Positions 1-64,000 of a DNA stretch of 64,000 bases are shown in pieces. The position numbers and the translations under genes are program-made. Each line of letters begins with the position of its first letter. The stretch's first letter is position 1. Origin of the DNA: Comamonas avium (lineage in GTDB: Bacteria > Pseudomonadota > Gammaproteobacteria > Burkholderiales > Burkholderiaceae_C); NCBI RefSeq assembly GCF_014836675.1, contig NZ_JACSQK010000002.1, positions 186,001 through 250,000 on the forward strand. Reading direction: 5' to 3'. The notes beneath the pieces were generated by a model. That model saw nothing but the letters and a program-made list of their open reading frames with translations, had not been told where the DNA came from and searched no databases.

Positions 1-59
1 CAGCGCCTCCAAACTACCTCACCATCGCTTCACGGCATTGAACAACTCTGGGGGTGCAT

Positions 60-713
60 ATGAGCATCACCCCAGTACGCCGCATCGTTACGCGTAGTGG
101 CAAGAACAACAGAGGCAAATTTCCGAGCCGCAAGATGGGTTGCATGATCGAGTGGGAGTCACCCTTAGAAGGGGATGCCATTCGACTATTTGAGTTCAAC
201 CCCGGCGTGTACGCCTACTACAGCCAACCGAGTATTGAGCACTATCACGATGCTTGCGGAACCGCACGCAGCTTTGTCCCGGACTTTCGCCTCGACTGGC
301 TGCACGGAGGCTCACTATTGGTTGAAGTGAAATCAGACGCTGATGCGGCCTATCCGCCCACCCAGCGTCTACTTGGTCTCAAAGCAATGGCGATGCAGCT
401 CCAAGGCAAGCCCTACCGCTTGCTAACGCCAGCACTGTTCAATCGCCAACCGCTGTTTGAAAACCTCAAGCTGCTTGAGAGCCACTCAAGGGGCCTTTTA
501 TCTCCCGAGGCCATGGAAGAACTAGGCGCACTTTCAAATCACACGGTCTTTCACGTGCGCGATCTTGCTCGCCAGTTGGGTAGCACGCAGATGGTCTTCC
601 GCGCCATTGCGCATGGCCTGCTAAGAGCCGATTTGCAGCAACCGCTAAACACGGAAAGCCACATCTGGCATCCAAATCACAGGGAGGCCGGCGATGGTTC
701 GTTTCCGATTTAA
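60..713 (+). CDS. tnsA: TnsA-like transposon endonuclease
   Basis: This is the endonuclease subunit of a Tn7-like heteromeric transposase; in the family it cuts the 5' ends of the element while TnsB cuts and joins the 3' ends. The 217-residue protein carries the restriction-enzyme-like triad of the family: Glu33 in a WESPLEGD motif, Asp75 in VPDF and the Glu89-Val-Lys91 motif. I chose the ATG at 60 because a GGGGGTG stretch lies just upstream; a GTG two codons earlier is also possible. The 3' end overlaps tnsB by 20 bases, so the two are probably translated together. The function is well supported by motif and gene order; the exact transposon family is inferred. The terminal repeat expected just upstream would lie before position 1. 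Confidence 0.88.
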   Translation: MSITPVRRIVTRSGKNNRGKFPSRKMGCMIEWESPLEGDAIRLFEFNPGVYAYYSQPSIEHYHDACGTARSFVPDFRLDWLHGGSLLVEVKSDADAAYPPTQRLLGLKAMAMQLQGKPYRLLTPALFNRQPLFENLKLLESHSRGLLSPEAMEELGALSNHTVFHVRDLARQLGSTQMVFRAIAHGLLRADLQQPLNTESHIWHPNHREAGDGSFPI

Positions 714-2685
714 GCGTGGTCTACGATTCTTCGAAGGTACCAAGCGCTGGGCCCTCGAAAAAATCAACGCCGTTGGCATGTTTGTCTTCGAGACTCAGGA
801 CAACACTTCAGAACGTATTACGAAATCCATGGAGGATGTGCATAAGGACTGGCTCACCGGTACATGGGTCATTGATGTCGAATCGCTCGGACCTGGAGCA
901 GACTTGGTCTGGCATACAACACCCTGCTCATTGGACGATCTTCCGCCTGCGAAAAAAGCGATTGCATTACCGCGAGCCAAGGTCCTTCAGGCAGTCAAAT
1001 CGCACTTTGATGCGCAGGGCACTGAGGTCCATTGCAATCCTTCAGTGCTGACGAGCATTGCCCAGAATCGCGCAGCAGAGTTTGGACTCAAGGCTGCTCC
1101 GCACTGGAGCACCATATGGCGTTGGTGGAAAAAACTCGAACCCACCGGATGCATGACAAAGCTTGTCGATGCTCCACATACAGGCCGCAAAACTGACCCG
1201 ACTCAGTTCTCAATTTTTCAAGAGGTAGTTGACGCCCTTTACCTTTCTGATCAAAAACAATCTGGCAAAGACGTTATTGAGGAAATCGATCGCCACTACC
1301 AGAGATTGAATCGAGAACGACTTGAGGAAGATCGCCTTCAAGCCCCCTCCCCCGCCACTGTCTATCGCTGGCTGGGAAAGCTGCACTATTCCGTGGTCTC
1401 AGCAGCACGCAATGGAAAGGAGTTCAATCGACGTGAGCGACGGCAAGTGACGAAAGCGTTCAATGTCAAAAGAATCCTTGAGCGCTACGAGATTGACCAC
1501 ACGCCAGTGGATGTGCACCTAGTCTGCGAAAAAACTTGGATGGTTCTTGGGCGACCTTGGCTCACGCTCGTCATCGACAAACACAGCCGCATGATTGCGG
1601 GCTTCTATATTGGCTACCACACCCCTAGTGCCACTTCGGTGCTATATGCGCTGCGCCAGGCCATTCTTCCCAAAGAGGAGCTTCTTGCAAATTTTTCCGG
1701 CATTAAAAACTCATGGCCAGCTCGCGGTTGCCCACTCTCCTTGGCGCTCGACAATGGGATGGATTTGCATGCCAACGCTGTTGAAAATTTCTGCCTAGAG
1801 TCGCAAATCGAACTGCATTTCATGGGGGTGGCGAAGCCCGAATTGAAAGGCTCTGTAGAGCGCCTTTTCGGAACACTCAGTCGAGATCTCTTCCATAAAC
1901 TTCCTGGCACCGTATTTCACAGCGTCGAGGCCCGAGGCGACTATCCATCAGAAGAACGTGCAGCTCTCACTCTTGAGGTTTTCACCGAGATCCTGCTGCG
2001 CTGGATAGTAGATGTCTACCACCAGACACCACATCGAGGCCTGAGCGGATACACACCTCAGATCGTTTGGAAAAAAGGCGAATCCTCAGCCGTATTTGAT
2101 CTGCCTGCATACCCACGCCAACTGGATCTGATGGTGGGTCATGCTGCAACTCGGAGCATTTTCCATTACGGCATTGACTACGACTCTATCCGCTATAGCT
2201 CTTCGCCGCTTCTAGCAATCCGAGATCCTAAAAAAGACACGCCGCTCGCCGCTATCAAGGTATATGACGATGACGTGGGATACATCGATGTCCGTGACCC
2301 TAAAACAGGTGAATACCTGCGTGTACCGGCTATAGATCAGGAGTACGCATGCGGCATGAATCGGCACGTCCACTCTCTGGTCAGAGATGAAGTACGACGC
2401 CGCTTCGGGGATGAGCACACTCGCGAACAGCTGTTGCTGGTGAAAGCCGAAATTCAGGCCATTGTCAAAGCAGCCATTCGTCACAAAAAGGCCGGCGTGC
2501 GCAAGAAAGCAGCGGCACTGCGCCTAGAAAGCAGTGAGGCTTTTCTCGGAACTCAACCTGCCGAAGCATTCAACTCAACCTGTTTGTCACAGCCATCGGA
2601 CACTGAAACCGAAATCACGCTATACGGCACTGGGACTGAAGTCTTGCCGAGCTACGGTCGCCCACTTGGTGGAGGCACGCAATGA
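694..2685 (+). CDS. tnsB: TnsB-like DDE transposase
   Basis: This 663-residue protein is the DDE-type transposase of the element, which binds the end repeats and performs strand transfer. The integrase core shows Asp268 (in EIDHTPVD), Asp353 (in LALDNG) and Glu389 (in KGSVERLFG), giving a D-35-E spacing typical of rve-family transposases. The N-terminal part before residue 250 is basic and rich in predicted helices, fitting DNA-binding domains, and the C-terminal part is the beta-barrel and tail expected to contact TnsC. It overlaps tnsA at the start and tnsC by 4 bases at the end (ATGA), consistent with one polycistronic transposition operon. Confidence 0.93.
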   Translation: MVRFRFKRGLRFFEGTKRWALEKINAVGMFVFETQDNTSERITKSMEDVHKDWLTGTWVIDVESLGPGADLVWHTTPCSLDDLPPAKKAIALPRAKVLQAVKSHFDAQGTEVHCNPSVLTSIAQNRAAEFGLKAAPHWSTIWRWWKKLEPTGCMTKLVDAPHTGRKTDPTQFSIFQEVVDALYLSDQKQSGKDVIEEIDRHYQRLNRERLEEDRLQAPSPATVYRWLGKLHYSVVSAARNGKEFNRRERRQVTKAFNVKRILERYEIDHTPVDVHLVCEKTWMVLGRPWLTLVIDKHSRMIAGFYIGYHTPSATSVLYALRQAILPKEELLANFSGIKNSWPARGCPLSLALDNGMDLHANAVENFCLESQIELHFMGVAKPELKGSVERLFGTLSRDLFHKLPGTVFHSVEARGDYPSEERAALTLEVFTEILLRWIVDVYHQTPHRGLSGYTPQIVWKKGESSAVFDLPAYPRQLDLMVGHAATRSIFHYGIDYDSIRYSSSPLLAIRDPKKDTPLAAIKVYDDDVGYIDVRDPKTGEYLRVPAIDQEYACGMNRHVHSLVRDEVRRRFGDEHTREQLLLVKAEIQAIVKAAIRHKKAGVRKKAAALRLESSEAFLGTQPAEAFNSTCLSQPSDTETEITLYGTGTEVLPSYGRPLGGGTQ

Positions 2686-3749
2686 AGCCAAATGACGACA
2701 TCCTGGGTTTGCTGCCACCCAACCATCTAGCTCGCAAAACACATTCTCTGCACCACTTCACTCTGCGCAAAGAACTCATCGCGTTTCCGACTTTTCAGAA
2801 GACTGTCGAGGAAATCGCGCTGTTGCACTATCGCTGGAGGCAGTCTGAGGTAAGCGAAGGACTATTGGTATATGGGCAACACGGCAGTGGCAAGTCCACC
2901 GCCATAAAACACTACTTGGAGCAATTCAAGCGCAAGAGAGTTGGAGGCCTCAGCAAGATTCCAGTGCTGTTTTCCTTAACGCCCGAGACCCCGTCAGTTG
3001 TCTCTCTTTCTGATGTGTTGCTCACGTCACTGGGAGATCCCCTGGCCACACGCGGAACAGCTGCGACCAAACTAAACCGTATCGTTCATTTCTTCAAGGA
3101 ATGTGGCGTGGAGATGCTTGTTCTGGATGAGTTCCATCACTTTTACGACACGCATCGAATCCTGGAAGGCCGACGAGTTTCCGATTGGCTGAAGAACCTG
3201 ATGAACCTCACAGGCATCTGCATCGTACTTGTTGGACTCCCTAGATCCATTGCGGCCCTGAATGCAAATCCACAACTGCGGCGACGCTTCAGTGCACCAC
3301 TCCACCACGCAGAGTTCACATTCAATGATGCACAGGCACAGCACGAGTTTCGAGGTTTGTTGAGCGCCCTGGAGCAACGACTACCGGTCCGCTGCGTACC
3401 ATCGCTGACAGAACCTGAAATGGCACGCCGCATGTATTACGCTACGCACGGGTTGATCGACTATGTCGTAAAGATCATAGATGACGCTGTCGCGATGTCA
3501 GGCTTGAAGGTTGGCGAGTCTATCGGCTTGGAGGCACTGGCCAGCGCATTCAAACGCAAGGTGTGGGCAGAGTGTCCGGATTGGATAAATCCATTTTTGG
3601 CCGAAAAGCTTCGGCAACTGACACAAGACAAAGAGCCGTTCGGGGACTGGGATGACCCTGATCAATATCGGCTAAGTACGCGAACACGCACCACTGCACC
3701 TAAAAGTAATTTCAGTGCGGAAGGAGGTATGCGTAATGCCCATTATTGA
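2682..3749 (+). CDS. tnsC: TnsC-like AAA+ transposition regulator
   Basis: This 355-residue AAA+ ATPase is the regulator that links target selection (TniQ proteins) to the TnsA/TnsB transposase. A Walker A motif GQHGSGKST occupies residues 65-73 with Lys71 as the nucleotide-binding lysine, and a Walker B motif LVLDE ends at residue 150. The length is close to the TniB/TnsC-family norm. The start overlaps the tnsB stop by 4 bases and the 3' end runs 14 bases into the next TniQ gene, so expression is likely coupled along the operon. Confidence 0.92.
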   Translation: MKPNDDILGLLPPNHLARKTHSLHHFTLRKELIAFPTFQKTVEEIALLHYRWRQSEVSEGLLVYGQHGSGKSTAIKHYLEQFKRKRVGGLSKIPVLFSLTPETPSVVSLSDVLLTSLGDPLATRGTAATKLNRIVHFFKECGVEMLVLDEFHHFYDTHRILEGRRVSDWLKNLMNLTGICIVLVGLPRSIAALNANPQLRRRFSAPLHHAEFTFNDAQAQHEFRGLLSALEQRLPVRCVPSLTEPEMARRMYYATHGLIDYVVKIIDDAVAMSGLKVGESIGLEALASAFKRKVWAECPDWINPFLAEKLRQLTQDKEPFGDWDDPDQYRLSTRTRTTAPKSNFSAEGGMRNAHY

Positions 3750-4566
3750 TCTTCAACCGTCATTTCTTGTGCGCCCCAGGCTTGCTCCGACAGAAAGCAT
3801 CAGGTCTTTGCTGCATCGGCTTGCGGTGCAGAACAAGCTACCACTGAGCATGCTTGGACAACCTGGACGCTTAGGTGAAGCTACCCAAATAGCTTGTGAA
3901 CTCGCATCTGCGGCAGACTGGGATCGTAGTGAACTCATACAGCGTGCGGCATCTGCATCGGCATGCGAATCCGATCAGTCAGATACCTGTCTACGCATCG
4001 GCACAGCATTGCTGGGAAAGCGCTGTGTCGTTGGTTTGCAGCGACGTATATGCCCTCTGTGCCTGGTCAGCACTACGTGGACACCTATTGATTGGGAGAT
4101 ACGCCAAAACGACGCATGCCACATCCACCAGTGCATGCTTGCTGACAAGTGCTCTGCTTGCGGAGCAAGCATTGCGTGGCTCTCACACCAGCATGCATGC
4201 GATCAATGTGGTCTGGCATGGAGCAATTTCGAAGTCCGGCCAGCATCGCAGTTGAGCTCAACGTTTGCCAAATGGACACATAGCAGCGTGGTCATGGCTT
4301 TGCGCGGCATTCAACGAGATGGGCACTCCAAAAACAACGGTGTTCGTCTGGAAAAGCTTTTGCTGATGCTAGAGGTCCTGCGTTGCGAAGTGCTTAGGCA
4401 ATGGCTGAGTCCCAAGTTATGGGCGGATTTCGGCCATGTCTGGTCGATTCAGCTCCTCAAGGACTCCGACTACCGAAGCTGGCTGTGGAGCGAGATGTTT
4501 CTACACGCAGCCAAGGATCCGATGACTCTTAAAAAACGCTGCGTCCGACGGGATCTGTACTCATGA
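3736..4566 (+). CDS. TniQ-family target-selection protein, short form
   Basis: This 276-residue protein is a TniQ-domain protein, the family that recruits TnsC to a target. After an N-terminal region with the usual P-T-E-S-x-R-S-L-L-H-R-L pattern near residues 18-29, a zinc-binding region follows, with a CPLC motif at 106-109 and paired cysteines near 139/142 and 155/158. It matches the position and size of tniD in Tn6022-type operons. The ATG at 3736 is preceded by AAGGAGG at good spacing; an upstream GTG at 3715 is less likely. It overlaps tnsC, and its stop overlaps the next ATG. The TniQ assignment is firm from the Cys pattern and context; the target it selects is unknown. Confidence 0.85.
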   Translation: MPIIDLQPSFLVRPRLAPTESIRSLLHRLAVQNKLPLSMLGQPGRLGEATQIACELASAADWDRSELIQRAASASACESDQSDTCLRIGTALLGKRCVVGLQRRICPLCLVSTTWTPIDWEIRQNDACHIHQCMLADKCSACGASIAWLSHQHACDQCGLAWSNFEVRPASQLSSTFAKWTHSSVVMALRGIQRDGHSKNNGVRLEKLLLMLEVLRCEVLRQWLSPKLWADFGHVWSIQLLKDSDYRSWLWSEMFLHAAKDPMTLKKRCVRRDLYS

Positions 4567-4826
4567 TCTCAGCGTACTTCAATGGTTTTGCATCCACTGC
4601 ACCAGTACCAGGCTTCATTCTTAACGCGTTGAAAAAACTGGGCGAGAACAAGCTACTACACAGATTAGCTTCACGTCCTGTTTTTGATGTTCGCCGACAT
4701 GGCATCTACGGGGTATTTCAAGCACCAGAAGCTGGTTTATCAACTCCTCGCCATCGGGATGACAAAGGCTGGGATGACGAAGACGGTCAGCAAAGCGAAT
4801 TAGAGCGATTCCTCGAGGTATGTTGA
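4563..4826 (+). CDS. Small ORF between the two TniQ genes, uncertain
   Basis: An 87-residue open frame begins with an ATG overlapping the stop of the short TniQ gene (ATGA arrangement), so it could be translated by coupling. I do not recognise the protein; it has no membrane segment or Cys motif. The next TniQ gene appears to lack the roughly 100 residues that precede the zinc region in its relatives, and other frames in 4690-4916 also give protein-like stretches broken by stops. The segment could therefore be a decayed or frameshifted N-terminal part of that gene instead of a separate small gene. Nothing else is visible between 4827 and 4917. Confidence 0.35.
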   Translation: MISAYFNGFASTAPVPGFILNALKKLGENKLLHRLASRPVFDVRRHGIYGVFQAPEAGLSTPRHRDDKGWDDEDGQQSELERFLEVC

Positions 4827-4917
4827 TACTCCCTGAGGCTCTACCAATGGAAGTCCCTCGGGCCTTCCGTTTACGTACTCTAGAGGCCAACTTAGTGCAC
4901 GGATCACTCTCTTCCTC

Positions 4918-6570
4918 TTGGATGAGGATCCAAATTTTTCCAACATAACTGCCGACCAAACGAGCCATAACGACTGGATCTATCGTCTGTGTCGATGGTG
5001 TCCCAATTGCCTGCAAGGCAGTGCATCGAACTATGGACGTATCGGATGGGAAATCCGATTCGCCGATGCATGCGCTGCCTGCGGCAATTGGCTGCTGGAC
5101 CGATGCTCCGTCTGCGGTGATCAGGTGTCATGGTCACGAAACCAATACGCAAGATGCCGCTGTGGGACGCCACTTCAAACCAGCAGTTCTTCCTTGGCAC
5201 CGAAAGCTCTTGTTGGGCTATGCAGAGCTCTCGAGATGCGTGCTTTGGACAAAGCTACGAATGAGTTACCGATTCTCAATGGACTCAGTTTGCATCAGTG
5301 CCTGCAACTCATTCGATGGCTTGGTACCTATGGGGCCCTAGCACCTCAGCGAGCACCGCAAAAGCTGATGACCTCCGACAGCATCAACGTATCCTGGTCT
5401 GTAACTACTCTGGCCGCCGAGGTCATCGCAAGCTGGCCCATAGGTTTTGTGCGATTGCTGGAGCAGCTGAAATCTGCTGGTGGCACCAAAAGTGCCGGTA
5501 GTCTTCAACGCACCTTTCAAGGCTTTTACCAAGCCCTATACGTCGTGTTCAGAGGTCCCGAGTTCCTTTGGCTAAGACGAGCTTTCGAAGACTACGTTGC
5601 CGAACATTGGAATGGAAGCATCGGCCGCCGCAACCGGAGGCTATATGACAGAGTCATCGCAAAGATGGAGTGGATACCAACGACAGTTGCCGCCCAACAA
5701 CTGGGAGTCTCCGTTGCAGCCTTACATCGATTGGGATCACAGGGGCAAATTGATCTACACCGGTACGAAACAAGCATCGGCAGGCAATTTTCAAAAGTTA
5801 GCAGAACCTCTTTGAAAGAGCTGATTGCCGGTGGGTCCCTCACGGCAATTACCTTGCTGGAGGCTGCAAAATCACTTGGCTTGAAGAGACAGCGGCTGCA
5901 GTCGCTCCTCCCCATGATCTGTCCCGAAGCTTTCAAACTGAAGCCAACCAACATTTGGATGCTTCCGAGAACCTGGCTTGTGGAGATTCTCTCCATCATT
6001 CAGCAGTTGCCAAAGCCTGAATCCGAATTAGACAGCCAGTGGGTCTCCCTGGATTGGCTTTTACGTTACGAGGCTCCATGCGAACTCGCGATAGCAGCCC
6101 TGATCAACGCACTTCGCAACGGCACCGTACAAGCCGCACGTGAGAAGGAGACGGCTTATTTGTCACAGGTCCACTTTGTTCGCTCGGAAGTTCAGGCTAT
6201 CTGGTCAAAGCAGGTACCACCTCCGACGACACGGATCAGCCTTATGGAAGCGGCATCTCGATTACGCATCAAGCAAGAGGTTGTATACGCAATTACTCGA
6301 TCTGGCTTGCTCGAGGCAAAGCACATGAAGATTGGACGACGCAAATCGCTTTGGCTTGAACTAGCCGAACTAGATAGGTTTTCAAGTACCTATGTTTTTG
6401 CTCGCGACCTTGCTGATCAATTTAAAACATCGTCGCGAGCTCTAGCAGCCAAACTCAGAAGCCTCGGCATCAGACCAGTCGCAGGTCCGGGAGTTGACAC
6501 TTGCCGTCAGCTCATATTTCGAACTACAGACATTGGTATGGTCATCCATGTGCGTACGGATTCCAGTTGA
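4918..6570 (+). CDS. TniQ/TnsD-like target-selection protein, long form
   Basis: This 550-residue protein has a TniQ-type zinc region close to its N-terminus (CPNC, then CAAC, CSVC and CRC motifs within residues 28-82) that parallels the short TniQ protein almost motif for motif, including a shared W-E-I-R segment. The long C-terminal part contains several helix-turn-helix-like segments, for example around residues 250-275 and 440-465, as expected for a TnsD-type protein that reads a fixed DNA target. The only usable start is the TTG at 4918, since a stop lies in frame at 4834. Compared with the short TniQ protein, about 80-100 N-terminal residues are missing, so the start may have been lost by a frameshift. 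Its likely role is site-specific targeting of the transposon. Confidence 0.8.
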   Translation: MDEDPNFSNITADQTSHNDWIYRLCRWCPNCLQGSASNYGRIGWEIRFADACAACGNWLLDRCSVCGDQVSWSRNQYARCRCGTPLQTSSSSLAPKALVGLCRALEMRALDKATNELPILNGLSLHQCLQLIRWLGTYGALAPQRAPQKLMTSDSINVSWSVTTLAAEVIASWPIGFVRLLEQLKSAGGTKSAGSLQRTFQGFYQALYVVFRGPEFLWLRRAFEDYVAEHWNGSIGRRNRRLYDRVIAKMEWIPTTVAAQQLGVSVAALHRLGSQGQIDLHRYETSIGRQFSKVSRTSLKELIAGGSLTAITLLEAAKSLGLKRQRLQSLLPMICPEAFKLKPTNIWMLPRTWLVEILSIIQQLPKPESELDSQWVSLDWLLRYEAPCELAIAALINALRNGTVQAAREKETAYLSQVHFVRSEVQAIWSKQVPPPTTRISLMEAASRLRIKQEVVYAITRSGLLEAKHMKIGRRKSLWLELAELDRFSSTYVFARDLADQFKTSSRALAAKLRSLGIRPVAGPGVDTCRQLIFRTTDIGMVIHVRTDSS

Positions 6571-6651
6571 GTTGATCATCTGTACTTGTTACGGCTGACC
6601 AGCCTACTGGTGGTTGTCGGTTTGATGTTGATCAACGGTCAGCGCGGATGC

Positions 6652-7149
6652 TTATAGGAACGCAAACGCATTACCTCGCGCATCGTGAAGTGCGTGATGC
6701 TCTCCGCCATGTGCTGCCCTGTGCTGGGCCAAGCGCTCGGGGTCAATCTTCAAAAACACATTTTCATGTTGCCATCCCCGGGGCAACGCACCACCAAGCA
6801 GCTCGGTCAGCAGTTCGTAATCTCCACCGTAGTCGTAGCAGAGGACAGGCTTGGGTTTGGTTGGTATTGCAAGCAGCCAATCACGTAGCTCTAAAGCCAG
6901 CTGCGAAGTTGGCATCGAGCGGCCAGGAAAGCTGCCGAGTTGCGGCAGAACAGTTGCCTGCACGAACGCATTACAAGCAGGCAGATGGAAATCCGAGCAT
7001 TCGCCGTAGAACTCTTTCCCATCCTCACTCACGATGGCGATGCTGATGAGCTGGCGGTCTTTCCAGTCGGTAAATTCAGTATCAATAAAATATCGCGTCT
7101 TCCAAGGACTGCGTGGACTTCTATGCACCACCGGCTCATTTGGGGTCAT
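6652..7149 (-). CDS. DEDDh-type 3'-5' exonuclease-like protein
   Basis: This protein of about 165 residues has the exonuclease signature of the DnaQ/Rv2179c-like superfamily: an initial D-T-E-F motif, a central Y-D-Y-G-G-D segment and a final H-x-L-x-D-A-R motif supplying the catalytic His and last Asp. Such enzymes remove nucleotides from RNA or DNA 3' ends with two metal ions. I favour the ATG at 7149 because AAGGAT lies 8 bases upstream; earlier ATGs are poorly placed. It points towards the transposition operon and is convergent with it. As transposon cargo it may act in nucleic-acid turnover or defence, but that is inference; only the fold and catalytic motifs are visible. Confidence 0.72.
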   Translation of the reverse strand: MTPNEPVVHRSPRSPWKTRYFIDTEFTDWKDRQLISIAIVSEDGKEFYGECSDFHLPACNAFVQATVLPQLGSFPGRSMPTSQLALELRDWLLAIPTKPKPVLCYDYGGDYELLTELLGGALPRGWQHENVFLKIDPERLAQHRAAHGGEHHALHDARGNAFAFL

Positions 7150-7237
7150 GCTCATCATCCTTATGCGATTTTCTGGGTAGTGCATTGCTTAAGTGCGGGT
7201 CAGCACTTTGCGAAGCGGCGTCGGCTTGAATAAGTTT

Positions 7238-7777
7238 TTAGAACACCGGTTGCAACCTCTCGCTTACCAGCTTCTTTGCATCCTCAATTTCCTGATCGCT
7301 CGGAATGATCTGGCCGACGCATATTCTTCGAGTTTCCGGAATAACGCAGTATGAGGATGAGCCGCGGTCTTCAACAGCATTCGGATACGTAACTGCTGTG
7401 ATGCCCAATGGCCCCAGCGCGTTACTTAGCTGCAGCCAGCCAACGCTCATGAATTCTTGGCTCGCGAGCTTCCTATCAATCAAATCGCTTCGAATCTCTT
7501 CGAAGATTTGGCTTCTCGTTTGGTCAATATGTTCAAAGTGCTTCTTAAGAGCATTAGCCATCGCAATAGGTTGATTTGAGCCCCAGTCGCCAGAAAGATG
7601 AAGCACGCTTCCAGGCTTGAATCGAAAACATATCTTTAGAATCAGTGGATCGCCGGTATGGCCGTCGAAAAGGCGGCGCCCTATGCGATCCACAGCTGCC
7701 TTGTAAGTGCCAAAGTGTGAGAATGCGGCAAACCGCAGCTTCTTAGCTTCAAGCATCCCATGATAGAGGTGCATCAT
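7238..7777 (-). CDS. Putative ADP-ribosyltransferase-fold protein
   Basis: This 179-residue protein is not one I can name. Its layout resembles a group of small ADP-ribosyltransferase-like proteins: an N-terminal YHG motif at residues 5-7, a SHFGT segment near residue 20 followed by A-A-V-D-R, and near residue 130 a Y-P-N-A-V-E-D-x-G-S-S-S-Y motif that could supply the catalytic Glu. A central W-G-S-N-Q segment and an amphipathic helical stretch lie between. No signal peptide or membrane segment is seen. It lies in the transposon cargo beside a nuclease-like gene, so a toxin or defence role is possible. The fold assignment is pattern-based and should be treated as a hypothesis. Confidence 0.5.
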   Translation of the reverse strand: MMHLYHGMLEAKKLRFAAFSHFGTYKAAVDRIGRRLFDGHTGDPLILKICFRFKPGSVLHLSGDWGSNQPIAMANALKKHFEHIDQTRSQIFEEIRSDLIDRKLASQEFMSVGWLQLSNALGPLGITAVTYPNAVEDRGSSSYCVIPETRRICVGQIIPSDQEIEDAKKLVSERLQPVF

Positions 7778-8240
7778 ATTTAACTTTCGTTCTAAAGAAT
7801 CAGCTAAGCCAACCGCCGTAGGCGGGTCGACTTGAGTGATGGGTCAAACCTAATAGTCGCCTCTCGCGCCTATTAGGCGCTTGCTCTATTTTTCTTTACA
7901 GGTGCTCATCCTCAGGCCTGCCGCCACAGTTAGGAAAGCCGAGTTCGAACAGAGCGGAGAGCGGGGCTAGTGGATCACTTCTGGGTGGAAATCAACAGTC
8001 CTGCGCTATCTAACCAAGCACTCCCGGGACGTCCTAAACGAATTTGATCGCATCGTTACCACGACGAATCTAAGCAGTTGATCCAGAGGCCGTGAGCAGG
8101 CTACCAGAGTGGTAGCCTCCGGGTGGTGAGATATCAAGCGGATCTAGTAAAGCGACAAAAGTTCAAGCTCATTGTGCACATGCAGATCACAGAATTACCC
8201 GCCACCTCGAAGTTGTGGTGACGGGCAGTACGGCCCCAGC
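7778..8240. other. Gene-free stretch with hairpins in the cargo region
   Basis: No convincing coding sequence is seen here. Several inverted repeats are visible: a strong hairpin with arms AGGCTACC (8098-8105) and GGTAGCCT (8111-8118) around a 5-base loop, and an imperfect palindrome around 7849-7881 built on CTAATAGTCGCC and CCTATTAGGCG. Neither is followed by a T-run. I checked for integron attC-type ends and found no convincing R'/R'' pair. The strong hairpin lies about 120 bases past the last gene of the microprotein operon and could end its transcript or be part of a small RNA. Confidence 0.5.
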
Positions 8241-8384
8241 TTATGCAGCCACTAGCATAGGGAATGCCCGGAATCCATACTGACGCGCCCAGATACGCTG
8301 TCCATTTGGCAATGTGCGATAGGGACGAAACACTATCTTCATACCGGCAGGGATCGGGAAATCAAAACTCATCTGCTTACTCAT
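8241..8384 (-). CDS. 47-residue microprotein, fourth gene of the small-gene operon
   Basis: A 47-residue protein starts at an ATG (8384) with a perfect AAGGAGG 9 bases upstream, one of the best ribosome sites in the window. Its core reads like a small beta-hairpin: a K-I-V-F-R-P-Y motif, a P-N-G-Q turn, and an A-R-Q-Y-G-x-R-A-F-P end. It has no membrane segment or Cys. The start overlaps the stop of the upstream gene by 8 bases, so it is part of the same operon. Small ORFs with an R-P-Y/W ... G-x-x-A-F-P pattern occur on plasmids and other mobile DNA as far as I recall, but I know of no function. Confidence 0.72.
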   Translation of the reverse strand: MSKQMSFDFPIPAGMKIVFRPYRTLPNGQRIWARQYGFRAFPMLVAA

Positions 8385-8574
8385 ACTGCGGTACCTCCTT
8401 TCCCAGACGAAATTTGCCTATGGAAAGATGAACTGAGATAGACTCGCGGTCGCCAAACACGCATTGAGATTTCAGTGCACCTTCCTTAACACCCGTCGCC
8501 TGGCGCGTGTCTATAGGATGACAATGGGTCATACGCTTTTGCTTATGACCCATTGTTTTTTCTGCCTCAGACAT
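8377..8574 (-). CDS. 65-residue microprotein, third gene of the small-gene operon
   Basis: A 65-residue, soluble-looking protein of mixed charge. It starts inside the end of the two-membrane-segment gene (8-base overlap) and its own end overlaps the following gene by 8 bases. I do not recognise it. Visible features are a His/Cys-containing M-T-H-C-H-P segment near residues 15-20, a single further Cys near residue 38 and a C-terminal stretch ending in E-V-P-Q-Y-E. The overlaps on both sides support it as a real gene more than its sequence does. Confidence 0.6.
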   Translation of the reverse strand: MSEAEKTMGHKQKRMTHCHPIDTRQATGVKEGALKSQCVFGDRESISVHLSIGKFRLGKEVPQYE

Positions 8575-8905
8575 AGTGCTTCATGAAGCGATCAAGCTTC
8601 TTGCCGGCAATCGTCAACCAAACACCCAGCCCGAATGCAGCAATCAGCAAAATGAAGCTGATGGGGTGCTCCGGGATCCACCATGTCGGCAAAGACGGAT
8701 AGAGCTGGCTAATCGATGCTTGGGATGCTTCTGAACCCTTGGCAGTTGCGGAAACGATAGACACTGCCTGAGCGCCAACCTTGGCATACAAGCCAGCAAC
8801 AAGCCACCCAACAGCGACGTTCCAAAGCACAGTTCCTAGTGCAATCAGCCGCTTTGGCTTGCTCCAAAAGTAGTGATGAAGTCTTTCCAACAGAGCATCG
8901 ATCAT
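8567..8905 (-). CDS. 112-residue protein with two membrane segments, second gene of the small-gene operon
   Basis: This 112-residue protein has two clear hydrophobic segments, at about residues 20-42 and 82-101, separated by a polar Ser/Ala/Gln-rich loop of about 40 residues. Both ends are basic, suggesting a hairpin in the inner membrane with cytoplasmic termini. The start codon shares one base with the stop of the preceding gene (TAATG), indicating translational coupling. I do not recognise a family. In a defence setting a small two-pass membrane protein would be an obvious candidate effector, but this is inference from architecture and its CapW/BrxR-like regulator. Confidence 0.72.
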   Translation of the reverse strand: MIDALLERLHHYFWSKPKRLIALGTVLWNVAVGWLVAGLYAKVGAQAVSIVSATAKGSEASQASISQLYPSLPTWWIPEHPISFILLIAAFGLGVWLTIAGKKLDRFMKHYV

Positions 8906-9081
8906 TACTTTTGCTCCTTGCGAACGCCTTTGAACGGCTCCTTACTGGACGTTTTCACGTCCATAAAGCGACCTGTCGTTGTGTCACGTTTGACGTAATT
9001 ACCAGCCGGTGTCTGGGTTTGACTACGCTGGCGTACAGCACCAACACGGTGTCCATCACCAACAGGCGGATTCTTAGCCAT
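8905..9081 (-). CDS. 58-residue basic microprotein, first gene of the small-gene operon
   Basis: A 58-residue, strongly basic protein runs from the ATG at 9081 to a TAA at 8905-8907. It begins M-A-K-N-P-P-V-G-D-G-H-R and contains N-Y-V-K-R-D-T-T-T-G-R-F and a C-terminal P-F-K-G-V-R-K-E end. The regular turn-and-basic pattern resembles a widespread family of uncharacterised small proteins that I recall with nearly the same start and end, which supports it as a real gene. It is the first cistron after the promoter region with the paired operators, and its stop overlaps the next start. A nucleic-acid-binding role is possible given the charge. Confidence 0.75.
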   Translation of the reverse strand: MAKNPPVGDGHRVGAVRQRSQTQTPAGNYVKRDTTTGRFMDVKTSSKEPFKGVRKEQK

Positions 9082-9099
9082 AGCAATTCCTTTAAAAGC

Positions 9100-9147
9100 A
9101 CGACTAAATGCAGTCGTACTGATAAATATATGTAGTCGAAACGACTA
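9100..9147. promoter_or_regulatory. Paired operators between the small-gene operon and the WYL regulator
   Basis: Two perfect inverted repeats built from the same half-site stand in the 106-base divergent promoter region. The first is ACGACT (9100-9105), 6 bases, AGTCGT (9112-9117). The second is TAGTCG (9133-9138), AAA, CGACTA (9142-9147). The shared core is CGACT/AGTCG, inverted in orientation between the two sites. Their position, one next to each gene, suggests that the WYL regulator controls both directions. A possible AT-rich -10 element (GATAAATATA, 9121-9130) lies between them. Confidence 0.78.
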
Positions 9148-9187
9148 TGTCAAGCATTCGTAAACTTGCTATATTTCTGCCACTGCT

Positions 9188-10120
9188 ATGATCTTGAACA
9201 TGCCTAGCACCCAAGACAAAGACTCAGAACACGCCTCCTCACTCACGCTGAAGCAGCGCGAGCGCTTAGCGTTTATTGACTTTCAGCTTTATTTCCTGGG
9301 AGAGCTTCGCCGCAATGACTTGGTTGAGCGGTTTGGCATTTCGGCGGTAGTCGCTACGCGCACAATCGCCGAGTACCTCGCTTTGGCTCCAAATAACTGC
9401 AAGTTGGATAACAAGACTAAGGTTTACCGCCCAGAGCCTGGCTTTAGTCCATGGCATCAGCATTCCGTAGGTCAGGCTCTAGCGACCCTTGCTCAAGGTC
9501 TCACACTGAGCTTTGGACACGAGCAGAACGCGCTTCTGCCAAGCGAGCTTTCGCCCGAACTATCAATGCCTCGGCTCGAAATTCTTGCGCCAGTGGCCCG
9601 CGCAATTCATCAAGGCAAAGCCATCAAGGTCAAGTATGTCTCTTTGAGTAGTGGCGAAACAGAGCGAGAAATTGTTCCATTTGCACTTGTCAATAATCGC
9701 GTGCGCTGGCACATACGGGCATATGACCGCAAAAACAATAAATTTCTGGACTTTGTTTTACGCCGAATTCTTTCAGTGTCGATTCTTGAAGATGAACCGG
9801 TTCGCGAACATGAGCGAGCCACTTCTGACATTGAATGGAACCGAATCATTGGCCTAGAACTGGTTCCTCACCCCAAGCTCAAACGGCCAGAAGTAATCTT
9901 GCACGACTACGACATGACTGACGGAGTGCTCAAGGTCAACGTTCGCGCTGCAAATGTTGGGTACCTGATGAGGCTGTGGGGAGTTGATTGTTCTCCTGAC
10001 CACTCAGCATCAAAAGACAACGCAGAAGAATTTCATCTTTGGCTACGAGACCCGCTCTCCATTTATGGAGCTCCGGGCTTGGCACTTGCTCCCGGATATG
10101 CTCGCCCAGTGACGCCATAA
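9188..10120 (+). CDS. WYL-domain transcriptional regulator, CapW/BrxR type
   Basis: This 310-residue protein has the three-part layout of defence-associated WYL regulators: an N-terminal winged helix-turn-helix (about 15-75, with L-V-E-R-F-G-I-S as the recognition region), a WYL domain (about 135-215) with the R-W-H-I-R-A-Y and F-L-D-F-V-L-R-R-I motifs, and a C-terminal WCX-like domain. CapW and BrxR are known to repress CBASS and BREX operons from paired inverted repeats. Here it is transcribed away from a four-gene microprotein operon, with two inverted-repeat sites between. A second in-frame ATG at 9200 is also possible. The regulator family is well supported; the identity of its regulon is inferred from position. 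Confidence 0.85.
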   Translation: MILNMPSTQDKDSEHASSLTLKQRERLAFIDFQLYFLGELRRNDLVERFGISAVVATRTIAEYLALAPNNCKLDNKTKVYRPEPGFSPWHQHSVGQALATLAQGLTLSFGHEQNALLPSELSPELSMPRLEILAPVARAIHQGKAIKVKYVSLSSGETEREIVPFALVNNRVRWHIRAYDRKNNKFLDFVLRRILSVSILEDEPVREHERATSDIEWNRIIGLELVPHPKLKRPEVILHDYDMTDGVLKVNVRAANVGYLMRLWGVDCSPDHSASKDNAEEFHLWLRDPLSIYGAPGLALAPGYARPVTP

Positions 10121-10134
10121 ATCGCCTAGGATTC

Positions 10135-10270
10135 CGTAGACACTTTTGAGCCGTTGGGAATGGCGTCGTTCAAACACTACCGGCGGAGTGCCGCCAGCAG
10201 TGCTGTAGCGCCGCTTGGGGTTGTAAAACATCTCGATGTAATTAAAGACATCGGTCCTCTCATCGTTACG
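10135..10270 (-). pseudogene. IS3-family transposase remnant (OrfB 3' end)
   Basis: The minus strand encodes a stretch closely resembling the C-terminal end of IS3-family OrfB transposases, with the motif D-V-F-N-Y-I-E-M-F-Y-N-P-K-R-R followed by S-T-A-G-G and a P-P-V-V-F-E-like end. Only about 45 residues remain, with no catalytic core and no flanking OrfA. The sequence near 10139-10157 may be what is left of the right end. It sits between the WYL regulator and the Fic gene and shows that the region has taken insertions and lost parts of them. Confidence 0.75.
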
Positions 10271-10281
10271 ACTCACATTTT

Positions 10282-10307
10282 GAGCCGTATTTGTTATATT
10301 GCGGCTC
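10282..10307. promoter_or_regulatory. Inverted repeat over the fic promoter
   Basis: GAGCCG (10282-10287) and CGGCTC (10302-10307) form a 6-base inverted repeat with a 14-base spacer immediately in front of the fic start codon. The spacer contains TTATAT, a good -10 candidate, so a protein bound here would block transcription. This could be a self-control site for the Fic protein, which has a winged-helix-like C-terminus, but no binding evidence exists in the sequence. Confidence 0.5.
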
Positions 10308-11492
10308 ATGATAAAGGATCAAAAATGGGTTTGGCAGCTTTCTGAATGGCCCAAGTTTGTCTATGACGGTAAGTTGCTTGCTCCTGCGTTGGCTGAAGCC
10401 CATTGGATGCATGGCATGTTGGCAGGAAAGTCACAAACCATTGGGTTTGAAGGCGTCCAACAAATTGCGCTGGATGCTCTCGTCGATGAGGTCATCTATA
10501 CGGCCGCCATCGAGGGGGTGCGATTCCCGCGAGAGCTTGTGCATTCCTCGGTGGTGCGCAAGCATGAATTCTCCTCAAGCAGGACGGATAGCAGAAACGT
10601 CGATGGTTTAGTTGACGTTATTGACGACGCCATAGCTCATGCAGATCAGCCGTTGGACGCTGACAGACTGTGTCGCTGGCAGTCTGCGTTATTCCCAGGA
10701 GAGGTTTCCCACACCCTAAAGTGCGTGGTTGGACACTTCAGAGATGGCCATGGGCACATGCGGATCGTGAGCGGCAGCCATGGACAAGAAGTTGTTCACT
10801 ATGAAGCCCCACCGTCATCGGACGTCCCCAAGGAGATGGCGCGTTTTCTCCAATGGTTCGACGATACGAAACCTACTCAAAAGCAACCCCAAGATTTGTA
10901 CTATGACGGTTTTGCGCGAGCAGCAATTGCTCATCTCTGGTTCGAATGCATCCACCCGTTTGAAGACGGCAATGGCCGTGTGGGACGAGCTATTGTGAGC
11001 ATGGCTCTGGCTCAGAGTTTGCGGGAGACAACCGGGCTGTACAGCCTGTCATGCCAGTTGTTCACTGCTAGGAACGAATACTACGAAGCCCTAAATTCAG
11101 CCCAGCGTGGAGAAATGAAAGTGAGTGACTGGGTGAAGTGGTTCATAGGCCAAAGTACCAAGGCATGTGCCATTGCAACCAAGAACATAGACCAAATTAT
11201 TGAAAAGCGTCGCTTCTGGGAAAAGGTCCAAGACAGTGCTCTGAACGAGCGCCAAAAACGAGTGCTTCATCTCTTGCTAGACACAGGGAGCCGCACAGCC
11301 CCTGATGGTTTAAACGCTGAAAAATACATGGCCCTAACAGGCGTGTCTAAAGCTACAGCAACGCGAGATCTTTCCGCGTTGGTGAATGTAGGGCAACTCT
11401 GCACCCATGGAGTTGGTAGAGCACTCCGCTACTATTTGGAGCTAAATTTCCGTGAGGCCGGTCCGCATCCTGCGCCATGTGTAAAGGGCTAA
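10308..11492 (+). CDS. Fic-domain protein with DNA-binding-like C-terminus
   Basis: This 394-residue protein has the layout of Fic proteins with an N-terminal DUF4172-like domain (start M-I-K-D-Q-K-W-V-W-Q), a central Fic core with the motif HPFEDGNGRVGR near residues 215-226, and a C-terminal winged-helix region in which T-G-V-S-K-A-T-A-T-R-D-L reads as a recognition helix. Fic enzymes transfer AMP or similar groups onto proteins, and the complete motif suggests an active enzyme. A possible inhibitory S/T-x-x-x-E-(G/N) motif is seen as T-A-A-I-E-G near residue 68. I chose the ATG at 10308; a TTG at 10299 is possible. The function as defence, toxin or regulator cannot be decided. Confidence 0.85.
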   Translation: MIKDQKWVWQLSEWPKFVYDGKLLAPALAEAHWMHGMLAGKSQTIGFEGVQQIALDALVDEVIYTAAIEGVRFPRELVHSSVVRKHEFSSSRTDSRNVDGLVDVIDDAIAHADQPLDADRLCRWQSALFPGEVSHTLKCVVGHFRDGHGHMRIVSGSHGQEVVHYEAPPSSDVPKEMARFLQWFDDTKPTQKQPQDLYYDGFARAAIAHLWFECIHPFEDGNGRVGRAIVSMALAQSLRETTGLYSLSCQLFTARNEYYEALNSAQRGEMKVSDWVKWFIGQSTKACAIATKNIDQIIEKRRFWEKVQDSALNERQKRVLHLLLDTGSRTAPDGLNAEKYMALTGVSKATATRDLSALVNVGQLCTHGVGRALRYYLELNFREAGPHPAPCVKG

Positions 11493-11821
11493 AAGCGCTG
11501 ATAATTTAGGCTAAATGAATTGGCACTATTTTTCCGAATTGCTCTCGCCTAGGAATTTTGTAGTCCTATGAGAAATGTCTGCCTCCAAATTTTCACTAAC
11601 GTTGCCAACCTCCGCTGCAGGCGGTCATCTAGTTTGCAAGCATTTTGATAAACAACATGACCTGGTTTAGGTTCTCAGAAGCCCTGCAACGACTCTCAAT
11701 CGTTGCGAACAAGAAAAGCCCGGCAATGCCGGGCTTTTTTATTTTGAAATCACTCAGTCTGAACTTATCGCTAAATAATATTTTTTGGACTGCAACTGCG
11801 GCAAAAGGCCAATCGCCATCA
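11493..11821. other. Likely junction zone between accessory and core DNA
   Basis: No gene is seen. The zone starts after fic and ends at the first core-like gene. Base composition changes from AT-richer to GC-rich across it, and the far end of the Tn7-like element would be expected near here, but I could not identify a convincing set of about 20-base TnsB-binding repeats or a terminal TGT/ACA end by eye. A terminator lies at its right side. Confidence 0.4.
11714..11740. terminator. Rho-independent terminator
   Basis: Arms AAAGCCCGGC and GCCGGGCTTT around an AAT loop followed by a T-run. The A-run on the other side makes it usable from both strands, serving fic on the left and the small minus-strand gene on the right. 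Confidence 0.8.
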
Positions 11822-12052
11822 TCACAGGTTCAAGTCCATACCGAGCATGTTGGCAAGACCAAAGGTGAAGAGCCCTACGAGCAGCAGCGCGACCAAGAAG
11901 AGGGCGACCACCATGGCGCTCTTGCGTAGCAGCACGCGCCTGTCTGCGCCCTTCTTGCCTTGGTCGTAGTGCCACTTGATGGCAAAGAACATGCACGTGC
12001 CGAACATGAGGACTTTGAACGTAACGAAGACTACGGGGACCCAATCGATCAT
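11822..12052 (-). CDS. Small membrane protein, unknown function
   Basis: This 76-residue protein has two hydrophobic segments, roughly residues 5-25 and 44-70, joined by a charged K-W-H-Y-D-Q-G-K-K-G-A-D-R-R loop, suggesting a two-pass inner-membrane protein. I chose the ATG at 12052 (M-I-D-W-V-P-V); an upstream ATG at 12082 is possible but gives an unlikely N-terminus. I recall similar small proteins in Comamonadaceae, so it probably marks the return to core genome, but I know no function. Confidence 0.65.
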   Translation of the reverse strand: MIDWVPVVFVTFKVLMFGTCMFFAIKWHYDQGKKGADRRVLLRKSAMVVALFLVALLLVGLFTFGLANMLGMDLNL

Positions 12053-12231
12053 TTTGAAAATTTCCAGCCTATGACTTAACACTGTCTATCGCAAGGAGCG
12101 CAACCTCCCACAGATCAGAGGAGCGCAAACGTCAGCGGCTGCCATACACGGATGAGGTTGCTGCACGTTCCGGGACATGGTACTTAAAAGCAATTTCCAT
12201 ACATCGAGACGAAACATCGCCCTTAAAAACC

Positions 12232-13617
12232 ATGCAAGATGACAATTTGCCCATCTGGTTGCCACGATTAGCCGTGCAGGGCGGAACACGTTTTTTACAG
12301 ATCGCAGATGCGTTGCAGGCAGCAGTGGCCAACGGATCTTTGGCCCCGGGTGACCGCCTGCCACCGCAGCGCCAGCTGGCCGCACAACTGGGCGTTGACC
12401 TGACAACCATCACGCGCGCATACGACGAAGCCAGGCGCCGCCACCTGCTGGAGGGACGCGGGGCACGCGGCACTTATGTTGCGGCACCCAAAGTCGAGCT
12501 GAATCCCATCCTTGATCTGAGCATGAACACCCCGCCTCCGCCGGATGGCGTGGACTTTGACGACATGCTCAAGCAAGGCTTGTCTCAGGTTTTGATGAGG
12601 GCAGATACTGAATTGCTGATGGCTTACCACCTGGGTGGAGGCAGCGATTCAGACCGCAAGGCTGCAGCCCAATGGCTGGAGCCGATGTTTGGGCATCTGG
12701 ATCCAGAAGAGCTTGTTGTCTGCCCGGGTGCGCAAGCGGCGATTGCCGCATTGATTCTTGCGCTGACGCAGCCTGGAGACGTGATCCTGGCAGAACCACT
12801 CAGCTACCCCGGCTTGCTTGCCGCAGCGAGCCAGTTTGGCCGGCGCATCATTGCAGTGCCTGCGGACGAGCAGGGCATGCTGCCAGAGATGCTTGAGCAG
12901 GCATGCCGCCAGCACAAACCGGGGCTGGTCTATCTGAACCCGACGCTGCAAAACCCGACCGCCATCACCATGGCAGAAAGCAGGCGCTTGGCGCTTGCCA
13001 GCACCGCCAAGCGCTGCAATGTACGCATTGTTGAGGATGACCCCTACTGGCTCCTTGCCGATGCGCCACCACCACCGATTGCCACGTTTGCCCCGCAGCA
13101 GGTGGTCTACATATCCACCCTGTCCAAATGCCTGACGCCCGGCTTGCGTGTTGCCTTCGTGCTCATCCGTAATCGGCATGAACGTGAGCGTTTTCTGGTC
13201 GCGCTGCGCTCATTTGCGCTGATGGTTGCGCCTCTGACGGCTGCGCTGACCACGCAGTGGATTTTGGATGGCTCGGCTGCCCAATTGATGGAAGGCGTGC
13301 GCAAGGAGGCACGTCTGCGCCACCGGATGGCCAGAGATATTCTGGCGGGGCGCTACAGCGGCGCTGGAGACGGCCTGCATGTCTGGCTGGAGTTGCCTGG
13401 GTATTGGAGCTGCGCACAGCTGGCGCATGCCGCCGAAAGCGAGGGCATAGCCGTCACGCCGGCGCAGGCATTCGCCACGGGCAGCGCATCCGTAAATGCC
13501 ATACGGATCTCTCTGGGCAGCATCAAGGACCGTGCACGCTTACGGGCGGGCCTGCAACGGCTGTCTCACCTGCTGGCGCGGCGACCAGAGTCATTCAGCG
13601 CCGCTCCATCGAGCTGA
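12232..13617 (+). CDS. MocR-type (GntR/aminotransferase) transcriptional regulator
   Basis: This 461-residue protein joins an N-terminal GntR winged helix-turn-helix (about 15-80, with P-G-D-R-L-P-P-Q-R-Q-L-A) to a class I aminotransferase-like domain. The pyridoxal-phosphate lysine is Lys299 in an S-T-L-S-K motif, and the N-P-T-L-Q-N-P-T segment is the usual cofactor-site loop. Proteins of this type sense PLP, amines or amino acids and usually control nearby biosynthesis or transport genes. No obvious target lies next to it; the neighbours are a small membrane gene upstream in the opposite direction and a PepSY protein downstream. The regulated pathway is unknown. Confidence 0.88.
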   Translation: MQDDNLPIWLPRLAVQGGTRFLQIADALQAAVANGSLAPGDRLPPQRQLAAQLGVDLTTITRAYDEARRRHLLEGRGARGTYVAAPKVELNPILDLSMNTPPPPDGVDFDDMLKQGLSQVLMRADTELLMAYHLGGGSDSDRKAAAQWLEPMFGHLDPEELVVCPGAQAAIAALILALTQPGDVILAEPLSYPGLLAAASQFGRRIIAVPADEQGMLPEMLEQACRQHKPGLVYLNPTLQNPTAITMAESRRLALASTAKRCNVRIVEDDPYWLLADAPPPPIATFAPQQVVYISTLSKCLTPGLRVAFVLIRNRHERERFLVALRSFALMVAPLTAALTTQWILDGSAAQLMEGVRKEARLRHRMARDILAGRYSGAGDGLHVWLELPGYWSCAQLAHAAESEGIAVTPAQAFATGSASVNAIRISLGSIKDRARLRAGLQRLSHLLARRPESFSAAPSS

Positions 13618-13803
13618 ATGCGGCCATTGCTGCCCTCTCTTTTTGTGGTGCACATAGCTTTTGCACGCTGCAATGTTCTGCAGCCGATCCCCATGTGCAT
13701 GACATTCGGACAACAGATACAGAAAACACCCACCACCATGGCCCCCGGCATGCGCTATGGTTAACCCCTCTTCACGGATACGTGCTCCAGCACGCAAAGC
13801 ACC

Positions 13804-14331
13804 ATGTTCCATCTTCGTACGACCACTTCCGCCGCCTTGCTCGCCCTGTCTCTTGGCCTGAGCGCCCATGCAGATACCCCCGCGCAATGGCAGGCTCTGA
13901 CCGCTCCGTTGAAAGTCAACCTGGAGCAAGCTATTGCCAACACCACGCAAGCCGTGCCAGGCACCGTTATTGAAATTGATCTGGACGACGGAGATGGCGC
14001 TGGCGTGCGCTACGAAGCCCAGGTACTGACAGCGCAAGGCGAAAGCGTAGAAGTGTGGGTGGACGGCGTGACCGGCCAGGCCCGCATGCATGAAAACGAC
14101 GGCAAGGCCAAGCGCCGCGATGCAGAACGTGCCAAAACCGCCAAAATCAGCATCGTGCAGGCCATTCAGGCAGCCACCGCACACACGCCGGGTAAGCCTG
14201 TCAAAGCCGAGCTGGACAACCACTGGGGCAACGTCAGCTATGAGGTCGATGTGCTCAAGGCTGACCACACCGTCATGGCAATCAAAGTGGATGCCATCAG
14301 CGGCAAAATTTTGCGCGCCAAACCCGACTAA
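13804..14331 (+). CDS. Periplasmic PepSY-domain protein
   Basis: This 175-residue protein has a clear signal peptide (residues 1-23, ending A-H-A before D-T-P) and two PepSY-type repeats: one around residues 35-95 and one around 118-173, each with an A-I-x-x-A motif, a strand with Y-E-V/A and an end V-D-x-x-T/S-G-x. PepSY domains are thought to inhibit proteases or bind small ligands in the periplasm. It stands alone, with a terminator directly downstream. Confidence 0.82.
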   Translation: MFHLRTTTSAALLALSLGLSAHADTPAQWQALTAPLKVNLEQAIANTTQAVPGTVIEIDLDDGDGAGVRYEAQVLTAQGESVEVWVDGVTGQARMHENDGKAKRRDAERAKTAKISIVQAIQAATAHTPGKPVKAELDNHWGNVSYEVDVLKADHTVMAIKVDAISGKILRAKPD

Positions 14332-14362
14332 AGACTCTGCCTGACCCTTCAGGCCGCTGTAC

Positions 14363-14391
14363 AAGCCTGTGCCCGGTGCACAGGCTTTTTT
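14363..14391 (+). terminator. Rho-independent terminator after the PepSY gene
   Basis: Arms AAGCCTGTGC (14363-14372) and GCACAGGCTT (14378-14387) with a 5-base loop, followed by a T-run to 14391. Confidence 0.85.
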
Positions 14392-14547
14392 ACGTCGCTA
14401 CAAACGTCTGGGTGCGGCGGGCTATAGTGCGGCCCGCAAGCATGCATTAAGGTGGCCCAGCACGGGCGATTGCGCTTGTCATCGCACCCGCCATTGCAAG
14501 CGCTGGCGATTGACTGTTTTGTCATCCTTGCAAACACCTTTAAAACA

Positions 14548-14634
14548 ATAGCTTTTAACGCTTACCAGTCAATGTTTTCAGATAGTTTTCTATTTGAAAA
14601 CGTTACCTAGCAAGCACAATACGCTCCTTTTTCT
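14548..14634. repeat. Dispersed palindromic intergenic repeat, copy 1
   Basis: Member of a family of roughly 90-base imperfect palindromes found in gaps of this window. The pattern is an outer AGCT-containing arm, AACGCTT, about 10 variable bases, TTTTCAGATA, a short centre, then TTTGAAAAC and the mirror arm. Here the left half is well kept and the right outer arm has diverged. The family is described under findings. Confidence 0.75.
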
Positions 14635-14666
14635 TCTTAAAGCAGCCAGGCTGCAGTACCCGCGCC

Positions 14667-15068
14667 ATGAAATCCGCCATCCGCATCGTGGACGTTGACC
14701 GCCTCGAAACCTGGAGCAAATACAAACCCGGCATGTGCGACACCTGTGGCGCCAACTGCTGCACCATGCCACTGGAAGTGCAATTGACCGACTTGGTACG
14801 TCTGGGGCTGGTCGATCCCTTTGAGGTAGACAACGTCGAGCCCAAACTGATTGCCAGGCGATTGCTCAAAGCCAGGCTGATTGACCACTACACCCCCCGG
14901 CACAACATCTTCACCATGGCCCGTCGTGCCAGTGGTGACTGCAGCTTTCTGGATGCGCAGACACGCCGCTGCACGGTGTATGACAAGCGCCCCGAAACGT
15001 GCCGCCTGCACCCCAAAAAAGGCCCAAAACCGGGCTGGTGCGCCTATGGTGACCAGCGCATGCGTTGA
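14667..15068 (+). CDS. YkgJ-family cysteine-cluster protein
   Basis: This 133-residue protein has the Cys pattern of the YkgJ/zinc- or iron-chelating family: C-D-T-C-G-A-N-C-C near residues 25-33, a C-S-F-L-D motif near residue 92, and C-T-V-Y-x-x-R-P-x-x-C near 101-113. The family is thought to bind Fe-S or zinc; its cellular role is not settled. The length is normal. The next gene begins 15 bases after its stop, so they may form a two-gene operon. Confidence 0.85.
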   Translation: MKSAIRIVDVDRLETWSKYKPGMCDTCGANCCTMPLEVQLTDLVRLGLVDPFEVDNVEPKLIARRLLKARLIDHYTPRHNIFTMARRASGDCSFLDAQTRRCTVYDKRPETCRLHPKKGPKPGWCAYGDQRMR

Positions 15069-15083
15069 TGGTTACAACTTGGA

Positions 15084-15971
15084 ATGACAAGGCAGGCCTG
15101 GCAAGATATCGCCATGCCTTTGCACATCCCACATACCCCCTGGAACCCCACCGAAGTACAGGCCACGGTTCGCAGTTATCTGGACATGCTGGTTCAAGAG
15201 CTGGCAGGCCAGCGCTACAACAAATCAGCATGCAGACAGTTGCTGTTCGACGCATTGGCAGGGGAAAGATCACACGCTTCGATTGAGTTCAAATACTGCA
15301 ACATCAGCGCTGTTTTGCAGTTGCTGCACTACCCCAGCATCAATGGCTACAAGCGCCGCATCAACTTTCAAAAAAGTTTAATGCAAGAGGTAGAGCGGCA
15401 AATTCCGCTGTACCCACAGTTATCGGCCATTGTGCAAGCTGCGGTTGAGCAACCGGCAGCAGAACCGATGGCACCCAAGTTCGAACAAGCACTTCAAACG
15501 CCGCCTTCTAAAACCCATCAAGTCAGCGAAGCACTTGCGCAATATGCCGTGCGCAGCCCCGTCAAACGTGACTACCTGGCACAGGAAGCGCGCAATCAGT
15601 CGCTGGGTCTGGCGGGAGAGCAGTTTGCTTTGGCTTACGAGCAATGGCGCTTGCAACAGCAAGGCTTGCCCGGTTTGGCACTGCGTGTTGAACATGTCTC
15701 GCAAACGCTGGGCGATGGGTTGGGCTTTGACATTCGCTCTTTTGATGCCCAAGGCAATGAGCAAATGATTGAAGTAAAAACCACCCGCTTTGCCAAAGAC
15801 ACACCGTTTTTTGTCACGCGCAATGAGCTGGATGTGTCGCAGCAAGCCGCTGAGCGCTTTCACCTGTACCGCATCTTTGAGTTTAGACAGCAGCCTAGGC
15901 TGTTCACCTTGAAAGGTGCCATTACCGAGCACTGCCAGCTCGATCCTGTGACATTTCGCGCTTGTTTTTAA
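15084..15971 (+). CDS. DUF3883 (NOV-domain) protein, possible PD-(D/E)xK fold
   Basis: This 295-residue protein has a C-terminal DUF3883/NOV-type domain (about residues 170-275): a helix with L-G-L-A-G-E-Q, then G-L-G-F-D-I-R-S-F-D, then M-I-E-V-K-T-T. The E, D and E-V-K residues fit a restriction-nuclease-like core, and this domain is often attached to helicases or defence proteins. Here it follows an all-helical N-terminal region of about 140 residues. Two starts are possible, the ATG at 15084 and another at 15114; neither has a strong ribosome site. A role in DNA or RNA processing is plausible but unproven. Confidence 0.72.
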   Translation: MTRQAWQDIAMPLHIPHTPWNPTEVQATVRSYLDMLVQELAGQRYNKSACRQLLFDALAGERSHASIEFKYCNISAVLQLLHYPSINGYKRRINFQKSLMQEVERQIPLYPQLSAIVQAAVEQPAAEPMAPKFEQALQTPPSKTHQVSEALAQYAVRSPVKRDYLAQEARNQSLGLAGEQFALAYEQWRLQQQGLPGLALRVEHVSQTLGDGLGFDIRSFDAQGNEQMIEVKTTRFAKDTPFFVTRNELDVSQQAAERFHLYRIFEFRQQPRLFTLKGAITEHCQLDPVTFRACF

Positions 15972-16087
15972 AAGCCAATCACACCGCCATCCAATCACCG
16001 TTTTGCACCACAGGCCGTGCAGATGCAAAGCGCCGGCAAGGCAAAGACACTGCGTAGCAAGGCATGTGTTTCGGGCTAAGCAGCCCA

Positions 16088-16118
16088 TAAAAAAAGCAGC
16101 CTTAAGGCTGCTTTTTTT
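16088..16118. terminator. Bidirectional terminator
   Basis: Arms AAAAGCAGCC and GGCTGCTTTT meet around a TTAA centre, with A-run and T-run on either side. It separates the convergent DUF3883 and CNNM/CBS genes. Confidence 0.85.
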
Positions 16119-16138
16119 GACAAGGAATTCTCAGCGGC

Positions 16139-17455
16139 TTATGACTCGCCAGACAGTTCAACCTGGGGGTTATCCAGCTTGGTGGCCTGAATCTTGTCAA
16201 TGATCTTGCCATCCATGTCTACCACCTCAAACTCCCAGTTTTCCCAGACCACTTTGTCTGTTTCCGCTGGCAGTTTGCCGGTCAGCAGCATCATCATGCC
16301 GCTCAAGGTTTGGTAGCGGCCCTTTTCTTCTTCCGGCACCGACCTAAGGCCCAGGCGGTCTTTGAGTTCAACGATCGGGATGTGGCCATCGAGCAGCCAG
16401 GAACCATCCGTGCGCTGCACGGCCCATGCATCGCTGGGGTCTTCGGTCACGAATTCGCCAGTGATGGCTTCGGTCAGATCGCGCACCGTGACAATGCCCT
16501 GCATTTCGCCGTATTCATCAATCACAAAGGCCATGGGCGCACCAGACAGCTTGAAGCTCTCCAGCAGTTCCATGCCGGTGATGGTTTCCGGAATGTAGAT
16601 CGGCTTTTGGATCAGGTCCTTGGATTCCAGCAGCTCGCGCTGGCCCTTGAGGGCATTGGCCAGCCACTGGCGCGAATTGATCACGCCCAGCAGGTTTTCA
16701 AAACTGCCATCAATCACGGGATAGCGTGCGTGGTCGTGCGACTCCACAATCGCCATGTTTTCTGCAAACGGCAGGTTCACGTCCAGGCACACCACATCAG
16801 AGCGCGGCACCATCAGTGAGGAGATCTGGCGATCGTCCAGACGGAACAGGTTGCGAATCATGGTGTGCTCGTTTTGCTCAATCGCACCCGATGTGGTGCC
16901 CTCAGCCAGCACGGCATGAATTTCATCTTCCGTCACGGTGGAATCGTTGCTCTCACGCACCCCCAGCAGCTTGAGCAAGCCGTGGGTGGACGAGGTCAGC
17001 AAAATGACAAATGGCTTGGTGATTTTGGCCAGCAAATTGATGGGCTTGGCCACCAGGCGGGCAATGCTTTCGGGGTTGGTCTGGCCCAGACGCTTGGGCA
17101 CCAGCTCGCCAACCACAATCGATACATAAGTGATCAGCACCACCACAATGGCAGTGGACAGGGTGCTGGCGTATTTGAGCGCCATGCCTTGTTCAACCAT
17201 CCACATGGATAAAGGCTGGGCCAGAGCGGCTTCACCAAAAATACCGTTCAGCACACCGATAGAGGTGATACCAATTTGAATGGTCGAGAGAAAACGTGTG
17301 GGGTTTTCGCCCAGCTGCAGCGCGGCAGCAGCAGCAGTATCGCCCTCATCTATCAGCTTTTGAAGCCGTGCCCTGCGTGCTGTCACCAGCGCGATTTCGG
17401 ACATGGCAAAGACGCCGTTCAAGATGATGAGGGCGATAAGTATAGGAATTTCCAT
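16139..17455 (-). CDS. CNNM/CBS-pair membrane protein (CorB/YtfL-like)
   Basis: This 438-residue protein has an N-terminal DUF21/CNNM membrane domain (about 1-190, four hydrophobic segments and the family motif A-M-S-E-I-A-L near residue 17), then a CBS pair (about 210-335, containing P-R-S-D-V and V-I-D-E-Y-G-E), and a C-terminal CorC/HlyC domain (about 350-430). Such proteins move or sense magnesium or cobalt, and were once called haemolysins. The length is normal. It is transcribed in the same direction as uppP, with a short gap. Confidence 0.87.
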   Translation of the reverse strand: MEIPILIALIILNGVFAMSEIALVTARRARLQKLIDEGDTAAAAALQLGENPTRFLSTIQIGITSIGVLNGIFGEAALAQPLSMWMVEQGMALKYASTLSTAIVVVLITYVSIVVGELVPKRLGQTNPESIARLVAKPINLLAKITKPFVILLTSSTHGLLKLLGVRESNDSTVTEDEIHAVLAEGTTSGAIEQNEHTMIRNLFRLDDRQISSLMVPRSDVVCLDVNLPFAENMAIVESHDHARYPVIDGSFENLLGVINSRQWLANALKGQRELLESKDLIQKPIYIPETITGMELLESFKLSGAPMAFVIDEYGEMQGIVTVRDLTEAITGEFVTEDPSDAWAVQRTDGSWLLDGHIPIVELKDRLGLRSVPEEEKGRYQTLSGMMMLLTGKLPAETDKVVWENWEFEVVDMDGKIIDKIQATKLDNPQVELSGES

Positions 17456-17511
17456 GATGGTGTTGAGCGTCCTTTCAACGTCGCTCTATTGCAAACAATA
17501 ACAGTTAGAGA

Positions 17512-18360
17512 TTACTGGATAAAACCAAAGTACAGGCCCAGCAAAATTGCAACCCCCAGCAGAACGCGGTAGATCACAAAGAATCCGAAGCCCTTGCTCG
17601 AGATCAGGCGCATGAACCAGACAATGACTGCATAGCCCACCACGAAGGCAATCACGGTGGCAGCAAGCGTCATGCCCCACTGTTCAGAGGTCATGGGTTC
17701 GCGCTTGAACAGCAGCATGTAAAAGCCCGACATCAGCACTGCAGGAATGGCCAGCAGGAACGAAAAGCGTGCCGCAGCCTCGCGGGTCATACCCAGCAAA
17801 AGGGCAGCAGTAATCGTGCCACCTGAGCGCGAGACGCCCGGAACCAGTGCCATGGCCTGTGCCAGGCCCAGCAAGACGCCATCTTTCCAGCCCAGATGGC
17901 CAATTTGGCGGGTTTGTGTGCCGCGCTTTTCCGCCCAGCCCAGCAGCAGGCCAAAGACGATCAGCATGGTGGCTGTCACCGCCAGCGTTCTGAATGAGGT
18001 TTCAATCCAGTCGCGCAAGAGCAGGCCCAGCACACAGATAGGGATGGTGCCCAAAATAACAAGCCACGCCAGCTTGGCATCCGTGTCCAAGGCCTCGCCG
18101 CTCTTGCGGCTGCCAATCAAAGGCAAGCTGGCAAACCATGCAAGCAGCATGCGCATCACATCTTTGCGAAAGTAAATCAGCACCGCCAGCTCTGTGCCCA
18201 GCTGGGTGATGGCTGTAAAAGCAGCCCCTGGATCTGCACCACCAGGAAGCAGGGGGCCAAGAATGCGCAGGTGAGCGCTGGAAGAAATAGGCAAAAACTC
18301 GGTCAAGCCTTGGACCAATCCAAGAATGATCGCGTCCAGCCATCCAAAGGTGGCATGCAT
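17512..18360 (-). CDS. uppP: Undecaprenyl-diphosphate phosphatase
   Basis: This 282-residue inner-membrane enzyme removes a phosphate from undecaprenyl diphosphate so that the lipid carrier for peptidoglycan and other wall polymers can be reused; loss or gain changes bacitracin sensitivity. The family motifs are both present: [11 protein letters not shown] near residues 16-26 and P-G-V-S-R-S-G-G-T near 172-180. About eight hydrophobic segments are visible. I set the start at the ATG at 18360, which gives the normal family N-terminus; longer upstream reading into the inverted-repeat region is unlikely. Confidence 0.92.
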
Positions 18361-18399
18361 AGCGTAAGTGGGTAAACCATCAAAAAAGCAGTCCAGCAG

Positions 18400-18445
18400 T
18401 GTAGCGCCAGCGCTTCTTAAACACTGCCGCCAGGGTGGCGCTACA
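18400..18445. repeat. Inverted repeat in front of uppP
   Basis: Perfect 10-base arms TGTAGCGCCA (18400-18409) and TGGCGCTACA (18436-18445) flank a 26-base loop. It lies 40 bases upstream of uppP and could be a regulatory site or a transcript hairpin in the leader; no T-run follows. Confidence 0.55.
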
Positions 18446-18579
18446 GGCGCTGACGCGCGCGCATCCACACATGCCAATGGAATGCAAGGCGGATGCAGCC
18501 AGAGCAGACCCAGCCTTCAAGGGGCGCACAGCAGCCGGACGATCCGTTTTCTTGATGCATCGCTGCTCATCGAATTTAT

Positions 18580-19073
18580 GTTCATGTTTTTTTATATAAA
18601 TCTAGTGTTCAAGCACTTTAAAAATAATAAAAAATACATTTCATGGATCAAGAAATGCTTTAAAACACTTTTTTCAAGCATTTTTTCTGCCATGACGGTC
18701 AAGTGTTTTGCAAAAAAATATCTTTTGATACGACTAGATTCTGAGTGAAATCTGGCTTGAATGCATGCCTTAGAGCTGAAGATGGCTGGTCTTTTCTGCC
18801 AACTTTGCACACAGCATGTGGATAACTTTCTTCAAAAAATTGTGGATAGCTTTCGGCTACACCTGCATCGCTCGGATGGCACTTATCCACAATGTTCTTG
18901 TTTCACTGGCTTGTGAGTAAGTGAGCGATGATTGAAAAGATTTTTTCAACACTCTCACCCTCTTTATTCTTTACTTTTCCACATGCTTATCTGGAAGATT
19001 TAAGGCATATGCATGCAGTGATTCCCTTGGCAAACCACCTCACTCATCCACAATCTATAATGATTTTTCCACA
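18580..19073. promoter_or_regulatory. DnaA-box cluster with AT-rich segment before dinG
   Basis: Between uppP and dinG lies a gene-free stretch of 900 bases. An AT-rich part (about 18580-18725, poly-T/A tracts) is followed by six DnaA-box-like 9-mers: TGTGGATAA (18817-18825) and TTATCCACA (18893-18901) are perfect, while 18841-18849, 18975-18983, 19044-19052 and 19065-19073 each differ at one base. Both orientations occur. This density is far above chance and suggests DnaA binding, either as part of a two-part origin with the cluster at 25.5-26.3 kb, as a DnaA-titration site, or as regulation of dinG. Confidence 0.7.
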
Positions 19074-19260
19074 GCGTAGATCTGCTTGAATTTGTTGCCG
19101 TTCACTCAGAAAAGCGATGGAGCATTGCTTAAATTTTCAGCGAATTTACGCATGCCAGTCATCCAAGAAATAAATAAAAAGATGAAATGCATGCGTTTGA
19201 CTTGTATTGAAAATAATTTTTCACACCCTGCAGCACAGCTTTCTCGTTCAAAACCTCACA

Positions 19261-21426
19261 ATGAGTCAAAAAAAATGGGCCACGCAGGCCTTGGATTCCT
19301 TTGATTCCGTGGTCGCATCCATCCCCGGTTTTCGTGTCCGTGAGGGACAGCGAAAAATGGCCGCCCAGATCGCGCAGACGCTCTCCAATGCGCAGCTGGG
19401 CAAGGTGGAAGAGGGCGCTGCAGACCCGCAGCGCGCCATCGCGGTCATTCAGGCTGGAACCGGCGTAGGCAAGTCACTGGCATATGCAGCGCCTGCCATT
19501 GCCATGGCTTTGGCACGGGGCACACGCGTGCTGATTTCTACGGCCACCGTGGCTTTGCAAGAGCAGCTGGTCAACAAGGATCTGCCCGCGCTGGCGCAGC
19601 AACTGCCCACGCCTTTCAAATTTGCACTGGCCAAGGGCCGAGGCCGCTTTGTCTGCAAGCTGAAGCTGGAGCGTCTGGCCAGCTCGGGAGAAAACAGCGA
19701 CGAAGTGGATGACCTGTTTGCCGAAGAAGCCACAGAACAGCGCAAAACACGCCCCAAGGCAGAGACCGAGGCGCGCATGCAGTTCTACACATCGATGGCT
19801 GACGCACTGGCCACTGGCCAGTGGAATGGCGACCGCGACAGCCTCACCCCGCCGCCGGAAGCCGAGGCATGGGCACCGCTGGCCGCCGAAGGCAGCTCTT
19901 GCACGGGGCGCCATTGCCCGGCCTTTGACAACTGCACGTATTACGAACGCCGCAAAGAGATGGTGGCCGCGCAAGTCATTGTGGCCAATCATGATTTACT
20001 GCTTTCCAGTCTGGGAGCACGCTTGCTGCCAGAGCTGGACAACAGCCTGCTCATCCTGGACGAAGCCCACCATTTGCCGCAAACCGCGTTGTCACAATTT
20101 GCGTGTGATATGGACATGAGCCGGCTGACATGGATCGACAAGCTGGCCAGCCGTGCATTGCGTGTAGGCCAGTTGATGGAGGTCGATGAGATTGCCGACA
20201 TTGCCGGTTACAGCAGCGGGCTGCGTGAGCACCTGACTGAGCTGGCACGTCTGGTCATGTCGCTGTATGGCGAACAGCTCAAAGGCCAGAAAGACAGCTG
20301 GGGCCCTGCGCGAGTGCGCGTGCCACGTGGTGATTTGCCAGACCCCTTGCTGGAGCCTTTGGCGCAAGTCATGCACAACGCCAGCGGCTTTCTGGATGTG
20401 TTGCGCGCCATTGCCAAGGCGCTGAAAGCTGAGATCAAAGACAAGCCCGATGAGGCGCAGCGCCTGTCTGCACTGTATGCCCAGGTGGGCACGCTGGCCC
20501 CGCGCCTGGAGGCCGTGCACGACACCGCCCAGTTGCTCAGCCAGCAGCCAGAAACCCGTGAAGACGGCTCCCAGAGCGTGCCCAATGCCAAATGGTTCAC
20601 GCTGGAAATAGATGGCGACTTCATCGTGGTCAAAGGCCACGCCAGCCCCATCTTGCCCGGTGCCACGCTGCGCCACCACTTGTGGAGCCAGGTGCGCGGC
20701 GCGGTGCTGACCAGCGCCACGCTGACCAGTTGTGGCGACTTTGATTTCTTCTTGCGAGAGGCCGGTCTGCATGGCGATGCAGCAGTGCAGACGCTGGAAG
20801 TAGCCAGCCCGTTTGACTATGCCGCCCAGGGCACTTTGGTGGCCCACCAGACGCAGGCCGACCCGCGCGAAGCCGCTGCGTTTACCCGTGAGATGGTGGA
20901 GCGACTGCTCAATGACTTGAGCCGCGTGCAAGCCGGTGCGCTGGTGCTGTTTACCTCGCGTGATCAGATGCGCCAGGCTGTGGATGCGCTGCCCAGCGCC
21001 ATGCGCAATTACGTGCTGGTGCAAACGGCCATGCCGCGTTCCATGTTGCTGGCCGATCACCGTGCGCGGGTAGAGCAGGGCTTGCCTTCCATCATCTTTG
21101 GCATGCAGTCGTTTGGTGAAGGGCTGGATTTGCCCGGTGCGCTGTGTGAATCGCTGTTCATCACCAAGCTGCCGTTTTCGCCACCCGATGACCCTGTGGG
21201 TGAGTCACGCGCTGAATGGCTGCGCAGCAGCGGGCGCAACCCGTTCAACGAGCTGGTGGTGCCCGCCACAGCCATTCGACTGGCGCAATGGGTAGGGCGC
21301 GCTATTCGTACCGAAGAAGACCAGGCCCACGTCTATTGCTACGATCGGCGTCTGGTGGCTACCAGCTACGGAGCACAGTTGCTTAAAGGCCTGCCACCGT
21401 TCACGCTGGAAAAACGCATGGCATGA
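19261..21426 (+). CDS. dinG: ATP-dependent DNA helicase DinG
   Basis: This 721-residue superfamily 2 helicase of the XPD/DinG group unwinds DNA, R-loops and G-quadruplexes 5' to 3' during repair and replication-transcription conflict. The Walker A is A-G-T-G-V-G-K-S with Lys71; the DEAH box appears as L-D-E-A-H-H. Between them cysteines in F-V-C-K, S-C-T-G-R-H-C and N-C-T-Y-Y fit the four ligands of the iron-sulphur cluster. C-terminal motifs include S-F-G-E-G-L-D-L-P-G and Q-W-V-G-R-A-I-R. I chose the ATG at 19261; the open frame begins at 19207 but the extra residues look unrelated. It is preceded by the DnaA-box cluster. Confidence 0.92.
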   Translation: MSQKKWATQALDSFDSVVASIPGFRVREGQRKMAAQIAQTLSNAQLGKVEEGAADPQRAIAVIQAGTGVGKSLAYAAPAIAMALARGTRVLISTATVALQEQLVNKDLPALAQQLPTPFKFALAKGRGRFVCKLKLERLASSGENSDEVDDLFAEEATEQRKTRPKAETEARMQFYTSMADALATGQWNGDRDSLTPPPEAEAWAPLAAEGSSCTGRHCPAFDNCTYYERRKEMVAAQVIVANHDLLLSSLGARLLPELDNSLLILDEAHHLPQTALSQFACDMDMSRLTWIDKLASRALRVGQLMEVDEIADIAGYSSGLREHLTELARLVMSLYGEQLKGQKDSWGPARVRVPRGDLPDPLLEPLAQVMHNASGFLDVLRAIAKALKAEIKDKPDEAQRLSALYAQVGTLAPRLEAVHDTAQLLSQQPETREDGSQSVPNAKWFTLEIDGDFIVVKGHASPILPGATLRHHLWSQVRGAVLTSATLTSCGDFDFFLREAGLHGDAAVQTLEVASPFDYAAQGTLVAHQTQADPREAAAFTREMVERLLNDLSRVQAGALVLFTSRDQMRQAVDALPSAMRNYVLVQTAMPRSMLLADHRARVEQGLPSIIFGMQSFGEGLDLPGALCESLFITKLPFSPPDDPVGESRAEWLRSSGRNPFNELVVPATAIRLAQWVGRAIRTEEDQAHVYCYDRRLVATSYGAQLLKGLPPFTLEKRMA

Positions 21427-21443
21427 ACGTGCAACATCACAAT

Positions 21444-21533
21444 AAAAGGAGCTACCAAGGCTTACCAATACTAGTTTTCAATGTGATTTCATATTGAAAC
21501 ATAGACTGTTAAAGCGCTAGCAGCTCATTTTTT
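21444..21533. repeat. Dispersed palindromic intergenic repeat, copy 2
   Basis: Copy of the repeat family lying just past dinG. The left arm GGAGCTACCAAGGCTT, the inner TTTTCAATGTGATTTCATATTGAAA centre-like pattern and the right arm AAAGCGCTAGCAGCT are all visible (the centre is a shortened description; it spans 21474-21498). Confidence 0.75.
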
Positions 21534-21560
21534 AAAACTCCATTGAATGAAAGACATCTC

Positions 21561-21914
21561 TTGAGCACCACGACTTTCCCATCCTGCCCCCAATGCGGCC
21601 AAGACAATACCTACCCTGACGCAGCGCTGTTCATCTGCCCTGACTGTGCCCATGAGTGGTCAGAGCAAGCTGCAGCTAGCGACGATGATGATGGCCCCCG
21701 CGTAATCAAAGATGCCAATGGCACCCCTTTGGCCGACGGAGACACGGTGTTGCTGGTAAAGGATTTGAAGGTTAAGGGATCGTCCACCGTCATCAAGAAG
21801 GGCAGCAAGATCAAAGGCATTCGTCTGGTCTATGACAACGGCGACCACGACGTGGACTGCAAGACCGACCAAGGCCCTTTCATTCTGAAATCTGAGTTTC
21901 TGAAAAAGGCGTAA
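21561..21914 (+). CDS. yjdM: Zinc-ribbon protein YjdM (PhnA family)
   Basis: This 117-residue protein matches the YjdM/PhnA family in size and layout: an N-terminal zinc ribbon with C-P-Q-C near residue 9 and C-P-D-C-A-H-E-W near 27-34, a short acidic Asp linker, and a C-terminal SH3-like domain with D-G-D-T-V-L-L-V-K-D-L-K-V-K-G. The family was named after phosphonate use but has no proven role in it. I prefer the TTG at 21561, because it gives the usual family start; a TTG at 21543 would add six residues. Confidence 0.85.
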   Translation: MSTTTFPSCPQCGQDNTYPDAALFICPDCAHEWSEQAAASDDDDGPRVIKDANGTPLADGDTVLLVKDLKVKGSSTVIKKGSKIKGIRLVYDNGDHDVDCKTDQGPFILKSEFLKKA

Positions 21915-22243
21915 AGCCGCAGCCATTTGTGCTGATTTTGCGAAGGTGCATCAGCGCAGATGCCCTTCGCCACCAAGGCACTGCATCCAAAGCCTTCAGC
22001 GCCAGACCCTCGCTGTGGGGGCTGTTTGAACGCCCCCGCGCTCAGGGCGGCACCCATTCGCAAATCATGGTTTTTTGTGAAGGTGGCAGTTCGTCAAGAA
22101 CGCTCTAACTTACTGAAGGCAAATAAGTTTCTTGTACTTATCGCCATATTTTTCACAACAAAAATGGCTGGTGCTTTCCAAAAATAAACGTTAGCGCTAA
22201 CTCTCGCCAGCACGCATTCGCTGCGCGACATACGATGACGCCC

Positions 22244-22328
22244 CCGACGGCCAACCGCTACTTTCTCTGACTTGTGCTCACCCCTGTGCACAAGACACTG
22301 GTGAGTACCGGCGCCGTCGGTTTTTTTT
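22244..22328 (+). ncRNA. Structured RNA or attenuator ahead of the PQQ dehydrogenase gene
   Basis: An outer stem CCGACGGC (22244-22251) with GCCGTCGG (22313-22320) encloses an inner hairpin CTTGTGC (22271-22277) with GCACAAG (22288-22294), and eight T residues follow directly at 22321-22328. This is the shape of a folded RNA ending in a terminator, either a leader that controls the downstream gene or a small RNA. I do not recognise a known riboswitch class. The rest of the gap 21915-22398 holds no gene that I can support. Confidence 0.5.
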
Positions 22329-22398
22329 CTCCCTAAAAAACCATACATCAAAAAATCATGACAAGCGTGATCCAACTGATACCTCAGGAGCTGCTGCC

Positions 22399-24774
22399 AT
22401 GCGTGCATTGACACTCTTGCTTCTGGCCATTCTTGGCCTGCCACTGACTTTCGGCGGCAGCTACCTGCTTGCCTTGGGTGGCAGTCCTTTCTACCTGTTG
22501 AGCGGCGTGGTCGTATTGATCGCGGCGTTCGGTGTTCTCAAGCGCAAGCGCTGGGCTACGCCGGTATACGCCATCTGGCTGCTGGTGCTGCTGGCCTGGT
22601 CACTGTGGGAGTCGGGACTGCACTGGTGGCCACTGGCAACCCGTCTGGGCCTGCCTGCCATCATTGGTTTCATCATGGCGATTCCTGCTTCGCGCCGCAG
22701 TGCTGCTGCGGGCACAGCGCCTTTCGCTGCGGGCATGCCTGTGCTGGCAGCGTCGATCCTCTCGGCTGTAATCGCCTTCATCGGCATTCCTTTTCACCTC
22801 CATGAGACGGCCGGCAAGCTGTCAATGGAAGTGGTCAATCCCGATGCCAAAACTGGCGATAGCCCAGCCGCTGAAGGCGACTGGACCGCTTACGCGGGAT
22901 CACACCACGGCCAGCGCTTTTCCAAGCTCACACAGATCACGCCTGACAACGTGAACCAGCTGGATGTAGCCTGGCAGATCCGCACAGGTGACATGAAGGG
23001 CCCGGGCGACGTGGGTGAAACCACCTACCAGGCCACGCCACTGAAAATTGGCGACAGCCTGTACCTGTGCACCCCGCACAGCCTGGCCATTGCTCTGGAT
23101 GCTGATACGGGTGCCGAAAAATGGCGCTTTGATCCGCAAGCGGGCATGGAATCTAACCGCCAGCACCAGACCTGCCGCGGCGTTGCTTTCCATGCAGATG
23201 CGCCAGCTACTTCTGCTGCAACTGCAGTGGCAGCGACGACTGCGACAGCCAGTGCAGCACAGTGCAAGCACCGCATCTTCCTGCCATCTTCCAACGCCAA
23301 GCTCTATGCGCTGGATGCCGAAACCGGCAAGTTGTGCGAAGACTTCGGTGACAAGGGTGCGATCGATCTGACGCACAACATGCCCAACAAGCAGCCCGGT
23401 TATCTGAACCCCACATCGCCACCCGTGATTGCGGGCGATACGCTGATCATTGGCGCATCGGTCAACGACAACTACGCCGTGGAATCCCCCTCGGGCGTGA
23501 TTCGTGCGTACGACGTACACACCGGCAAGCTGCTGTGGAACTGGGATTCTGGCAACCCTGAGGCCACCGAGCCTTTTGATCCAGCCAACCCCAACCAGGT
23601 CTACAAGGCATCTTCGCCCAACAGCTGGACGGTGTTCTCTGCCGACACCGAGCTGGGCATGGTCTACGTGCCCATGGGCAACCGCGTACCGGACCAGCTG
23701 GGTCAATACCGCAACGCTGACGAAGAAAAGTACACCGCCGCCATCGTGGCGCTGGACTTAAAGACCGGCAAGCTGCGCTGGTACCAGCAAACCGTGCACC
23801 ACGACCTGTGGGACATGGACCTGGGATCGCAGCCCGTGCTGCTGGACCTGGATCTGCCCCAGGGCCGTACACCTTCACTGGTGCTGCCCACCAAGCAAGG
23901 TGATGTCTATGTGCTGGACCGCCGTGACGGTACGCCCATTCATGCGGTCACCGAGCGTCCTGCACCTCAGGGTACCGACGTGCCCGGCGAACACACCGTG
24001 CCCACACAGCCTGTGTCGGCTTTGAGCTTTGAGCCTCCCAAGCTGACGGAGTCAGACATGTGGGGTGCCAGCTTGATCGACCAGATGATGTGCCGTATTC
24101 AGTTCAAGAAACTGCGCTACGAAGGCCGCTACACCGCACCTTCACTGCAAGGCACACTGGTGTATCCCGGAAACTTTGGCACCTTCAACTGGGGCTCCGT
24201 GGCGGTGGATCCACAGCGCCAGGTGATGTTTGGCATGCCAACCTACCTGGCTTTCGTCTCGACACTGATCCCCCGCGACCAGCTCAAGGGTGACACCGTG
24301 ATGAATCTGGGCGAGCAAGGTATCAACGCCAACGAAGGCGCTGGCTACGCTGTCAAGATGCACCCCTTCCTGTCGCCCATGGGCGTGCCTTGCCAGACTC
24401 CTCCATGGGGAACCGTGGCAGCAGCAGATTTGCGTACCGGCAAGATTGCCTACCAGTACCGCAACGGCACCATCCGCGACCTGTCACCCATCCCTCTGCC
24501 CATCAAGGTAGGTGTTCCCGGTATCGGTGGCCCCCTGATGACGGCTTCAGGCGTTGCCTTCCTGGGCGCTGCAGTGGACAACAACTTCCGCGCCTATGAC
24601 GTTGCCACGGGTGATGTGCTGTGGAATGCCCGTCTGCCTGCAGGTGGCCAAGCCACTCCCATGACTTACCTGAACAGCCAGGGTGAGCAGGTGGTGGTGC
24701 TGGTGGCCGGTGGTCACGGCTCCATTGGCACCAAGGCGGGTGATTACGTGATCGCCTACAAACTCAAGAAGTAA
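22399..24774 (+). CDS. Membrane-bound PQQ-dependent dehydrogenase (glucose/quinate/shikimate family)
   Basis: This 791-residue protein has five hydrophobic segments in its first 150 residues, then a periplasmic eight-bladed PQQ propeller. In the family it oxidises an aldose or a cyclic polyol such as glucose or quinate and passes electrons to ubiquinone. Repeats such as A-L-D-A-D-T-G-A-E-K-W and A-L-D-L-K-T-G-K-L-R-W-Y are propeller blades, and D-L-W-D-M-D-L-G is a conserved active-site region. Residues about 267-289 are a run of Ala and Thr that looks like an insertion in a loop. The substrate cannot be chosen from sequence alone. RBS AGGAG lies just upstream of the ATG. Confidence 0.85.
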   Translation: MRALTLLLLAILGLPLTFGGSYLLALGGSPFYLLSGVVVLIAAFGVLKRKRWATPVYAIWLLVLLAWSLWESGLHWWPLATRLGLPAIIGFIMAIPASRRSAAAGTAPFAAGMPVLAASILSAVIAFIGIPFHLHETAGKLSMEVVNPDAKTGDSPAAEGDWTAYAGSHHGQRFSKLTQITPDNVNQLDVAWQIRTGDMKGPGDVGETTYQATPLKIGDSLYLCTPHSLAIALDADTGAEKWRFDPQAGMESNRQHQTCRGVAFHADAPATSAATAVAATTATASAAQCKHRIFLPSSNAKLYALDAETGKLCEDFGDKGAIDLTHNMPNKQPGYLNPTSPPVIAGDTLIIGASVNDNYAVESPSGVIRAYDVHTGKLLWNWDSGNPEATEPFDPANPNQVYKASSPNSWTVFSADTELGMVYVPMGNRVPDQLGQYRNADEEKYTAAIVALDLKTGKLRWYQQTVHHDLWDMDLGSQPVLLDLDLPQGRTPSLVLPTKQGDVYVLDRRDGTPIHAVTERPAPQGTDVPGEHTVPTQPVSALSFEPPKLTESDMWGASLIDQMMCRIQFKKLRYEGRYTAPSLQGTLVYPGNFGTFNWGSVAVDPQRQVMFGMPTYLAFVSTLIPRDQLKGDTVMNLGEQGINANEGAGYAVKMHPFLSPMGVPCQTPPWGTVAAADLRTGKIAYQYRNGTIRDLSPIPLPIKVGVPGIGGPLMTASGVAFLGAAVDNNFRAYDVATGDVLWNARLPAGGQATPMTYLNSQGEQVVVLVAGGHGSIGTKAGDYVIAYKLKK

Positions 24775-24788
24775 ACACGCTGCATGAA

Positions 24789-24863
24789 CAGGGCTGATGC
24801 ACTCAGCCCTGCAAGCAAGGCCTCTTCAACCTCTTTAGGGAGTGTTTGAAGAGGCCTTTTTTT
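24789..24863 (+). terminator. Tandem hairpins and terminator after the PQQ dehydrogenase gene
   Basis: A first hairpin (CAGGGCTGA/TCAGCCCTG, 24789-24811) is followed by a strong terminator with arms AAGGCCTCTTCAA (24817-24829) and TTGAAGAGGCCTT (24846-24858) and a T-run. Confidence 0.85.
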
Positions 24864-25472
24864 GGGCTTTATTCGGCCATCCCTGCACACAGGCCATGCC
24901 TCTGTACGGTACCCCAGTCCTCGGCATAGACAGCCCATAGACAGCCAGTAAATCGTTGGCAGCCGCATGGCCAGGCAGTGCGCAGGCCCTCATTGCTCCT
25001 GCAGTCCTGCGTTGAAAACATCCGCATGACCGCTGCCTTGTCAGCAACAGACAGCCAGGACAAGGTCACAAGCGCCTGACAGGCCTGCACCAGCAGGACA
25101 TGGGGGGTAGGGTGCCGAACCCCTTAACAGGCACGTACAGGCTTGCTCTGCTGCTGCAGACAGGCCTGTCAAGCTGAGACCAGCCTTGAGCTGGTTCCGG
25201 TACTGCCCAGGCACCGATCACTGAACGGTTACTGAACTGAGAGATTTCTTCTTGCTTGCTGCAGCTTCAAAAAAATTGCTTTCTGCGATCTGTCCTGATT
25301 CGATAGCTGCAAACGTCCAGAGCGTAGAGCTCATCCCCTTGAACGCCGGAAATCAGATCGAACGTGTTGTGAACGCACATGGTGCTTTTCACACAAGCAC
25401 CGCAGTGATCGTTGAATATTTTTGAATGACTCTTTGGCACGTCTCTACGCTGGCTAAAACACTGTCCACTGC

Positions 25473-26336
25473 TGTGCATAACAAGCTGTGCATAAGTTTT
25501 CATGACAGAGAAACTTTGCACGCTCTGGCTGTCTGGCAGCTGAAAACAAATTTTCAGCCTCGCTGGTACGAAGGCTCTTGGATTTTCAGCTCAATGAACT
25601 CTTTTTTCCAAAGTCTGACAAGCCCTTGAAGCGCTCCTCATCTGTTTACTGCTTTGGATTTTGAGTTTGAGGTGACTTGTTCTTTTAAATTTTTTATAAG
25701 AATAGTAGGTAGTAGTAGGTCTCTACATTTTTTGTGGATAACTTCACATTCAGACCTGATTTCAACTACTTGCCTACGGCCAAATCATGTGGGCCAGACC
25801 CTGTTGCTGTTGTCGTGCAAACAGGGATAACTTCCAAATTTTTTGAATTTTTGTGGATATCTATGTTTTCTTCAGTGATCTATCCACAAGTACTGCTTCA
25901 CTCTGATGTAACTTAGTTTTATGCGTTTATCTACTATGAAATAAGCGTTTAAAGCTATCAAATTTGATGTGAATAACTTTTAAAGCAGCACTTTTCCTAA
26001 GAAGAGCCATCCTGTGAACATCCCGAAACCCTGCGGGAAGACAAAGAGGCCATTGAAAAACGGAACAGATCCTGGATAGAGGCTTCATTTGCGCGAATTT
26101 TTTCGCGCGGTTGTTATTCTTTATGTTTTCTATTTTTAATTAGTAGTAATAGTAAGGATGGCTTGCTTCTGTGGATAACGTGAAAACGCTTTTTCAGATC
26201 AAGACGTTACAAAATTTCAAAGTATGTGCTGCAAGGCGGGATGAACGGTCACGCTTTTGGGTACAACTTCAGCACATGTCACCTTGGTGTGGATAAGTAG
26301 GTAGTTGCTCTTTTTTTCCACACAAAGTTATGCACA
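25473..26336. other. Candidate chromosomal replication origin (oriC)
   Basis: A gene-free, AT-rich stretch between the PQQ dehydrogenase and Spy-like genes carries about eleven DnaA-box-like 9-mers. Perfect TGTGGATAA boxes lie at 25733-25741, 26170-26178 and 26288-26296. Single-mismatch boxes lie at 25473-25481, 25487-25495, 25852-25860, 25880-25888, 25968-25976, 26314-26322 and 26328-26336. Two boxes have a TAG-type trinucleotide run 13-14 bases in front: TAG x2, G, TAG x3 (25703-25718) and TAG-TAG-TAA-TAG-TAA (26141-26155), each beside a T/A-rich tract. This is the arrangement of DnaA-trio unwinding elements. With parS sites and mnmG-rsmG-parAB within 13 kb, oriC is the best reading. Confidence 0.8.
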
Positions 26337-26418
26337 GGCAAAAATTGCCTTGCATGCCGTTCTTTCTGCACGACTTCAATGCAGGTAACTGCGTTACAAA
26401 AAAGTGAGCAACGCGGCG

Positions 26419-26454
26419 ATGTAACCCAGTTACCGGGTAAACCCTCGGTTACAT
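26419..26454. promoter_or_regulatory. GTTAC-type repeats beside the candidate origin
   Basis: ATGTAACC (26419-26426) and GGTTACAT (26447-26454) form an inverted repeat; between them lies a further AGTTACCGGGTAAAC palindrome. Related GTTACAAAA words are at about 26205 and 26393. The cluster could bind a regulator of origin activity or of the flanking gene. Confidence 0.45.
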
Positions 26455-26510
26455 GGCGTGCTGAATTGGATGGTTAAGTCGTTGTTTTTATTTTTGTTTT
26501 TGGATGTACC

Positions 26511-26534
26511 CAATGTGGGTGAACACCCACATTG
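26511..26534. promoter_or_regulatory. Perfect 24-base palindrome
   Basis: CAATGTGGGTG (26511-26521), AA, CACCCACATTG (26524-26534). Eleven-base perfect arms with a 2-base centre and no T-run point to a protein-binding site rather than a terminator. It lies 215 bases beyond the 3' end of the Spy-like gene, at the right edge of the candidate origin. Confidence 0.55.
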
Positions 26535-26681
26535 AAAGTGACGGCCATCGGCTGTTGCATTCCTCAATAGGTTTCAGCCATTGCAGTGCCCGCCCGCTAT
26601 GCGGTGTCTACGGCATCAATGCGCACAGGGCTGTGGGCGAGACAGCAGGGCTGTGCACAATGAAAGATTTTTTTCAGCCAC

Positions 26682-26706
26682 AAAAAAAGCAGGCCGAAGC
26701 CTGCTT
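26682..26706 (-). terminator. Terminator of the Spy-like gene
   Basis: On the minus strand, AAGCAGGC and GCCTGCTT arms with a 4-base loop run into a seven-base T-run, 20 bases past the stop codon. Confidence 0.85.
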
Positions 26707-26726
26707 GTGCAAAACGCCCGAAGGTT

Positions 26727-27293
26727 TTATGCAGCCGGTGAAGCGGTCACTGGTGCATGACTGGCGGGGCCATGGCCATGGTGACCACGTTTGCCATCCA
26801 TGCGCTTTGCGCCAGAGCCTGCGTGGTGCTTGCCTGGGTGGCGTGCTGTCAGCTCATCAAAAGCTTTTTGCTGGCTGGGGTTGAGGCTGCTGTAGAAACT
26901 GCGCGTGGCTTGATCGCGCTGTTCGGCTTTGGCGGAGCGTTCCTTGCGCAGCTTTTGCGCCAGATCGAGCCGCTCGGGTGTTGTCAGCTTGCGCAGATCG
27001 GCTCGCTCGCCATGGGCCTTGGTGCGAGGCTCAGGGGTGATTGCCTTGGCATATTTGTCCCAGGCTGCCTGTTGATTAGGCTGGATCTGCAAAAGTGTTT
27101 TCATGCGCTCTGTGCGTTCTGCATGAAACTTGGCAAAGTCGGGTGCCGTGTGGCGTGGACTGTGCTGGACTGCGGAATGGGCAGGGGCTGATACGGCAGG
27201 CTGTGCAGTCTGGGCGTTGGCGCTGAGGGCAAACGTGCCTGCCAAGGCAGCAGCGGCGACAGTGGCGGTCAAAGTACGTTGGAAGCGTTTCAT
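26727..27293 (-). CDS. Spy/CpxP-like periplasmic LTXXQ-type protein
   Basis: This 188-residue protein has a signal peptide (1-28, cleavage after A-N-A), then an all-helical region like Spy and CpxP: paired segments with L-Q-I-Q-P-N-Q-Q-A-A-W near residue 75, a L-T-T-P-E-R-L-D-L segment near 107 and S-L-N-P-S-Q-Q-K-A-F-D near 141. The C-terminus is rich in His, Gly and Lys. Members act as periplasmic chaperones or envelope-stress sensors, and His-rich ends often bind metal. The ATG at 27293 has AAAGGA upstream. Confidence 0.8.
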   Translation of the reverse strand: MKRFQRTLTATVAAAALAGTFALSANAQTAQPAVSAPAHSAVQHSPRHTAPDFAKFHAERTERMKTLLQIQPNQQAAWDKYAKAITPEPRTKAHGERADLRKLTTPERLDLAQKLRKERSAKAEQRDQATRSFYSSLNPSQQKAFDELTARHPGKHHAGSGAKRMDGKRGHHGHGPASHAPVTASPAA

Positions 27294-27500
27294 CACAAGT
27301 TCCTTTCAAGCGGTGTTGCGGTGAGACAAGCGTTTGCTGTGTCCTTGGATGCAAGTTTGAGGGCACTATGTAAGGGACTCGTGAGGCTTTGCTGCTGCTG
27401 TGTAAAGTAATACAAAGCTGCATGTGGCACGGTATGAAGGCTCAAGCGTTTTTTGCTCACGAGCACATATGGTGTAACTGCCAGTAGCTCATAAATTGAT

Positions 27501-27531
27501 AAGACAGGCCCGCCCGTGCTGGGCCTGTCTT
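27501..27531. promoter_or_regulatory. Hairpin in front of rdgC
   Basis: AAGACAGGCCC (27501-27511) and GGGCCTGTCTT (27521-27531) form a strong hairpin with a T-rich tail, 35 bases before the rdgC start. No upstream gene on this strand needs a terminator here, so it may be an attenuator in the rdgC leader. Confidence 0.5.
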
Positions 27532-27566
27532 GGTTTTGTTTGAATGAATCAGGAAGAGGTGGCTGC

Positions 27567-28571
27567 GTGTTCAAAAACATGATCGTGTACCGCATGGCGG
27601 CGCAATGGGAAGGCTCACTGGAGCAGGTGCAAGAGGCTCTGCAAAAGACGCCTTTCATGGCTTGCGGCGCAACGCAGGAACAATCGGCAGGCTGGGTGCC
27701 GCCACGCGGTGAGGAGCACGGCCTGCTGGCTGAAAGCGTTGGTGGTCAGTGGATCCTGCGCTTTATGAGCGAGTCCAAAATGCTGCCCGCCAGCGTGCTC
27801 AATCGCAAGGTGCAGGAGAAGGCTGACGCGATTGAAAAAGAGTTTGGCCGCAAGCCCGGCAAGAAAGAAAAGCGCGACCTCAAAGACGAGGCCAAGCTCG
27901 ATTTGCTGCCCATGGCTTTCACCAAGCAAAGCAGCCTGTGGGTGTGGATCGATCCGCAAGCCAAGTTTTTGGTGCTCGATACCGGCGCTCAGGGCAAGGC
28001 TGACGAAGTGGTCACGCTGCTGGTAGAAGGGCTCAAGGGCTTTGGCGTGGCCTTGCTGGACACACAAACCAGTGCCCAGGCTGCCATGGCCCATTGGCTG
28101 TTGACGCAGGAAGCTCCTGTGGGCTTTAGCATTGACCGTGAGTGTGAGTTGAAGGCGGCTGACGAATCCAAGGCGGTGGTGCGTTATGCCCGCCACCCGC
28201 TGGATATTGATGAAGTCAAGCAGCATGTGGAGCATGGCAAATTGCCAACCAAGCTGGCTATGACGTGGGACGACCGCGTGAGCTTTTTGCTGACCGACAG
28301 CCTGCAAATCAAGAAAATTGCATTCACTGATACGGTTCTGGATCAAGCCGGTGATGAAGGTGGCTTTGACACCGATGTGGCCATTGCGACGGGCGAGCTG
28401 TCCAAGCTGATTCCAGACTTGATCGAAGCCTTGGGTGGCGAAGGCCGCACCGAGATTGGCCAGCCCGCACCGGGTGCAGAAACTCTGGCGGTGCGAGTGG
28501 CAGGCAAAGGTGCTGTGACAGGCCCGGCCCTTGCTCCGCAAGACACAGACCCGCAAGACGCACCGTTCTAA
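27567..28571 (+). CDS. rdgC: Recombination-associated protein RdgC
   Basis: This 334-residue protein binds double-stranded DNA as a ring and modulates RecA and replication-restart events. The start is best read as the GTG at 27567 (V-F-K-N-M-I-V-Y-R), matching the family's M-F-K-N-x-x-x-Y-R opening, with an AGGAAGAGG ribosome site. The family-specific K-K-E-K-R-D-L-K-D-E segment lies near residue 105, and the V-S-F-L-L-T-D-S-L-Q-I-K-K-I region near 240. Its location next to the candidate origin is notable but may be incidental. The 3' end overlaps the convergent GGDEF gene by 4 bases. Confidence 0.92.
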   Translation: MFKNMIVYRMAAQWEGSLEQVQEALQKTPFMACGATQEQSAGWVPPRGEEHGLLAESVGGQWILRFMSESKMLPASVLNRKVQEKADAIEKEFGRKPGKKEKRDLKDEAKLDLLPMAFTKQSSLWVWIDPQAKFLVLDTGAQGKADEVVTLLVEGLKGFGVALLDTQTSAQAAMAHWLLTQEAPVGFSIDRECELKAADESKAVVRYARHPLDIDEVKQHVEHGKLPTKLAMTWDDRVSFLLTDSLQIKKIAFTDTVLDQAGDEGGFDTDVAIATGELSKLIPDLIEALGGEGRTEIGQPAPGAETLAVRVAGKGAVTGPALAPQDTDPQDAPF

Positions 28572-29788
28572 GGCATGGCGGCCGCTGTGTGCGACTGCAT
28601 GGTATGCACAGTGGCCGACATGGCTACGCGGTCACGGCCATTGCGCTTGGCCACGTACATGGCTTCATCAGCCGCACCGACCAGACGCTCCCATGAGCTG
28701 CCATGCGTGGGTGTGCCTGCATACACTCCCACGCTGATGGTGGTGTGCAGCAGCTTGCCGTTGGGCAATGGCATGGGAGATTTGCGCACTGCCTGGCACA
28801 GGCGCTCAGCCAGATGGAACGCCTCACGGGCGTGCGTATTGGGCAATACGACCACAAACTCTTCACCGCCGTAGCGGGCGGCAAAATCGCTGGTGCGACG
28901 GTGCTGCATGACAGTGCGCGCAATGCTTTGAATGACGTAGTCACCCACCAGGTGCCCATAACTGTCATTGACGCTTTTGAAGTGGTCGATGTCCAGAACC
29001 ATGATGGACAGTGCCTGTCCCTGCTGCGCAGCCGCTTCAATGGCGTGTTGCAGGATCTGCACCAAAGCTGCACGGTTGGGCAGTTGGGTGAGTGGGTCAA
29101 GCTGGGCTTTGCTTTGCTCCATCACGGTCTCCCGATCCCGCAGCATGATCAAAAAACCAATGCTGCGAACACTCAACTGAAGCAGCACCCCCAGGCACAG
29201 CGCCCATAGCAGCAGCGTGTTTGCTGGCGAGGTACTGGCGGCGCCGTCAAAGAGCGCGGTGGTTCTGAAAAGCTCCACGGGCAAGATCGCGAGCATGTGT
29301 ACCAGCACTGCGCCTGTAACCAGAATCCAGCCCCTGCCGGGCGTGCTTGTGCGTATGCGCAGCAGCACCACCACGGCGAAAACCAGCTGCAGCGCAACCA
29401 TCGCTGCATGCAGCTGGTGAAAGCGCGTTAGGTCCTGAGGCAGCAGCCATGCCGCCAGCAACAGCGACACTCCTGTAGGTAGCAGTACGGTGGTGGCATC
29501 GCGGCCCCTGTCGCTGCTTTGCCTGAAGCGCTGGATGGCCACAGTGAACACGCCAATGGCCATGCTCAAAAGCGCTTGAGAGACCACCAGCAGTGCGATC
29601 AGGTTCCATCTGGTATGCAGGGCAAGTAGCCCGTAGGCAAGCGCACTGAGCAGTGTGCTGGCCAGCGTCAAAGCCATGCCTTGTTGCCAGTACTGGCGGC
29701 CCAAGGCCCACATGACCCACACCACCGTGAAAGCAGACAGGCAGGCCATGCCATAGGCCGTAAAAAAGTCTGGGAGCAGGGGAGTCAT
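28568..29788 (-). CDS. Membrane-anchored diguanylate cyclase
   Basis: This 406-residue protein has an N-terminal half of about seven hydrophobic segments (residues 10-215) and a C-terminal GGDEF domain. The active-site motif reads GGEEF near residue 307 and is preceded by R-T-S-D, an intact RxxD inhibitory site five residues upstream. It should therefore make cyclic di-GMP and be product-inhibited, in response to a signal sensed in or near the membrane. It is followed on the same strand by a second GGDEF gene upstream of it, so two cyclases lie side by side. Confidence 0.9.
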   Translation of the reverse strand: MTPLLPDFFTAYGMACLSAFTVVWVMWALGRQYWQQGMALTLASTLLSALAYGLLALHTRWNLIALLVVSQALLSMAIGVFTVAIQRFRQSSDRGRDATTVLLPTGVSLLLAAWLLPQDLTRFHQLHAAMVALQLVFAVVVLLRIRTSTPGRGWILVTGAVLVHMLAILPVELFRTTALFDGAASTSPANTLLLWALCLGVLLQLSVRSIGFLIMLRDRETVMEQSKAQLDPLTQLPNRAALVQILQHAIEAAAQQGQALSIMVLDIDHFKSVNDSYGHLVGDYVIQSIARTVMQHRRTSDFAARYGGEEFVVVLPNTHAREAFHLAERLCQAVRKSPMPLPNGKLLHTTISVGVYAGTPTHGSSWERLVGAADEAMYVAKRNGRDRVAMSATVHTMQSHTAAAMP

Positions 29789-29882
29789 GGCGATGCCTTA
29801 GATAACAAGAGACAAGAAATGTGTCTGCATGTATCTCAACGGCAAAACATGCCTCAGCTTGTAGGCTGTATCCGCTTTTTAG

Positions 29883-30905
29883 TCAGGGGGCAATGCTCAG
29901 TGCTCGACGGCGCTCCTTGTCGGCATACATGGCCATATCGGCCTGATGAAAGGCCTCATCGACGCTGGTAAAGCCCGAAACATGGACCAGACCCACGCTG
30001 GCTCCCGGGTAGTGCAGCGGCTGTCCATCATCGAGCGTGATCTCGCATGCAGAGGCTTGTCGCAGGCGCGTTTCTAAGGCGGTGAGCGCGTGTTTGAGCC
30101 CTTCATCAAAAGGCGCAGGCCCTGGGGTGACCACCACAAACTCATCACCTCCCATGCGTGCCACCATGTCGCCGCCGCGCAGGCTGTGCTGCAGGCGCTG
30201 TGCCAGCTGGCACAGCAGCCGGTCGCCTGCGGCGTGGCCATGTTCATCGTTGATTTGCTTGAAGCCGTCAAGATCTACGAAAGCCACCAGCACAGACTCG
30301 CCACTGCGCTGTGCGCGTGCCAGCAGGCGCTGCAGCTCATTGATCAAGGCCGTACGGTTGGGCAACTGGGTGAGCGAGTCAGTCAATGCCAAATGCGTCA
30401 GCATTGAGTTGCGCTCTTTCAGCAGCTCCAGCAATTGCTCTCTCTCTACATGGTGGCCGATCAACTGGGCAAACAGCTGCAGCACCACTTCTGTTTCAGA
30501 GGGGAGCGTGGCATCGCTGGCACTGGCGGCACACAAGGTGCCATAGACGCTGCCATCAGACATGCGCACCGGGGCACTGACATAGGTGCGTATGCCCAGC
30601 GCTTGTGCGGCCTGCGAATCACCCCAGTGCTCCTGCACATTGCTGGTACACATGCGTCCTTCTGCCAAAGCGCGCTGACACAGCGTGTCGTTCCAGGGAA
30701 CGCTCAGCCCCTCAGGAATCTGCATTTGCTGCGTATTGCGGGCATACAGCACATGCTGCAGCGCTTGCTCGAAGTCGATGGTGGTCAGGTAGGTGGATTC
30801 CAGCCGCGTTACCTGCCCGAGCATTTCAAGCAGTGGACGGACCAAATCTTCTTGGCTTTTGGCAAGCTTTAAAGATTGAGAAAGGCTAGTCAGCAGGTTA
30901 TCCAT
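29883..30905 (-). CDS. GAF-GGDEF diguanylate cyclase
   Basis: This 340-residue soluble protein has an N-terminal GAF domain (about 15-160) and a GGDEF domain (about 175-335). The active-site GGDEF motif near residue 252 is intact and preceded by R-G-G-D, the RxxD inhibitory site. It probably makes cyclic di-GMP in response to a small ligand or redox signal. A 94-base gap separates it from the membrane-anchored cyclase downstream on the same strand, so the two may be co-transcribed. Confidence 0.9.
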   Translation of the reverse strand: MDNLLTSLSQSLKLAKSQEDLVRPLLEMLGQVTRLESTYLTTIDFEQALQHVLYARNTQQMQIPEGLSVPWNDTLCQRALAEGRMCTSNVQEHWGDSQAAQALGIRTYVSAPVRMSDGSVYGTLCAASASDATLPSETEVVLQLFAQLIGHHVEREQLLELLKERNSMLTHLALTDSLTQLPNRTALINELQRLLARAQRSGESVLVAFVDLDGFKQINDEHGHAAGDRLLCQLAQRLQHSLRGGDMVARMGGDEFVVVTPGPAPFDEGLKHALTALETRLRQASACEITLDDGQPLHYPGASVGLVHVSGFTSVDEAFHQADMAMYADKERRRALSIAP

Positions 30906-31203
30906 GGTCAGGCAGTGGGAAAGAAGAATGAAAAACGCTGTGACACAGGCGTTCTTGTGAGGTTTTCAGGTGCATGGCAACACTGAAAGCATAGGCCGCT
31001 TTGCGGGGTTATGAAGGCAGAGTTTGTCTACTTTGTGATGCCAGTGTTGCTGAATGTTCGGGTGCTTTCCGCTGGGTTGGTTTGATTGTTTTTGTGTGAG
31101 CGCTTCAAGTGATCGATAAAACACGAGGCCATGCTCTATTCCTTAGAATGCCTTGAGTGTTTGCTATCGGTTTTGAGTTTTGACAGTAATTTCTTCACAA
31201 GCA

Positions 31204-32082
31204 ATGGACCTCGTTGCTGCACCTTCCCCCTGGGGAACCCCTGTTCAGCGTGTGGCCCAGCGCCGCAACAAGCGAGATGCGTTGCTTGTCACCGCAGCCC
31301 GGCTGTTTAAGCAGCAGGGATTTGCATCGGCCTCGCTGGATCAGATGGCCGCACAGCTGGGCATTACCAAACCGACGCTGTACTACTACGTGCGCAGCAA
31401 ATCGGAGCTGGTCCAGGCCTGTGCGCTGGCCGGTTTTCAGCAAGCGATTGAAGGAGTGCGTGAAGCCCTGCAATCGGCAGGAGAGGCAGGTCTGGAAGCC
31501 GCTCTGAAGGCCTATGCGCGGGTGCTCTCAACAGATTTTGGATGGTGCATGGTGCGCATTGATGAGTGGGAGCTACCCGCTGCATCTGCCCAGCACATGC
31601 AGCAGCAGCGCAGCATTCTGGAGAAAGGACTTGCATCAGCGGCTGCGTCGGCCACGCAAGTGGCGGTATGGCTGCGAGCACTGGAAGGCGTGGTGCTGAG
31701 TTTGCCCAAGGCCCATGTCAACAGCTTGATTGCGCTGCTTTGTGCGCAGCACCGGCCTCTGCAATCTCGCAAGGAGGAGCCTGCGCCATCGACCGAGCAG
31801 CCACGCAGTGATCGACAGGCAGGGCGCAAGCGGCCAGTGGTGGCACAGGGCCAGGCGGCTCTGGCTGCACCTGCTGTGCAGCCTTCGTCTCTTGCTGCTG
31901 CTCAAATTTCAATGCTGCCCAGCCAGGAGTGCTCTGCCCCTGCCGTTGCCCAAGTGCCGCTGGCTGGTGCAGTGCAGCGGATCATGGAGCGCCCCGATCC
32001 GGCTGAAGTCAGGAAGGTCAAGCCGGCGCTGAAACCGCGTGCGAAGTCCATGCAGACAACGGCACAGATCAATCTTTTCTGA
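31204..32082 (+). CDS. TetR-family regulator with long C-terminal tail
   Basis: The N-terminal helix-turn-helix (about residues 20-70, with S-L-D-Q-M-A-A-Q-L-G-I-T-K-P-T-L-Y-Y-Y) is typical of TetR repressors, and a helical ligand domain follows to about residue 185. The remaining roughly 105 residues are Ala-, Gln- and Pro-rich with little predicted structure, which is unusual, as most family members end near residue 200. I chose the ATG at 31204; the longer reading from a TTG at 31180 is possible and no strong ribosome site decides. The ligand and target genes are unknown; the converging thiolase gene may be related. Confidence 0.82.
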   Translation: MDLVAAPSPWGTPVQRVAQRRNKRDALLVTAARLFKQQGFASASLDQMAAQLGITKPTLYYYVRSKSELVQACALAGFQQAIEGVREALQSAGEAGLEAALKAYARVLSTDFGWCMVRIDEWELPAASAQHMQQQRSILEKGLASAAASATQVAVWLRALEGVVLSLPKAHVNSLIALLCAQHRPLQSRKEEPAPSTEQPRSDRQAGRKRPVVAQGQAALAAPAVQPSSLAAAQISMLPSQECSAPAVAQVPLAGAVQRIMERPDPAEVRKVKPALKPRAKSMQTTAQINLF

Positions 32083-32187
32083 TGCGAATCTTGGATGCAA
32101 AAAATGTGCGTGACTTTGCGCCGCGCCACAGTCCGCCAAGATGGATGGACAGACGCATCCAGGAATAAAAGCGCGGGCAACGCAGAT

Positions 32188-32224
32188 AAAAAAAGGGCCA
32201 GCAACCCCAAAGATTGCTAGCCCT
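32188..32224 (-). terminator. Terminator of the thiolase gene
   Basis: AGGGCTAGCAA and TTGCTGGCCCT arms on the minus strand, with one internal mismatch, end in a seven-base T-run 20 bases past the thiolase stop. Confidence 0.8.
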
Positions 32225-32243
32225 GACGTTGCCTGCGCAGGCC

Positions 32244-33431
32244 TTATACGCGTTCAAAAATGGCGGCAATCCCCTGGCCACCACCGATGCACATGGTTAC
32301 CAGTGCGTAGCGGCCACCTGTGCGGTGCAGCTCATAAATCGCCTTGGTGGTAATGATGGCGCCAGTCGCTCCCACGGGGTGACCCAGCGAGATGCCAGAG
32401 CCATTGGGGTTGACCTTGGCGGGGTCCAGCCCCAGCTCCTGAATGACCGCGCAGGCCTGGGCTGCGAAGGCTTCGTTGGCCTCAATCACATCCATGTCCT
32501 GAATCTTCAGACCTGTGCGCGCCAGCACCTTTTGTGTTGCGGGGACAGGGCCAATGCCCATGTAGGCGGGGTCAACGCCAGCGTGCGCATAGCCCACCAG
32601 ACGCGCCAGAGGTTTCACCCCCAGGGCCTGAACACGGTCACCGGCCACCAAGGTGACTGCGGCTGCGCCGTCGTTGATGCCTGAGGCATTGCCCGCAGTG
32701 ACGCTGCCGCCTTCTTTCTTGAAGGCCGGTTTCATGGCGGCCAGGGTATCAACAGTGGTGCTGCCACGCACGTGTTCATCCGTGTCAAACACGATGGTGC
32801 CTTTGCGCGAGGCGATTTCCACGGGAACGATTTGCTCTTTGAAGTAGCCTGCGGCAATGGCTGCTGCTGCGCGGGTTTGGCTGAGTACGGCCAGCTCGTC
32901 TTGCATCTGGCGGCTGATTTTGTAGCGATCGGCCACGTTCTCTGCCGTGATGCCCATGTGCATTTTTTGCCAGGGGTCATGCAAGATGCCCAGCATGTAA
33001 TCCACGCTCTTGGCATCGCCCATGCGTGCACCCCAGCGCGATGCGGTGTCGAAGTAGGGGCCACGGCTCATGGATTCAGAACCCCCGCCAATGGCCACAT
33101 CACAGTCACCCAGCGCAATGGATTGGGCTGCAGACACAATGGCTTGCAGGCCAGAGCCACACAGGCGGTTCACGTTGAAGGCGGGCGTCTCGATGGGGCA
33201 GCCGGCATCAATGGCTGCCACGCGAGCCAGGTAGGCATCTTTGGTATCTGTGGGAATGACATTGCCCATGACCACATGGCCCACGACATCGGGGGAGATT
33301 CCGGCCCGCTCTATCGCAGCCTTGACGGCTGTGGTGGCCAGCTGGGTGTTGGCTACATCTTTGAGAGCACCACCAAAAGTGCCAATGGCGGTACGTGCAG
33401 CGCTGACGACAAAAATTTCACGGGTGCTCAT
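32244..33431 (-). CDS. Acetyl-CoA C-acyltransferase (thiolase)
   Basis: This 395-residue thiolase condenses or cleaves acyl-CoA with acetyl-CoA. The nucleophilic Cys91 lies in N-R-L-C-G-S-G, His351 in G-H-P-V-G-A-T-G and the acid-base Cys381 in C-I-G-G-G-Q-G, so all three catalytic residues are present. It resembles biosynthetic thiolases of the PhaA/BktB type, suggesting a role in polyhydroxyalkanoate synthesis or in fatty-acid and amino-acid breakdown. The ATG at 33431 has GGAGAC upstream. No other poly-hydroxyalkanoate gene is adjacent, so the exact pathway is open. Confidence 0.9.
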   Translation of the reverse strand: MSTREIFVVSAARTAIGTFGGALKDVANTQLATTAVKAAIERAGISPDVVGHVVMGNVIPTDTKDAYLARVAAIDAGCPIETPAFNVNRLCGSGLQAIVSAAQSIALGDCDVAIGGGSESMSRGPYFDTASRWGARMGDAKSVDYMLGILHDPWQKMHMGITAENVADRYKISRQMQDELAVLSQTRAAAAIAAGYFKEQIVPVEIASRKGTIVFDTDEHVRGSTTVDTLAAMKPAFKKEGGSVTAGNASGINDGAAAVTLVAGDRVQALGVKPLARLVGYAHAGVDPAYMGIGPVPATQKVLARTGLKIQDMDVIEANEAFAAQACAVIQELGLDPAKVNPNGSGISLGHPVGATGAIITTKAIYELHRTGGRYALVTMCIGGGQGIAAIFERV

Positions 33432-33566
33432 GCGTTGTCTCCAATGGTTGTTTAGGCAAAGCTGACAGCCATTGTGCGTTTGCAGCAACCAACTGCCAAT
33501 CGTGCGTGTGACAGAGACAACGTGCAGCCGCTGCCACCTGCACAGTGGCGGCCACGGCTGCTGGGT

Positions 33567-33761
33567 TCAGGCGACGGTGTAGCCTTCTTCGGTAATAGCA
33601 CTGGCCAGCGCTGCACGCGGGCTATCGCTGTGCACCACCACCTGCCCCGTGGTTCTGTCGATGGTGGTCTGGGCTTGTGCATCTACCTGACTGATGGCTT
33701 GCTGGACAGCGCGTTCGCAGTGGCCGCAAGTCATTCCCTGCACTTGAAAAACATGTTCCAT
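33567..33761 (-). CDS. Copper chaperone-like HMA-domain protein
   Basis: This 64-residue protein is a single heavy-metal-associated domain with the metal-binding motif G-M-T-C-G-H-C at residues 9-15. Such proteins bind Cu(I) in the cytoplasm and pass it to an export ATPase or regulator. No copper ATPase lies in the window. It stands alone between the thiolase and a parS site, so regulation cannot be inferred. Confidence 0.87.
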   Translation of the reverse strand: MEHVFQVQGMTCGHCERAVQQAISQVDAQAQTTIDRTTGQVVVHSDSPRAALASAITEEGYTVA

Positions 33762-33814
33762 GGTTGGCTTTCAATGGTTCGAGATGCCGCTAAATGTACC
33801 GCGCAACGCACATG

Positions 33815-33830
33815 TGTTTCACGTGGAACG
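33815..33830. promoter_or_regulatory. parS: parS site 1
   Basis: TGTTTCACGTGGAACG differs from the ParB consensus palindrome TGTTTCACGTGAAACA at two bases, keeping the central CACGTG. It lies in the gap between the copper chaperone and chemoreceptor genes. Confidence 0.85.
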
Positions 33831-33924
33831 CCGGGTCGGTGGCGCACCTGTTTAGTCATAGCAGCTTCGAGTCCGGAGAAGTAGCCCCAAGAAGGGGTTT
33901 TCTTTAGGCTTGTTTGTCAGACTT

Positions 33925-33944
33925 GTCTGGCAAACTTGCCAGAC
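33925..33944. promoter_or_regulatory. Perfect palindrome upstream of the chemoreceptor gene
   Basis: GTCTGGCAA (33925-33933), AC, TTGCCAGAC (33936-33944). Nine-base perfect arms with a 2-base centre and no T-run suggest an operator about 120 bases ahead of the chemoreceptor start. The rest of the 33762-34064 gap has parS site 1 and no gene. Confidence 0.5.
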
Positions 33945-34064
33945 TGTTCCTGTTGCCTGTGTGCTTAGCTCTGCACCTGGGAAAGACGGTGAACAAGAAG
34001 CCTTGGTGGCGATACCAGGGCTTTGCGTCTTTTTAAGTGTGAGCGATAGAGAGGAACTCAGATC

Positions 34065-35723
34065 ATGGATCTGTTTGCGCTGATGCGGATGTTCACGATC
34101 AAGGTGCGCATGTTGGGTGCCATTGCCGTGGTGCTGGTGTTGCTGGGCCTTTTGGGTGGGGCAGGCATGTTTGGCATGTTTCGCCTGCATGACCTGAACC
34201 AGAGTTTTCTGAACGGACCTTTTCAGCAGGTGGGCCTGATGACCAAGGTGCAAACCAGCTTGGCATTGGTGCGTTCTCTGGAAAAAGACATGGTGATTCA
34301 GTACGAGCAGCCCGAGCAGCTCCAAAAGACCCATACAGACTGGCAGGCCAGCTTGCAGGCGGTGCGTGCTGCAGGCGAGGAATTTGCCAAAGCTGCGCCG
34401 CAGCAAGATGTGCAGGTGATTCAAACACTGCTCAAGCACCTGGACCAATACCAGGAGCTGTTTGTGCCTGTGGCACGTCAGCTGCTTGCAGGCGGGTACG
34501 ACAGTGCCACCGTGGCGCAGCGCGTAGGGCGGCGTGCCAGTGCCGAGTTTGTTGAGGCAGAAAAACAGTTGCAATCGCTGGAGCAGCTTTTGCAGACCCA
34601 GGCACAGGAGGCGCAGGCGCGTGGTGTTGAGGTGGCTTCACAAACGCAGTGGCTGTTCATCTTGGCGCTGATCATTACCACGGCAGTGGTCGCTCCGCTG
34701 ACCCTGCTGAACATGGTGTCCATTTGCCGCCCGCTGCAAGACGCGAAAAGGCTGGCAGATGCCATTGCCCAGGGCGACTTGACCGAAAAGCTGGATGTCG
34801 TGGGTAAAGATGAGGTCTCTGATCTGCAAAATGCACTCAAGACCATGCAGACCAACCTCAATGGCATGGTGGGGCGTGTGCGCGATGCCAGCGGCAACAT
34901 CGCAACCGCAAGCCAGGAAATTGCCACGGGCAACGGTGACCTGTCGGCGCGCACTGAGCAAACCGCCAGCAACCTGCAGCAAACCGTAGCGTCGCTGTTG
35001 CAACTGACATCCACCGTACAGCAAACGGCATCGTCCGCGCAGACAGCCAATCAACTGTCTGCATCGGCCTCGCAAACAGCGGCGCAGGGCGGTACTGTTG
35101 TCGCGCAGGCGGTGCAGAGCATGCATGAAATTGCCGCATCGAGCCGCAAGATTGGCGACATCATTGGTTTGATTGACTCGATTGCTTTTCAGACCAACAT
35201 CTTGGCGCTGAATGCCGCAGTGGAAGCGGCCCGCGCCGGTGAACAAGGCCGGGGCTTTGCCGTGGTGGCCGGTGAAGTGCGCTTGCTTGCACGGCGCAGT
35301 GCCGAAGCTGCCAGCGATATCAAGCGGTTGATTCAAAGCAGCGTGAATGCGGTCGATGGCGGTGTGAAACACGTGGAATCTGCAGGAAAAACCATGCAGG
35401 AAGTCGTTGGCAGTATTCAGCGTGTGGGCGACATCATTGGCGAGATCACCGCTGCAGCCAACGAGCAGTCGGGTGGCATTTCTCAGGTCAACCAGGCCGT
35501 GGGAGACATTGACCGCATGACACAGCAAAATGCCGCCCTGGTAGAAGAGTCTGCGGCTGCGGCCGAATCGCTCAAGGAGCAAGCAGAGCGTCTGGCGGGC
35601 GTGGTGCAGCAGTTCAAACTCGACCACCAGGCCAGTGCAGGCTATGCACAGTCCCACACAGGTTTTTCTGGCGTGGCCCAGCCTCAGGCACTGCGAAAAC
35701 CTGCGCAGGCACTGTTGAGCTAA
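34065..35723 (+). CDS. Methyl-accepting chemotaxis protein
   Basis: This 552-residue chemoreceptor has a transmembrane helix (about 14-36), a periplasmic four-helix-bundle sensor (about 40-195), a second helix (about 197-218), a HAMP linker (about 220-272) and a cytoplasmic signalling domain. The hairpin tip is recognisable as G-R-G-F-A-V-V-A-G-E-V-R. It signals through CheA/CheW to bias flagellar rotation, but no chemotaxis operon lies nearby. The AGGAACTC ribosome site precedes the ATG. The ligand is unknown. Confidence 0.92.
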   Translation: MDLFALMRMFTIKVRMLGAIAVVLVLLGLLGGAGMFGMFRLHDLNQSFLNGPFQQVGLMTKVQTSLALVRSLEKDMVIQYEQPEQLQKTHTDWQASLQAVRAAGEEFAKAAPQQDVQVIQTLLKHLDQYQELFVPVARQLLAGGYDSATVAQRVGRRASAEFVEAEKQLQSLEQLLQTQAQEAQARGVEVASQTQWLFILALIITTAVVAPLTLLNMVSICRPLQDAKRLADAIAQGDLTEKLDVVGKDEVSDLQNALKTMQTNLNGMVGRVRDASGNIATASQEIATGNGDLSARTEQTASNLQQTVASLLQLTSTVQQTASSAQTANQLSASASQTAAQGGTVVAQAVQSMHEIAASSRKIGDIIGLIDSIAFQTNILALNAAVEAARAGEQGRGFAVVAGEVRLLARRSAEAASDIKRLIQSSVNAVDGGVKHVESAGKTMQEVVGSIQRVGDIIGEITAAANEQSGGISQVNQAVGDIDRMTQQNAALVEESAAAAESLKEQAERLAGVVQQFKLDHQASAGYAQSHTGFSGVAQPQALRKPAQALLS

Positions 35724-35725
35724 AT

Positions 35726-35812
35726 AAAAGATAGCTACTAACGCTTGCGTGTACTTGTTTTCAGATATCTAGAGCATTGAAACTCAATGTAGTAAAGCGC
35801 TGATAGCTATCA
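35726..35812. repeat. Dispersed palindromic intergenic repeat, copy 3
   Basis: One of the best copies: ATAGCTACTAACGCTTG left arm, TTTTCAGATAT inner motif, then CATTGAAA and AAAGCGCTGATAGCTAT on the right. It lies directly after the chemoreceptor stop codon. Confidence 0.8.
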
Positions 35813-35830
35813 TTATGGTTTAACCATTAA

Positions 35831-35860
35831 AAAAGGGCTTCCGTACGGAAGCCCTTTTTG
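35831..35860. terminator. Bidirectional terminator
   Basis: AAAAGGGCTTCC and GGAAGCCCTTTT around a 4-base centre, between the convergent chemoreceptor and glutathione S-transferase genes. Confidence 0.88.
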
Positions 35861-35885
35861 CATGCGGCAAAGCAGCGGGGTGTGT

Positions 35886-36497
35886 TTAGGGCTTGAGCAG
35901 GCCTTCGGCGCGCAGTGCAGCTTGAACGGCGGGGCGGGAAGAGACACGTTGCTGGTAAGCCTGCAGGTTTGGCAGGTCAGACAGATCCAGGCCCACCACT
36001 TTTCCCCAGTTAGTGATCGTGAACAGGTAGGCATCGGCCACAGTGAACTGGCTGCCCATCAGGTAATCCTTGCCTGCCAACTGCTGCTCTACCCATTCAA
36101 AGCGGCCACGCAGCGCTTGGCGCACCGTGGGCTTGTATGCCTCGGGGGTGCTGGGCCTGAACAGTGGGCCAAAGCTTTTGTGCAGCTCGGTGCCAATAAA
36201 GTTGAGCCATTCCAGAACGCGATATCGCTCCATCGTGCCCACGGCAGGCAAGAGCTTTTTCTCGGGTGCTCGGTCTGCCAGGTATTGCACGATCACCGGG
36301 CCTTCACGCAGGCTCTGGCCATCATCGAGCACCAGAAAAGGTACATAGCCCAGTGGATTGATGGTGTAGAAATCTATGCCATCTGGCAACTGGTGGCTTT
36401 TGGTGCTGGTCAGAATGTATTCGCAGGCAATGCCGGCCTCCTCGGCAACGATATGGGGCGACAAAGAGCAGGCACCTGGGCTGAAATAAAGCTTCAT
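35886..36497 (-). CDS. Glutathione S-transferase
   Basis: This 203-residue protein has a thioredoxin-like N-terminal domain with the S-P-G-A-C-S-L motif of beta-class enzymes (residues 6-12), a V-L-D-D-G-Q-S-L-R-E loop near residue 57, and an all-helical C-terminal domain with Y-L-M-G-S-Q-F-T-V-A-D-A-Y. Members conjugate or reduce with glutathione. I chose the ATG at 36497, giving M-K-L-Y-F-S-P. The physiological substrate cannot be inferred. Confidence 0.9.
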   Translation of the reverse strand: MKLYFSPGACSLSPHIVAEEAGIACEYILTSTKSHQLPDGIDFYTINPLGYVPFLVLDDGQSLREGPVIVQYLADRAPEKKLLPAVGTMERYRVLEWLNFIGTELHKSFGPLFRPSTPEAYKPTVRQALRGRFEWVEQQLAGKDYLMGSQFTVADAYLFTITNWGKVVGLDLSDLPNLQAYQQRVSSRPAVQAALRAEGLLKP

Positions 36498-36755
36498 GTT
36501 TCTCAAACCTTTCTTGCAATGCTGGGCGATAAGGCCAAGGCCATGCTACGCCTTATGCGCGGTGCAATAGTGCCAAGAAGCCGTACCTCAGACGCGGTGG
36601 CGTGCAGCGCCAAGACAAGATAGGCAAAGGATGGGAAAATTGGGGGTTTGCCTGCGCCTGAAAGTTTTTGGTGGCGCGCGGGCTGCATCAAGCGCACGCC
36701 TGCAACGGTTGCGAAGGGCGGGTGAACCACCACGCCGCCTGCGACGGAGAAAACC

Positions 36756-38714
36756 ATGCTGTACCCCCAAGAATTTGATGTGATCGTCGTCGGCGGCGGT
36801 CACGCTGGCACCGAAGCGGCGCTGGCCGCAGCCCGTATGGGCTGCAAAACTTTGCTTTTGACGCACAACATTGAGACCTTGGGTCAGATGTCGTGCAACC
36901 CTTCCATTGGTGGCATTGGCAAAGGCCACCTGGTCAAGGAAGTGGACGCCATGGGCGGTGCCATGGCGCTGGCCACCGATGTTGGCGGTATCCAGTTTCG
37001 CATTCTGAACAGCTCCAAAGGCCCGGCTGTGCGCGCTACCCGTGCGCAGGCAGACCGCATTCTGTACAAGGCGGCCATCCGCGAGATGCTGGAAAACCAG
37101 CCCAATCTGTGGCTGTTCCAGCAGGCGGTGGACGATCTGATGGTGGAGGGCGATCGCGTGGTCGGCGCCGTTACGCAGGTAGGCATCCAGTTCAGATCCA
37201 AGACCGTGGTGTTGACGGCTGGAACCTTCCTGGACGGCAAGATCCACGTGGGCCTGGACAACTACGCCGCAGGCCGTGCGGGCGATCCGCCAGCCGTTTC
37301 ACTGTCTGCGCGTCTGAAAGAGCTGAAACTGCCCCAGGGCCGCCTGAAGACCGGAACCCCTCCGCGTATCGACGGCCGCTCGATCGACTTCAGCCAGTGC
37401 ACCGAGCAGCCAGGCGATGGCATGCCCGGTGGCATGAATGAAGGCCATGTGCCAGTGTTCAGCTACCGTGGTCACGCAGACATGCACCCACGACAAATGC
37501 CGTGCTGGGTCACGCATACCAACGAGCGCACGCACGAGATCATTCGCAGCGGTTTTGACCGCAGCCCCATGTTCACCGGCAAGATTGAAGGCGTGGGCCC
37601 GCGCTACTGCCCCAGCGTGGAAGACAAGATCAACCGCTTTGCAGACAAAGACAGTCACCAGATCTTTCTGGAGCCAGAAGGTCTGACCACGCACGAGTTT
37701 TACCCCAACGGTATCTCGACCTCTCTGCCTTTTGATATTCAGTATGCGCTGGTGCGTTCCATGAAGGGGCTGGAGAACGCGCACATCTTGCGCCCCGGCT
37801 ACGCCATTGAATACGACTACTTTGATCCACGTGGTCTGAAGTCCAGCTTTGAAACCCGCCAGATCAACGGACTGTTCTTTGCCGGCCAGATCAATGGCAC
37901 GACGGGGTACGAAGAGGCCGCGGCCCAGGGCATGTTCGCCGGCATCAACGCTGGCTTGCAAGCGCGCGAGATGGGTGCCTGGTTGCCCCGCCGCGATGAG
38001 GCTTACCTGGGCGTGCTGGTGGATGACCTGACCACGCAAGGCGTGACAGAGCCTTACCGCATGTTCACCAGCCGTGCAGAGTTCCGCCTGCAGCTGCGTG
38101 AAGACAACGCCGACATGCGCTTGACAGAAATTGGTCGAAAGCTCGGTGTAGTAGGTGATGCACAGTGGGAAATGTTCAATCGCAAACGTGACGCTGTTTC
38201 ACGTGAAACAGAACGCCTGAAGGCCACGTGGGTGAACCCCCGCAGCCTGCCCGCAGCTGAAGCAGAGCGTGTGCTGGGCAAGAGCATTGAGCATGAGTAC
38301 AGCCTGTTTGACTTGCTCCGTCGTCCCGGCGTGTCTTACCCCGCCTTGGCTCAGATGAGCGAAGGCAAGTACCAGTCCGCCGAAGTTTCACGTGAAACAC
38401 TGGGAGACCTGCACGCAGCGGTGATCGAGCAGGTTGAAATTGCAGCCAAGTACTCGGGCTACATTGATCGTCAAAAAGACGAGGTCGAACGTGCCGCTCA
38501 CTATGAAACACTGAAGCTGCCCGCCGAGCTGGATTACATGCAGGTGGCAGCCTTGTCGATTGAGGTGCGCCAAAAGCTGCAAAAGCACCGGCCCGAAACA
38601 CTGGGCCAGGCGTCGCGCATTTCCGGGGTCACCCCGGCTGCGGTTTCTCTGCTGCTGATCCACCTGAAAAAAGGCGGCTTCAAAGACTTTGCACCGTTGA
38701 AGGAGTCGGCATGA
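36756..38714 (+). CDS. mnmG: tRNA uridine-5-carboxymethylaminomethyl synthesis enzyme MnmG
   Basis: This 652-residue FAD enzyme works with MnmE to install the cmnm5 group on the wobble uridine of several tRNAs. The N-terminus has the FAD-binding [10 protein letters not shown] motif (residues 13-22), an [13 protein letters not shown] segment follows near 47-59, and the C-terminal helical domain is complete. Two ParB-binding parS sites lie inside the gene (38195 and 38384). It overlaps rsmG by 4 bases (ATGA), so the two are coupled, as is usual near origins. Confidence 0.96.
38195..38210. promoter_or_regulatory. parS: parS site 2 (perfect), inside mnmG
   Basis: TGTTTCACGTGAAACA is a perfect match to the 16-base ParB consensus palindrome, embedded in the mnmG reading frame. 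Confidence 0.93.
38384..38399. promoter_or_regulatory. parS: parS site 3, inside mnmG
   Basis: AGTTTCACGTGAAACA matches the parS consensus at 15 of 16 bases, 189 bases from site 2 and also inside the mnmG frame. Confidence 0.92.
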
Positions 38715-39379
38715 GCGAATTGCGCAGGCAGCTGGAGCAGGGCGCAGCAAAGCTGTCGCTGAACCTGTCGATAGAGCAGCTCGATAAGCTGATGGACTTT
38801 CTGGATCTGCTGCAAAAGTGGAACAAAGTCTACAACCTGACGTCGGTGCGTGACCCGCAAGAGATGATGTCGCTGCACATGCTAGACAGTCTGGCGGCAG
38901 TGCCTGCGCTGCGCCGCCATGTGGCTGAACTGAGCAAGCCTGCGGGCAAGCGTGTGATGCAGCTGGACGTTGGCTCTGGCGGTGGTCTGCCTGGTGTGGT
39001 GTTTGCAGTGTGCTGCCCCGAGGTCGATATCCACTGTGTAGACACCGTGGGCAAGAAGGCTGCCTTCTTGCAGCAATCGGCAGTGGCGCTGAAGCTGCCC
39101 AACCTCAAAGGCATTCACGCGCGTGTGGAAACGCTCCATGGTCCCTATGACATTGTCAGTTGCCGTGCCTTTGCATCATTGGTGGATTTCACTACCTGGT
39201 CGCGCGCGGCGATTGCGGCTGATGGCATCTGGTTTGCCATGAAGGGCAAGCACCCACAAGATGAAATAGATGCACTGGGTAACAACGTGCATGTGTTTCA
39301 CGTGGAACCTTTGAACGTTCCTGGGCTGGATGCGGAGCGCTGCATCGTGTGGGCGAAACCCGTCGCCGACACACTTTGA
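38711..39379 (+). CDS. rsmG: 16S rRNA (guanine-527-N7)-methyltransferase RsmG
   Basis: This 222-residue SAM-dependent enzyme methylates G527 of 16S rRNA; its loss gives low-level streptomycin resistance. The SAM-binding motif reads [11 protein letters not shown] near residue 77, with the family's N-L-T-S-V-R-D and M-L-D-S-L motifs near 42-60. It overlaps mnmG at the start and contains parS site 4 near its end. A terminator follows. Confidence 0.95.
39294..39309. promoter_or_regulatory. parS: parS site 4, inside rsmG
   Basis: TGTTTCACGTGGAACC keeps the CACGTG core and matches the parS consensus except for two bases, inside the end of rsmG. Confidence 0.86.
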
Positions 39380-39502
39380 ACCGCCACTGAACGCACTCCT
39401 GGCATAAACTCGGGTTTTCGTGAAACCTTGTTTTGCGAAACAGAGTTTTCAATGCGGGGGTGGCGTTGGCAAGATACACGGCATGCCCTGTGTGCCGCAT
39501 TG

Positions 39503-39533
39503 AAAGGCCAAAGCTTACGCGCTTGGCCTTTTT
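39503..39533 (+). terminator. Terminator after rsmG
   Basis: AAAGGCCAA (39503-39511) and TTGGCCTTT (39524-39532) arms with a T-run, separating rsmG from the parA promoter region. Confidence 0.75.
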
Positions 39534-39609
39534 CCTTTGTGTAGCAATGCTTTGCAGCACAAAGGGTGTTTCATAAAGAGCGCATGGCGCCCTTCACCAG
39601 CTTTTTCTC

Positions 39610-40380
39610 ATGGCCCAAATTTTCTGTATAGCCAACCAAAAGGGTGGCGTCGGCAAAACAACAACAGCAGTGAATCTGGCCGCCGGCTTGGCCAAGGTAG
39701 GCCAGCGGGTATTGCTGGTGGACCTGGATCCGCAGGGCAACGCCACCATGGGTTCAGGCATTGACAAGCGTGCTTTAGAGCTGAGTGTGTACGACGTGCT
39801 GCTGGAGTCTGCCTCTATTCAGGAAGCCGCCGTGCTGTCTGAAAAGTGCGGCTATCACGTGCTTGGTGCCAACCGTGAATTGAGTGGTGCAGAGATTGAA
39901 CTGGTAGCGCTGGAGCGCCGCAATGAGCGCCTCAAGACGGCGCTGGATGCAGTCAAAAACGACTTTGATTTTGTGCTGATTGATTGCCCGCCAAGCTTGT
40001 CCATGCTCACGCTCAATGGCTTGTGTTCGGCCCATGGCGTGATCGTGCCCATGCAGTGCGAGTATTTTGCGCTGGAAGGCCTGACCGATCTGGTCAACAC
40101 CATCAAGCAGGTGCACGCCAACATGAACAAAGAGCTGAAGATCATTGGCTTGCTGCGCGTGATGTTTGACCCCCGCACCACCCTGCAGCAGCAGGTGAGT
40201 GACCAGCTCAAGGCCCACTTTGGCGACAAAGTGTTCGACACCGTGATTCCCCGCAACGTACGCCTGGCTGAAGCCCCCAGCTACGGCGTGCCCGGCGTGG
40301 TGTTTGACCCTTCCGCCAAGGGCAGCAAAGCGTTTATTGACTTTGCCAAAGAGATGGTCAAACGCATTGACAAGAAATAG
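39610..40380 (+). CDS. parA: Chromosome-partitioning ATPase ParA
   Basis: This 256-residue Walker-type ATPase moves the ParB-parS complex and segregates the newly copied origin. The deviant Walker A is K-G-G-V-G-K-T-T with Lys16 as the catalytic lysine, and the D-L-D-P-Q-G-N-A motif near 41-48 is the family signature. The short length without an N-terminal helix-turn-helix is that of chromosomal (Soj-type) ParA and not plasmid ParA. It stands 62 bases before a small hydrolase gene and then parB, a typical origin-proximal order. Confidence 0.95.
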   Translation: MAQIFCIANQKGGVGKTTTAVNLAAGLAKVGQRVLLVDLDPQGNATMGSGIDKRALELSVYDVLLESASIQEAAVLSEKCGYHVLGANRELSGAEIELVALERRNERLKTALDAVKNDFDFVLIDCPPSLSMLTLNGLCSAHGVIVPMQCEYFALEGLTDLVNTIKQVHANMNKELKIIGLLRVMFDPRTTLQQQVSDQLKAHFGDKVFDTVIPRNVRLAEAPSYGVPGVVFDPSAKGSKAFIDFAKEMVKRIDKK

Positions 40381-40388
40381 GTCTTCAC

Positions 40389-40436
40389 GGAAAACGCCCT
40401 CTGAGACAGATACAACAAGCGTTAACAGCTACGAAA
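40389..40436. repeat. Half-copy of the dispersed palindromic repeat
   Basis: Only the right half of the family is kept: GGAAAAC followed, after about 18 bases, by AACAAGCGTTAACAGCTAC and an A-run. It may be a decayed copy. Confidence 0.5.
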
Positions 40437-40442
40437 AAGCAA

Positions 40443-40997
40443 GTGACTGATTCTGTGAATTCTCCCCGTGTATTGCTGCTGCCTGGCTGGCAAAACTCTG
40501 ATGCCGGCCACTGGCAAAGCCGCTGGGAAGCGCTGCATGGCTACGAGCGTGTGCAGCAGCATGACTGGCAGCGCCCGCTGCGCGGAGACTGGTCTGCGCG
40601 CCTGCAAGACACGGTGATTGACAGTGCCCAGCCCGTGGTGCTGGTGGCACACAGTCTGGGCTGCATATTGACCGCATGGTGGGCAGCGCATTCCCCTGTG
40701 GCCAAAACCCGCGTGCAGGCTGCTTTGCTGGTTGCTCCGGCGGATGTGGAACAAGCGCACATTCGCAATCTGTTGCCCGGCTGGTCACCGCTGATGCTGC
40801 TGCGCCTGCCATTTCCCAGCGTGCTGGTGGGCAGCCAAAATGACCCGTATTGCACACCGGCGCGCACACAGCAGATGGCACAGGCCTGGGGATCGCAATT
40901 TGTGGACCTGGGCTGTGCAGGTCATATCAATACCGACAGCGGGCTGGGCGATTGGACCGATGGCCATGCTTTGCTGCAATCACTGATGAAAGATTAA
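40443..40997 (+). CDS. RBBP9/YdeN-type alpha/beta hydrolase
   Basis: This 184-residue protein is a small serine hydrolase of the RBBP9/YdeN family. The nucleophile is Ser in the G-x-S-x-G-like element V-A-H-S-L-G-C near residue 67, the acid is likely the Asp in Q-N-D-P-Y near 138 and the His in C-A-G-H-I-N near 160. The family's natural substrates are unknown. The frame starts at a GTG at 40443. Its position between parA and parB is an insertion in the usual pair and suggests co-transcription. Confidence 0.87.
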   Translation: MTDSVNSPRVLLLPGWQNSDAGHWQSRWEALHGYERVQQHDWQRPLRGDWSARLQDTVIDSAQPVVLVAHSLGCILTAWWAAHSPVAKTRVQAALLVAPADVEQAHIRNLLPGWSPLMLLRLPFPSVLVGSQNDPYCTPARTQQMAQAWGSQFVDLGCAGHINTDSGLGDWTDGHALLQSLMKD

Positions 40998-41001
40998 GAC
41001 C

Positions 41002-41916
41002 ATGGTGACCAAGAAACCCAAAGGCCTAGGACGTGGTTTGGAAGCGTTGCTGGGGCCCAAAGTAGAAGATGCACTGGCTGCCGCATCCACGGATGTGCCC
41101 AGCAGCTTGCCGGTCACCGAGATGGTGGCAGGCCAGTACCAGCCACGTACGCGCATGGATGAGGGTGCGCTGTATGAACTGGCCGAGAGCATCAAAGCGC
41201 AGGGCATCATGCAGCCAATTTTGGTGCGCAAACTGCTCAAGGGCGAGCATGCCGGCAGGTATGAAATCATCGCGGGGGAACGCCGCTTTCGCGCCTCAAA
41301 AATTGCAGGCTTAGACAGCGTGCCCGTGCTGGTTCGTGATGTGCCGGACGAAGCCGCCGCCGCCATGGCGCTGATTGAAAACATTCAGCGCGAAGACCTC
41401 AACCCGCTGGAAGAAGCGCAAGGTCTGGCACGGTTGGTCAAAGAGTTCAATTACACGCACGAGCAGGCGGCTCAGTCCATTGGTCGTTCGCGTTCTGCTG
41501 CATCCAACTTGCTGCGTTTGCTGAATCTGGCAGAACCGGTGCAGACCATGCTGATGGCCGGTGACATCGACATGGGCCACGCCCGCGCTCTGCTGGCTTT
41601 GGACAAGGCAGAGCAGATCAGCGCAGGCAACCAGATCGCAGGCAAGAAGCTGTCGGTGCGAGAGGCCGAGGGGCTGGTCAAAAAAATTGCGGAAAGCAAC
41701 GACGGTACGGCGGCAGCCAAGGGCAAAAAAGTAGCCAAATCGCGCGATGTGCAGCGCGTGGAAGAAGAGCTTTCTGACCTGTTGATGGCGCAGGTGGAGG
41801 TGCGTGTGAAAAAGCGCGTCAAACGCCACGGCAAGCTGCAGGACATGGGCGAGCTGGCCATCCAGTTTGGCTCGCTGGAAGAGCTCAATGGCCTGATCGA
41901 AAAACTGCGTGGCTAA
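41002..41916 (+). CDS. parB: Chromosome-partitioning protein ParB
   Basis: This 304-residue CTP-binding DNA clamp loads at parS and spreads along the chromosome. The N-terminal ParA-stimulating stretch K-G-L-G-R-G-L-E-A-L-L is at residues 6-16, the CTPase motif A-G-E-R-R-F-R-A near 92-99, a helix-turn-helix (T-H-E-Q-A-A-Q-S-I-G-R-S-R-S-A-A-S-N-L-L) near 152-171, and a dimerising C-terminus. The gene follows the hydrolase gene by 4 bases. Four parS sites within 8 kb are its expected targets. Confidence 0.96.
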   Translation: MVTKKPKGLGRGLEALLGPKVEDALAAASTDVPSSLPVTEMVAGQYQPRTRMDEGALYELAESIKAQGIMQPILVRKLLKGEHAGRYEIIAGERRFRASKIAGLDSVPVLVRDVPDEAAAAMALIENIQREDLNPLEEAQGLARLVKEFNYTHEQAAQSIGRSRSAASNLLRLLNLAEPVQTMLMAGDIDMGHARALLALDKAEQISAGNQIAGKKLSVREAEGLVKKIAESNDGTAAAKGKKVAKSRDVQRVEEELSDLLMAQVEVRVKKRVKRHGKLQDMGELAIQFGSLEELNGLIEKLRG

Positions 41917-41932
41917 GATCTGCGCACCATGC

Positions 41933-41961
41933 AAAAAGGGCTTCCGAGGAAGCCCTTTTTT
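41933..41961. terminator. Terminator between parB and the lipoprotein gene
   Basis: GGGCTTCC (41938-41945) and GGAAGCCC (41948-41955) arms with A-run and T-run on either side, usable from both strands. Confidence 0.87.
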
Positions 41962-41979
41962 GTTGCCTGTCAGCGCTGT

Positions 41980-42804
41980 TTACTTGCCCACTTTCAGCTG
42001 ACCGCCGCGGCCAAGGCCACCCTTGACTTCCTGGGCCTTGTAGTTGCGCAGAGACACCACCATGTTGTTGTAGGCATCCATAAAGGCGGCAACAGTTGCC
42101 TTGCCTTCTGGGGTGCGCGAGAACCCGCCCAGACCGGCTGCTGCGCCACCACCAAACGCCCCCAGTGCTGCGCCATAGTTGGTGGCTGTGGCATTGCCTT
42201 CGGAGATGGACAGCTGCACACCGGAGCGGATGTCAAACATGGTCATGGTGACCACCGACTGCTTGCTTTGCAGGTTGCCTGCCAGTGCGCCCGCTACACC
42301 ACCGAACAAGCCGCCCAGACCTGCGGCCAGACCACCCACCGATTCGTTGCTGATGATGATGGCGGGTTCCAGGTAGTAATCGGCGGCAACGCGCTGCCCC
42401 TTTTGCTGGCGCGAGCCGGCACGGAATTCGCCGGAATTGCGTTGCTTGTTCGTGATGGCAGAAAGCTTGCCTTCCGTGCGGCTGTTGCCAATGGAGGTGA
42501 TCACAAAGCAGTTGGACTGCTGGACCGCCAGACGGATCAGGGGCTCGATATTGGTCACCTGTGTGGCCTGCCCAAAGCTGGCAAACCATTCCTTGCCGCG
42601 GCCGTCGTCAACGGCCAGCGTGCCCAGGGGTGCATCGCAGCGTTCCAGAGATGCATTGGCGTTGACGCTTGCGGCACCGCCTGCAGCACCTGTGGCGGCT
42701 GTGGCTGCATTGCCTGTGGTGATCTGGCCACCACCGGGGGTCACGCAGGCAGTCAGAACCAGGGTGCTGGCAGCTGCCAGCAAAGTCAAAGTCTTCTTGG
42801 ACAT
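41980..42804 (-). CDS. CsgG/HfaB-like lipoprotein
   Basis: This 274-residue protein has a lipoprotein signal with the lipobox L-T-A-C (Cys20). The mature part resembles outer-membrane-associated CsgG-family proteins, with a Gly- and Ala-rich segment G-L-A-A-G-L-G-G-L-F-G-G near residue 160, a repeat of the same kind near 215 and a strand-rich region before it. CsgG forms curli export pores, but members of this wider family have various roles. The assignment is by overall pattern; I did not find curli genes nearby. Confidence 0.65.
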   Translation of the reverse strand: MSKKTLTLLAAASTLVLTACVTPGGGQITTGNAATAATGAAGGAASVNANASLERCDAPLGTLAVDDGRGKEWFASFGQATQVTNIEPLIRLAVQQSNCFVITSIGNSRTEGKLSAITNKQRNSGEFRAGSRQQKGQRVAADYYLEPAIIISNESVGGLAAGLGGLFGGVAGALAGNLQSKQSVVTMTMFDIRSGVQLSISEGNATATNYGAALGAFGGGAAAGLGGFSRTPEGKATVAAFMDAYNNMVVSLRNYKAQEVKGGLGRGGQLKVGK

Positions 42805-42860
42805 GGATGAGGTCTCTTTCAGTCAATAAAAACGGATAACAAAACGGGGTGCGACACAGC

Positions 42861-43460
42861 TCAATGCAAGTACCAGCTGGAGCCTCTCCAGTGCCAGTAA
42901 TACGGTGCTGTGGTGTACCAGGCTCCCCATGATTTGCGATCCGCCTCGCGGACCTGGTACTGTTCGTGTTCATTTTTCTTGGCGGCCTGGGCCTGGGGCA
43001 GCAGGCGCAGGGCCTCTTTATGGCCTTTGGCCGCTGCGCGCGAGAGCCACGCTTCAGCCTCGGCGGGGTCTGAGCCCATTTCCTCAAAGCCGAGCAGATA
43101 CAGGCGGCCCAGTGCAAATTGCGCGTCGACCAGACCCTGATCGCCAGCGCTGCGCAGCCACTCTATGGCTTGGAAGCTGTTGCGCTCTACGCCGTCGCCG
43201 CGCAGAAAACGCAGTGCCAGGTCATAGGCTGCTTTGGGATTTTTCTCTGCCAGCTGGCTCAAGGCTGCGAGCCTGCGTTCCGCCTCTGGGTCGGAGGGCG
43301 GACTGACGGCAGTCACGGTGTTGCGATGCTGGTCCACACACTGGCTGCCCGTGCAGACGCGAACGGTTTCTTGGCGAGACAATTGCTCTGCCGGTGGCTG
43401 TGCTGCGCAGCCTGCCAAGATGAACGCAGGCAGTACATACCATCCAAAAAATTTGGACAT
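42861..43460 (-). CDS. Sel1-repeat lipoprotein
   Basis: This 199-residue protein has a lipoprotein signal with an L-A-G-C lipobox (Cys18) and at least two Sel1-like repeats (around residues 85-155): G-D-G-V-E-R-N-S-F-Q-A-I-E-W-L-R and D-A-Q-F-A-L-G-R-L-Y with A-E-A-W-L-S-R-A-A-A-K-G-H. The C-terminus is rich in aromatic residues. It lies 56 bases from the CsgG-like lipoprotein gene on the same strand, so the two are likely co-transcribed and act in the envelope. Confidence 0.85.
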   Translation of the reverse strand: MSKFFGWYVLPAFILAGCAAQPPAEQLSRQETVRVCTGSQCVDQHRNTVTAVSPPSDPEAERRLAALSQLAEKNPKAAYDLALRFLRGDGVERNSFQAIEWLRSAGDQGLVDAQFALGRLYLLGFEEMGSDPAEAEAWLSRAAAKGHKEALRLLPQAQAAKKNEHEQYQVREADRKSWGAWYTTAPYYWHWRGSSWYLH

Positions 43461-43671
43461 AGCTCTCCCCCCCCTCTTTCTCTCATTTATGTAAACGGCG
43501 TAATTTTGTGGTTTTTCTTGCGAAAAGGAAACTTTGTTTCTTTTAGAAGCTTATCGAAAGATTTCTACTATTCTTTGTGAGAAGTCATAGGGTAATTAAT
43601 GTGCGTGGTGCATGGTCGCGGGTTGCTGCCTGCAGGTGCTGTGGCATTGATCTTTCGGGCAATATCGCGGC

Positions 43672-44538
43672 ATGCATTTTCTGAACAAGCTGATATGGCC
43701 AATCCCCGCATTACTGGCCTGGGGCCTTGCCTGGGCCAGCTTTGCCGTGGGCCAGGTCTGGTTGCCATGGTGGGGGGCGCTGTGCGTTGCCTGTACCTGC
43801 GCTCTGGCAACCAGCCTGTGGGGGGGCACATGGTGGCGCCGCGTGATGATCGCCTTGGGCTTTCCTCTGTCATGGATGGTGCTGGCAGCAGGCAGCTTTC
43901 CCGCGTGGCTGTGGCTGCTGCCGCTGGCGCTGCTGCTGCTGGTGTACCCCATCAATGCCTGGCGCGATGCGCCGGTATTTCCGACACCCAAAGGTGCTCT
44001 GGACGGCTTGGCTGCGCACATTGCACTGGCTGAGGGTGCGCACGTGCTGGATGCCGGTTGCGGGGCGGGTGATGGTCTGAAAGCCTTGCGCAGCGCCTGG
44101 CCGCAGGCGCGTATTTATGGTGTGGAGTGGAGCTGGCCGCTGCGCTGGCTGAGTGCACTGCGCTGCCCATGGGCGGTGGTGCGCAGGGGTGATTTGTGGC
44201 AAAGCAGCTGGGGTGATTTTGATCTGGTCTATCTGTTTCAGCGCCCGGAGAGCATGAGCCGTGCTGCGGTCAAATCATTGGGTGAAATGCGCCATGGCTC
44301 GTGGCTGGTGAGCTTGAACTTTCCCATCCCGGACGTGGCACCGGTCTACGTTGCCGAACTGGAAGATGGCCGTGAAGTCTATGCCTATCAGGCCCCTTTG
44401 GCCGAGGTGGACTACGACAGTGTGCTGAGCGACGAAATCGCGGGCATGCTGCCTGTGCGCCCGCAGGGCATTGTGGTGCAAGGCCAGAGTCTGTACCCCC
44501 GCAAAGGCCGCCCCGGCGGCAATATGCACAGGCACTAG
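43672..44538 (+). CDS. Membrane-linked class I SAM-dependent methyltransferase
   Basis: This 288-residue protein has three to four hydrophobic segments in its first 95 residues and a class I methyltransferase domain behind them, with motif I V-L-D-A-G-C-G-A-G-D-G near residues 124-134 and the acidic end of strand 2 as Y-G-V-E-W. The hydrophobic N-terminus suggests a membrane location and possibly a lipid or quinone-like substrate. The stop overlaps the end of the convergent AraC gene by 4 bases. The substrate is not predictable. Confidence 0.8.
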   Translation: MHFLNKLIWPIPALLAWGLAWASFAVGQVWLPWWGALCVACTCALATSLWGGTWWRRVMIALGFPLSWMVLAAGSFPAWLWLLPLALLLLVYPINAWRDAPVFPTPKGALDGLAAHIALAEGAHVLDAGCGAGDGLKALRSAWPQARIYGVEWSWPLRWLSALRCPWAVVRRGDLWQSSWGDFDLVYLFQRPESMSRAAVKSLGEMRHGSWLVSLNFPIPDVAPVYVAELEDGREVYAYQAPLAEVDYDSVLSDEIAGMLPVRPQGIVVQGQSLYPRKGRPGGNMHRH

Positions 44539-45446
44539 GGCGCTGTGGGCGCAGACTGCTGCTGCCCTAAAAAGGTGGCCGCCGTCATGCCTACGGTGCG
44601 GCGCACCAGGGCGCTGAATGCGCTGTGCGTGTAGCCCAGCTCAGCCGCGATGTGCGCAATGGGCAACTGCTGTGCAGCCAGTGCCACCGCGTGCGCCAGC
44701 ACGACTTGCTGGCGCCACTGGGTGAAAGTGCAGCCCAGTTCACTGCGAAACAGCCGGGCCACGGTGCGCAGACTGGCCCCGGTGTCCAGAATCCATTGCT
44801 CCAGCGTTTCGTGGCGTGTGGGATCTGCCAGTACGGCCTCGCAGAGGTTTTTCAGGCGCTTGTCTTTGGGCAGCCGGATGCCCAGATGGATTACGGGCGC
44901 GCGGCGCAGCTCGTCGCAGACCAGGGCGCTCAGGTGCAGTTCGCGCTCTTGCTGGGTCAGTGTCAGGGGCAGCGAGTTGTCGCTGCCAACGTCCATCTCC
45001 ACGACCAGTGCACGCAGCAGCGCAGAAGCTTCCATGACGCGGCACTCTTGCCAGACGGGGTCGTTCATCCAGTGTGCCTGGGCCCCGCCACCATGCGTGT
45101 CAGGCAAAAAGTACAAGGTATACAGGCGTGCAGTCTCCACCATGGTCACGGCATGCTGAACGCCGGGCGGCACCCACACGGCGCGGTGGGGCGGCACGAT
45201 GTAGGTGGCGTTGGCCAGTGACAGTCGTATCACGCCGCCCGTGGAAAGGGCCAGCTGCGCCCACGGGTGTGTGTGGGGCATGATCAGGGTGTCTTTGTCC
45301 AGCTCGCGCATTTTGGAGCGCACAGGGCGCTGCGCATGCGGCTGGTAGAGCAGCGGATCCAGGATGGGGATTTGCTCCAGCGTGCGTGCGTTGCGGTGTG
45401 GATTTATGCCTGGTGCAACGGCAGGCAAAGCGATGGGTTTGGGCAT
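44535..45446 (-). CDS. AraC-family transcriptional regulator
   Basis: This 303-residue regulator has an N-terminal cupin-like sensor domain (about 35-130, with P-H-T-H-P-W-A-Q-L and the P-P-H-R-A-V-W-V-P-P-G-V-Q-H motif) and a C-terminal pair of helix-turn-helix units (about 205-295), the second ending L-G-Y-T-H-S-A-F-S-A-L-V-R-R. It is divergent from the MFS transporter gene, with 82 bases between, so the transporter is its likely target. Confidence 0.9.
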   Translation of the reverse strand: MPKPIALPAVAPGINPHRNARTLEQIPILDPLLYQPHAQRPVRSKMRELDKDTLIMPHTHPWAQLALSTGGVIRLSLANATYIVPPHRAVWVPPGVQHAVTMVETARLYTLYFLPDTHGGGAQAHWMNDPVWQECRVMEASALLRALVVEMDVGSDNSLPLTLTQQERELHLSALVCDELRRAPVIHLGIRLPKDKRLKNLCEAVLADPTRHETLEQWILDTGASLRTVARLFRSELGCTFTQWRQQVVLAHAVALAAQQLPIAHIAAELGYTHSAFSALVRRTVGMTAATFLGQQQSAPTAP

Positions 45447-45528
45447 GGCATGCGAATTGGCAGATTTGCAATAGCTTTTGGCCGACTATCGCATACCTGC
45501 CGCAACGTCGCTGCCTAAGATGCGCAGC

Positions 45529-46791
45529 ATGACTGCTTCTGTGATTGCTTCTGCTGCCCCTGAGCGCCGTGATGCGCGCACCATTGGCCTGGTGGGCCTG
45601 GCCCACGGTTCTTCCCACTTTTTTCACCTGCTGCTGCCGCCGCTGTTTCCGTGGCTGATTGCGGAATTCGACACCAGCTACTCGCAACTGGGTGTGATGG
45701 TGTCGCTGTTCTTCATTGTCTCGGGCACCGGGCAGATGCTGGCAGGTTTTCTGGTGGACAAAGTGGGCGCGCAGCGCGTGCTGTTTGCCGCACTGAGCAG
45801 CTTTGTCGTCGCTGGCTTGCTGGCTGCGGTGGCACAGAACTACGCCATGCTGCTGGCTGCATCGTTCTTTGCGGGGCTGGGCAATGCACCGTTTCACCCG
45901 GTGGATTTCACCATCTTGAACAAACGCGTAACGGCCAAGAACATTGGCCATGCGTTTTCGGTGCACGGTATCTCCGGCAACCTTGGCTGGGCCATGGCGC
46001 CGGTGTTCATGCTGGGCATCACCACGTGGACGGGTTCCTGGCGCATTGCCTGCGTGTGTGGTGCGGTGTTTGCCGCCACAGTCTTGCTCACCATGTGGCT
46101 CAACCGTCGCTGGCTGGATGACAAAGCGTTTGACGCGGCGGGTGCCAACACCAAAGCACATGCTGCGGCGGCCACCTCTGCAGAAAGCCCGTTTGCGTAT
46201 TTGAAGCTGCCTGCGGTGTGGATGTGCTTTGCTTTCTTTTTCTTCAGCACCGTGGCGCTGAGCGCCATTCAGAACTACGCCAGCACCGCTTTGCACCTGA
46301 TGTATGACCTGCCGCTGACGCAGACGGCGCTGGTGGTCACAGGCTTCATGCTGTGCGGTGCGCTGGGCATGGTCGGTGGCGGCTTTCTGGCGCAGCGCGT
46401 GCAGCGGCTGGAAAAAATCATTGCCACTTTCCTGCTGATTGCCGCTGCCTGTCTGGCCATTGTGGGCACGGGCTGGTTGCCCGGTACCGCGGCTTTGATC
46501 CTGGCCTCTGCCGCAGGTTTTGGTCACGGTTTGGCGGGCCCTTCGCGTGACATGCTGATCAAGCGAGCCACCCCTTCAGGTGCCACTGGGCGCGTGTATG
46601 GCACCGTGTATTCGGGCCTGGATACGGGGTTTGCCGTGGCCGCCCCCATCTTTGGCTGGATGATGGACCAGCAGATGCACAGCCAGGTATTTTTTGGCGC
46701 AGCGCTGGCCTTGGCGGTGAGTGTGCTGGCTGCCAGTGCGGTGGGCGTGCAGCTGCACCAAAAGCGTGTGACGGTGGGCGCTGCTGCCTGA
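45529..46791 (+). CDS. Major facilitator superfamily transporter (Fsr-like)
   Basis: This 420-residue transporter has twelve hydrophobic segments and the early motif G-Q-M-L-A-G-F-L-V-D-K-V-G that marks the loop between segments 2 and 3. The overall sequence resembles the fosmidomycin-resistance (Fsr) branch. It probably exports a small molecule. ATGs at 45520 and 45529 are both possible starts. It is divergent from an AraC-family regulator that likely controls it. Confidence 0.87.
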   Translation: MTASVIASAAPERRDARTIGLVGLAHGSSHFFHLLLPPLFPWLIAEFDTSYSQLGVMVSLFFIVSGTGQMLAGFLVDKVGAQRVLFAALSSFVVAGLLAAVAQNYAMLLAASFFAGLGNAPFHPVDFTILNKRVTAKNIGHAFSVHGISGNLGWAMAPVFMLGITTWTGSWRIACVCGAVFAATVLLTMWLNRRWLDDKAFDAAGANTKAHAAAATSAESPFAYLKLPAVWMCFAFFFFSTVALSAIQNYASTALHLMYDLPLTQTALVVTGFMLCGALGMVGGGFLAQRVQRLEKIIATFLLIAAACLAIVGTGWLPGTAALILASAAGFGHGLAGPSRDMLIKRATPSGATGRVYGTVYSGLDTGFAVAAPIFGWMMDQQMHSQVFFGAALALAVSVLAASAVGVQLHQKRVTVGAAA

Positions 46792-46825
46792 GTGCGGTCA
46801 GAGATGAGGGCAATCGTCCCACCGG

Positions 46826-46851
46826 AAAAAGGCCGCATTCGCGGCCTTTTT
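46826..46851. terminator. Terminator after the MFS gene
   Basis: GGCCGC and GCGGCC arms around ATTC, with A-run and T-run flanks, usable from both strands. Confidence 0.83.
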
Positions 46852-46857
46852 GTTTTC

Positions 46858-46945
46858 AGGAGCTACCAACGCCTGCCCATGCTTGTTTTCAGATATAAAA
46901 CACTTTGAAAACAAGCAATAACAAGCGCTTATAGCTTTGTTTTTT
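46858..46945. repeat. Dispersed palindromic intergenic repeat, copy 4
   Basis: A well-kept copy: GGAGCTACCAACGCCTG, CTTGTTTTCAGATATAAAA, then CACTTTGAAAACAAG and AACAAGCGCTTATAGCT. It overlaps the last two bases of the FAD-dehydrogenase stop codon region. Confidence 0.82.
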
Positions 46946-48356
46946 ATAGTGCAAAGACTTTGCCCGGGTTCAAGATGTTCTGCGGATCCAGTGCCTGCTT
47001 GATGGCGCGCATCATGGCAATCGCGCCCTCGCCGCACTCCTGGACCAAGAAATCCTGCTTGTGAATACCAATGCCGTGCTCACCCGTGCAAGTGCCTTCC
47101 ATGGCGATGGCGCGGTGCACCAGGCGGTGATTCAGCGCTTCAGCGCGGGCGCGTTCATCGGCATCATCGGGATCGATCAGGTAGCCAAAGTGGAAGTTGC
47201 CGTCGCCCACGTGGCCGACTAAAAAGTACGGAATGCCACTGGCGTTCACTTCATCGATTGATTCGAGCAAGCAGTCCGCCAGACGGCTGATGGGCACGCA
47301 GGTGTCGGTCGTGATGGCGCGGCAGCCCGGGCGGCTTTGAATGCCGGCAAAGTAGGCGTTGTGGCGGGCGGTGAACAGGCGTGTGCGCTCTTCGGGGGTG
47401 TCAGCCCATTCAAAGCCCTGGGCGTTGAATTCGGCCGCAATGTCCTGCACCAGTTCGGCCTGCTCTTTCACGCCGTTGGGACTGCCGTGAAACTCCATCA
47501 GCAGCATGGGTTCTTCGCGCAGCGTGAGGTTGCTGTGCTTGTTGACCATGGCCACAGTGGCAGCGTCCACCAGCTCGACACGCGCAATCGGCACGCCCAT
47601 CTGGATGGTCTGAATCACGGTGTGCACGGCATCGGCAATGCTGGCAAATGAGCACACGGCGGCACTCACAGCCTCGGGCAGCGGGAACAGGCGCAGCGTG
47701 ATCTCGGTGAAGATGCCCAGCGTGCCTTCGCTGCCCACCATCAGGCGTGTCAGGTCGTAGCCGGCAGCGCTCTTTTTGGCACGGTTGCCGGTGCGAATGA
47801 TGTCGCCGCTGGCAGTCACCACCTCTAGCGCCAGCACGGTCTCGCGCATGGTGCCGTAGCGCACGGCGTTGGTGCCGCTGGCGCGTGTAGCGGCCATGCC
47901 GCCAATGGAGGCGTCAGCGCCGGGGTCGATGGGGAAAAACAGGCCCTGGTCTTTGATGGCTTCGTTCAGCTGCTTGCGCAAAATGCCGGGCTGCACAGTC
48001 ACCGTCATGTCTTCGGCGTTGATGCGCAGCACCTGGTTCATGCGGCTGACATCCAGGCTGATACCGCCTTGCACGGCCAGCAAATGCCCTTCGAGCGACG
48101 AGCCTGCGCCATACGCAATCACGGGCACGTTGTGCTGCGCGGCCAGCTTGACGGTATCGGCCACATCCTGGGTGCTGTGCGCGTAGACGACAGCCGCAGG
48201 CGGGGGCGCCTGGATGGAGCCTTCGTCGCGGCCATGCTGCTCGCGCACGGCCTGCGCAACAGAGCACTGCGTGCCAAAACGGGCAGTCAGCGCTTGCAGA
48301 AATTCAGGGGAAATGGCGCGGGGCAGCAACTGCTGCGAGGTGGTGGGTGCGTTCAT
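46944..48356 (-). CDS. FAD-binding dehydrogenase (D-lactate/glycolate type)
   Basis: This 470-residue flavoprotein has a PCMH-type FAD-binding domain (about 50-230, with the P-V-I-A-Y-G-A-G-S-S-L-E-G-H motif near 83-96 and an I-D-P-G-A-D-A-S-I-G-G segment near 141) and a C-terminal FAD-oxidase domain ending with T-G-E-H-G-I-G near 428-434 and N-P-G-K. It resembles D-lactate dehydrogenase (cytochrome) and GlcD. It oxidises a 2-hydroxyacid and passes electrons to the respiratory chain. No GlcE/F partners are present, so I favour a stand-alone D-lactate or related dehydrogenase. Confidence 0.87.
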   Translation of the reverse strand: MNAPTTSQQLLPRAISPEFLQALTARFGTQCSVAQAVREQHGRDEGSIQAPPPAAVVYAHSTQDVADTVKLAAQHNVPVIAYGAGSSLEGHLLAVQGGISLDVSRMNQVLRINAEDMTVTVQPGILRKQLNEAIKDQGLFFPIDPGADASIGGMAATRASGTNAVRYGTMRETVLALEVVTASGDIIRTGNRAKKSAAGYDLTRLMVGSEGTLGIFTEITLRLFPLPEAVSAAVCSFASIADAVHTVIQTIQMGVPIARVELVDAATVAMVNKHSNLTLREEPMLLMEFHGSPNGVKEQAELVQDIAAEFNAQGFEWADTPEERTRLFTARHNAYFAGIQSRPGCRAITTDTCVPISRLADCLLESIDEVNASGIPYFLVGHVGDGNFHFGYLIDPDDADERARAEALNHRLVHRAIAMEGTCTGEHGIGIHKQDFLVQECGEGAIAMMRAIKQALDPQNILNPGKVFAL

Positions 48357-48485
48357 CGTAGGGCTCCAAATGCAGCCAAAAAGAATACCACCTCAGGCCC
48401 CGCTGTGGCCCCCGTAAATAGGGGGCGCTGCATTCGCCGCGCAGCGGTGACACCGGCATCTGGCATCGCCGCTGCAGCAGGGCGC

Positions 48486-48830
48486 TTACTTGTGTTTTTG
48501 AACGCCCAGCAAGAATTCTTCCATCGACAGGCTGCCATTGCCATCACGGTCCCATTGTTCAAACTGGGCGGCAACGCTGGGCAGGTTTTCTGCTTCCTCG
48601 CGCGACAGCAGCCCATCGCGGTTCAGGTCGGAGCGCATGAATGCTTCAGAAGGGGTGATGGGCTGCACAGCGGGAGCAACGGGTGCAGGTGCTGTTTTGG
48701 CGGGGGCCTGCGAGGAGGGCGTATTCGGCGTCTGAGCCAAAACCGCAGAGGTACCACCCACCGTCAAGCTGGCAAACAGCAGCAGGCTGCGCATGTCAAA
48801 GGTGTGGGGTTTGCGTGCGGTAGTGTTCAT
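48486..48830 (-). CDS. Periplasmic EF-hand protein
   Basis: This 114-residue protein begins with a signal-like hydrophobic stretch (about 13-31, end V-L-A-Q) and, after a Pro/Ala-rich linker, has two EF-hands: D-L-N-R-D-G-L-L-S-R-E-E near residues 66-77 and D-R-D-G-N-G-S-L-S-M-E-E near 91-102. Both calcium loops look complete. I chose the ATG at 48830; a Met at 48794 is another option. It probably binds calcium in the periplasm. Confidence 0.82.
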   Translation of the reverse strand: MNTTARKPHTFDMRSLLLFASLTVGGTSAVLAQTPNTPSSQAPAKTAPAPVAPAVQPITPSEAFMRSDLNRDGLLSREEAENLPSVAAQFEQWDRDGNGSLSMEEFLLGVQKHK

Positions 48831-48993
48831 GGCAAGAGTCCTTGTCGTATTCAACATGGCTCCATTGCAAGGCATGCAAGGGCTGATGTCCACGCTTTTT
48901 GCCGGCTGTTTCCCCCACCAACATCTGCCAGCATCATGTAACGCACAATGCCCGTTTTGCACGTGTTGCTTGCGTGCGCAACCAGGAGTTCTT

Positions 48994-49563
48994 ATGGGTA
49001 ATCGCCTTTCACAAATCGCCACCCGCACCGGGGATGACGGCAGCACGGGGCTGGGCGATAACACCCGCGTTTCCAAAAGCACCGCGCGCCCCCACGCCAT
49101 GGGTGATGTGGATGAGCTGAACTCGCACATCGGCTTGCTGCTGTGCGAGGCACTGCCCGATGGCGTGCGCGCAGTGCTGGTGGATGTGCAGCATGAGCTG
49201 TTCAACCTGGGAGGGGAAATTTCCATCCCCGGCTATGAACTGCTCAAGGACGATGCACTGCTGCGCCTGGATGAAGCGCTGGCCCACTACAACGCGCAGT
49301 TGCCGCGCCTGCTGGAGTTCATCTTGCCCGCTGGCACGCGTGCGGCGTCGCAGGCGCACGTCTGCCGCACCGTAGCACGCCGCGCAGAGCGCAGTGTGGT
49401 GGCGCTGCAAGAGGTGGAGACCATGCGTGCCGCGCCGCGCCAGTACCTCAATCGCCTGTCAGACCTGATGTTTGTGCTGGCCCGCGTGCTCAACCGCGTG
49501 GACGGTGGCGATGATGTGTACTGGAAAAGCGATCGCCTGGCCAAGCTGCAAGAGGGTGCGTGA
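48994..49563 (+). CDS. Cob(I)alamin adenosyltransferase, PduO type
   Basis: This 189-residue enzyme converts cob(I)alamin and ATP to adenosylcobalamin. The N-terminal ATP-binding motif T-R-T-G-D-D-G-S-T-G-L is at residues 10-20, followed by V-D-E-L-N-S near 40-45, and the C-terminal R-x-x-N-R-V-D-G-G-D-D-V-Y-W end is typical. AGGAG lies 7 bases before the ATG at 48994. No other cobalamin gene is in the window, so the product probably serves a B12 enzyme elsewhere. Confidence 0.92.
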   Translation: MGNRLSQIATRTGDDGSTGLGDNTRVSKSTARPHAMGDVDELNSHIGLLLCEALPDGVRAVLVDVQHELFNLGGEISIPGYELLKDDALLRLDEALAHYNAQLPRLLEFILPAGTRAASQAHVCRTVARRAERSVVALQEVETMRAAPRQYLNRLSDLMFVLARVLNRVDGGDDVYWKSDRLAKLQEGA

Positions 49564-49591
49564 AACAGTCAGCTGGGCATTGGTAGAAACG

Positions 49592-49690
49592 CTAAAAAAA
49601 GAGCGAACAACGCTCATAAACAATTGGTTTCACGGTGTTTAACATCTGAAATCATTGCTTGGAAAGCGCTGCATGCTCTTTTTTTGTGAT
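49592..49690. repeat. Dispersed palindromic intergenic repeat, copy 5 (diverged)
   Basis: An inverted and diverged copy: AAAAAAAGAGCG outer arm, TTGGTTTCACGGTGTTTAAC and ATCTGAAATCATTGCTTGG inner part, AAAGCGCTGCATGCTCTTTTTTT outer arm (positions 49594-49684). With its outer arms and T-run it could also end transcription of the adenosyltransferase gene. Confidence 0.65.
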
Positions 49691-49755
49691 ACGGGCATGC
49701 ATGTTGCTGAAAGCCCCAGGTAGAACACACGGCCTTTGCAAGGAGTTGGACGGTT

Positions 49756-50661
49756 ATGCGCTTACGGCACATTGAGGTGTTTCATGCGGTGATGCAGACC
49801 GGCAGCGTCAGCGCCGCTGCGCGTTTGACCAACGTGACGCAGCCGGCCGTCAGCCGCACGCTGCAGCATGCGGAGCTGCAACTGGGCTTTCCACTGTTTG
49901 AGCGTGTGCGCGGTCGCCTGACGCCCACCAATGAAGCGATGGCGCTCTTTCCGCTGGTGGAGCGGCTGTACGAGCAGCTCGACGAGGTGCAGCGTCTGGC
50001 AGCCAATTTGCGCCACGGCCATGCCAGCGACAAGCTGCTGGTGCTGAGCGTGTTTGCGCTCAGCCGCGAAGTGCTGCCGCACGCGGTGGCGCGTTTTCGG
50101 CAAAAGTACCCGCAGGTGCAAGTGAACGTGCAGGCGCTGCATACGCCGCAGGTGGTCTCTGCCTTGCTGCTGCAGGAGGCCGATGTGGGCTTTGTCATCA
50201 GCTCTGTTGGTCAGCCCGCGCTGGAACACGAAACGCTGGCCGAGGTCGATATGCACTGCGTGCTGCCCAAGGGGCTGCTGCCGCCATCACGCATCCACAC
50301 CAAGGGCATGACGCTGGAGGATTTGATTGATGTGCCGCTGGTGGCGCTGGATGTGAAAGACCCGCTGGGCATGCGCATCAACCAGGCCTGCCGTGAGCAT
50401 GGTGTGGGCCTGTCTCCGGTGGTGACGGTGCAGACCTACCACGCGGCCTTGTCAATGGCGGAGTACGGCCTGGGGGCCGCCATTGTGGATGGCTGCACGG
50501 CATCTGCTGCAGATCTGCGCAAGGTGCACGTGGTGCCGCTGCTGCCGCGCATCACGGTGAGCGTGAATGCGCTGCATCTGGCCCAGCGGCCCAGCTCTGT
50601 GCTGGCGCGCGCCATGACGCAGGAAATGCGCAAGGCGCTGAAAGAAATTCTGGGCAGTTAA
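49756..50661 (+). CDS. LysR-family transcriptional regulator
   Basis: This 301-residue LysR regulator has the N-terminal helix-turn-helix (residues 1-60, with S-V-S-A-A-A-R-L-T-N-V-T-Q-P-A-V-S-R-T-L) and the two-lobed effector domain (about 90-295). AAGGAG stands 10 bases before the ATG. It converges on the DadA-like gene and may regulate that gene and the solute-binding protein and racemase genes beyond it; this is inferred from position. Confidence 0.88.
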   Translation: MRLRHIEVFHAVMQTGSVSAAARLTNVTQPAVSRTLQHAELQLGFPLFERVRGRLTPTNEAMALFPLVERLYEQLDEVQRLAANLRHGHASDKLLVLSVFALSREVLPHAVARFRQKYPQVQVNVQALHTPQVVSALLLQEADVGFVISSVGQPALEHETLAEVDMHCVLPKGLLPPSRIHTKGMTLEDLIDVPLVALDVKDPLGMRINQACREHGVGLSPVVTVQTYHAALSMAEYGLGAAIVDGCTASAADLRKVHVVPLLPRITVSVNALHLAQRPSSVLARAMTQEMRKALKEILGS

Positions 50662-50679
50662 AAACTGGCAGGCAGCTGT

Positions 50680-51900
50680 TTACGCCGTCTGCATTTGCTG
50701 CAGTAAACGCTGGGCAGAGCCAAAGGCCAGCGTCAGCCCCAGTGCACCATGTCCGGTTTGCAGCCACAGGTTGCCGGGCCCGCCGCGCTGGCGGCCGGTG
50801 ATGGGCAAGCCCGTGGGGGTAGCGGGGCGCATGCCCGTCCATGGCTGCACATCTGCCGTCTGGTTGAGCTGTGGAAACACTTCACGCGTCGATTGCTGCA
50901 GGCTGGCAATGCGGTCGGTGTGCAACGTGGTGTCGGCGCCCACAATTTCCACCATGCCCGCAACACGCAGGCGCTCTCCAATGCGCGCAAACACCACCTT
51001 GCGCGTGGTGTCCGTCACGCTGACCAGCGGCGCTGCGTGGGCTTGTTGCGCCGTATCCATCGTGATGCTGTACCCCTTGAGCGGATAGACCGGAATGCGC
51101 AGGCCCAGCTGGCGGGCGTGCTGCGCGCTGTCCCAGCCGCTGGCCAGCACAAAGTGATCGGCCTGCAAGACGCCTGTGGCGGTGCGCAGCGCATGAATGC
51201 TGCCCCCCTGCACGTCAAAACCGTGCACCGTGGTGTCAAAGCGCATGTCTGCGCCGCGCTGCTGCAAAAGGGTGGCTAATTGCTCGCATAGCACGCGGCA
51301 GTCCACCACGCTTTCGCTGGGGGTGTAGACCGCACCGGCCATGCGCGGGGCATAGCTGCCAAGTGCGGGCTCAATACGGGCCACCTGGGCGGCATTCATG
51401 ATGTGCTGCGTGGCACCACCCATGCGGGCTTGCAGGGCCACTTGCTGGGCTGCGGTATCTAGCGCTTCCTGCGTGGGGTAGAGCACCAGTTTGCCCGGAG
51501 TTTTGTGGTCGCAATCCAGCGACTCCTGTTGCAGCATCTGCTCAAAAGCCACGCGGCTTTCTGCCGCCAGACTGAGCAAAGACTGCGTGCTGGCCTGCGA
51601 AGTGGCGCTGTTGCATGCCTGTAAAAAACCGAGGCCCCAGCGCCACTGTGCGGGATCGGCCTTCAGACGAAAGCGCAGGGGCGAATCTTTCTCGGTCAGC
51701 AGCTTGGGCAGCATCTTCCAGATGCCCGAGTCTGCCAGCGGTTGCACGTAGGCAAAGCTCAACTGCGCACCATTGCCGCCGCTGGCGCCTGCCGCAGGTG
51801 CCGCGCCGCGATCGACCACGGTGACGCGGTAGCCCGCCTGCTGCAAAACATACGCTGTTGCCAAGCCGGTGATGCCGGCGCCCACGATACACACATGCAT
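50680..51900 (-). CDS. D-amino-acid dehydrogenase-like FAD enzyme
   Basis: This 406-residue flavoprotein of the DAO family has the FAD motif G-A-G-I-T-G at residues 7-12 and an R-P-A-T-P-T-G-L-P-I end region as in DadA. DadA-type enzymes oxidise D-amino acids to keto acids and ammonia with transfer of electrons to the respiratory chain. I chose the ATG at 51900, preceded by GGGAGA; upstream in-frame sequence is not protein-like. It is divergent from a solute-binding protein and Asp/Glu racemase pair, so D-aspartate, D-glutamate or related amino acids are plausible substrates. Confidence 0.86.
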   Translation of the reverse strand: MHVCIVGAGITGLATAYVLQQAGYRVTVVDRGAAPAAGASGGNGAQLSFAYVQPLADSGIWKMLPKLLTEKDSPLRFRLKADPAQWRWGLGFLQACNSATSQASTQSLLSLAAESRVAFEQMLQQESLDCDHKTPGKLVLYPTQEALDTAAQQVALQARMGGATQHIMNAAQVARIEPALGSYAPRMAGAVYTPSESVVDCRVLCEQLATLLQQRGADMRFDTTVHGFDVQGGSIHALRTATGVLQADHFVLASGWDSAQHARQLGLRIPVYPLKGYSITMDTAQQAHAAPLVSVTDTTRKVVFARIGERLRVAGMVEIVGADTTLHTDRIASLQQSTREVFPQLNQTADVQPWTGMRPATPTGLPITGRQRGGPGNLWLQTGHGALGLTLAFGSAQRLLQQMQTA

Positions 51901-52192
51901 TTTTCGTTTCTCCCTTGCTGGCCAAACTGTAGGCCCAGGCAGATAGGGCAGGGCATGGCGTTTGCGATCTAGGGTATGCCCTGATGTTATGAGTTGGATG
52001 GCAATCGCTTGGCCAGAGATGCCCATATTTGTGCGCCGGGCACTGTGATGAGCCATAGCTGCACCCGCATGGTGAAAACCCTTCCATATCCATAATTTGT
52101 GGGCATGGGTTGGCGTGCAAATGGCATCACACACGCAGCAGTGTCGTTCCTACACTGGCCTATCAATTCGTAGCCATCACAAGGGAAATTGC

Positions 52193-53074
52193 ATGAAATT
52201 TCGTACCACTTTGCTTTGCGCCAGCATGGGTCTGGCTTGTCTCGCCACAGCGCATGCCGATACCCTGGCCAAAATCAGTGAGCGTGGTCAGATCACCGTG
52301 GCCTACCGTGAATCGTCCATTCCCTTTAGCTATCTGGATGGCGGTAAACCAGTGGGTATCACCGTCGATATCAGCAATGCCATTGTGGAAGCGGTCAAGC
52401 AGGCCACAGGCAAGAAGGATCTGAAGGTCAACTGGCAGGCGGTGACTTCGCAAAACCGCATTCCCTTGCTGGTCAACGGCACGATTGACATGGAGTGCGG
52501 CTCCACCACCAACAACACCACACGCGCCAAAGATGTGGACTTTGCCATCAACCATTTCTATACCGGCACCCGCTTGCTGGTGAAGAAAACCTCGGGCATC
52601 AAAAACTACAGCGACCTCAACGGCAAGACCGTGGCTGTGACCTCAGGCACCACCAACTTGCAGGTGCTGCGCAAGGCCAACGCTGAAAACAAATGGGGCA
52701 TGGAAGTGGTCATGCCCAAAGACCATGCCGATGCCTTCTTGCTGGTGGAAAACGACCGCGCCGTGGCCTTTGGCATGGACGACATTTTGCTGTTCGGCCT
52801 GATTGCCAACGCCAAAAATCCAGCGGCTTACGAAGTGGTGGCCGATGCGCTGCAGGTGGAGCCCTATGCCTGCATGCTGCGCAAAGACGACCCCAAGTTC
52901 AAAACCCTGGTCGATGGCGTGATTGGCGACTTGATGAAGTCGGGCAAGTTCACCACCATGTACGACAAATGGTTCATGAAGCCGATTCCTCCCACCAACT
53001 CTGCACTGGGCCTGCCCATGAGCGATGCGCTCAAGAAGAACCTGGTGGAGCTGAGCGACAAGGCAGCGTTCTAA
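52193..53074 (+). CDS. Amino-acid ABC transporter solute-binding protein (GltI-like)
   Basis: This 293-residue periplasmic protein has a signal peptide (1-22, ending A-H-A) and a family 3 solute-binding domain: E-R-G-Q-I-T-V-A-Y-R-E-S-S-I-P-F-S near 29-45, and M-E-C-G-S-T-T-N-N-T-T-R near 101-112 as in glutamate/aspartate-binding GltI proteins. No permease or ATPase gene is adjacent, so it presumably docks on a transporter elsewhere. The racemase gene starts 2 bases after its stop, giving a two-gene operon. Confidence 0.88.
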   Translation: MKFRTTLLCASMGLACLATAHADTLAKISERGQITVAYRESSIPFSYLDGGKPVGITVDISNAIVEAVKQATGKKDLKVNWQAVTSQNRIPLLVNGTIDMECGSTTNNTTRAKDVDFAINHFYTGTRLLVKKTSGIKNYSDLNGKTVAVTSGTTNLQVLRKANAENKWGMEVVMPKDHADAFLLVENDRAVAFGMDDILLFGLIANAKNPAAYEVVADALQVEPYACMLRKDDPKFKTLVDGVIGDLMKSGKFTTMYDKWFMKPIPPTNSALGLPMSDALKKNLVELSDKAAF

Positions 53075-53076
53075 AA

Positions 53077-53829
53077 ATGGCTTCTGGTAGCGGGTTCCCC
53101 GTACGCAGTGTTGGTATTTTGGGGGGGATGGGGCCTGCTGCCGGAGCCGACTTCGTACGCCTGTTTGTGCAGGCGTGCACCACGTATCTGCACACAAATG
53201 GGCATGCGGTGCGTGATCAGGCATTCCCTGAACACTGGCTGGTGCAAATGCCCATACCTGACCGCACGCAGGCTCTGCGCACAGACCCGCAAGGCCCAGC
53301 CGGGCCTGCCCTGCACATGCTGCAAGGCATGGGGCGTCTGGCTGCGCTGGGCGTTGGCAGTGTGGCGGTGGCCTGCAACACGGCCCATGTCTGGCATGGG
53401 CAGCTGCAGGCCCAGTTTCCGCAGTTGCAGGTGCTGCACATTGCCCAGGAGACGGCGCGGCATCTGCAGGCACAAGGGGCCCAGCAAGCCATGGTGCTGG
53501 CCACGGCAGGCACGTACCAGACAGGCCTTTATGACCAGGCCCTGAGCGCTTGCGGCATTGCCCCGCTGGTGCCCGACGCTGAGGGCATTGCACGGCTGAT
53601 GCAAGGCATTTATGACGGAGTGAAATGTGCAGACTTGGCACTGGCGACGCAGTGTTTTGGTGACGTACTGTCCACCATGCGTGCACGCTATGGCGATGTG
53701 CCCGTGATCATGGGGTGCACCGAAATTCCACTGGCATTGCCCCAGGCGACGCAAGCCCAGGATGTGCAGCTGATTGACCCCGCCTGGATCCTGGCCCAGG
53801 CCCTGGCCAGGCAGGCCTATGAGCGCTAG
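53077..53829 (+). CDS. Aspartate/glutamate racemase-family protein
   Basis: This 250-residue protein matches the cofactor-independent Asp/Glu racemase family: G-I-L-G-G-M-G-P-A-A near residues 13-22, the first catalytic Cys in V-A-C-N-T-A-H near 98 and the second in M-G-C-T-E-I-P near 212. It should interconvert the L and D forms of aspartate, glutamate or a relative. The start is the ATG at 53077, 2 bases past the solute-binding protein gene, so the two proteins probably work on the same amino acid with the divergent D-amino-acid dehydrogenase. Confidence 0.9.
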   Translation: MASGSGFPVRSVGILGGMGPAAGADFVRLFVQACTTYLHTNGHAVRDQAFPEHWLVQMPIPDRTQALRTDPQGPAGPALHMLQGMGRLAALGVGSVAVACNTAHVWHGQLQAQFPQLQVLHIAQETARHLQAQGAQQAMVLATAGTYQTGLYDQALSACGIAPLVPDAEGIARLMQGIYDGVKCADLALATQCFGDVLSTMRARYGDVPVIMGCTEIPLALPQATQAQDVQLIDPAWILAQALARQAYER

Positions 53830-53849
53830 CAAAGGCTGGCGCCATCCAT

Positions 53850-53880
53850 AAAAAAAGCTTCGCATGCGAAGCTTTTTTTC
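53850..53880. terminator. Bidirectional terminator
   Basis: AAAAGCTTCGC and GCGAAGCTTTT arms around AT, with A-run and T-run, between the convergent racemase and thioesterase genes. Confidence 0.88.
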
Positions 53881-53898
53881 AGTGGCGCAGCCGCTGCG

Positions 53899-54324
53899 TC
53901 AGTCTTTGGGAGCAAGAATGGCCATGGTGATGCGAGACACGCAGGTGAGCTTTCCGCTGTCGTCGACCATGTCGATTTGCCAGACATGGGTGGTTTTTCC
54001 GATGTGCACCGGGCGTGCGGTGCCAGTCACCCAGCCGCTGCGTGCCGCACGCAGGTGGTTGGCGTTGATGTCCAGGCCGACGGCCGCATGCCCTTCAGGG
54101 CTGGCGTGGTAGGCCGCAATCGACCCCAGTGTTTCTGCCAGCACCACGCTGACACCACCGTGCAGCAAACCAAAAGGCTGTTTGGTGCGGTGATCAACCG
54201 GTACGCGCCCGACCAGGAAGTCGTTGCCAACCTCGGTCACTTCAATGCCCAGATGGGCCACGGCCGTATTGGCGCTGCGGGCGTTGATTTCATCCAGTTG
54301 GGTGGGTTTGAGCCAGATCGACAT
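53899..54324 (-). CDS. Hotdog-fold thioesterase (PaaI/MenI type)
   Basis: This 141-residue hotdog-fold protein has the family motif H-G-G-V-S-V-V-L-A-E-T-L-G-S (about residues 50-63) in which the Glu is the catalytic residue. It hydrolyses an acyl-CoA or aryl-CoA thioester; the neighbours do not fix the substrate. The ATGs at 54330 and 54324 are both preceded by AGGAG; the second has the better spacing. Confidence 0.88.
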   Translation of the reverse strand: MSIWLKPTQLDEINARSANTAVAHLGIEVTEVGNDFLVGRVPVDHRTKQPFGLLHGGVSVVLAETLGSIAAYHASPEGHAAVGLDINANHLRAARSGWVTGTARPVHIGKTTHVWQIDMVDDSGKLTCVSRITMAILAPKD

Positions 54325-54342
54325 ACACATGTTCTCCTAAGC

Positions 54343-54369
54343 GACAACGCCGCATCATGCGGCGTTGTC
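54343..54369. repeat. Perfect hairpin between the thioesterase and PagL-like genes
   Basis: GACAACGCCGCA (54343-54354), TCA, TGCGGCGTTGTC (54358-54369). A very stable stem without a T-run; it could stabilise the transcript end of the PagL-like gene or reduce read-through into the thioesterase gene. Confidence 0.6.
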
Positions 54370-54401
54370 GGTGGCGCTGTTGTTAACTGTGTGACAGTTT
54401 C

Positions 54402-54950
54402 TCAGAACGCCCGGGCGTAGCGCAGCTGTAGAAAGTTAATGCCAGGGTTGGGTTTTTTAATGCCCGCATTGGAGGCATGCTGAACGCGCAGCGACAGCTC
54501 ATGCTGAGAAGCCGAGCCGAAGTTGCGCCCCAGACCCAGGTGCGATGCAAAGTTCCAGCGCGTTCCCATGCGTTCGTCACCGTTGTAGAAATATTTGTTG
54601 GAAACCATCAGGCCGGTGCCCGCTTCAAAAAACCAGGGCGATGTGCCTTGCGCGCCGCGCCAGCGCAGGCTGGGCCCGATGCCGATCACTGCCGTGGTAA
54701 AGCGGTGATCCGACGGATCTTTTCCAGACCAGCCTCCCACATACGCATCCCAATGGCCTCTGACGGTGCCGCTGCCCAGATTCCATGACCAGTTGCGCCA
54801 GGGCAAGGTGGCACCCACCGTGAGTGCTGCGCTGCGGTGGTCGCCAGCGCCTGCCTGCACGTACATCGTCGGGGCCGGGGCGGTTTGTGCCAGTGCCGAG
54901 GCTGCCCACAGCAACCCCGCCGAAGCCATCATGAAAGACTTGTAGACCAT
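54402..54950 (-). CDS. PagL-like lipid A 3-O-deacylase (acyloxyacyl hydrolase family)
   Basis: This 182-residue outer-membrane beta-barrel protein has a signal peptide (1-21, end A-L-A) and the strand pattern of PagL. The C-terminal catalytic motif R-V-Q-H-A-S-N-A-G-I-K-K-P-N-P-G carries His158 and Ser160, which in PagL attack the 3-O-acyl chain of lipid A. The third residue of the PagL triad, a Glu placed right after this motif, is not visible here (Ile-Asn in its place), so activity is less certain. It would act in the outer membrane. The protein ends with an aromatic residue, as barrels do. Confidence 0.82.
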   Translation of the reverse strand: MVYKSFMMASAGLLWAASALAQTAPAPTMYVQAGAGDHRSAALTVGATLPWRNWSWNLGSGTVRGHWDAYVGGWSGKDPSDHRFTTAVIGIGPSLRWRGAQGTSPWFFEAGTGLMVSNKYFYNGDERMGTRWNFASHLGLGRNFGSASQHELSLRVQHASNAGIKKPNPGINFLQLRYARAF

Positions 54951-55183
54951 ATCTATTTCTCCTTTGTGCGTTCAGCTGGCAAAGCGAAGCGTTGTGTTTT
55001 ATGGAAATACAGTTAAATCTTGGCCACGCAAAACCCAATTTTCTGCAAGCCGAATTCGACAAAGCATGGCCGAAAAACCATAAATATGTGTTTGCCCTCA
55101 GCAAAGTGCACCTCAGCGCACAATAAGCGCCTGGCGGGCTGACTGCCCTCGATGTTTGTTTTGTTGTTGGATTGGGTCTCTCT

Positions 55184-57049
55184 GTGTCCGCCGTTCACTC
55201 CGTTTTGAAAGATACCTTTGGCTATGACGCCTTTCGTGGGCCGCAGCAAGCCATTGTGGAGCATGTGACGGGCGGAGGCGATGCCCTGGTGCTGATGCCA
55301 ACGGGCGGCGGCAAAAGCCTGTGCTACCAGATACCGGCCATCGTGCGCCAGCAGCAAGGTCATGGCGTGGCCATCGTGGTCTCGCCCCTGATTGCACTCA
55401 TGCACGATCAGGTGGGGGCCCTGCATGAGGCGGGCGTCAAGGCGGCGTTTCTCAATTCCTCACTTGACTGGCAGCAGGCGCAGGATGTGGAATGGCAAAT
55501 GCAAAGCGGGCAGCTGACGCTGCTGTATGTGGCCCCCGAGCGGCTGGTCACCCCCCGTTTTCTGGGCCTGCTGGATGACTTGTTCGCGCAGGGCCAGCTG
55601 GCCCTGTTTGCGATTGACGAAGCGCATTGCGTCAGCCAGTGGGGGCACGACTTCAGGCCCGAATACCGAGCACTGAGCGTGCTGCACGAACGCTACGCGG
55701 GCGTTCCACGCATTGCACTGACGGCGACGGCAGACGACCTGACACGCGCTGACATCGTCGAGCGTCTGCATCTGGAGCAGGCCGAGCAGTTTGTCAGCAG
55801 CTTTGACCGGCCCAACATTCGCTACACCATCGTCGAGAAAAAAGACGTGACCAACCAGCTGGTGCGCTTGATCAAGAACGACCATGAAGGCGAAGCTGGC
55901 GTGGTCTATTGCCTCTCGCGCCGCCGGGTGGAGGAGCTGGCGCAGACGTTGCAGGACAACGGCATCAACGCCTTGCCCTACCACGCGGGCCTGCCATCGG
56001 AGACGCGCCAGCTGCACCAAAACCGCTTCTTGCGTGAAGACGGCATTGTGGTGGTGGCCACCATTGCGTTTGGCATGGGCATCGACAAGCCCGATGTGCG
56101 CTTTGTGGCACATGTGGACATGCCGCGCAACATCGAAGGCTACTACCAGGAAACCGGCCGCGGCGGGCGCGATGGCCTGCCTGCACACGCATGGATGGCC
56201 TATGGCATCTCGGATGTGCTCAACCAGCGGCGCATGATTGACGAAGGCAATGCCGATGAAGCATTCAAGGCCGCATTGCGCGGCAAGCTCGATGCCTTGC
56301 TGACGCTGGCCGAGGCCACGGACTGCCGCCGCCAGCGCCTGCTGCAGTACTTTGGCGAGGCATCGCAGCCTTGTGGCAATTGCGATAACTGCCTGAACCC
56401 GCCCGCCATCTGGGATGGCACCGACGCTGCGCGCAAGCTGCTGTCCACCATCTTTCGCGTGCATGAAATGAGCCAACTGACTTTTGGTGCAGGCCACATC
56501 ATGGATGTGCTGCGCGGCAAGGTGACGGACAAGGTCACGCAGTATCTGCATGACAAGATTTCGACGTTCGGCATTGGCAAGGAATATTCAGAACAGCAGC
56601 TGCGCGGTGTCATGCGCCAGTTGCTGGCCACCGGCGCCTTGGGCTTGCACAAGGTCACCAGTGAGAACAGCGGCCACGTGTTCGACACGCTCACCCTCAC
56701 ACCGCAATCGCGTGTGGTGCTGCGCGGAGGCATGCAGGTACTGCTGCGTGAATCGGTGGCTGCCACACGCACGCGCAGCAGCAAGCGCACATCTCCCACC
56801 AGCGCGGCGGCCATCAATCTGGGGCCGGATGCACAGGTGCGCTTCATCAACCTCAAGGCCTGGCGCTCCGAGGTGGCCAAGGCGCACGATTTGCCCGCTT
56901 ACGTCATCTTCAACGACGCCACCCTGGTGGGCATTGCCGAGCGCAACCCGCAAACACTGGACGACCTGCAAGGCATAAGCGGCATTGGCGCGAAAAAGCT
57001 CGAAGCCTACGGTCAGGAAGTGCTGCGCGTTGTCGGGCTGAGCAACTAG
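55184..57049 (+). CDS. recQ: ATP-dependent DNA helicase RecQ
   Basis: This 621-residue helicase unwinds DNA 3' to 5' in recombination and fork repair. Counting from the GTG at 55184, the Walker A is T-G-G-G-K-S with Lys44, the DEAH box is [16 protein letters not shown], and the zinc region of the RQC domain includes [12 protein letters not shown] and C-G-N-C-D-N-C. An HRDC domain fills the C-terminal 80 residues. A TTG at 55172 is the other possible start. Confidence 0.94.
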
Positions 57050-57123
57050 CAGCTAGCGTTGACCCTGTTGGTGCAGGGTTCAGCCTCTCCTAGACTGAGC
57101 GTGCTCTACAAAGGAGGCGTGTG

Positions 57124-58794
57124 ATGAACCCTTGGGACACCCACGAAGTTCACAATCAGGTCGACGAGCTGATGGATGTGAACCTGCTCAACGCCGATCC
57201 CGCGCTGTGCGCAGCCTTAGAACGTGCAGGTGCTCAGGCGTGGCTGCCGCAACTGCAATCTTATGCCCAGCAGCTGGGTGCACGGCATACCTGGGAGCTG
57301 GCCCGTTTGGCCAATCAGCATGGACCTGCTTTGCAGCGTTTTGATGCCCGCGGGCGTGTGATCGATGCTGTGGAGTTTCACCCGGCGTGGCATGCACTGA
57401 TGGCCATGTACCGAGCGCAGGGGCTGATCAGCCTGCCGTTTGATAACGAGCAGCCGGGCCGCTGGAGTGCCTGGGCCGGTGGTTTTTATCTGCATGGACA
57501 AGTCGAGCAGGGCACGTTGTGCCCGGCAACGATGACCACTGCGGCCATTCCCCTGCTGCGCAAAGAAGCGGCGTTATGGCACGCACTGCAAGCGCCGTTG
57601 TTCAGCCATTCCTATGACGCAGCCGATGCCCCGATTGCGGGGAAAAAATCTGTCTGGCTGGGGATGGGCATGACCGAGAAACAAGGCGGCTCTGACGTGC
57701 GCGCCAACACCACCATGGCAACGCCCATTGGAGCGGGTGGGCGTGGTGCGGCGTACCTGCTGCGTGGGCACAAATGGTTTTTTTCTGCGCCCACCAGTGA
57801 CGCACATCTGGTGGTGGCCCGCGTGGGCAAAGAAGGTGGTCATGCCTGCTTTTGGATCCCTCGCTGGCGGCCCGATGGCACGCACAACGCGGTGCGCATT
57901 CAGCGCCTCAAAGAAAAACTGGGCAACTGCAGCAATGCCAGCAGTGAGGTGGAGTTTGAAGACGCCTACGCTGTGCTCATGGGGGAAGAGGGGCGTGGCA
58001 TTGCGACCATCATTGAAATGGCGAGCATGACCCGGCTTAACTGCGTGCTGGGCAGTGCAGCCATCTTGCGCACGGCCACCGTGCAGGCACTGTCTTATGC
58101 GCGCCAGCGGCAGGCATTTGGCAAAGCTCTGGCGCAGCAGCCTTTGATGCGCAGCGTGCTGGTAGATCTGGCACTGGAGAGTGAAGCGGCCATGCAGCTT
58201 GGCATGCGTTTGGCACAGGCCTTTGAGCTGGAAAGTGATCCGTTGCAACGCGCGTGGAAACGCATCCTTACGCCAGCGGCCAAGTTCTGGGTGTGCAAGC
58301 GTGCGGTGGCATGCACGGCCGAAGCCATGGAAGTGCTGGGCGGCAATGGCTATGTAGAAAGCAGCGTGCTGGCGCGCTTGCTGCGCGAAGCGCCCGTCAA
58401 CTCCATCTGGGAGGGTTCGGGCAACATCATGTGTCTGGACGTGCTGCGTGCCATGGCCAAAGAGCCTGAAGCGGCGGCCCTGCTTTTGCAGGACCTGCAC
58501 CAGCAAGCATCGCAAGCGCCGCTGCTGCAAAAAGCTTTGCAGGATTTGACGCAGATGCTGCGCCAGCCTCCTGCGCTGCAAGAAGCCCACGCGCGCCATA
58601 CCGTACAGCAACTGGTGCTGGTGGCCCAGGCGTGCTTGCTGCGCAGCCATGCGCCCCAGGAAGTGGCCGATGCATTCATTGCCACCCGGCTGGGCACAAC
58701 GGCTTCAGGCTGGGTGGTCGGAGCCATTGCTGTACCACCGGCAGACATTCAGGTCATTTTGGAGCGTGCGCTGCCGACAGTGAAAAGTACGTAG
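57124..58794 (+). CDS. AidB-like acyl-CoA dehydrogenase
   Basis: This 556-residue protein is longer than standard acyl-CoA dehydrogenases (about 380) and matches the AidB branch: an N-terminal domain (1-175), then the dehydrogenase core with M-G-M-T-E-K-Q-G-G-S-D-V-R near 181-193 and the FAD-site segment C-T-A-E-A-M-E-V-L-G-G-N-G-Y near 399-412, and a C-terminal helical region. AidB proteins bind DNA and respond to alkylation damage in E. coli, but this homologue may act on a CoA substrate. AAAGGAGG lies 6 bases before the ATG at 57124. Confidence 0.87.
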   Translation: MNPWDTHEVHNQVDELMDVNLLNADPALCAALERAGAQAWLPQLQSYAQQLGARHTWELARLANQHGPALQRFDARGRVIDAVEFHPAWHALMAMYRAQGLISLPFDNEQPGRWSAWAGGFYLHGQVEQGTLCPATMTTAAIPLLRKEAALWHALQAPLFSHSYDAADAPIAGKKSVWLGMGMTEKQGGSDVRANTTMATPIGAGGRGAAYLLRGHKWFFSAPTSDAHLVVARVGKEGGHACFWIPRWRPDGTHNAVRIQRLKEKLGNCSNASSEVEFEDAYAVLMGEEGRGIATIIEMASMTRLNCVLGSAAILRTATVQALSYARQRQAFGKALAQQPLMRSVLVDLALESEAAMQLGMRLAQAFELESDPLQRAWKRILTPAAKFWVCKRAVACTAEAMEVLGGNGYVESSVLARLLREAPVNSIWEGSGNIMCLDVLRAMAKEPEAAALLLQDLHQQASQAPLLQKALQDLTQMLRQPPALQEAHARHTVQQLVLVAQACLLRSHAPQEVADAFIATRLGTTASGWVVGAIAVPPADIQVILERALPTVKST

Positions 58795-58940
58795 CAACCC
58801 ACGCACAGACAGCAAGCAATACGCATGGGGCAGGCATGGAAATGCAGCATTCAAAAGTGCAAGGCGCTCAGCGAAGCTGAAAAGAATTTTGCAGCGGCAT
58901 GGGCTGGGGCTTTGAAACATTGGGACAGAATGTGCACACC

Positions 58941-60140
58941 ATGCTGAGCTACTCCGATATCCAAGCCGCCGCCACCCGCCTGCGCGACCACGTGTTGCAC
59001 ACGCCCTGCGTGGCATCGCAAACCCTGTCCGACATTGTTGGTGCACAGGTGTTTTTAAAGTTTGAAAACCTGCAGTTCACGGCCTCGTTCAAAGAGCGTG
59101 GTGCTTGCAACCGGCTGCAGCTGCTGACGGAGCAAGAAAAGGCCCGAGGTGTGATCGCCATGAGCGCGGGCAACCACGCCCAGGGGCTGGCCTACCACGC
59201 GCAGCGCATGGGCGTGCGTGCGGTGATCGTCATGCCGCGTTTTACGCCCGGTGTGAAGGTAGAGCGCACCCGTGGATTTGGCGCAGAAGTGGTGCTGCAC
59301 GGTGACACGCTGGAAGCTGCACGCCAGCATGCTTACCAACTGGCGCAAGAACAAAACCTGATTTTTGTTCACCCGTTTGACGATGAAGCCGTGGCAGCAG
59401 GACAGGGCACGCTGGCCATGGAAATGCTGGCCGAGCAACCCGATCTGGACACCCTGGTGGTGGCCATTGGCGGTGGTGGCCTGATTGCCGGCATTGCCAC
59501 GGCAGCCAAGGCGCTCAAGCCCGGCATGCGTGTGGTGGGGGTGCAGACCGAGCGTTTCCCGTCCATGCTCAATGCCGTGCACGGCAGCCATTTGCCCATG
59601 GGCACTTCCACCATTGCCGAAGGCATTGCAGTCGCTACTGCGGGGCAGATCACCCAGCAAGTGGTGCGCGAACGGGTGGATGAGCTGTTGCTGGTGGATG
59701 AGGGGGATATTGAGCAGGCGGTGCTCATGCTGCTGGAGATTGAAAAGACGCTGGTAGAAGGCGCTGGCGCTGTAGGACTGGCAGCCCTGATCCGCCACCG
59801 AGACAAATTTAAGGGCCAGAAGGTGGGCCTGGTGCTTTCGGGCGGCAATATCGATCCTCTGCTGCTGGCAGCCATCATCGAGCGCGGCATGGCGCGATCC
59901 GGGCGGCTGGCGCGCATCCGCGTGAGCGCACGCGATATACCCGGTGTGCTGGCCAAGATCACCGCCACCGTGGCTGAGGCGGGGGCCAACATTGAAGAGG
60001 TGCACCACCAGCGCGCCTTCACCATGCTGGCGGCTCAAAATGTTGAAATCGATTTTGTCCTGCAAACCCGCAACACGCAGCACATTGAGCAGGTGCTCAA
60101 AGCCCTGCGGGATGCGGGCATGGAAGCCATGCGCGTGTAA
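58941..60140 (+). CDS. ilvA: Threonine ammonia-lyase
   Basis: This 399-residue PLP enzyme deaminates threonine to 2-oxobutanoate, the first step to isoleucine or of threonine breakdown. Lys51 in T-A-S-F-K-E-R-G-A is the cofactor lysine, and G-G-G-G-L-I-A-G lies near residues 176-183 for phosphate binding. A single C-terminal ACT domain (about 325-399) suggests feedback control. The layout is the shorter, single-ACT form; the choice between biosynthetic and degradative role is not settled. I chose the ATG at 58941 rather than the upstream frame. Confidence 0.88.
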   Translation: MLSYSDIQAAATRLRDHVLHTPCVASQTLSDIVGAQVFLKFENLQFTASFKERGACNRLQLLTEQEKARGVIAMSAGNHAQGLAYHAQRMGVRAVIVMPRFTPGVKVERTRGFGAEVVLHGDTLEAARQHAYQLAQEQNLIFVHPFDDEAVAAGQGTLAMEMLAEQPDLDTLVVAIGGGGLIAGIATAAKALKPGMRVVGVQTERFPSMLNAVHGSHLPMGTSTIAEGIAVATAGQITQQVVRERVDELLLVDEGDIEQAVLMLLEIEKTLVEGAGAVGLAALIRHRDKFKGQKVGLVLSGGNIDPLLLAAIIERGMARSGRLARIRVSARDIPGVLAKITATVAEAGANIEEVHHQRAFTMLAAQNVEIDFVLQTRNTQHIEQVLKALRDAGMEAMRV

Positions 60141-60306
60141 AGCGGCTGTTCCTGAAGTGCTGCTGCAGGCATCTGCTGGTCTGACAGCAGTCTCAGGGTT
60201 TGCCTGTGGCGAAGTACGCAGCGTGCTGCCTAGAATGAATTGCCAGCCGTGGTGTCTGAGACACCCGGTCTTTGTGTAACCCGCTTGCTGTAAGGAGGTC
60301 TTGTTG

Positions 60307-60450
60307 ATGAATCAATCCCACGATCCTGCTGTGACACAGCCGCCCGAAGATGCTGTGGAAGCCGTAGTGCACGTGATGCCTGTGGTGCTGCCTCTGGTTG
60401 GGGCCGCCATGATGTTTCTGCTGGCCTTTATTGCGGTGAAGATGGCCTAA
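60307..60450 (+). CDS. 47-residue single-pass membrane microprotein
   Basis: A 47-residue gene runs from the ATG at 60307 to a TAA at 60448-60450, with AAGGAGG 9 bases upstream, a very good ribosome site. The N-terminal 22 residues are acidic and the remainder is a hydrophobic segment (V-M-P-V-V-L-P-L-V-G then F-L-L-A-F-I-A-V) ending K-M-A. It lies after the threonine ammonia-lyase gene. I do not know its function. Confidence 0.72.
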   Translation: MNQSHDPAVTQPPEDAVEAVVHVMPVVLPLVGAAMMFLLAFIAVKMA

Positions 60451-60500
60451 AGGGGGCGCTGAGCGGAAAGTTTTTTTCAACGGCGCAAAGTTCAACCTAT

Positions 60501-60533
60501 AAAAAAGCCAACTGCAAAGCAGTTGACTTTTTT
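60501..60533 (-). terminator. Terminator of the CoA-transferase gene
   Basis: Minus-strand arms AGTCAACTGC and GCAGTTGGCT (one mismatch) around TTT end in a T-run, about 57 bases past the stop. Confidence 0.78.
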
Positions 60534-60589
60534 CGTGACCGTTGAGCCACCGCAGGTGGCCAATCAGGGCACGTAGCATGCCCGCAGCA

Positions 60590-62104
60590 TCAAGCGCGCA
60601 TGTCGCCTGTGTCGACAAAGCGCTGGTGCCAGCTCAGTGCCTCGGTCAGGATGTGAGGTGTGTGCTGTGCACCCTGACTGCGTGCACGGTCAAAGTAGTC
60701 GTGCAGCATGGGGCGGTAGTCCGGATGGGCGCATTTGTCGATGATGACTTTGGCGCGCTGCTTGGGCGAGAGGCCGCGTAAATCGGCCAGACCTTGCTCG
60801 GTGACGATGATCTGCGTGTCGTGTTCCGTGTGGTCAACGTGCGAGCACATCGGCACGATGCAGCTGACCTTGCCGTCCTTGGCTACAGAAGGTGTCACAA
60901 AGAACGACAGGTAGCCGTTGCGCGCAAAGTCGCCCGAACCTCCGATGCCGTTCATCATGCCCGTGCCCATGACGTGGGTGGAGTTGATGTTGCCGTAAAT
61001 GTCGGCTTCGATCATCGAATTCATCGCAATGATGCCCAGGCGGCGCACCAGCTCGGGGTGGTTGGAGATTTCCTGCGGGCGCAAGATGATGCGTTCGCGA
61101 TAGAAGTCGATGTTGTCCTCAAAGTCCTTGCAGGCTGCAGCGCCCAGCGAAATGGAGGTGGCAGAGGCCTTGCTCATTTTCCCGGTGCGCAGCAACTCCA
61201 GCATGCCGTCTTGCAGCACTTCGGTAAAGCCCAGCAAGTTTTCAAACGGGCTGTGCTGCAGGCCTGCCAGCACGGCGTTGGCGACGTTGCCCACCCCCGA
61301 CTGAATCGGCAGCATTTCCTTGGGCAGGCGGCCCATCTTCATCTCGTGCGCCAGGAAGTCGATGATCGAAGAGGCAATGGTGTTGGAGTTGGCGTCGGGC
61401 GCGGCAAACACGTTGTCGCGGTCGCCCTTGTGCGTTTCCACAATCGCAATGACCTTGGCCGGATCTACCTTCAGGTAAGGCTCGCCAATGCGGTCATCGG
61501 CATGCGTCATGTTGATGGGCATGCGGCGCGGCGGAATGGCCGTGCCGTAGTAGATGTCGTGCATGCCTTCCATCTTGGCGGGCGGCTTGGTGTTCACTTC
61601 CAAAATGACCTTGTCGGCAATTTCCAGCCAGGTCTTGTTGTTGCCCACTGCGGTGGAGGGAATCAGCAGGCCATCGGCGGTTACGCCCAGCACTTCCACC
61701 ACGGCCACGCTCATGGGGCCCAGAAAACCAAACCATGCATGCTGCGCCACGTGCGACAGGTGCATGTCGATGAAATCAATTTCACCAGCATTGATGGCCT
61801 TGCGCGCTGTCGGGTCGGTGTTGAAGGGCAGGCGCTGGCCCAGTGCGTGCGCATCGGCCATGACGCCATCGCATTCGGCGGCGGTTGAGGCCCCGGTCCA
61901 CACATTGATTTTGTAAGGCTTGCCAGCGGCGTGCTCAGCTTTGGCACGTGCTGCAATGGCTTGGGGCAGCGCTTTGGGGTAGCCCGCACCGGTGAAGCCG
62001 CTCATGCCAACGTTGACGCCATGCGGAATCAGGGCGGCGGCGGCTTCGGCCGACATGATGCGATTGTGAAATTGTGGGTAGCGGACGCGGTCTGCCAGGC
62101 TCAT
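60590..62104 (-). CDS. Acetyl-CoA hydrolase/succinyl-CoA:acetate CoA-transferase family protein
   Basis: This 504-residue protein belongs to the acetyl-CoA hydrolase/transferase (Cat1/ScpC/AarC) family. It has the two Rossmann-like CoA-transferase halves, with M-S-G-F-T-G-A-G-Y-P near residues 33-42, I-Q-S-G-V-G-N-V-A-N-A near 265-275 and G-G-S-G-D-F-A-R-N near 386-394. These enzymes swap CoA between succinate, acetate or propionate, often for acid use or acetate assimilation. The ATG at 62104 has GGAGAAA upstream. It may be used in acetate or propionate metabolism; the neighbours give no clue. Confidence 0.88.
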   Translation of the reverse strand: MSLADRVRYPQFHNRIMSAEAAAALIPHGVNVGMSGFTGAGYPKALPQAIAARAKAEHAAGKPYKINVWTGASTAAECDGVMADAHALGQRLPFNTDPTARKAINAGEIDFIDMHLSHVAQHAWFGFLGPMSVAVVEVLGVTADGLLIPSTAVGNNKTWLEIADKVILEVNTKPPAKMEGMHDIYYGTAIPPRRMPINMTHADDRIGEPYLKVDPAKVIAIVETHKGDRDNVFAAPDANSNTIASSIIDFLAHEMKMGRLPKEMLPIQSGVGNVANAVLAGLQHSPFENLLGFTEVLQDGMLELLRTGKMSKASATSISLGAAACKDFEDNIDFYRERIILRPQEISNHPELVRRLGIIAMNSMIEADIYGNINSTHVMGTGMMNGIGGSGDFARNGYLSFFVTPSVAKDGKVSCIVPMCSHVDHTEHDTQIIVTEQGLADLRGLSPKQRAKVIIDKCAHPDYRPMLHDYFDRARSQGAQHTPHILTEALSWHQRFVDTGDMRA

Positions 62105-62279
62105 CGAGGTTTCTCCAACTTTGCAAATACAAGCCACCTGCTGGGGCGGCTTTTCTAGGATGCGAGAGATGCGCAGGGGGGTGTGTATCCACCCCAATGC
62201 GGGCACGCAATAGTGCGCCTGTTGTGGTTCTGCATGCATCTCTGCAAGTCCCAATCTCCGAGGGCGATGGTATCAGTGT

Positions 62280-62332
62280 TAACCCTTTGCTACAGAATAG
62301 CGTGGCAGTGATTGAGCGTCTCTAACCCTTTG
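62280..62332. promoter_or_regulatory. Direct repeats upstream of the CoA-transferase gene
   Basis: TAACCCTTTG occurs at 62280-62289 and again at 62323-62332, 43 bases apart (about four helix turns), with a related inverted TTAAGGGTA further on near 62377. The spacing suggests a dimeric regulator. The rest of the 62105-62425 gap shows no gene. Confidence 0.4.
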
Positions 62333-62429
62333 GAATTAATGACAGTGCAGAGAAGTGCTTGCTCACACCAATTGATTAAGGGTAAACACCTAGATTGCGA
62401 CAAAGAGGCACAGCGTGTCTTCAGCACAT

Positions 62430-62458
62430 AAAAAAACCGGCCCGTTCAAGGGCCGGTT
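62430..62458 (-). terminator. Terminator of the nucleobase permease gene
   Basis: Arms ACCGGCCC and GGGCCGGT with a 6-base loop, followed on the minus strand by a seven-base T-run. Confidence 0.83.
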
Positions 62459-62489
62459 GCACACCAGATGCTGCTGTACAGCGCGGTGA

Positions 62490-63782
62490 TCAGTGGGTCT
62501 TGGCGCGGCTGAGCAGGGCGTACATGATGATGGCTCCAAACGTGGCGCAGCCAATGCCGCCCAGAGCGAAATCGCCAAACTTCAGGGTGAACTCGCCGGT
62601 GCCCAGAATCAGGGTAATAGCGGCCACGATCAGGTTCTTGGTGTCGGAGAAGTCCACCTTGTTGTCCACCCAGATCTTGGCACCCGCAATGGCGATCAGG
62701 CCAAAGACGACGATGGACACACCACCCATCACAGGCAGCGGAATGGCCTGAATCAGCGCGCCAAACTTGGGCGAAAAGCCCAGCAGCACCGCCAGCATTG
62801 CGGCCACCATAAACACGGCGGTGGAGTAGATGCGGGTAGCAGCCATCACGCCGATGTTTTCTGCATAAGTGGTCACACCGGTGCCGCCAGCCGAGCCAGA
62901 GACCATGGTGGCCACACCGTCACCGATGAATGCGCGGCCCATGTACTTGTCCATGTCCTTGCCGGTCATGGCCGTGACGGCCTTGATGTGGCCCAGGTTT
63001 TCTGCCACCAAGATGATGACCACAGGCACGATCAGCAGCATGGCGTTGGCTTCAAACACCGGGCTGTGGAAGGTGGGCAGGCCCACCCAGGCGGCGTTGG
63101 CAATGCCGCTGACATCGATGGGTTTGCCCAGACCCATGCCGTTGGTCAGCACAGCGTAGATGATGCTGGCCACAATCAGGCCAATCAAGATCAGCAGGCG
63201 CTGCAGCATGCCCTTGGTGAACACGGCCACCAGTGCTACGGATACAAAGGTCACAGCCTGCATCCACGCATCGAAGTTGCTGGCCGCCATGTTCTTGACG
63301 GGAATAGCTGCCAGGTTCAGGCCAATCACGGCCACCACGGCGCCAGTGACAACAGGTGGCATGAAGCGCTCAATCCAGCCTGTGCCAATGATGTGCACCA
63401 GCACCCCGATCAGCGTGTAGACCAGGCCGCACATGATGATGCCGCCCAGCGCCACACCAATGTTGCCGTTGGCACCCTGGCCGGCAAAGCCGGTAGCGGC
63501 AATGACCACACCGATGAAGGCGAACGAGGAGCCCAGATAGCTGGGCACTTTGCCGCCTGTGATCAGAAAGAAGATCAAGGTGCCGATACCGCTCATCAGC
63601 ACGGCCACGTTGGGGTCAAAGCCCATGAGGATGGGTGCCAGCACGGTCGAGCCAAACATGGCGATCACGTGCTGAATACCCATCAGGCTGGTCTGGCCCC
63701 AGGGCAGACGTTCGTCTGGCCCGATAACACCGCCGTTTTGCAGCACGGCGGAGGACTTTTCAGTCCAGGAAAACATTCCCAT
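62490..63782 (-). CDS. Uracil permease-like nucleobase transporter (NCS2 family)
   Basis: This 430-residue protein has about fourteen hydrophobic segments and the NCS2 signatures: the N-terminal G-P-D-E-R-L-P-W-G-Q segment, the segment with V-A-E-N-L-G-H-I-K-A near residue 257 as the substrate-site helix (Glu-Asn), and T-T-Y-A-E-N-I-G-V-M near 303. It resembles UraA. It imports uracil or a related base with protons. No pyrimidine gene is close, and it is followed by a repeat copy upstream of its start. Confidence 0.9.
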   Translation of the reverse strand: MGMFSWTEKSSAVLQNGGVIGPDERLPWGQTSLMGIQHVIAMFGSTVLAPILMGFDPNVAVLMSGIGTLIFFLITGGKVPSYLGSSFAFIGVVIAATGFAGQGANGNIGVALGGIIMCGLVYTLIGVLVHIIGTGWIERFMPPVVTGAVVAVIGLNLAAIPVKNMAASNFDAWMQAVTFVSVALVAVFTKGMLQRLLILIGLIVASIIYAVLTNGMGLGKPIDVSGIANAAWVGLPTFHSPVFEANAMLLIVPVVIILVAENLGHIKAVTAMTGKDMDKYMGRAFIGDGVATMVSGSAGGTGVTTYAENIGVMAATRIYSTAVFMVAAMLAVLLGFSPKFGALIQAIPLPVMGGVSIVVFGLIAIAGAKIWVDNKVDFSDTKNLIVAAITLILGTGEFTLKFGDFALGGIGCATFGAIIMYALLSRAKTH

Positions 63783-63925
63783 TTTTATTGCTCCGTAAAA
63801 ATTGCTGGCGCGATGTTAGAGGCTTTCCTCCGTGCGCGACATGACCATGCAGCGCACACGTGCCTGCCTGTCAGCTAAGGGATAGCAGACAACGTGCCAG
63901 CGTGATTTTTACGAAACTCTATTTT

Positions 63926-64000
63926 TAGGAGCTACTGACGCCTATGTGTGCTTGACTTCAATGTGAAATGCATTTGAAAACAAGCGTGCATGGGCGTAAG
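63926..64000. repeat. Dispersed palindromic intergenic repeat, copy 6 (cut by the window end)
   Basis: The left arm AGGAGCTACTGACGCCTA, the inner ACTTCAATGTGAAATGCA and the right inner ATTTGAAAACAAGCG are visible; the right outer arm lies beyond the window. It is upstream of the permease gene. Confidence 0.7.

Follow-up and report, generated by a model that had tools for sequence, protein, structure and literature searches.

The locus described here lies in a window of 64,000 nucleotides, the whole stretch of Comamonas avium DNA that was analysed, and is probably a CapW/BrxR-controlled, DNA-damage-inducible operon head without a CBASS core. Judged by sequence, its parts are a predicted BrxR/CapW repressor gene, a promoter palindrome at the place where relatives carry their putative operator, a leader gene encoding a 58-aa protein (micro58), whose relatives stand first in immune operons of other genomes, and the gene of a small predicted membrane protein of 112 aa (TM112). 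It can be proposed that a repressor dimer would block the promoter, that single-stranded DNA formed by damage or phage replication would release this repressor, that coupled translation would then yield micro58 and TM112, and that TM112 would act at the membrane. The regulatory claim is a strong one, and a role in defence is plausible by the company that these genes keep. Immune operons able to kill the host cell must stay off until needed. With no known effector core beside them, the leader and the two-helix protein of this CapW-type locus offer a small natural setting in which to learn what they do by themselves. The more general lead is micro58 as a companion of several damage-responsive regulators.

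Four small ORFs are found on the reverse strand, corresponding to micro58 (8905-9081), TM112 (8567-8905), a 65-aa product (8377-8574) and a 47-aa product, p47 (8241-8384), and they are divergent from the gene of a 310-aa WYL regulator on the forward strand (9188-10120). Neighbouring frames overlap at all three junctions, by 1 nt (TAATG) at one and by 8 nt at the other two. A preliminary description of this DNA had reported four ORFs of these sizes and overlaps, divergent from the WYL gene, and all were found in the sequence. Its proposal of a four-gene microprotein operon holds for three genes, since micro58, TM112 and p47 were confirmed, but not for the 65-aa ORF, which is present and was rejected as a coding gene, so that not all four ORFs are coding.

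The regulator is assigned by its sequence to the BrxR/CapW family. Residues 16-305 of its 310 could be aligned with PDB 7qfz (E 6e-80), the nearest solved structure, which is BrxR of pEFER (for BrxR of BREX, see PMC9122601). Other structure matches were CapW 9c5g (E 1e-28), the Stenotrophomonas maltophilia CapW 7tb6 (E 4e-26) and BrxR 7t8k (E 2e-19), and the Pfam WYL domain was recognised at E 7.5e-14. The similarity to BrxR/CapW repressors is therefore near full-length and includes the WYL domain, and the matches to 7qfz and to the CapW structures bear out the class first proposed for this regulator. Unlike in BREX, the scan of eight proteins between 6652 and 11492 matched no BREX family. According to the part available of PMC9122588, CapW is a CBASS repressor that binds palindromes at -10 sites. 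As far as the available part of PMC13373217 goes, CapW and CapP respond to single-stranded DNA, activation by this molecule being common to CapW, CapP and CapK.

A sigma-70-like promoter of the small-gene operon was located on the reverse strand at 9125-9153 (TTGACA, 17 nt, TATATT), with 11 of 12 consensus positions. Putative operator 1 (9133-9147) lies in the -35/-10 spacer and reads TAGTCG-AAA-CGACTA on the forward strand and TAGTCG-TTT-CGACTA on the operon strand, while putative operator 2, ACGACT-N6-AGTCGT (9100-9117), is placed between the -10 and the micro58 gene. Both inverted repeats are perfect and share a 5-mer half-site, as had been announced for the divergent promoter, and their arms are of 6 bp. 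When the 106-bp intergenic region was dinucleotide-shuffled 20,000 times, two separated repeats with a common 5-mer half-site appeared in 33 of the shuffles, by a criterion fixed only after the repeats had been seen. As is expected of BrxR/CapW control, a palindrome overlaps the divergent promoter.

The operators were compared in 18 relatives with a CapW-type gene divergent from the 58-aa gene, namely 14 of 80 genome loci (the best 80 of 432), L051 and L052 being near-identical, plus L002, L004, L005 and L013. A palindrome in the same register as operator 1 was detected by scan in 13 of these 18, and by eye in a fourteenth (L002). In its best-scoring place in the 13 relatives, it is of the kind nATCA-WWW-TGATn and stands one base past the -35 hexamer, giving TTGACA-T-nATCA-TTT-TGATn in the relatives versus TTGACA-T-AGTCG-TTT-CGACT in the window. 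The relatives' palindromes are often imperfect, between 3 and 5 of the 5 arm positions being matched, and L086 has a weak -35. With the patterns used, no such palindrome was seen in L034, L056, L060 and L005, which include two of the three TM112-bearing loci, and the same palindrome was not seen in L050 and L108, whose WYL proteins belong to another group. We read the palindrome of the window as a putative CapW-type operator with shifted specificity, and the changed half-site in both palindromes fits a repressor and an operator that would have changed together.

With regard to the 65-aa ORF, comparison with relatives makes it very probable that an RNA element was misread as a gene. A plasmid search with its product was empty at E 1, and among the ORFs of the collected loci the product matched itself alone. 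In L033, from Acidovorax facilis, the regulator, micro58 and p47 are present and TM112 is absent; the DNA of the 65-aa ORF is conserved, and the corresponding frame has stops in this one comparable locus. Without a homologue and with its frame broken, the 65-aa gene of the preliminary description had to be given up.

A candidate structured RNA, recognised by fold z and a two-sequence alignment, was located on the forward strand at 8439-8565, with three stem regions, the last of them followed by TTTTTT on that strand. Its fold z is -5.35, and that of L033 is -7.29 (-4.01 and -5.96 on the opposite strands), both sequences folding into the same three stem regions. In the alignment, 97.1% of cells are paired, a share that 4 of 500 shuffles reached, and six pairs show two-sided changes (8 of 500), values obtained from two sequences with a structure derived from one of them. 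Inside the element there is a hairpin with 16-nt arms, 94% complementary (8521-8556; L135 13522-13557, offset 5001). The T-run after the hairpin on the forward strand suggests transcription in the direction opposite to that of the operon, but this forward-strand hairpin was not listed by the terminator scan. The candidate RNA may be a divergent ncRNA or the leader of the 47-aa gene. Rfam gave no match within 7700-10400 at E 1; in seven relatives, nothing but tRNAs and one ALIL pseudoknot exceeded the gathering score, none of them at p47. A search with the DNA of the element matched one of 299 family genomes, its own. The DNA pattern TTTGGCGACCGCGAGT gave seven matches in viral contigs, in unrelated contexts, and these were judged to be due to chance.

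The p47 protein is a basic, conserved microprotein, with relatives at 77-35% identity, and its gene carries the ribosome site GGAAAGGAGGT, the perfect one that had been attributed to one of the products. Compared with L033, pS is 0.92 and pN 0.15. Six of the 399 family genomes searched carry it, its own among them, and a broken copy exists in another genome of the same genus (G002). Upstream of p47, strong hairpins were also noticed by eye in L114, L115, L116 and L118. It can be proposed that p47 and the structured RNA would form a second cassette, which joins micro58 elsewhere and would end the operon here. It is also quite conceivable, though we lean against it, that both constitute a cassette of their own, which would have no relation to the CapW operon and would lie downstream of it by chance. 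Such independence would agree with the p47 relatives of L114-L118, found without micro58 or the regulators sought, and with the T-run of the hairpin on the opposite strand, which suggests a divergent transcript. However, p47 relatives lie near micro58 in L033, L042, L104, L105 and the phage locus L007, and the terminator scan listed no terminator-like site on the operon strand between TM112 and p47.

Turning to the head of the operon, it had been stated that none of the small genes matches a known system, but micro58 is already a PADLOC candidate, PDC-S38 (PADLOC-DB 2.0), matching the whole model PDLC05010 (E 6e-31, profile positions 1-57 of 57). It also resembles phrog_12550 (E 4e-22). Its product, with a pI of 10.7, corresponds to the basic microprotein noted beforehand. 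In eight pairs, pN ranges from 0.07 to 0.22 versus a pS of 0.79 to 0.93. With saturation at synonymous sites and a pN that has stayed low, micro58 is a protein under strong constraint, and the pS and pN values of micro58 and p47 together indicate selection on both as proteins. The AlphaFold2 model of micro58 is a three-stranded beta meander of middling confidence (pLDDT 72.7), and neither this model nor that of TM112 gave a PDB fold match at E 0.001 or better. A viral library gave one match at E 3e-4 and 41% identity, BFVD A0A481YYV3, a protein assigned to Mimivirus LCMiAC01 and uncharacterised; this resemblance may be due to a binning error. By tblastn, micro58 was found in 75 plasmid and 16 phage records, and a literature search returned no paper naming PDC-S38 and none on CBASS with a microprotein.

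The genome scan confirmed 432 micro58 loci, and the neighbour counts use the best 80 of 432, a sample that therefore holds the closest micro58 relatives, mainly from Proteobacteria. A regulator accompanies micro58 in 55 of these best 80: CapS is directly upstream in 27, 25 of them also with a CapK-like gene, and the others are CapW-type (14), other WYL (2) or ImmA-like (12). The remaining loci of the best 80 have micro58 beside lepA or carB (18), with a 68-aa gene alone (3) or with no sought gene (4), which means that micro58 also occurs apart from such regulators. The co-occurrence of the small genes with the regulator thus stood for micro58, which is beside a CapW-type gene in 14 of the best 80 of 432, but not for the whole set, as among those 14 TM112 is present in three (L034, L056, L086), p47 in one (L033) and the 65-aa ORF in none. 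Relatives of a 73-aa microprotein of L087, usually of about 68 aa, lie just upstream of micro58 in 21 of the best 80 of 432 loci (L036, L037, L040, L048 and L062, among others), mostly beside lepA or carB and many in Rhodobacteraceae.

Downstream of micro58, in overlapping categories, the best 80 of 432 hold CD-NTase (19), Bub-like (6), MBL-like (3), DUF4747 (3), YegP (5) and YdjM-like (22) genes. A CD-NTase, Bub-like, MBL-like or DUF4747 gene follows in 31 of 55 regulator loci versus 0 of 25 others within this best 80, and when YegP and YdjM are added the figures become 45 of 55 versus 0 of 25. Since Bub-like, DUF4747 and YegP genes also follow it, micro58 was rejected as a CBASS-specific part. 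Seven regulator queries found nothing in 15 loci that are, by tblastn, also without micro58, a small and unmatched control; L133, in turn, has an ImmA-like regulator without micro58, with 45% identity over 353 residues to that of L070, so regulators of such kind also occur without it.

Concerning the labels used for these neighbours, a CapS representative matches the solved CapS 9z72 at E 2e-56, and also 9z71, whereas the CapK-like protein gave no Pfam or PDB match and is so called from its place before CapS and from the annotation 'ATP-binding protein' in L003, from whose annotation the HsdR label also comes. The Bub-like genes were recognised by Pfam as DUF6791/ThiF and DUF6527, a combination that we take to be Bub. 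The ImmA/CapP-like regulators are presumably of that kind, and the LepA and CarB labels are our assumption from length and sequence. The MBL-like protein had no Pfam match, and its label, which we assume, follows PMC13373217.

The loci in which a 58-aa relative comes immediately after CapS, 27 among the best 80 of 432, resemble the CapK and CapS immune operons. In the part available of PMC13373217, the genes that come after CapK and CapS belong to CBASS, Bub, DUF4747 and YegP, the same kinds that 58-aa relatives precede. The regulator here is, instead, of the WYL type. The 58-aa gene is not mentioned in the available part of that text, in whose figures unknown genes are drawn white. The regulators and the downstream genes of micro58 belong to different families, and, as far as that part of PMC13373217 goes, the trait common to the regulators is activation by single-stranded DNA. 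On this basis, micro58 might be a component that immune operons have in common for their damage-responsive control. As a basic protein with a beta sheet, it would bind the single-stranded DNA signal and dampen or sharpen the response, providing feedback in many such operons; this is a speculative and rather improbable proposal. In any case, immune-operon control can be approached experimentally through a protein of 58 residues that is strongly conserved and comes right after several damage-responsive regulators unrelated to one another.

TM112 has two hydrophobic regions by hydropathy, in keeping with the two membrane segments that had been assigned to one product, and its structure model is a helical hairpin of middling confidence (pLDDT 70.2). 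No PADLOC model matched it at E 1. Its relatives are rare: among 399 genomes of the order four have one, and among 398 of the phylum sample two, with its own genome counted in both. In viral contigs, none was found by single-sequence search and two by alignment search. Directly after micro58, a TM112 relative is present in L034, L056 and L086, that is, in three of 80 micro58 loci (the best 80 of 432), and not in L033. In all three, a CD-NTase and a 4TM relative follow; in L034 the cyclase, the E2 and the 4TM effector were identified by model, and an E2 was seen in L086 as well. The link between TM112 and CBASS consists of these three loci. A TM112 relative is also present in L009, L031, L032, L131, L132 and L133, six loci in which searches for micro58 and for CBASS core genes were empty; that of L131 is beside a ThiF-family gene, and that of L032 is in a viral contig.

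The locus thus shares with CapW-controlled CBASS, as given in the part available of PMC9122588, the divergent CapW-type regulator, and its first two genes are those of L034, L056 and L086; the promoter palindrome is shared with 14 of the 18 relatives. In contrast to relatives such as L034, which carry E2 and 4TM genes, neither the CD-NTase nor the known effector that CBASS comprises was found here among the families sought. The genome-wide search covered the cyclase family PDLC00817 and the S_4TM effector family; neither was found in its own genome, while the positive control G075 was matched by both (PDLC00817 at E 9e-184). In the window, queries with the relatives' E2, cyclase and 4TM proteins returned nothing. 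Taking into account that these three genes are absent from the window, TM112 may be a membrane effector or brake that stress induces and that works by itself, or it may await a signal made elsewhere.

The missing core could also mean that the locus is a remnant, a CapW-controlled CBASS operon that has lost its cyclase, E2 and effector, leaving a regulator, a leader and a 2TM gene without present function. This would be consistent with the searches of its own genome, in which the PDLC00817 and 4TM families were not found, and with the three relatives in which micro58 and TM112 precede the CBASS core. Nevertheless, we regard it as unlikely, given the strong purifying selection on micro58, the half-site changed in both operators, and a TM112 gene that is intact and overlaps micro58. 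Moreover, a tblastn search for CBASS gene pieces in the window yielded none, with one chance-level match (E 0.037) at 48659, and L033 likewise has the regulator and micro58 without the cyclases sought.

A self-standing abortive-infection unit, in which TM112 would be a toxic membrane effector, micro58 its partner, and the release of CapW the response to infection, seems equally doubtful. The two hydrophobic regions of TM112, the inclusion of PDC-S38 in a library that comprises defence proteins both known and candidate, and a regulator class tied to immune operons in the available parts of the literature speak in its favour. However, neither sensor nor toxin was identified at the locus, TM112 relatives accompany micro58 in only three of the best 80 of 432 loci, and in these three a separate 4TM relative lies beside TM112, for which reason TM112 may be an accessory. 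The repressor-controlled unit of abortive-infection type that had been envisaged retains, in the damage-inducible operon head that we prefer, its regulator class, its operator and its defence context, but not its four microprotein genes. A toxin-antitoxin pair was rejected, the small genes being without a family match to one.

It has also been proposed that the locus sits in transposon cargo. TniB and TniQ domains are indeed found upstream, but the ends of the element were not identified, since a repeat search of the surroundings showed no convincing terminal repeats. Two further ORFs, which we take to be TnsA-like and TnsB-like, had no Pfam match at 0.001. The WYL gene is adjoined by a Fic gene at 10299-11492 (PADLOC SoFic, E 4e-41; Pfam Fic, E 4e-15), and on the operon strand an exoribonuclease-like gene is located at 6652-7185 (RNase AS model, E 2e-11, far below the cut-off of that model). 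A second WYL-domain gene is present in the same genome, at G000:C13:268418-268606.
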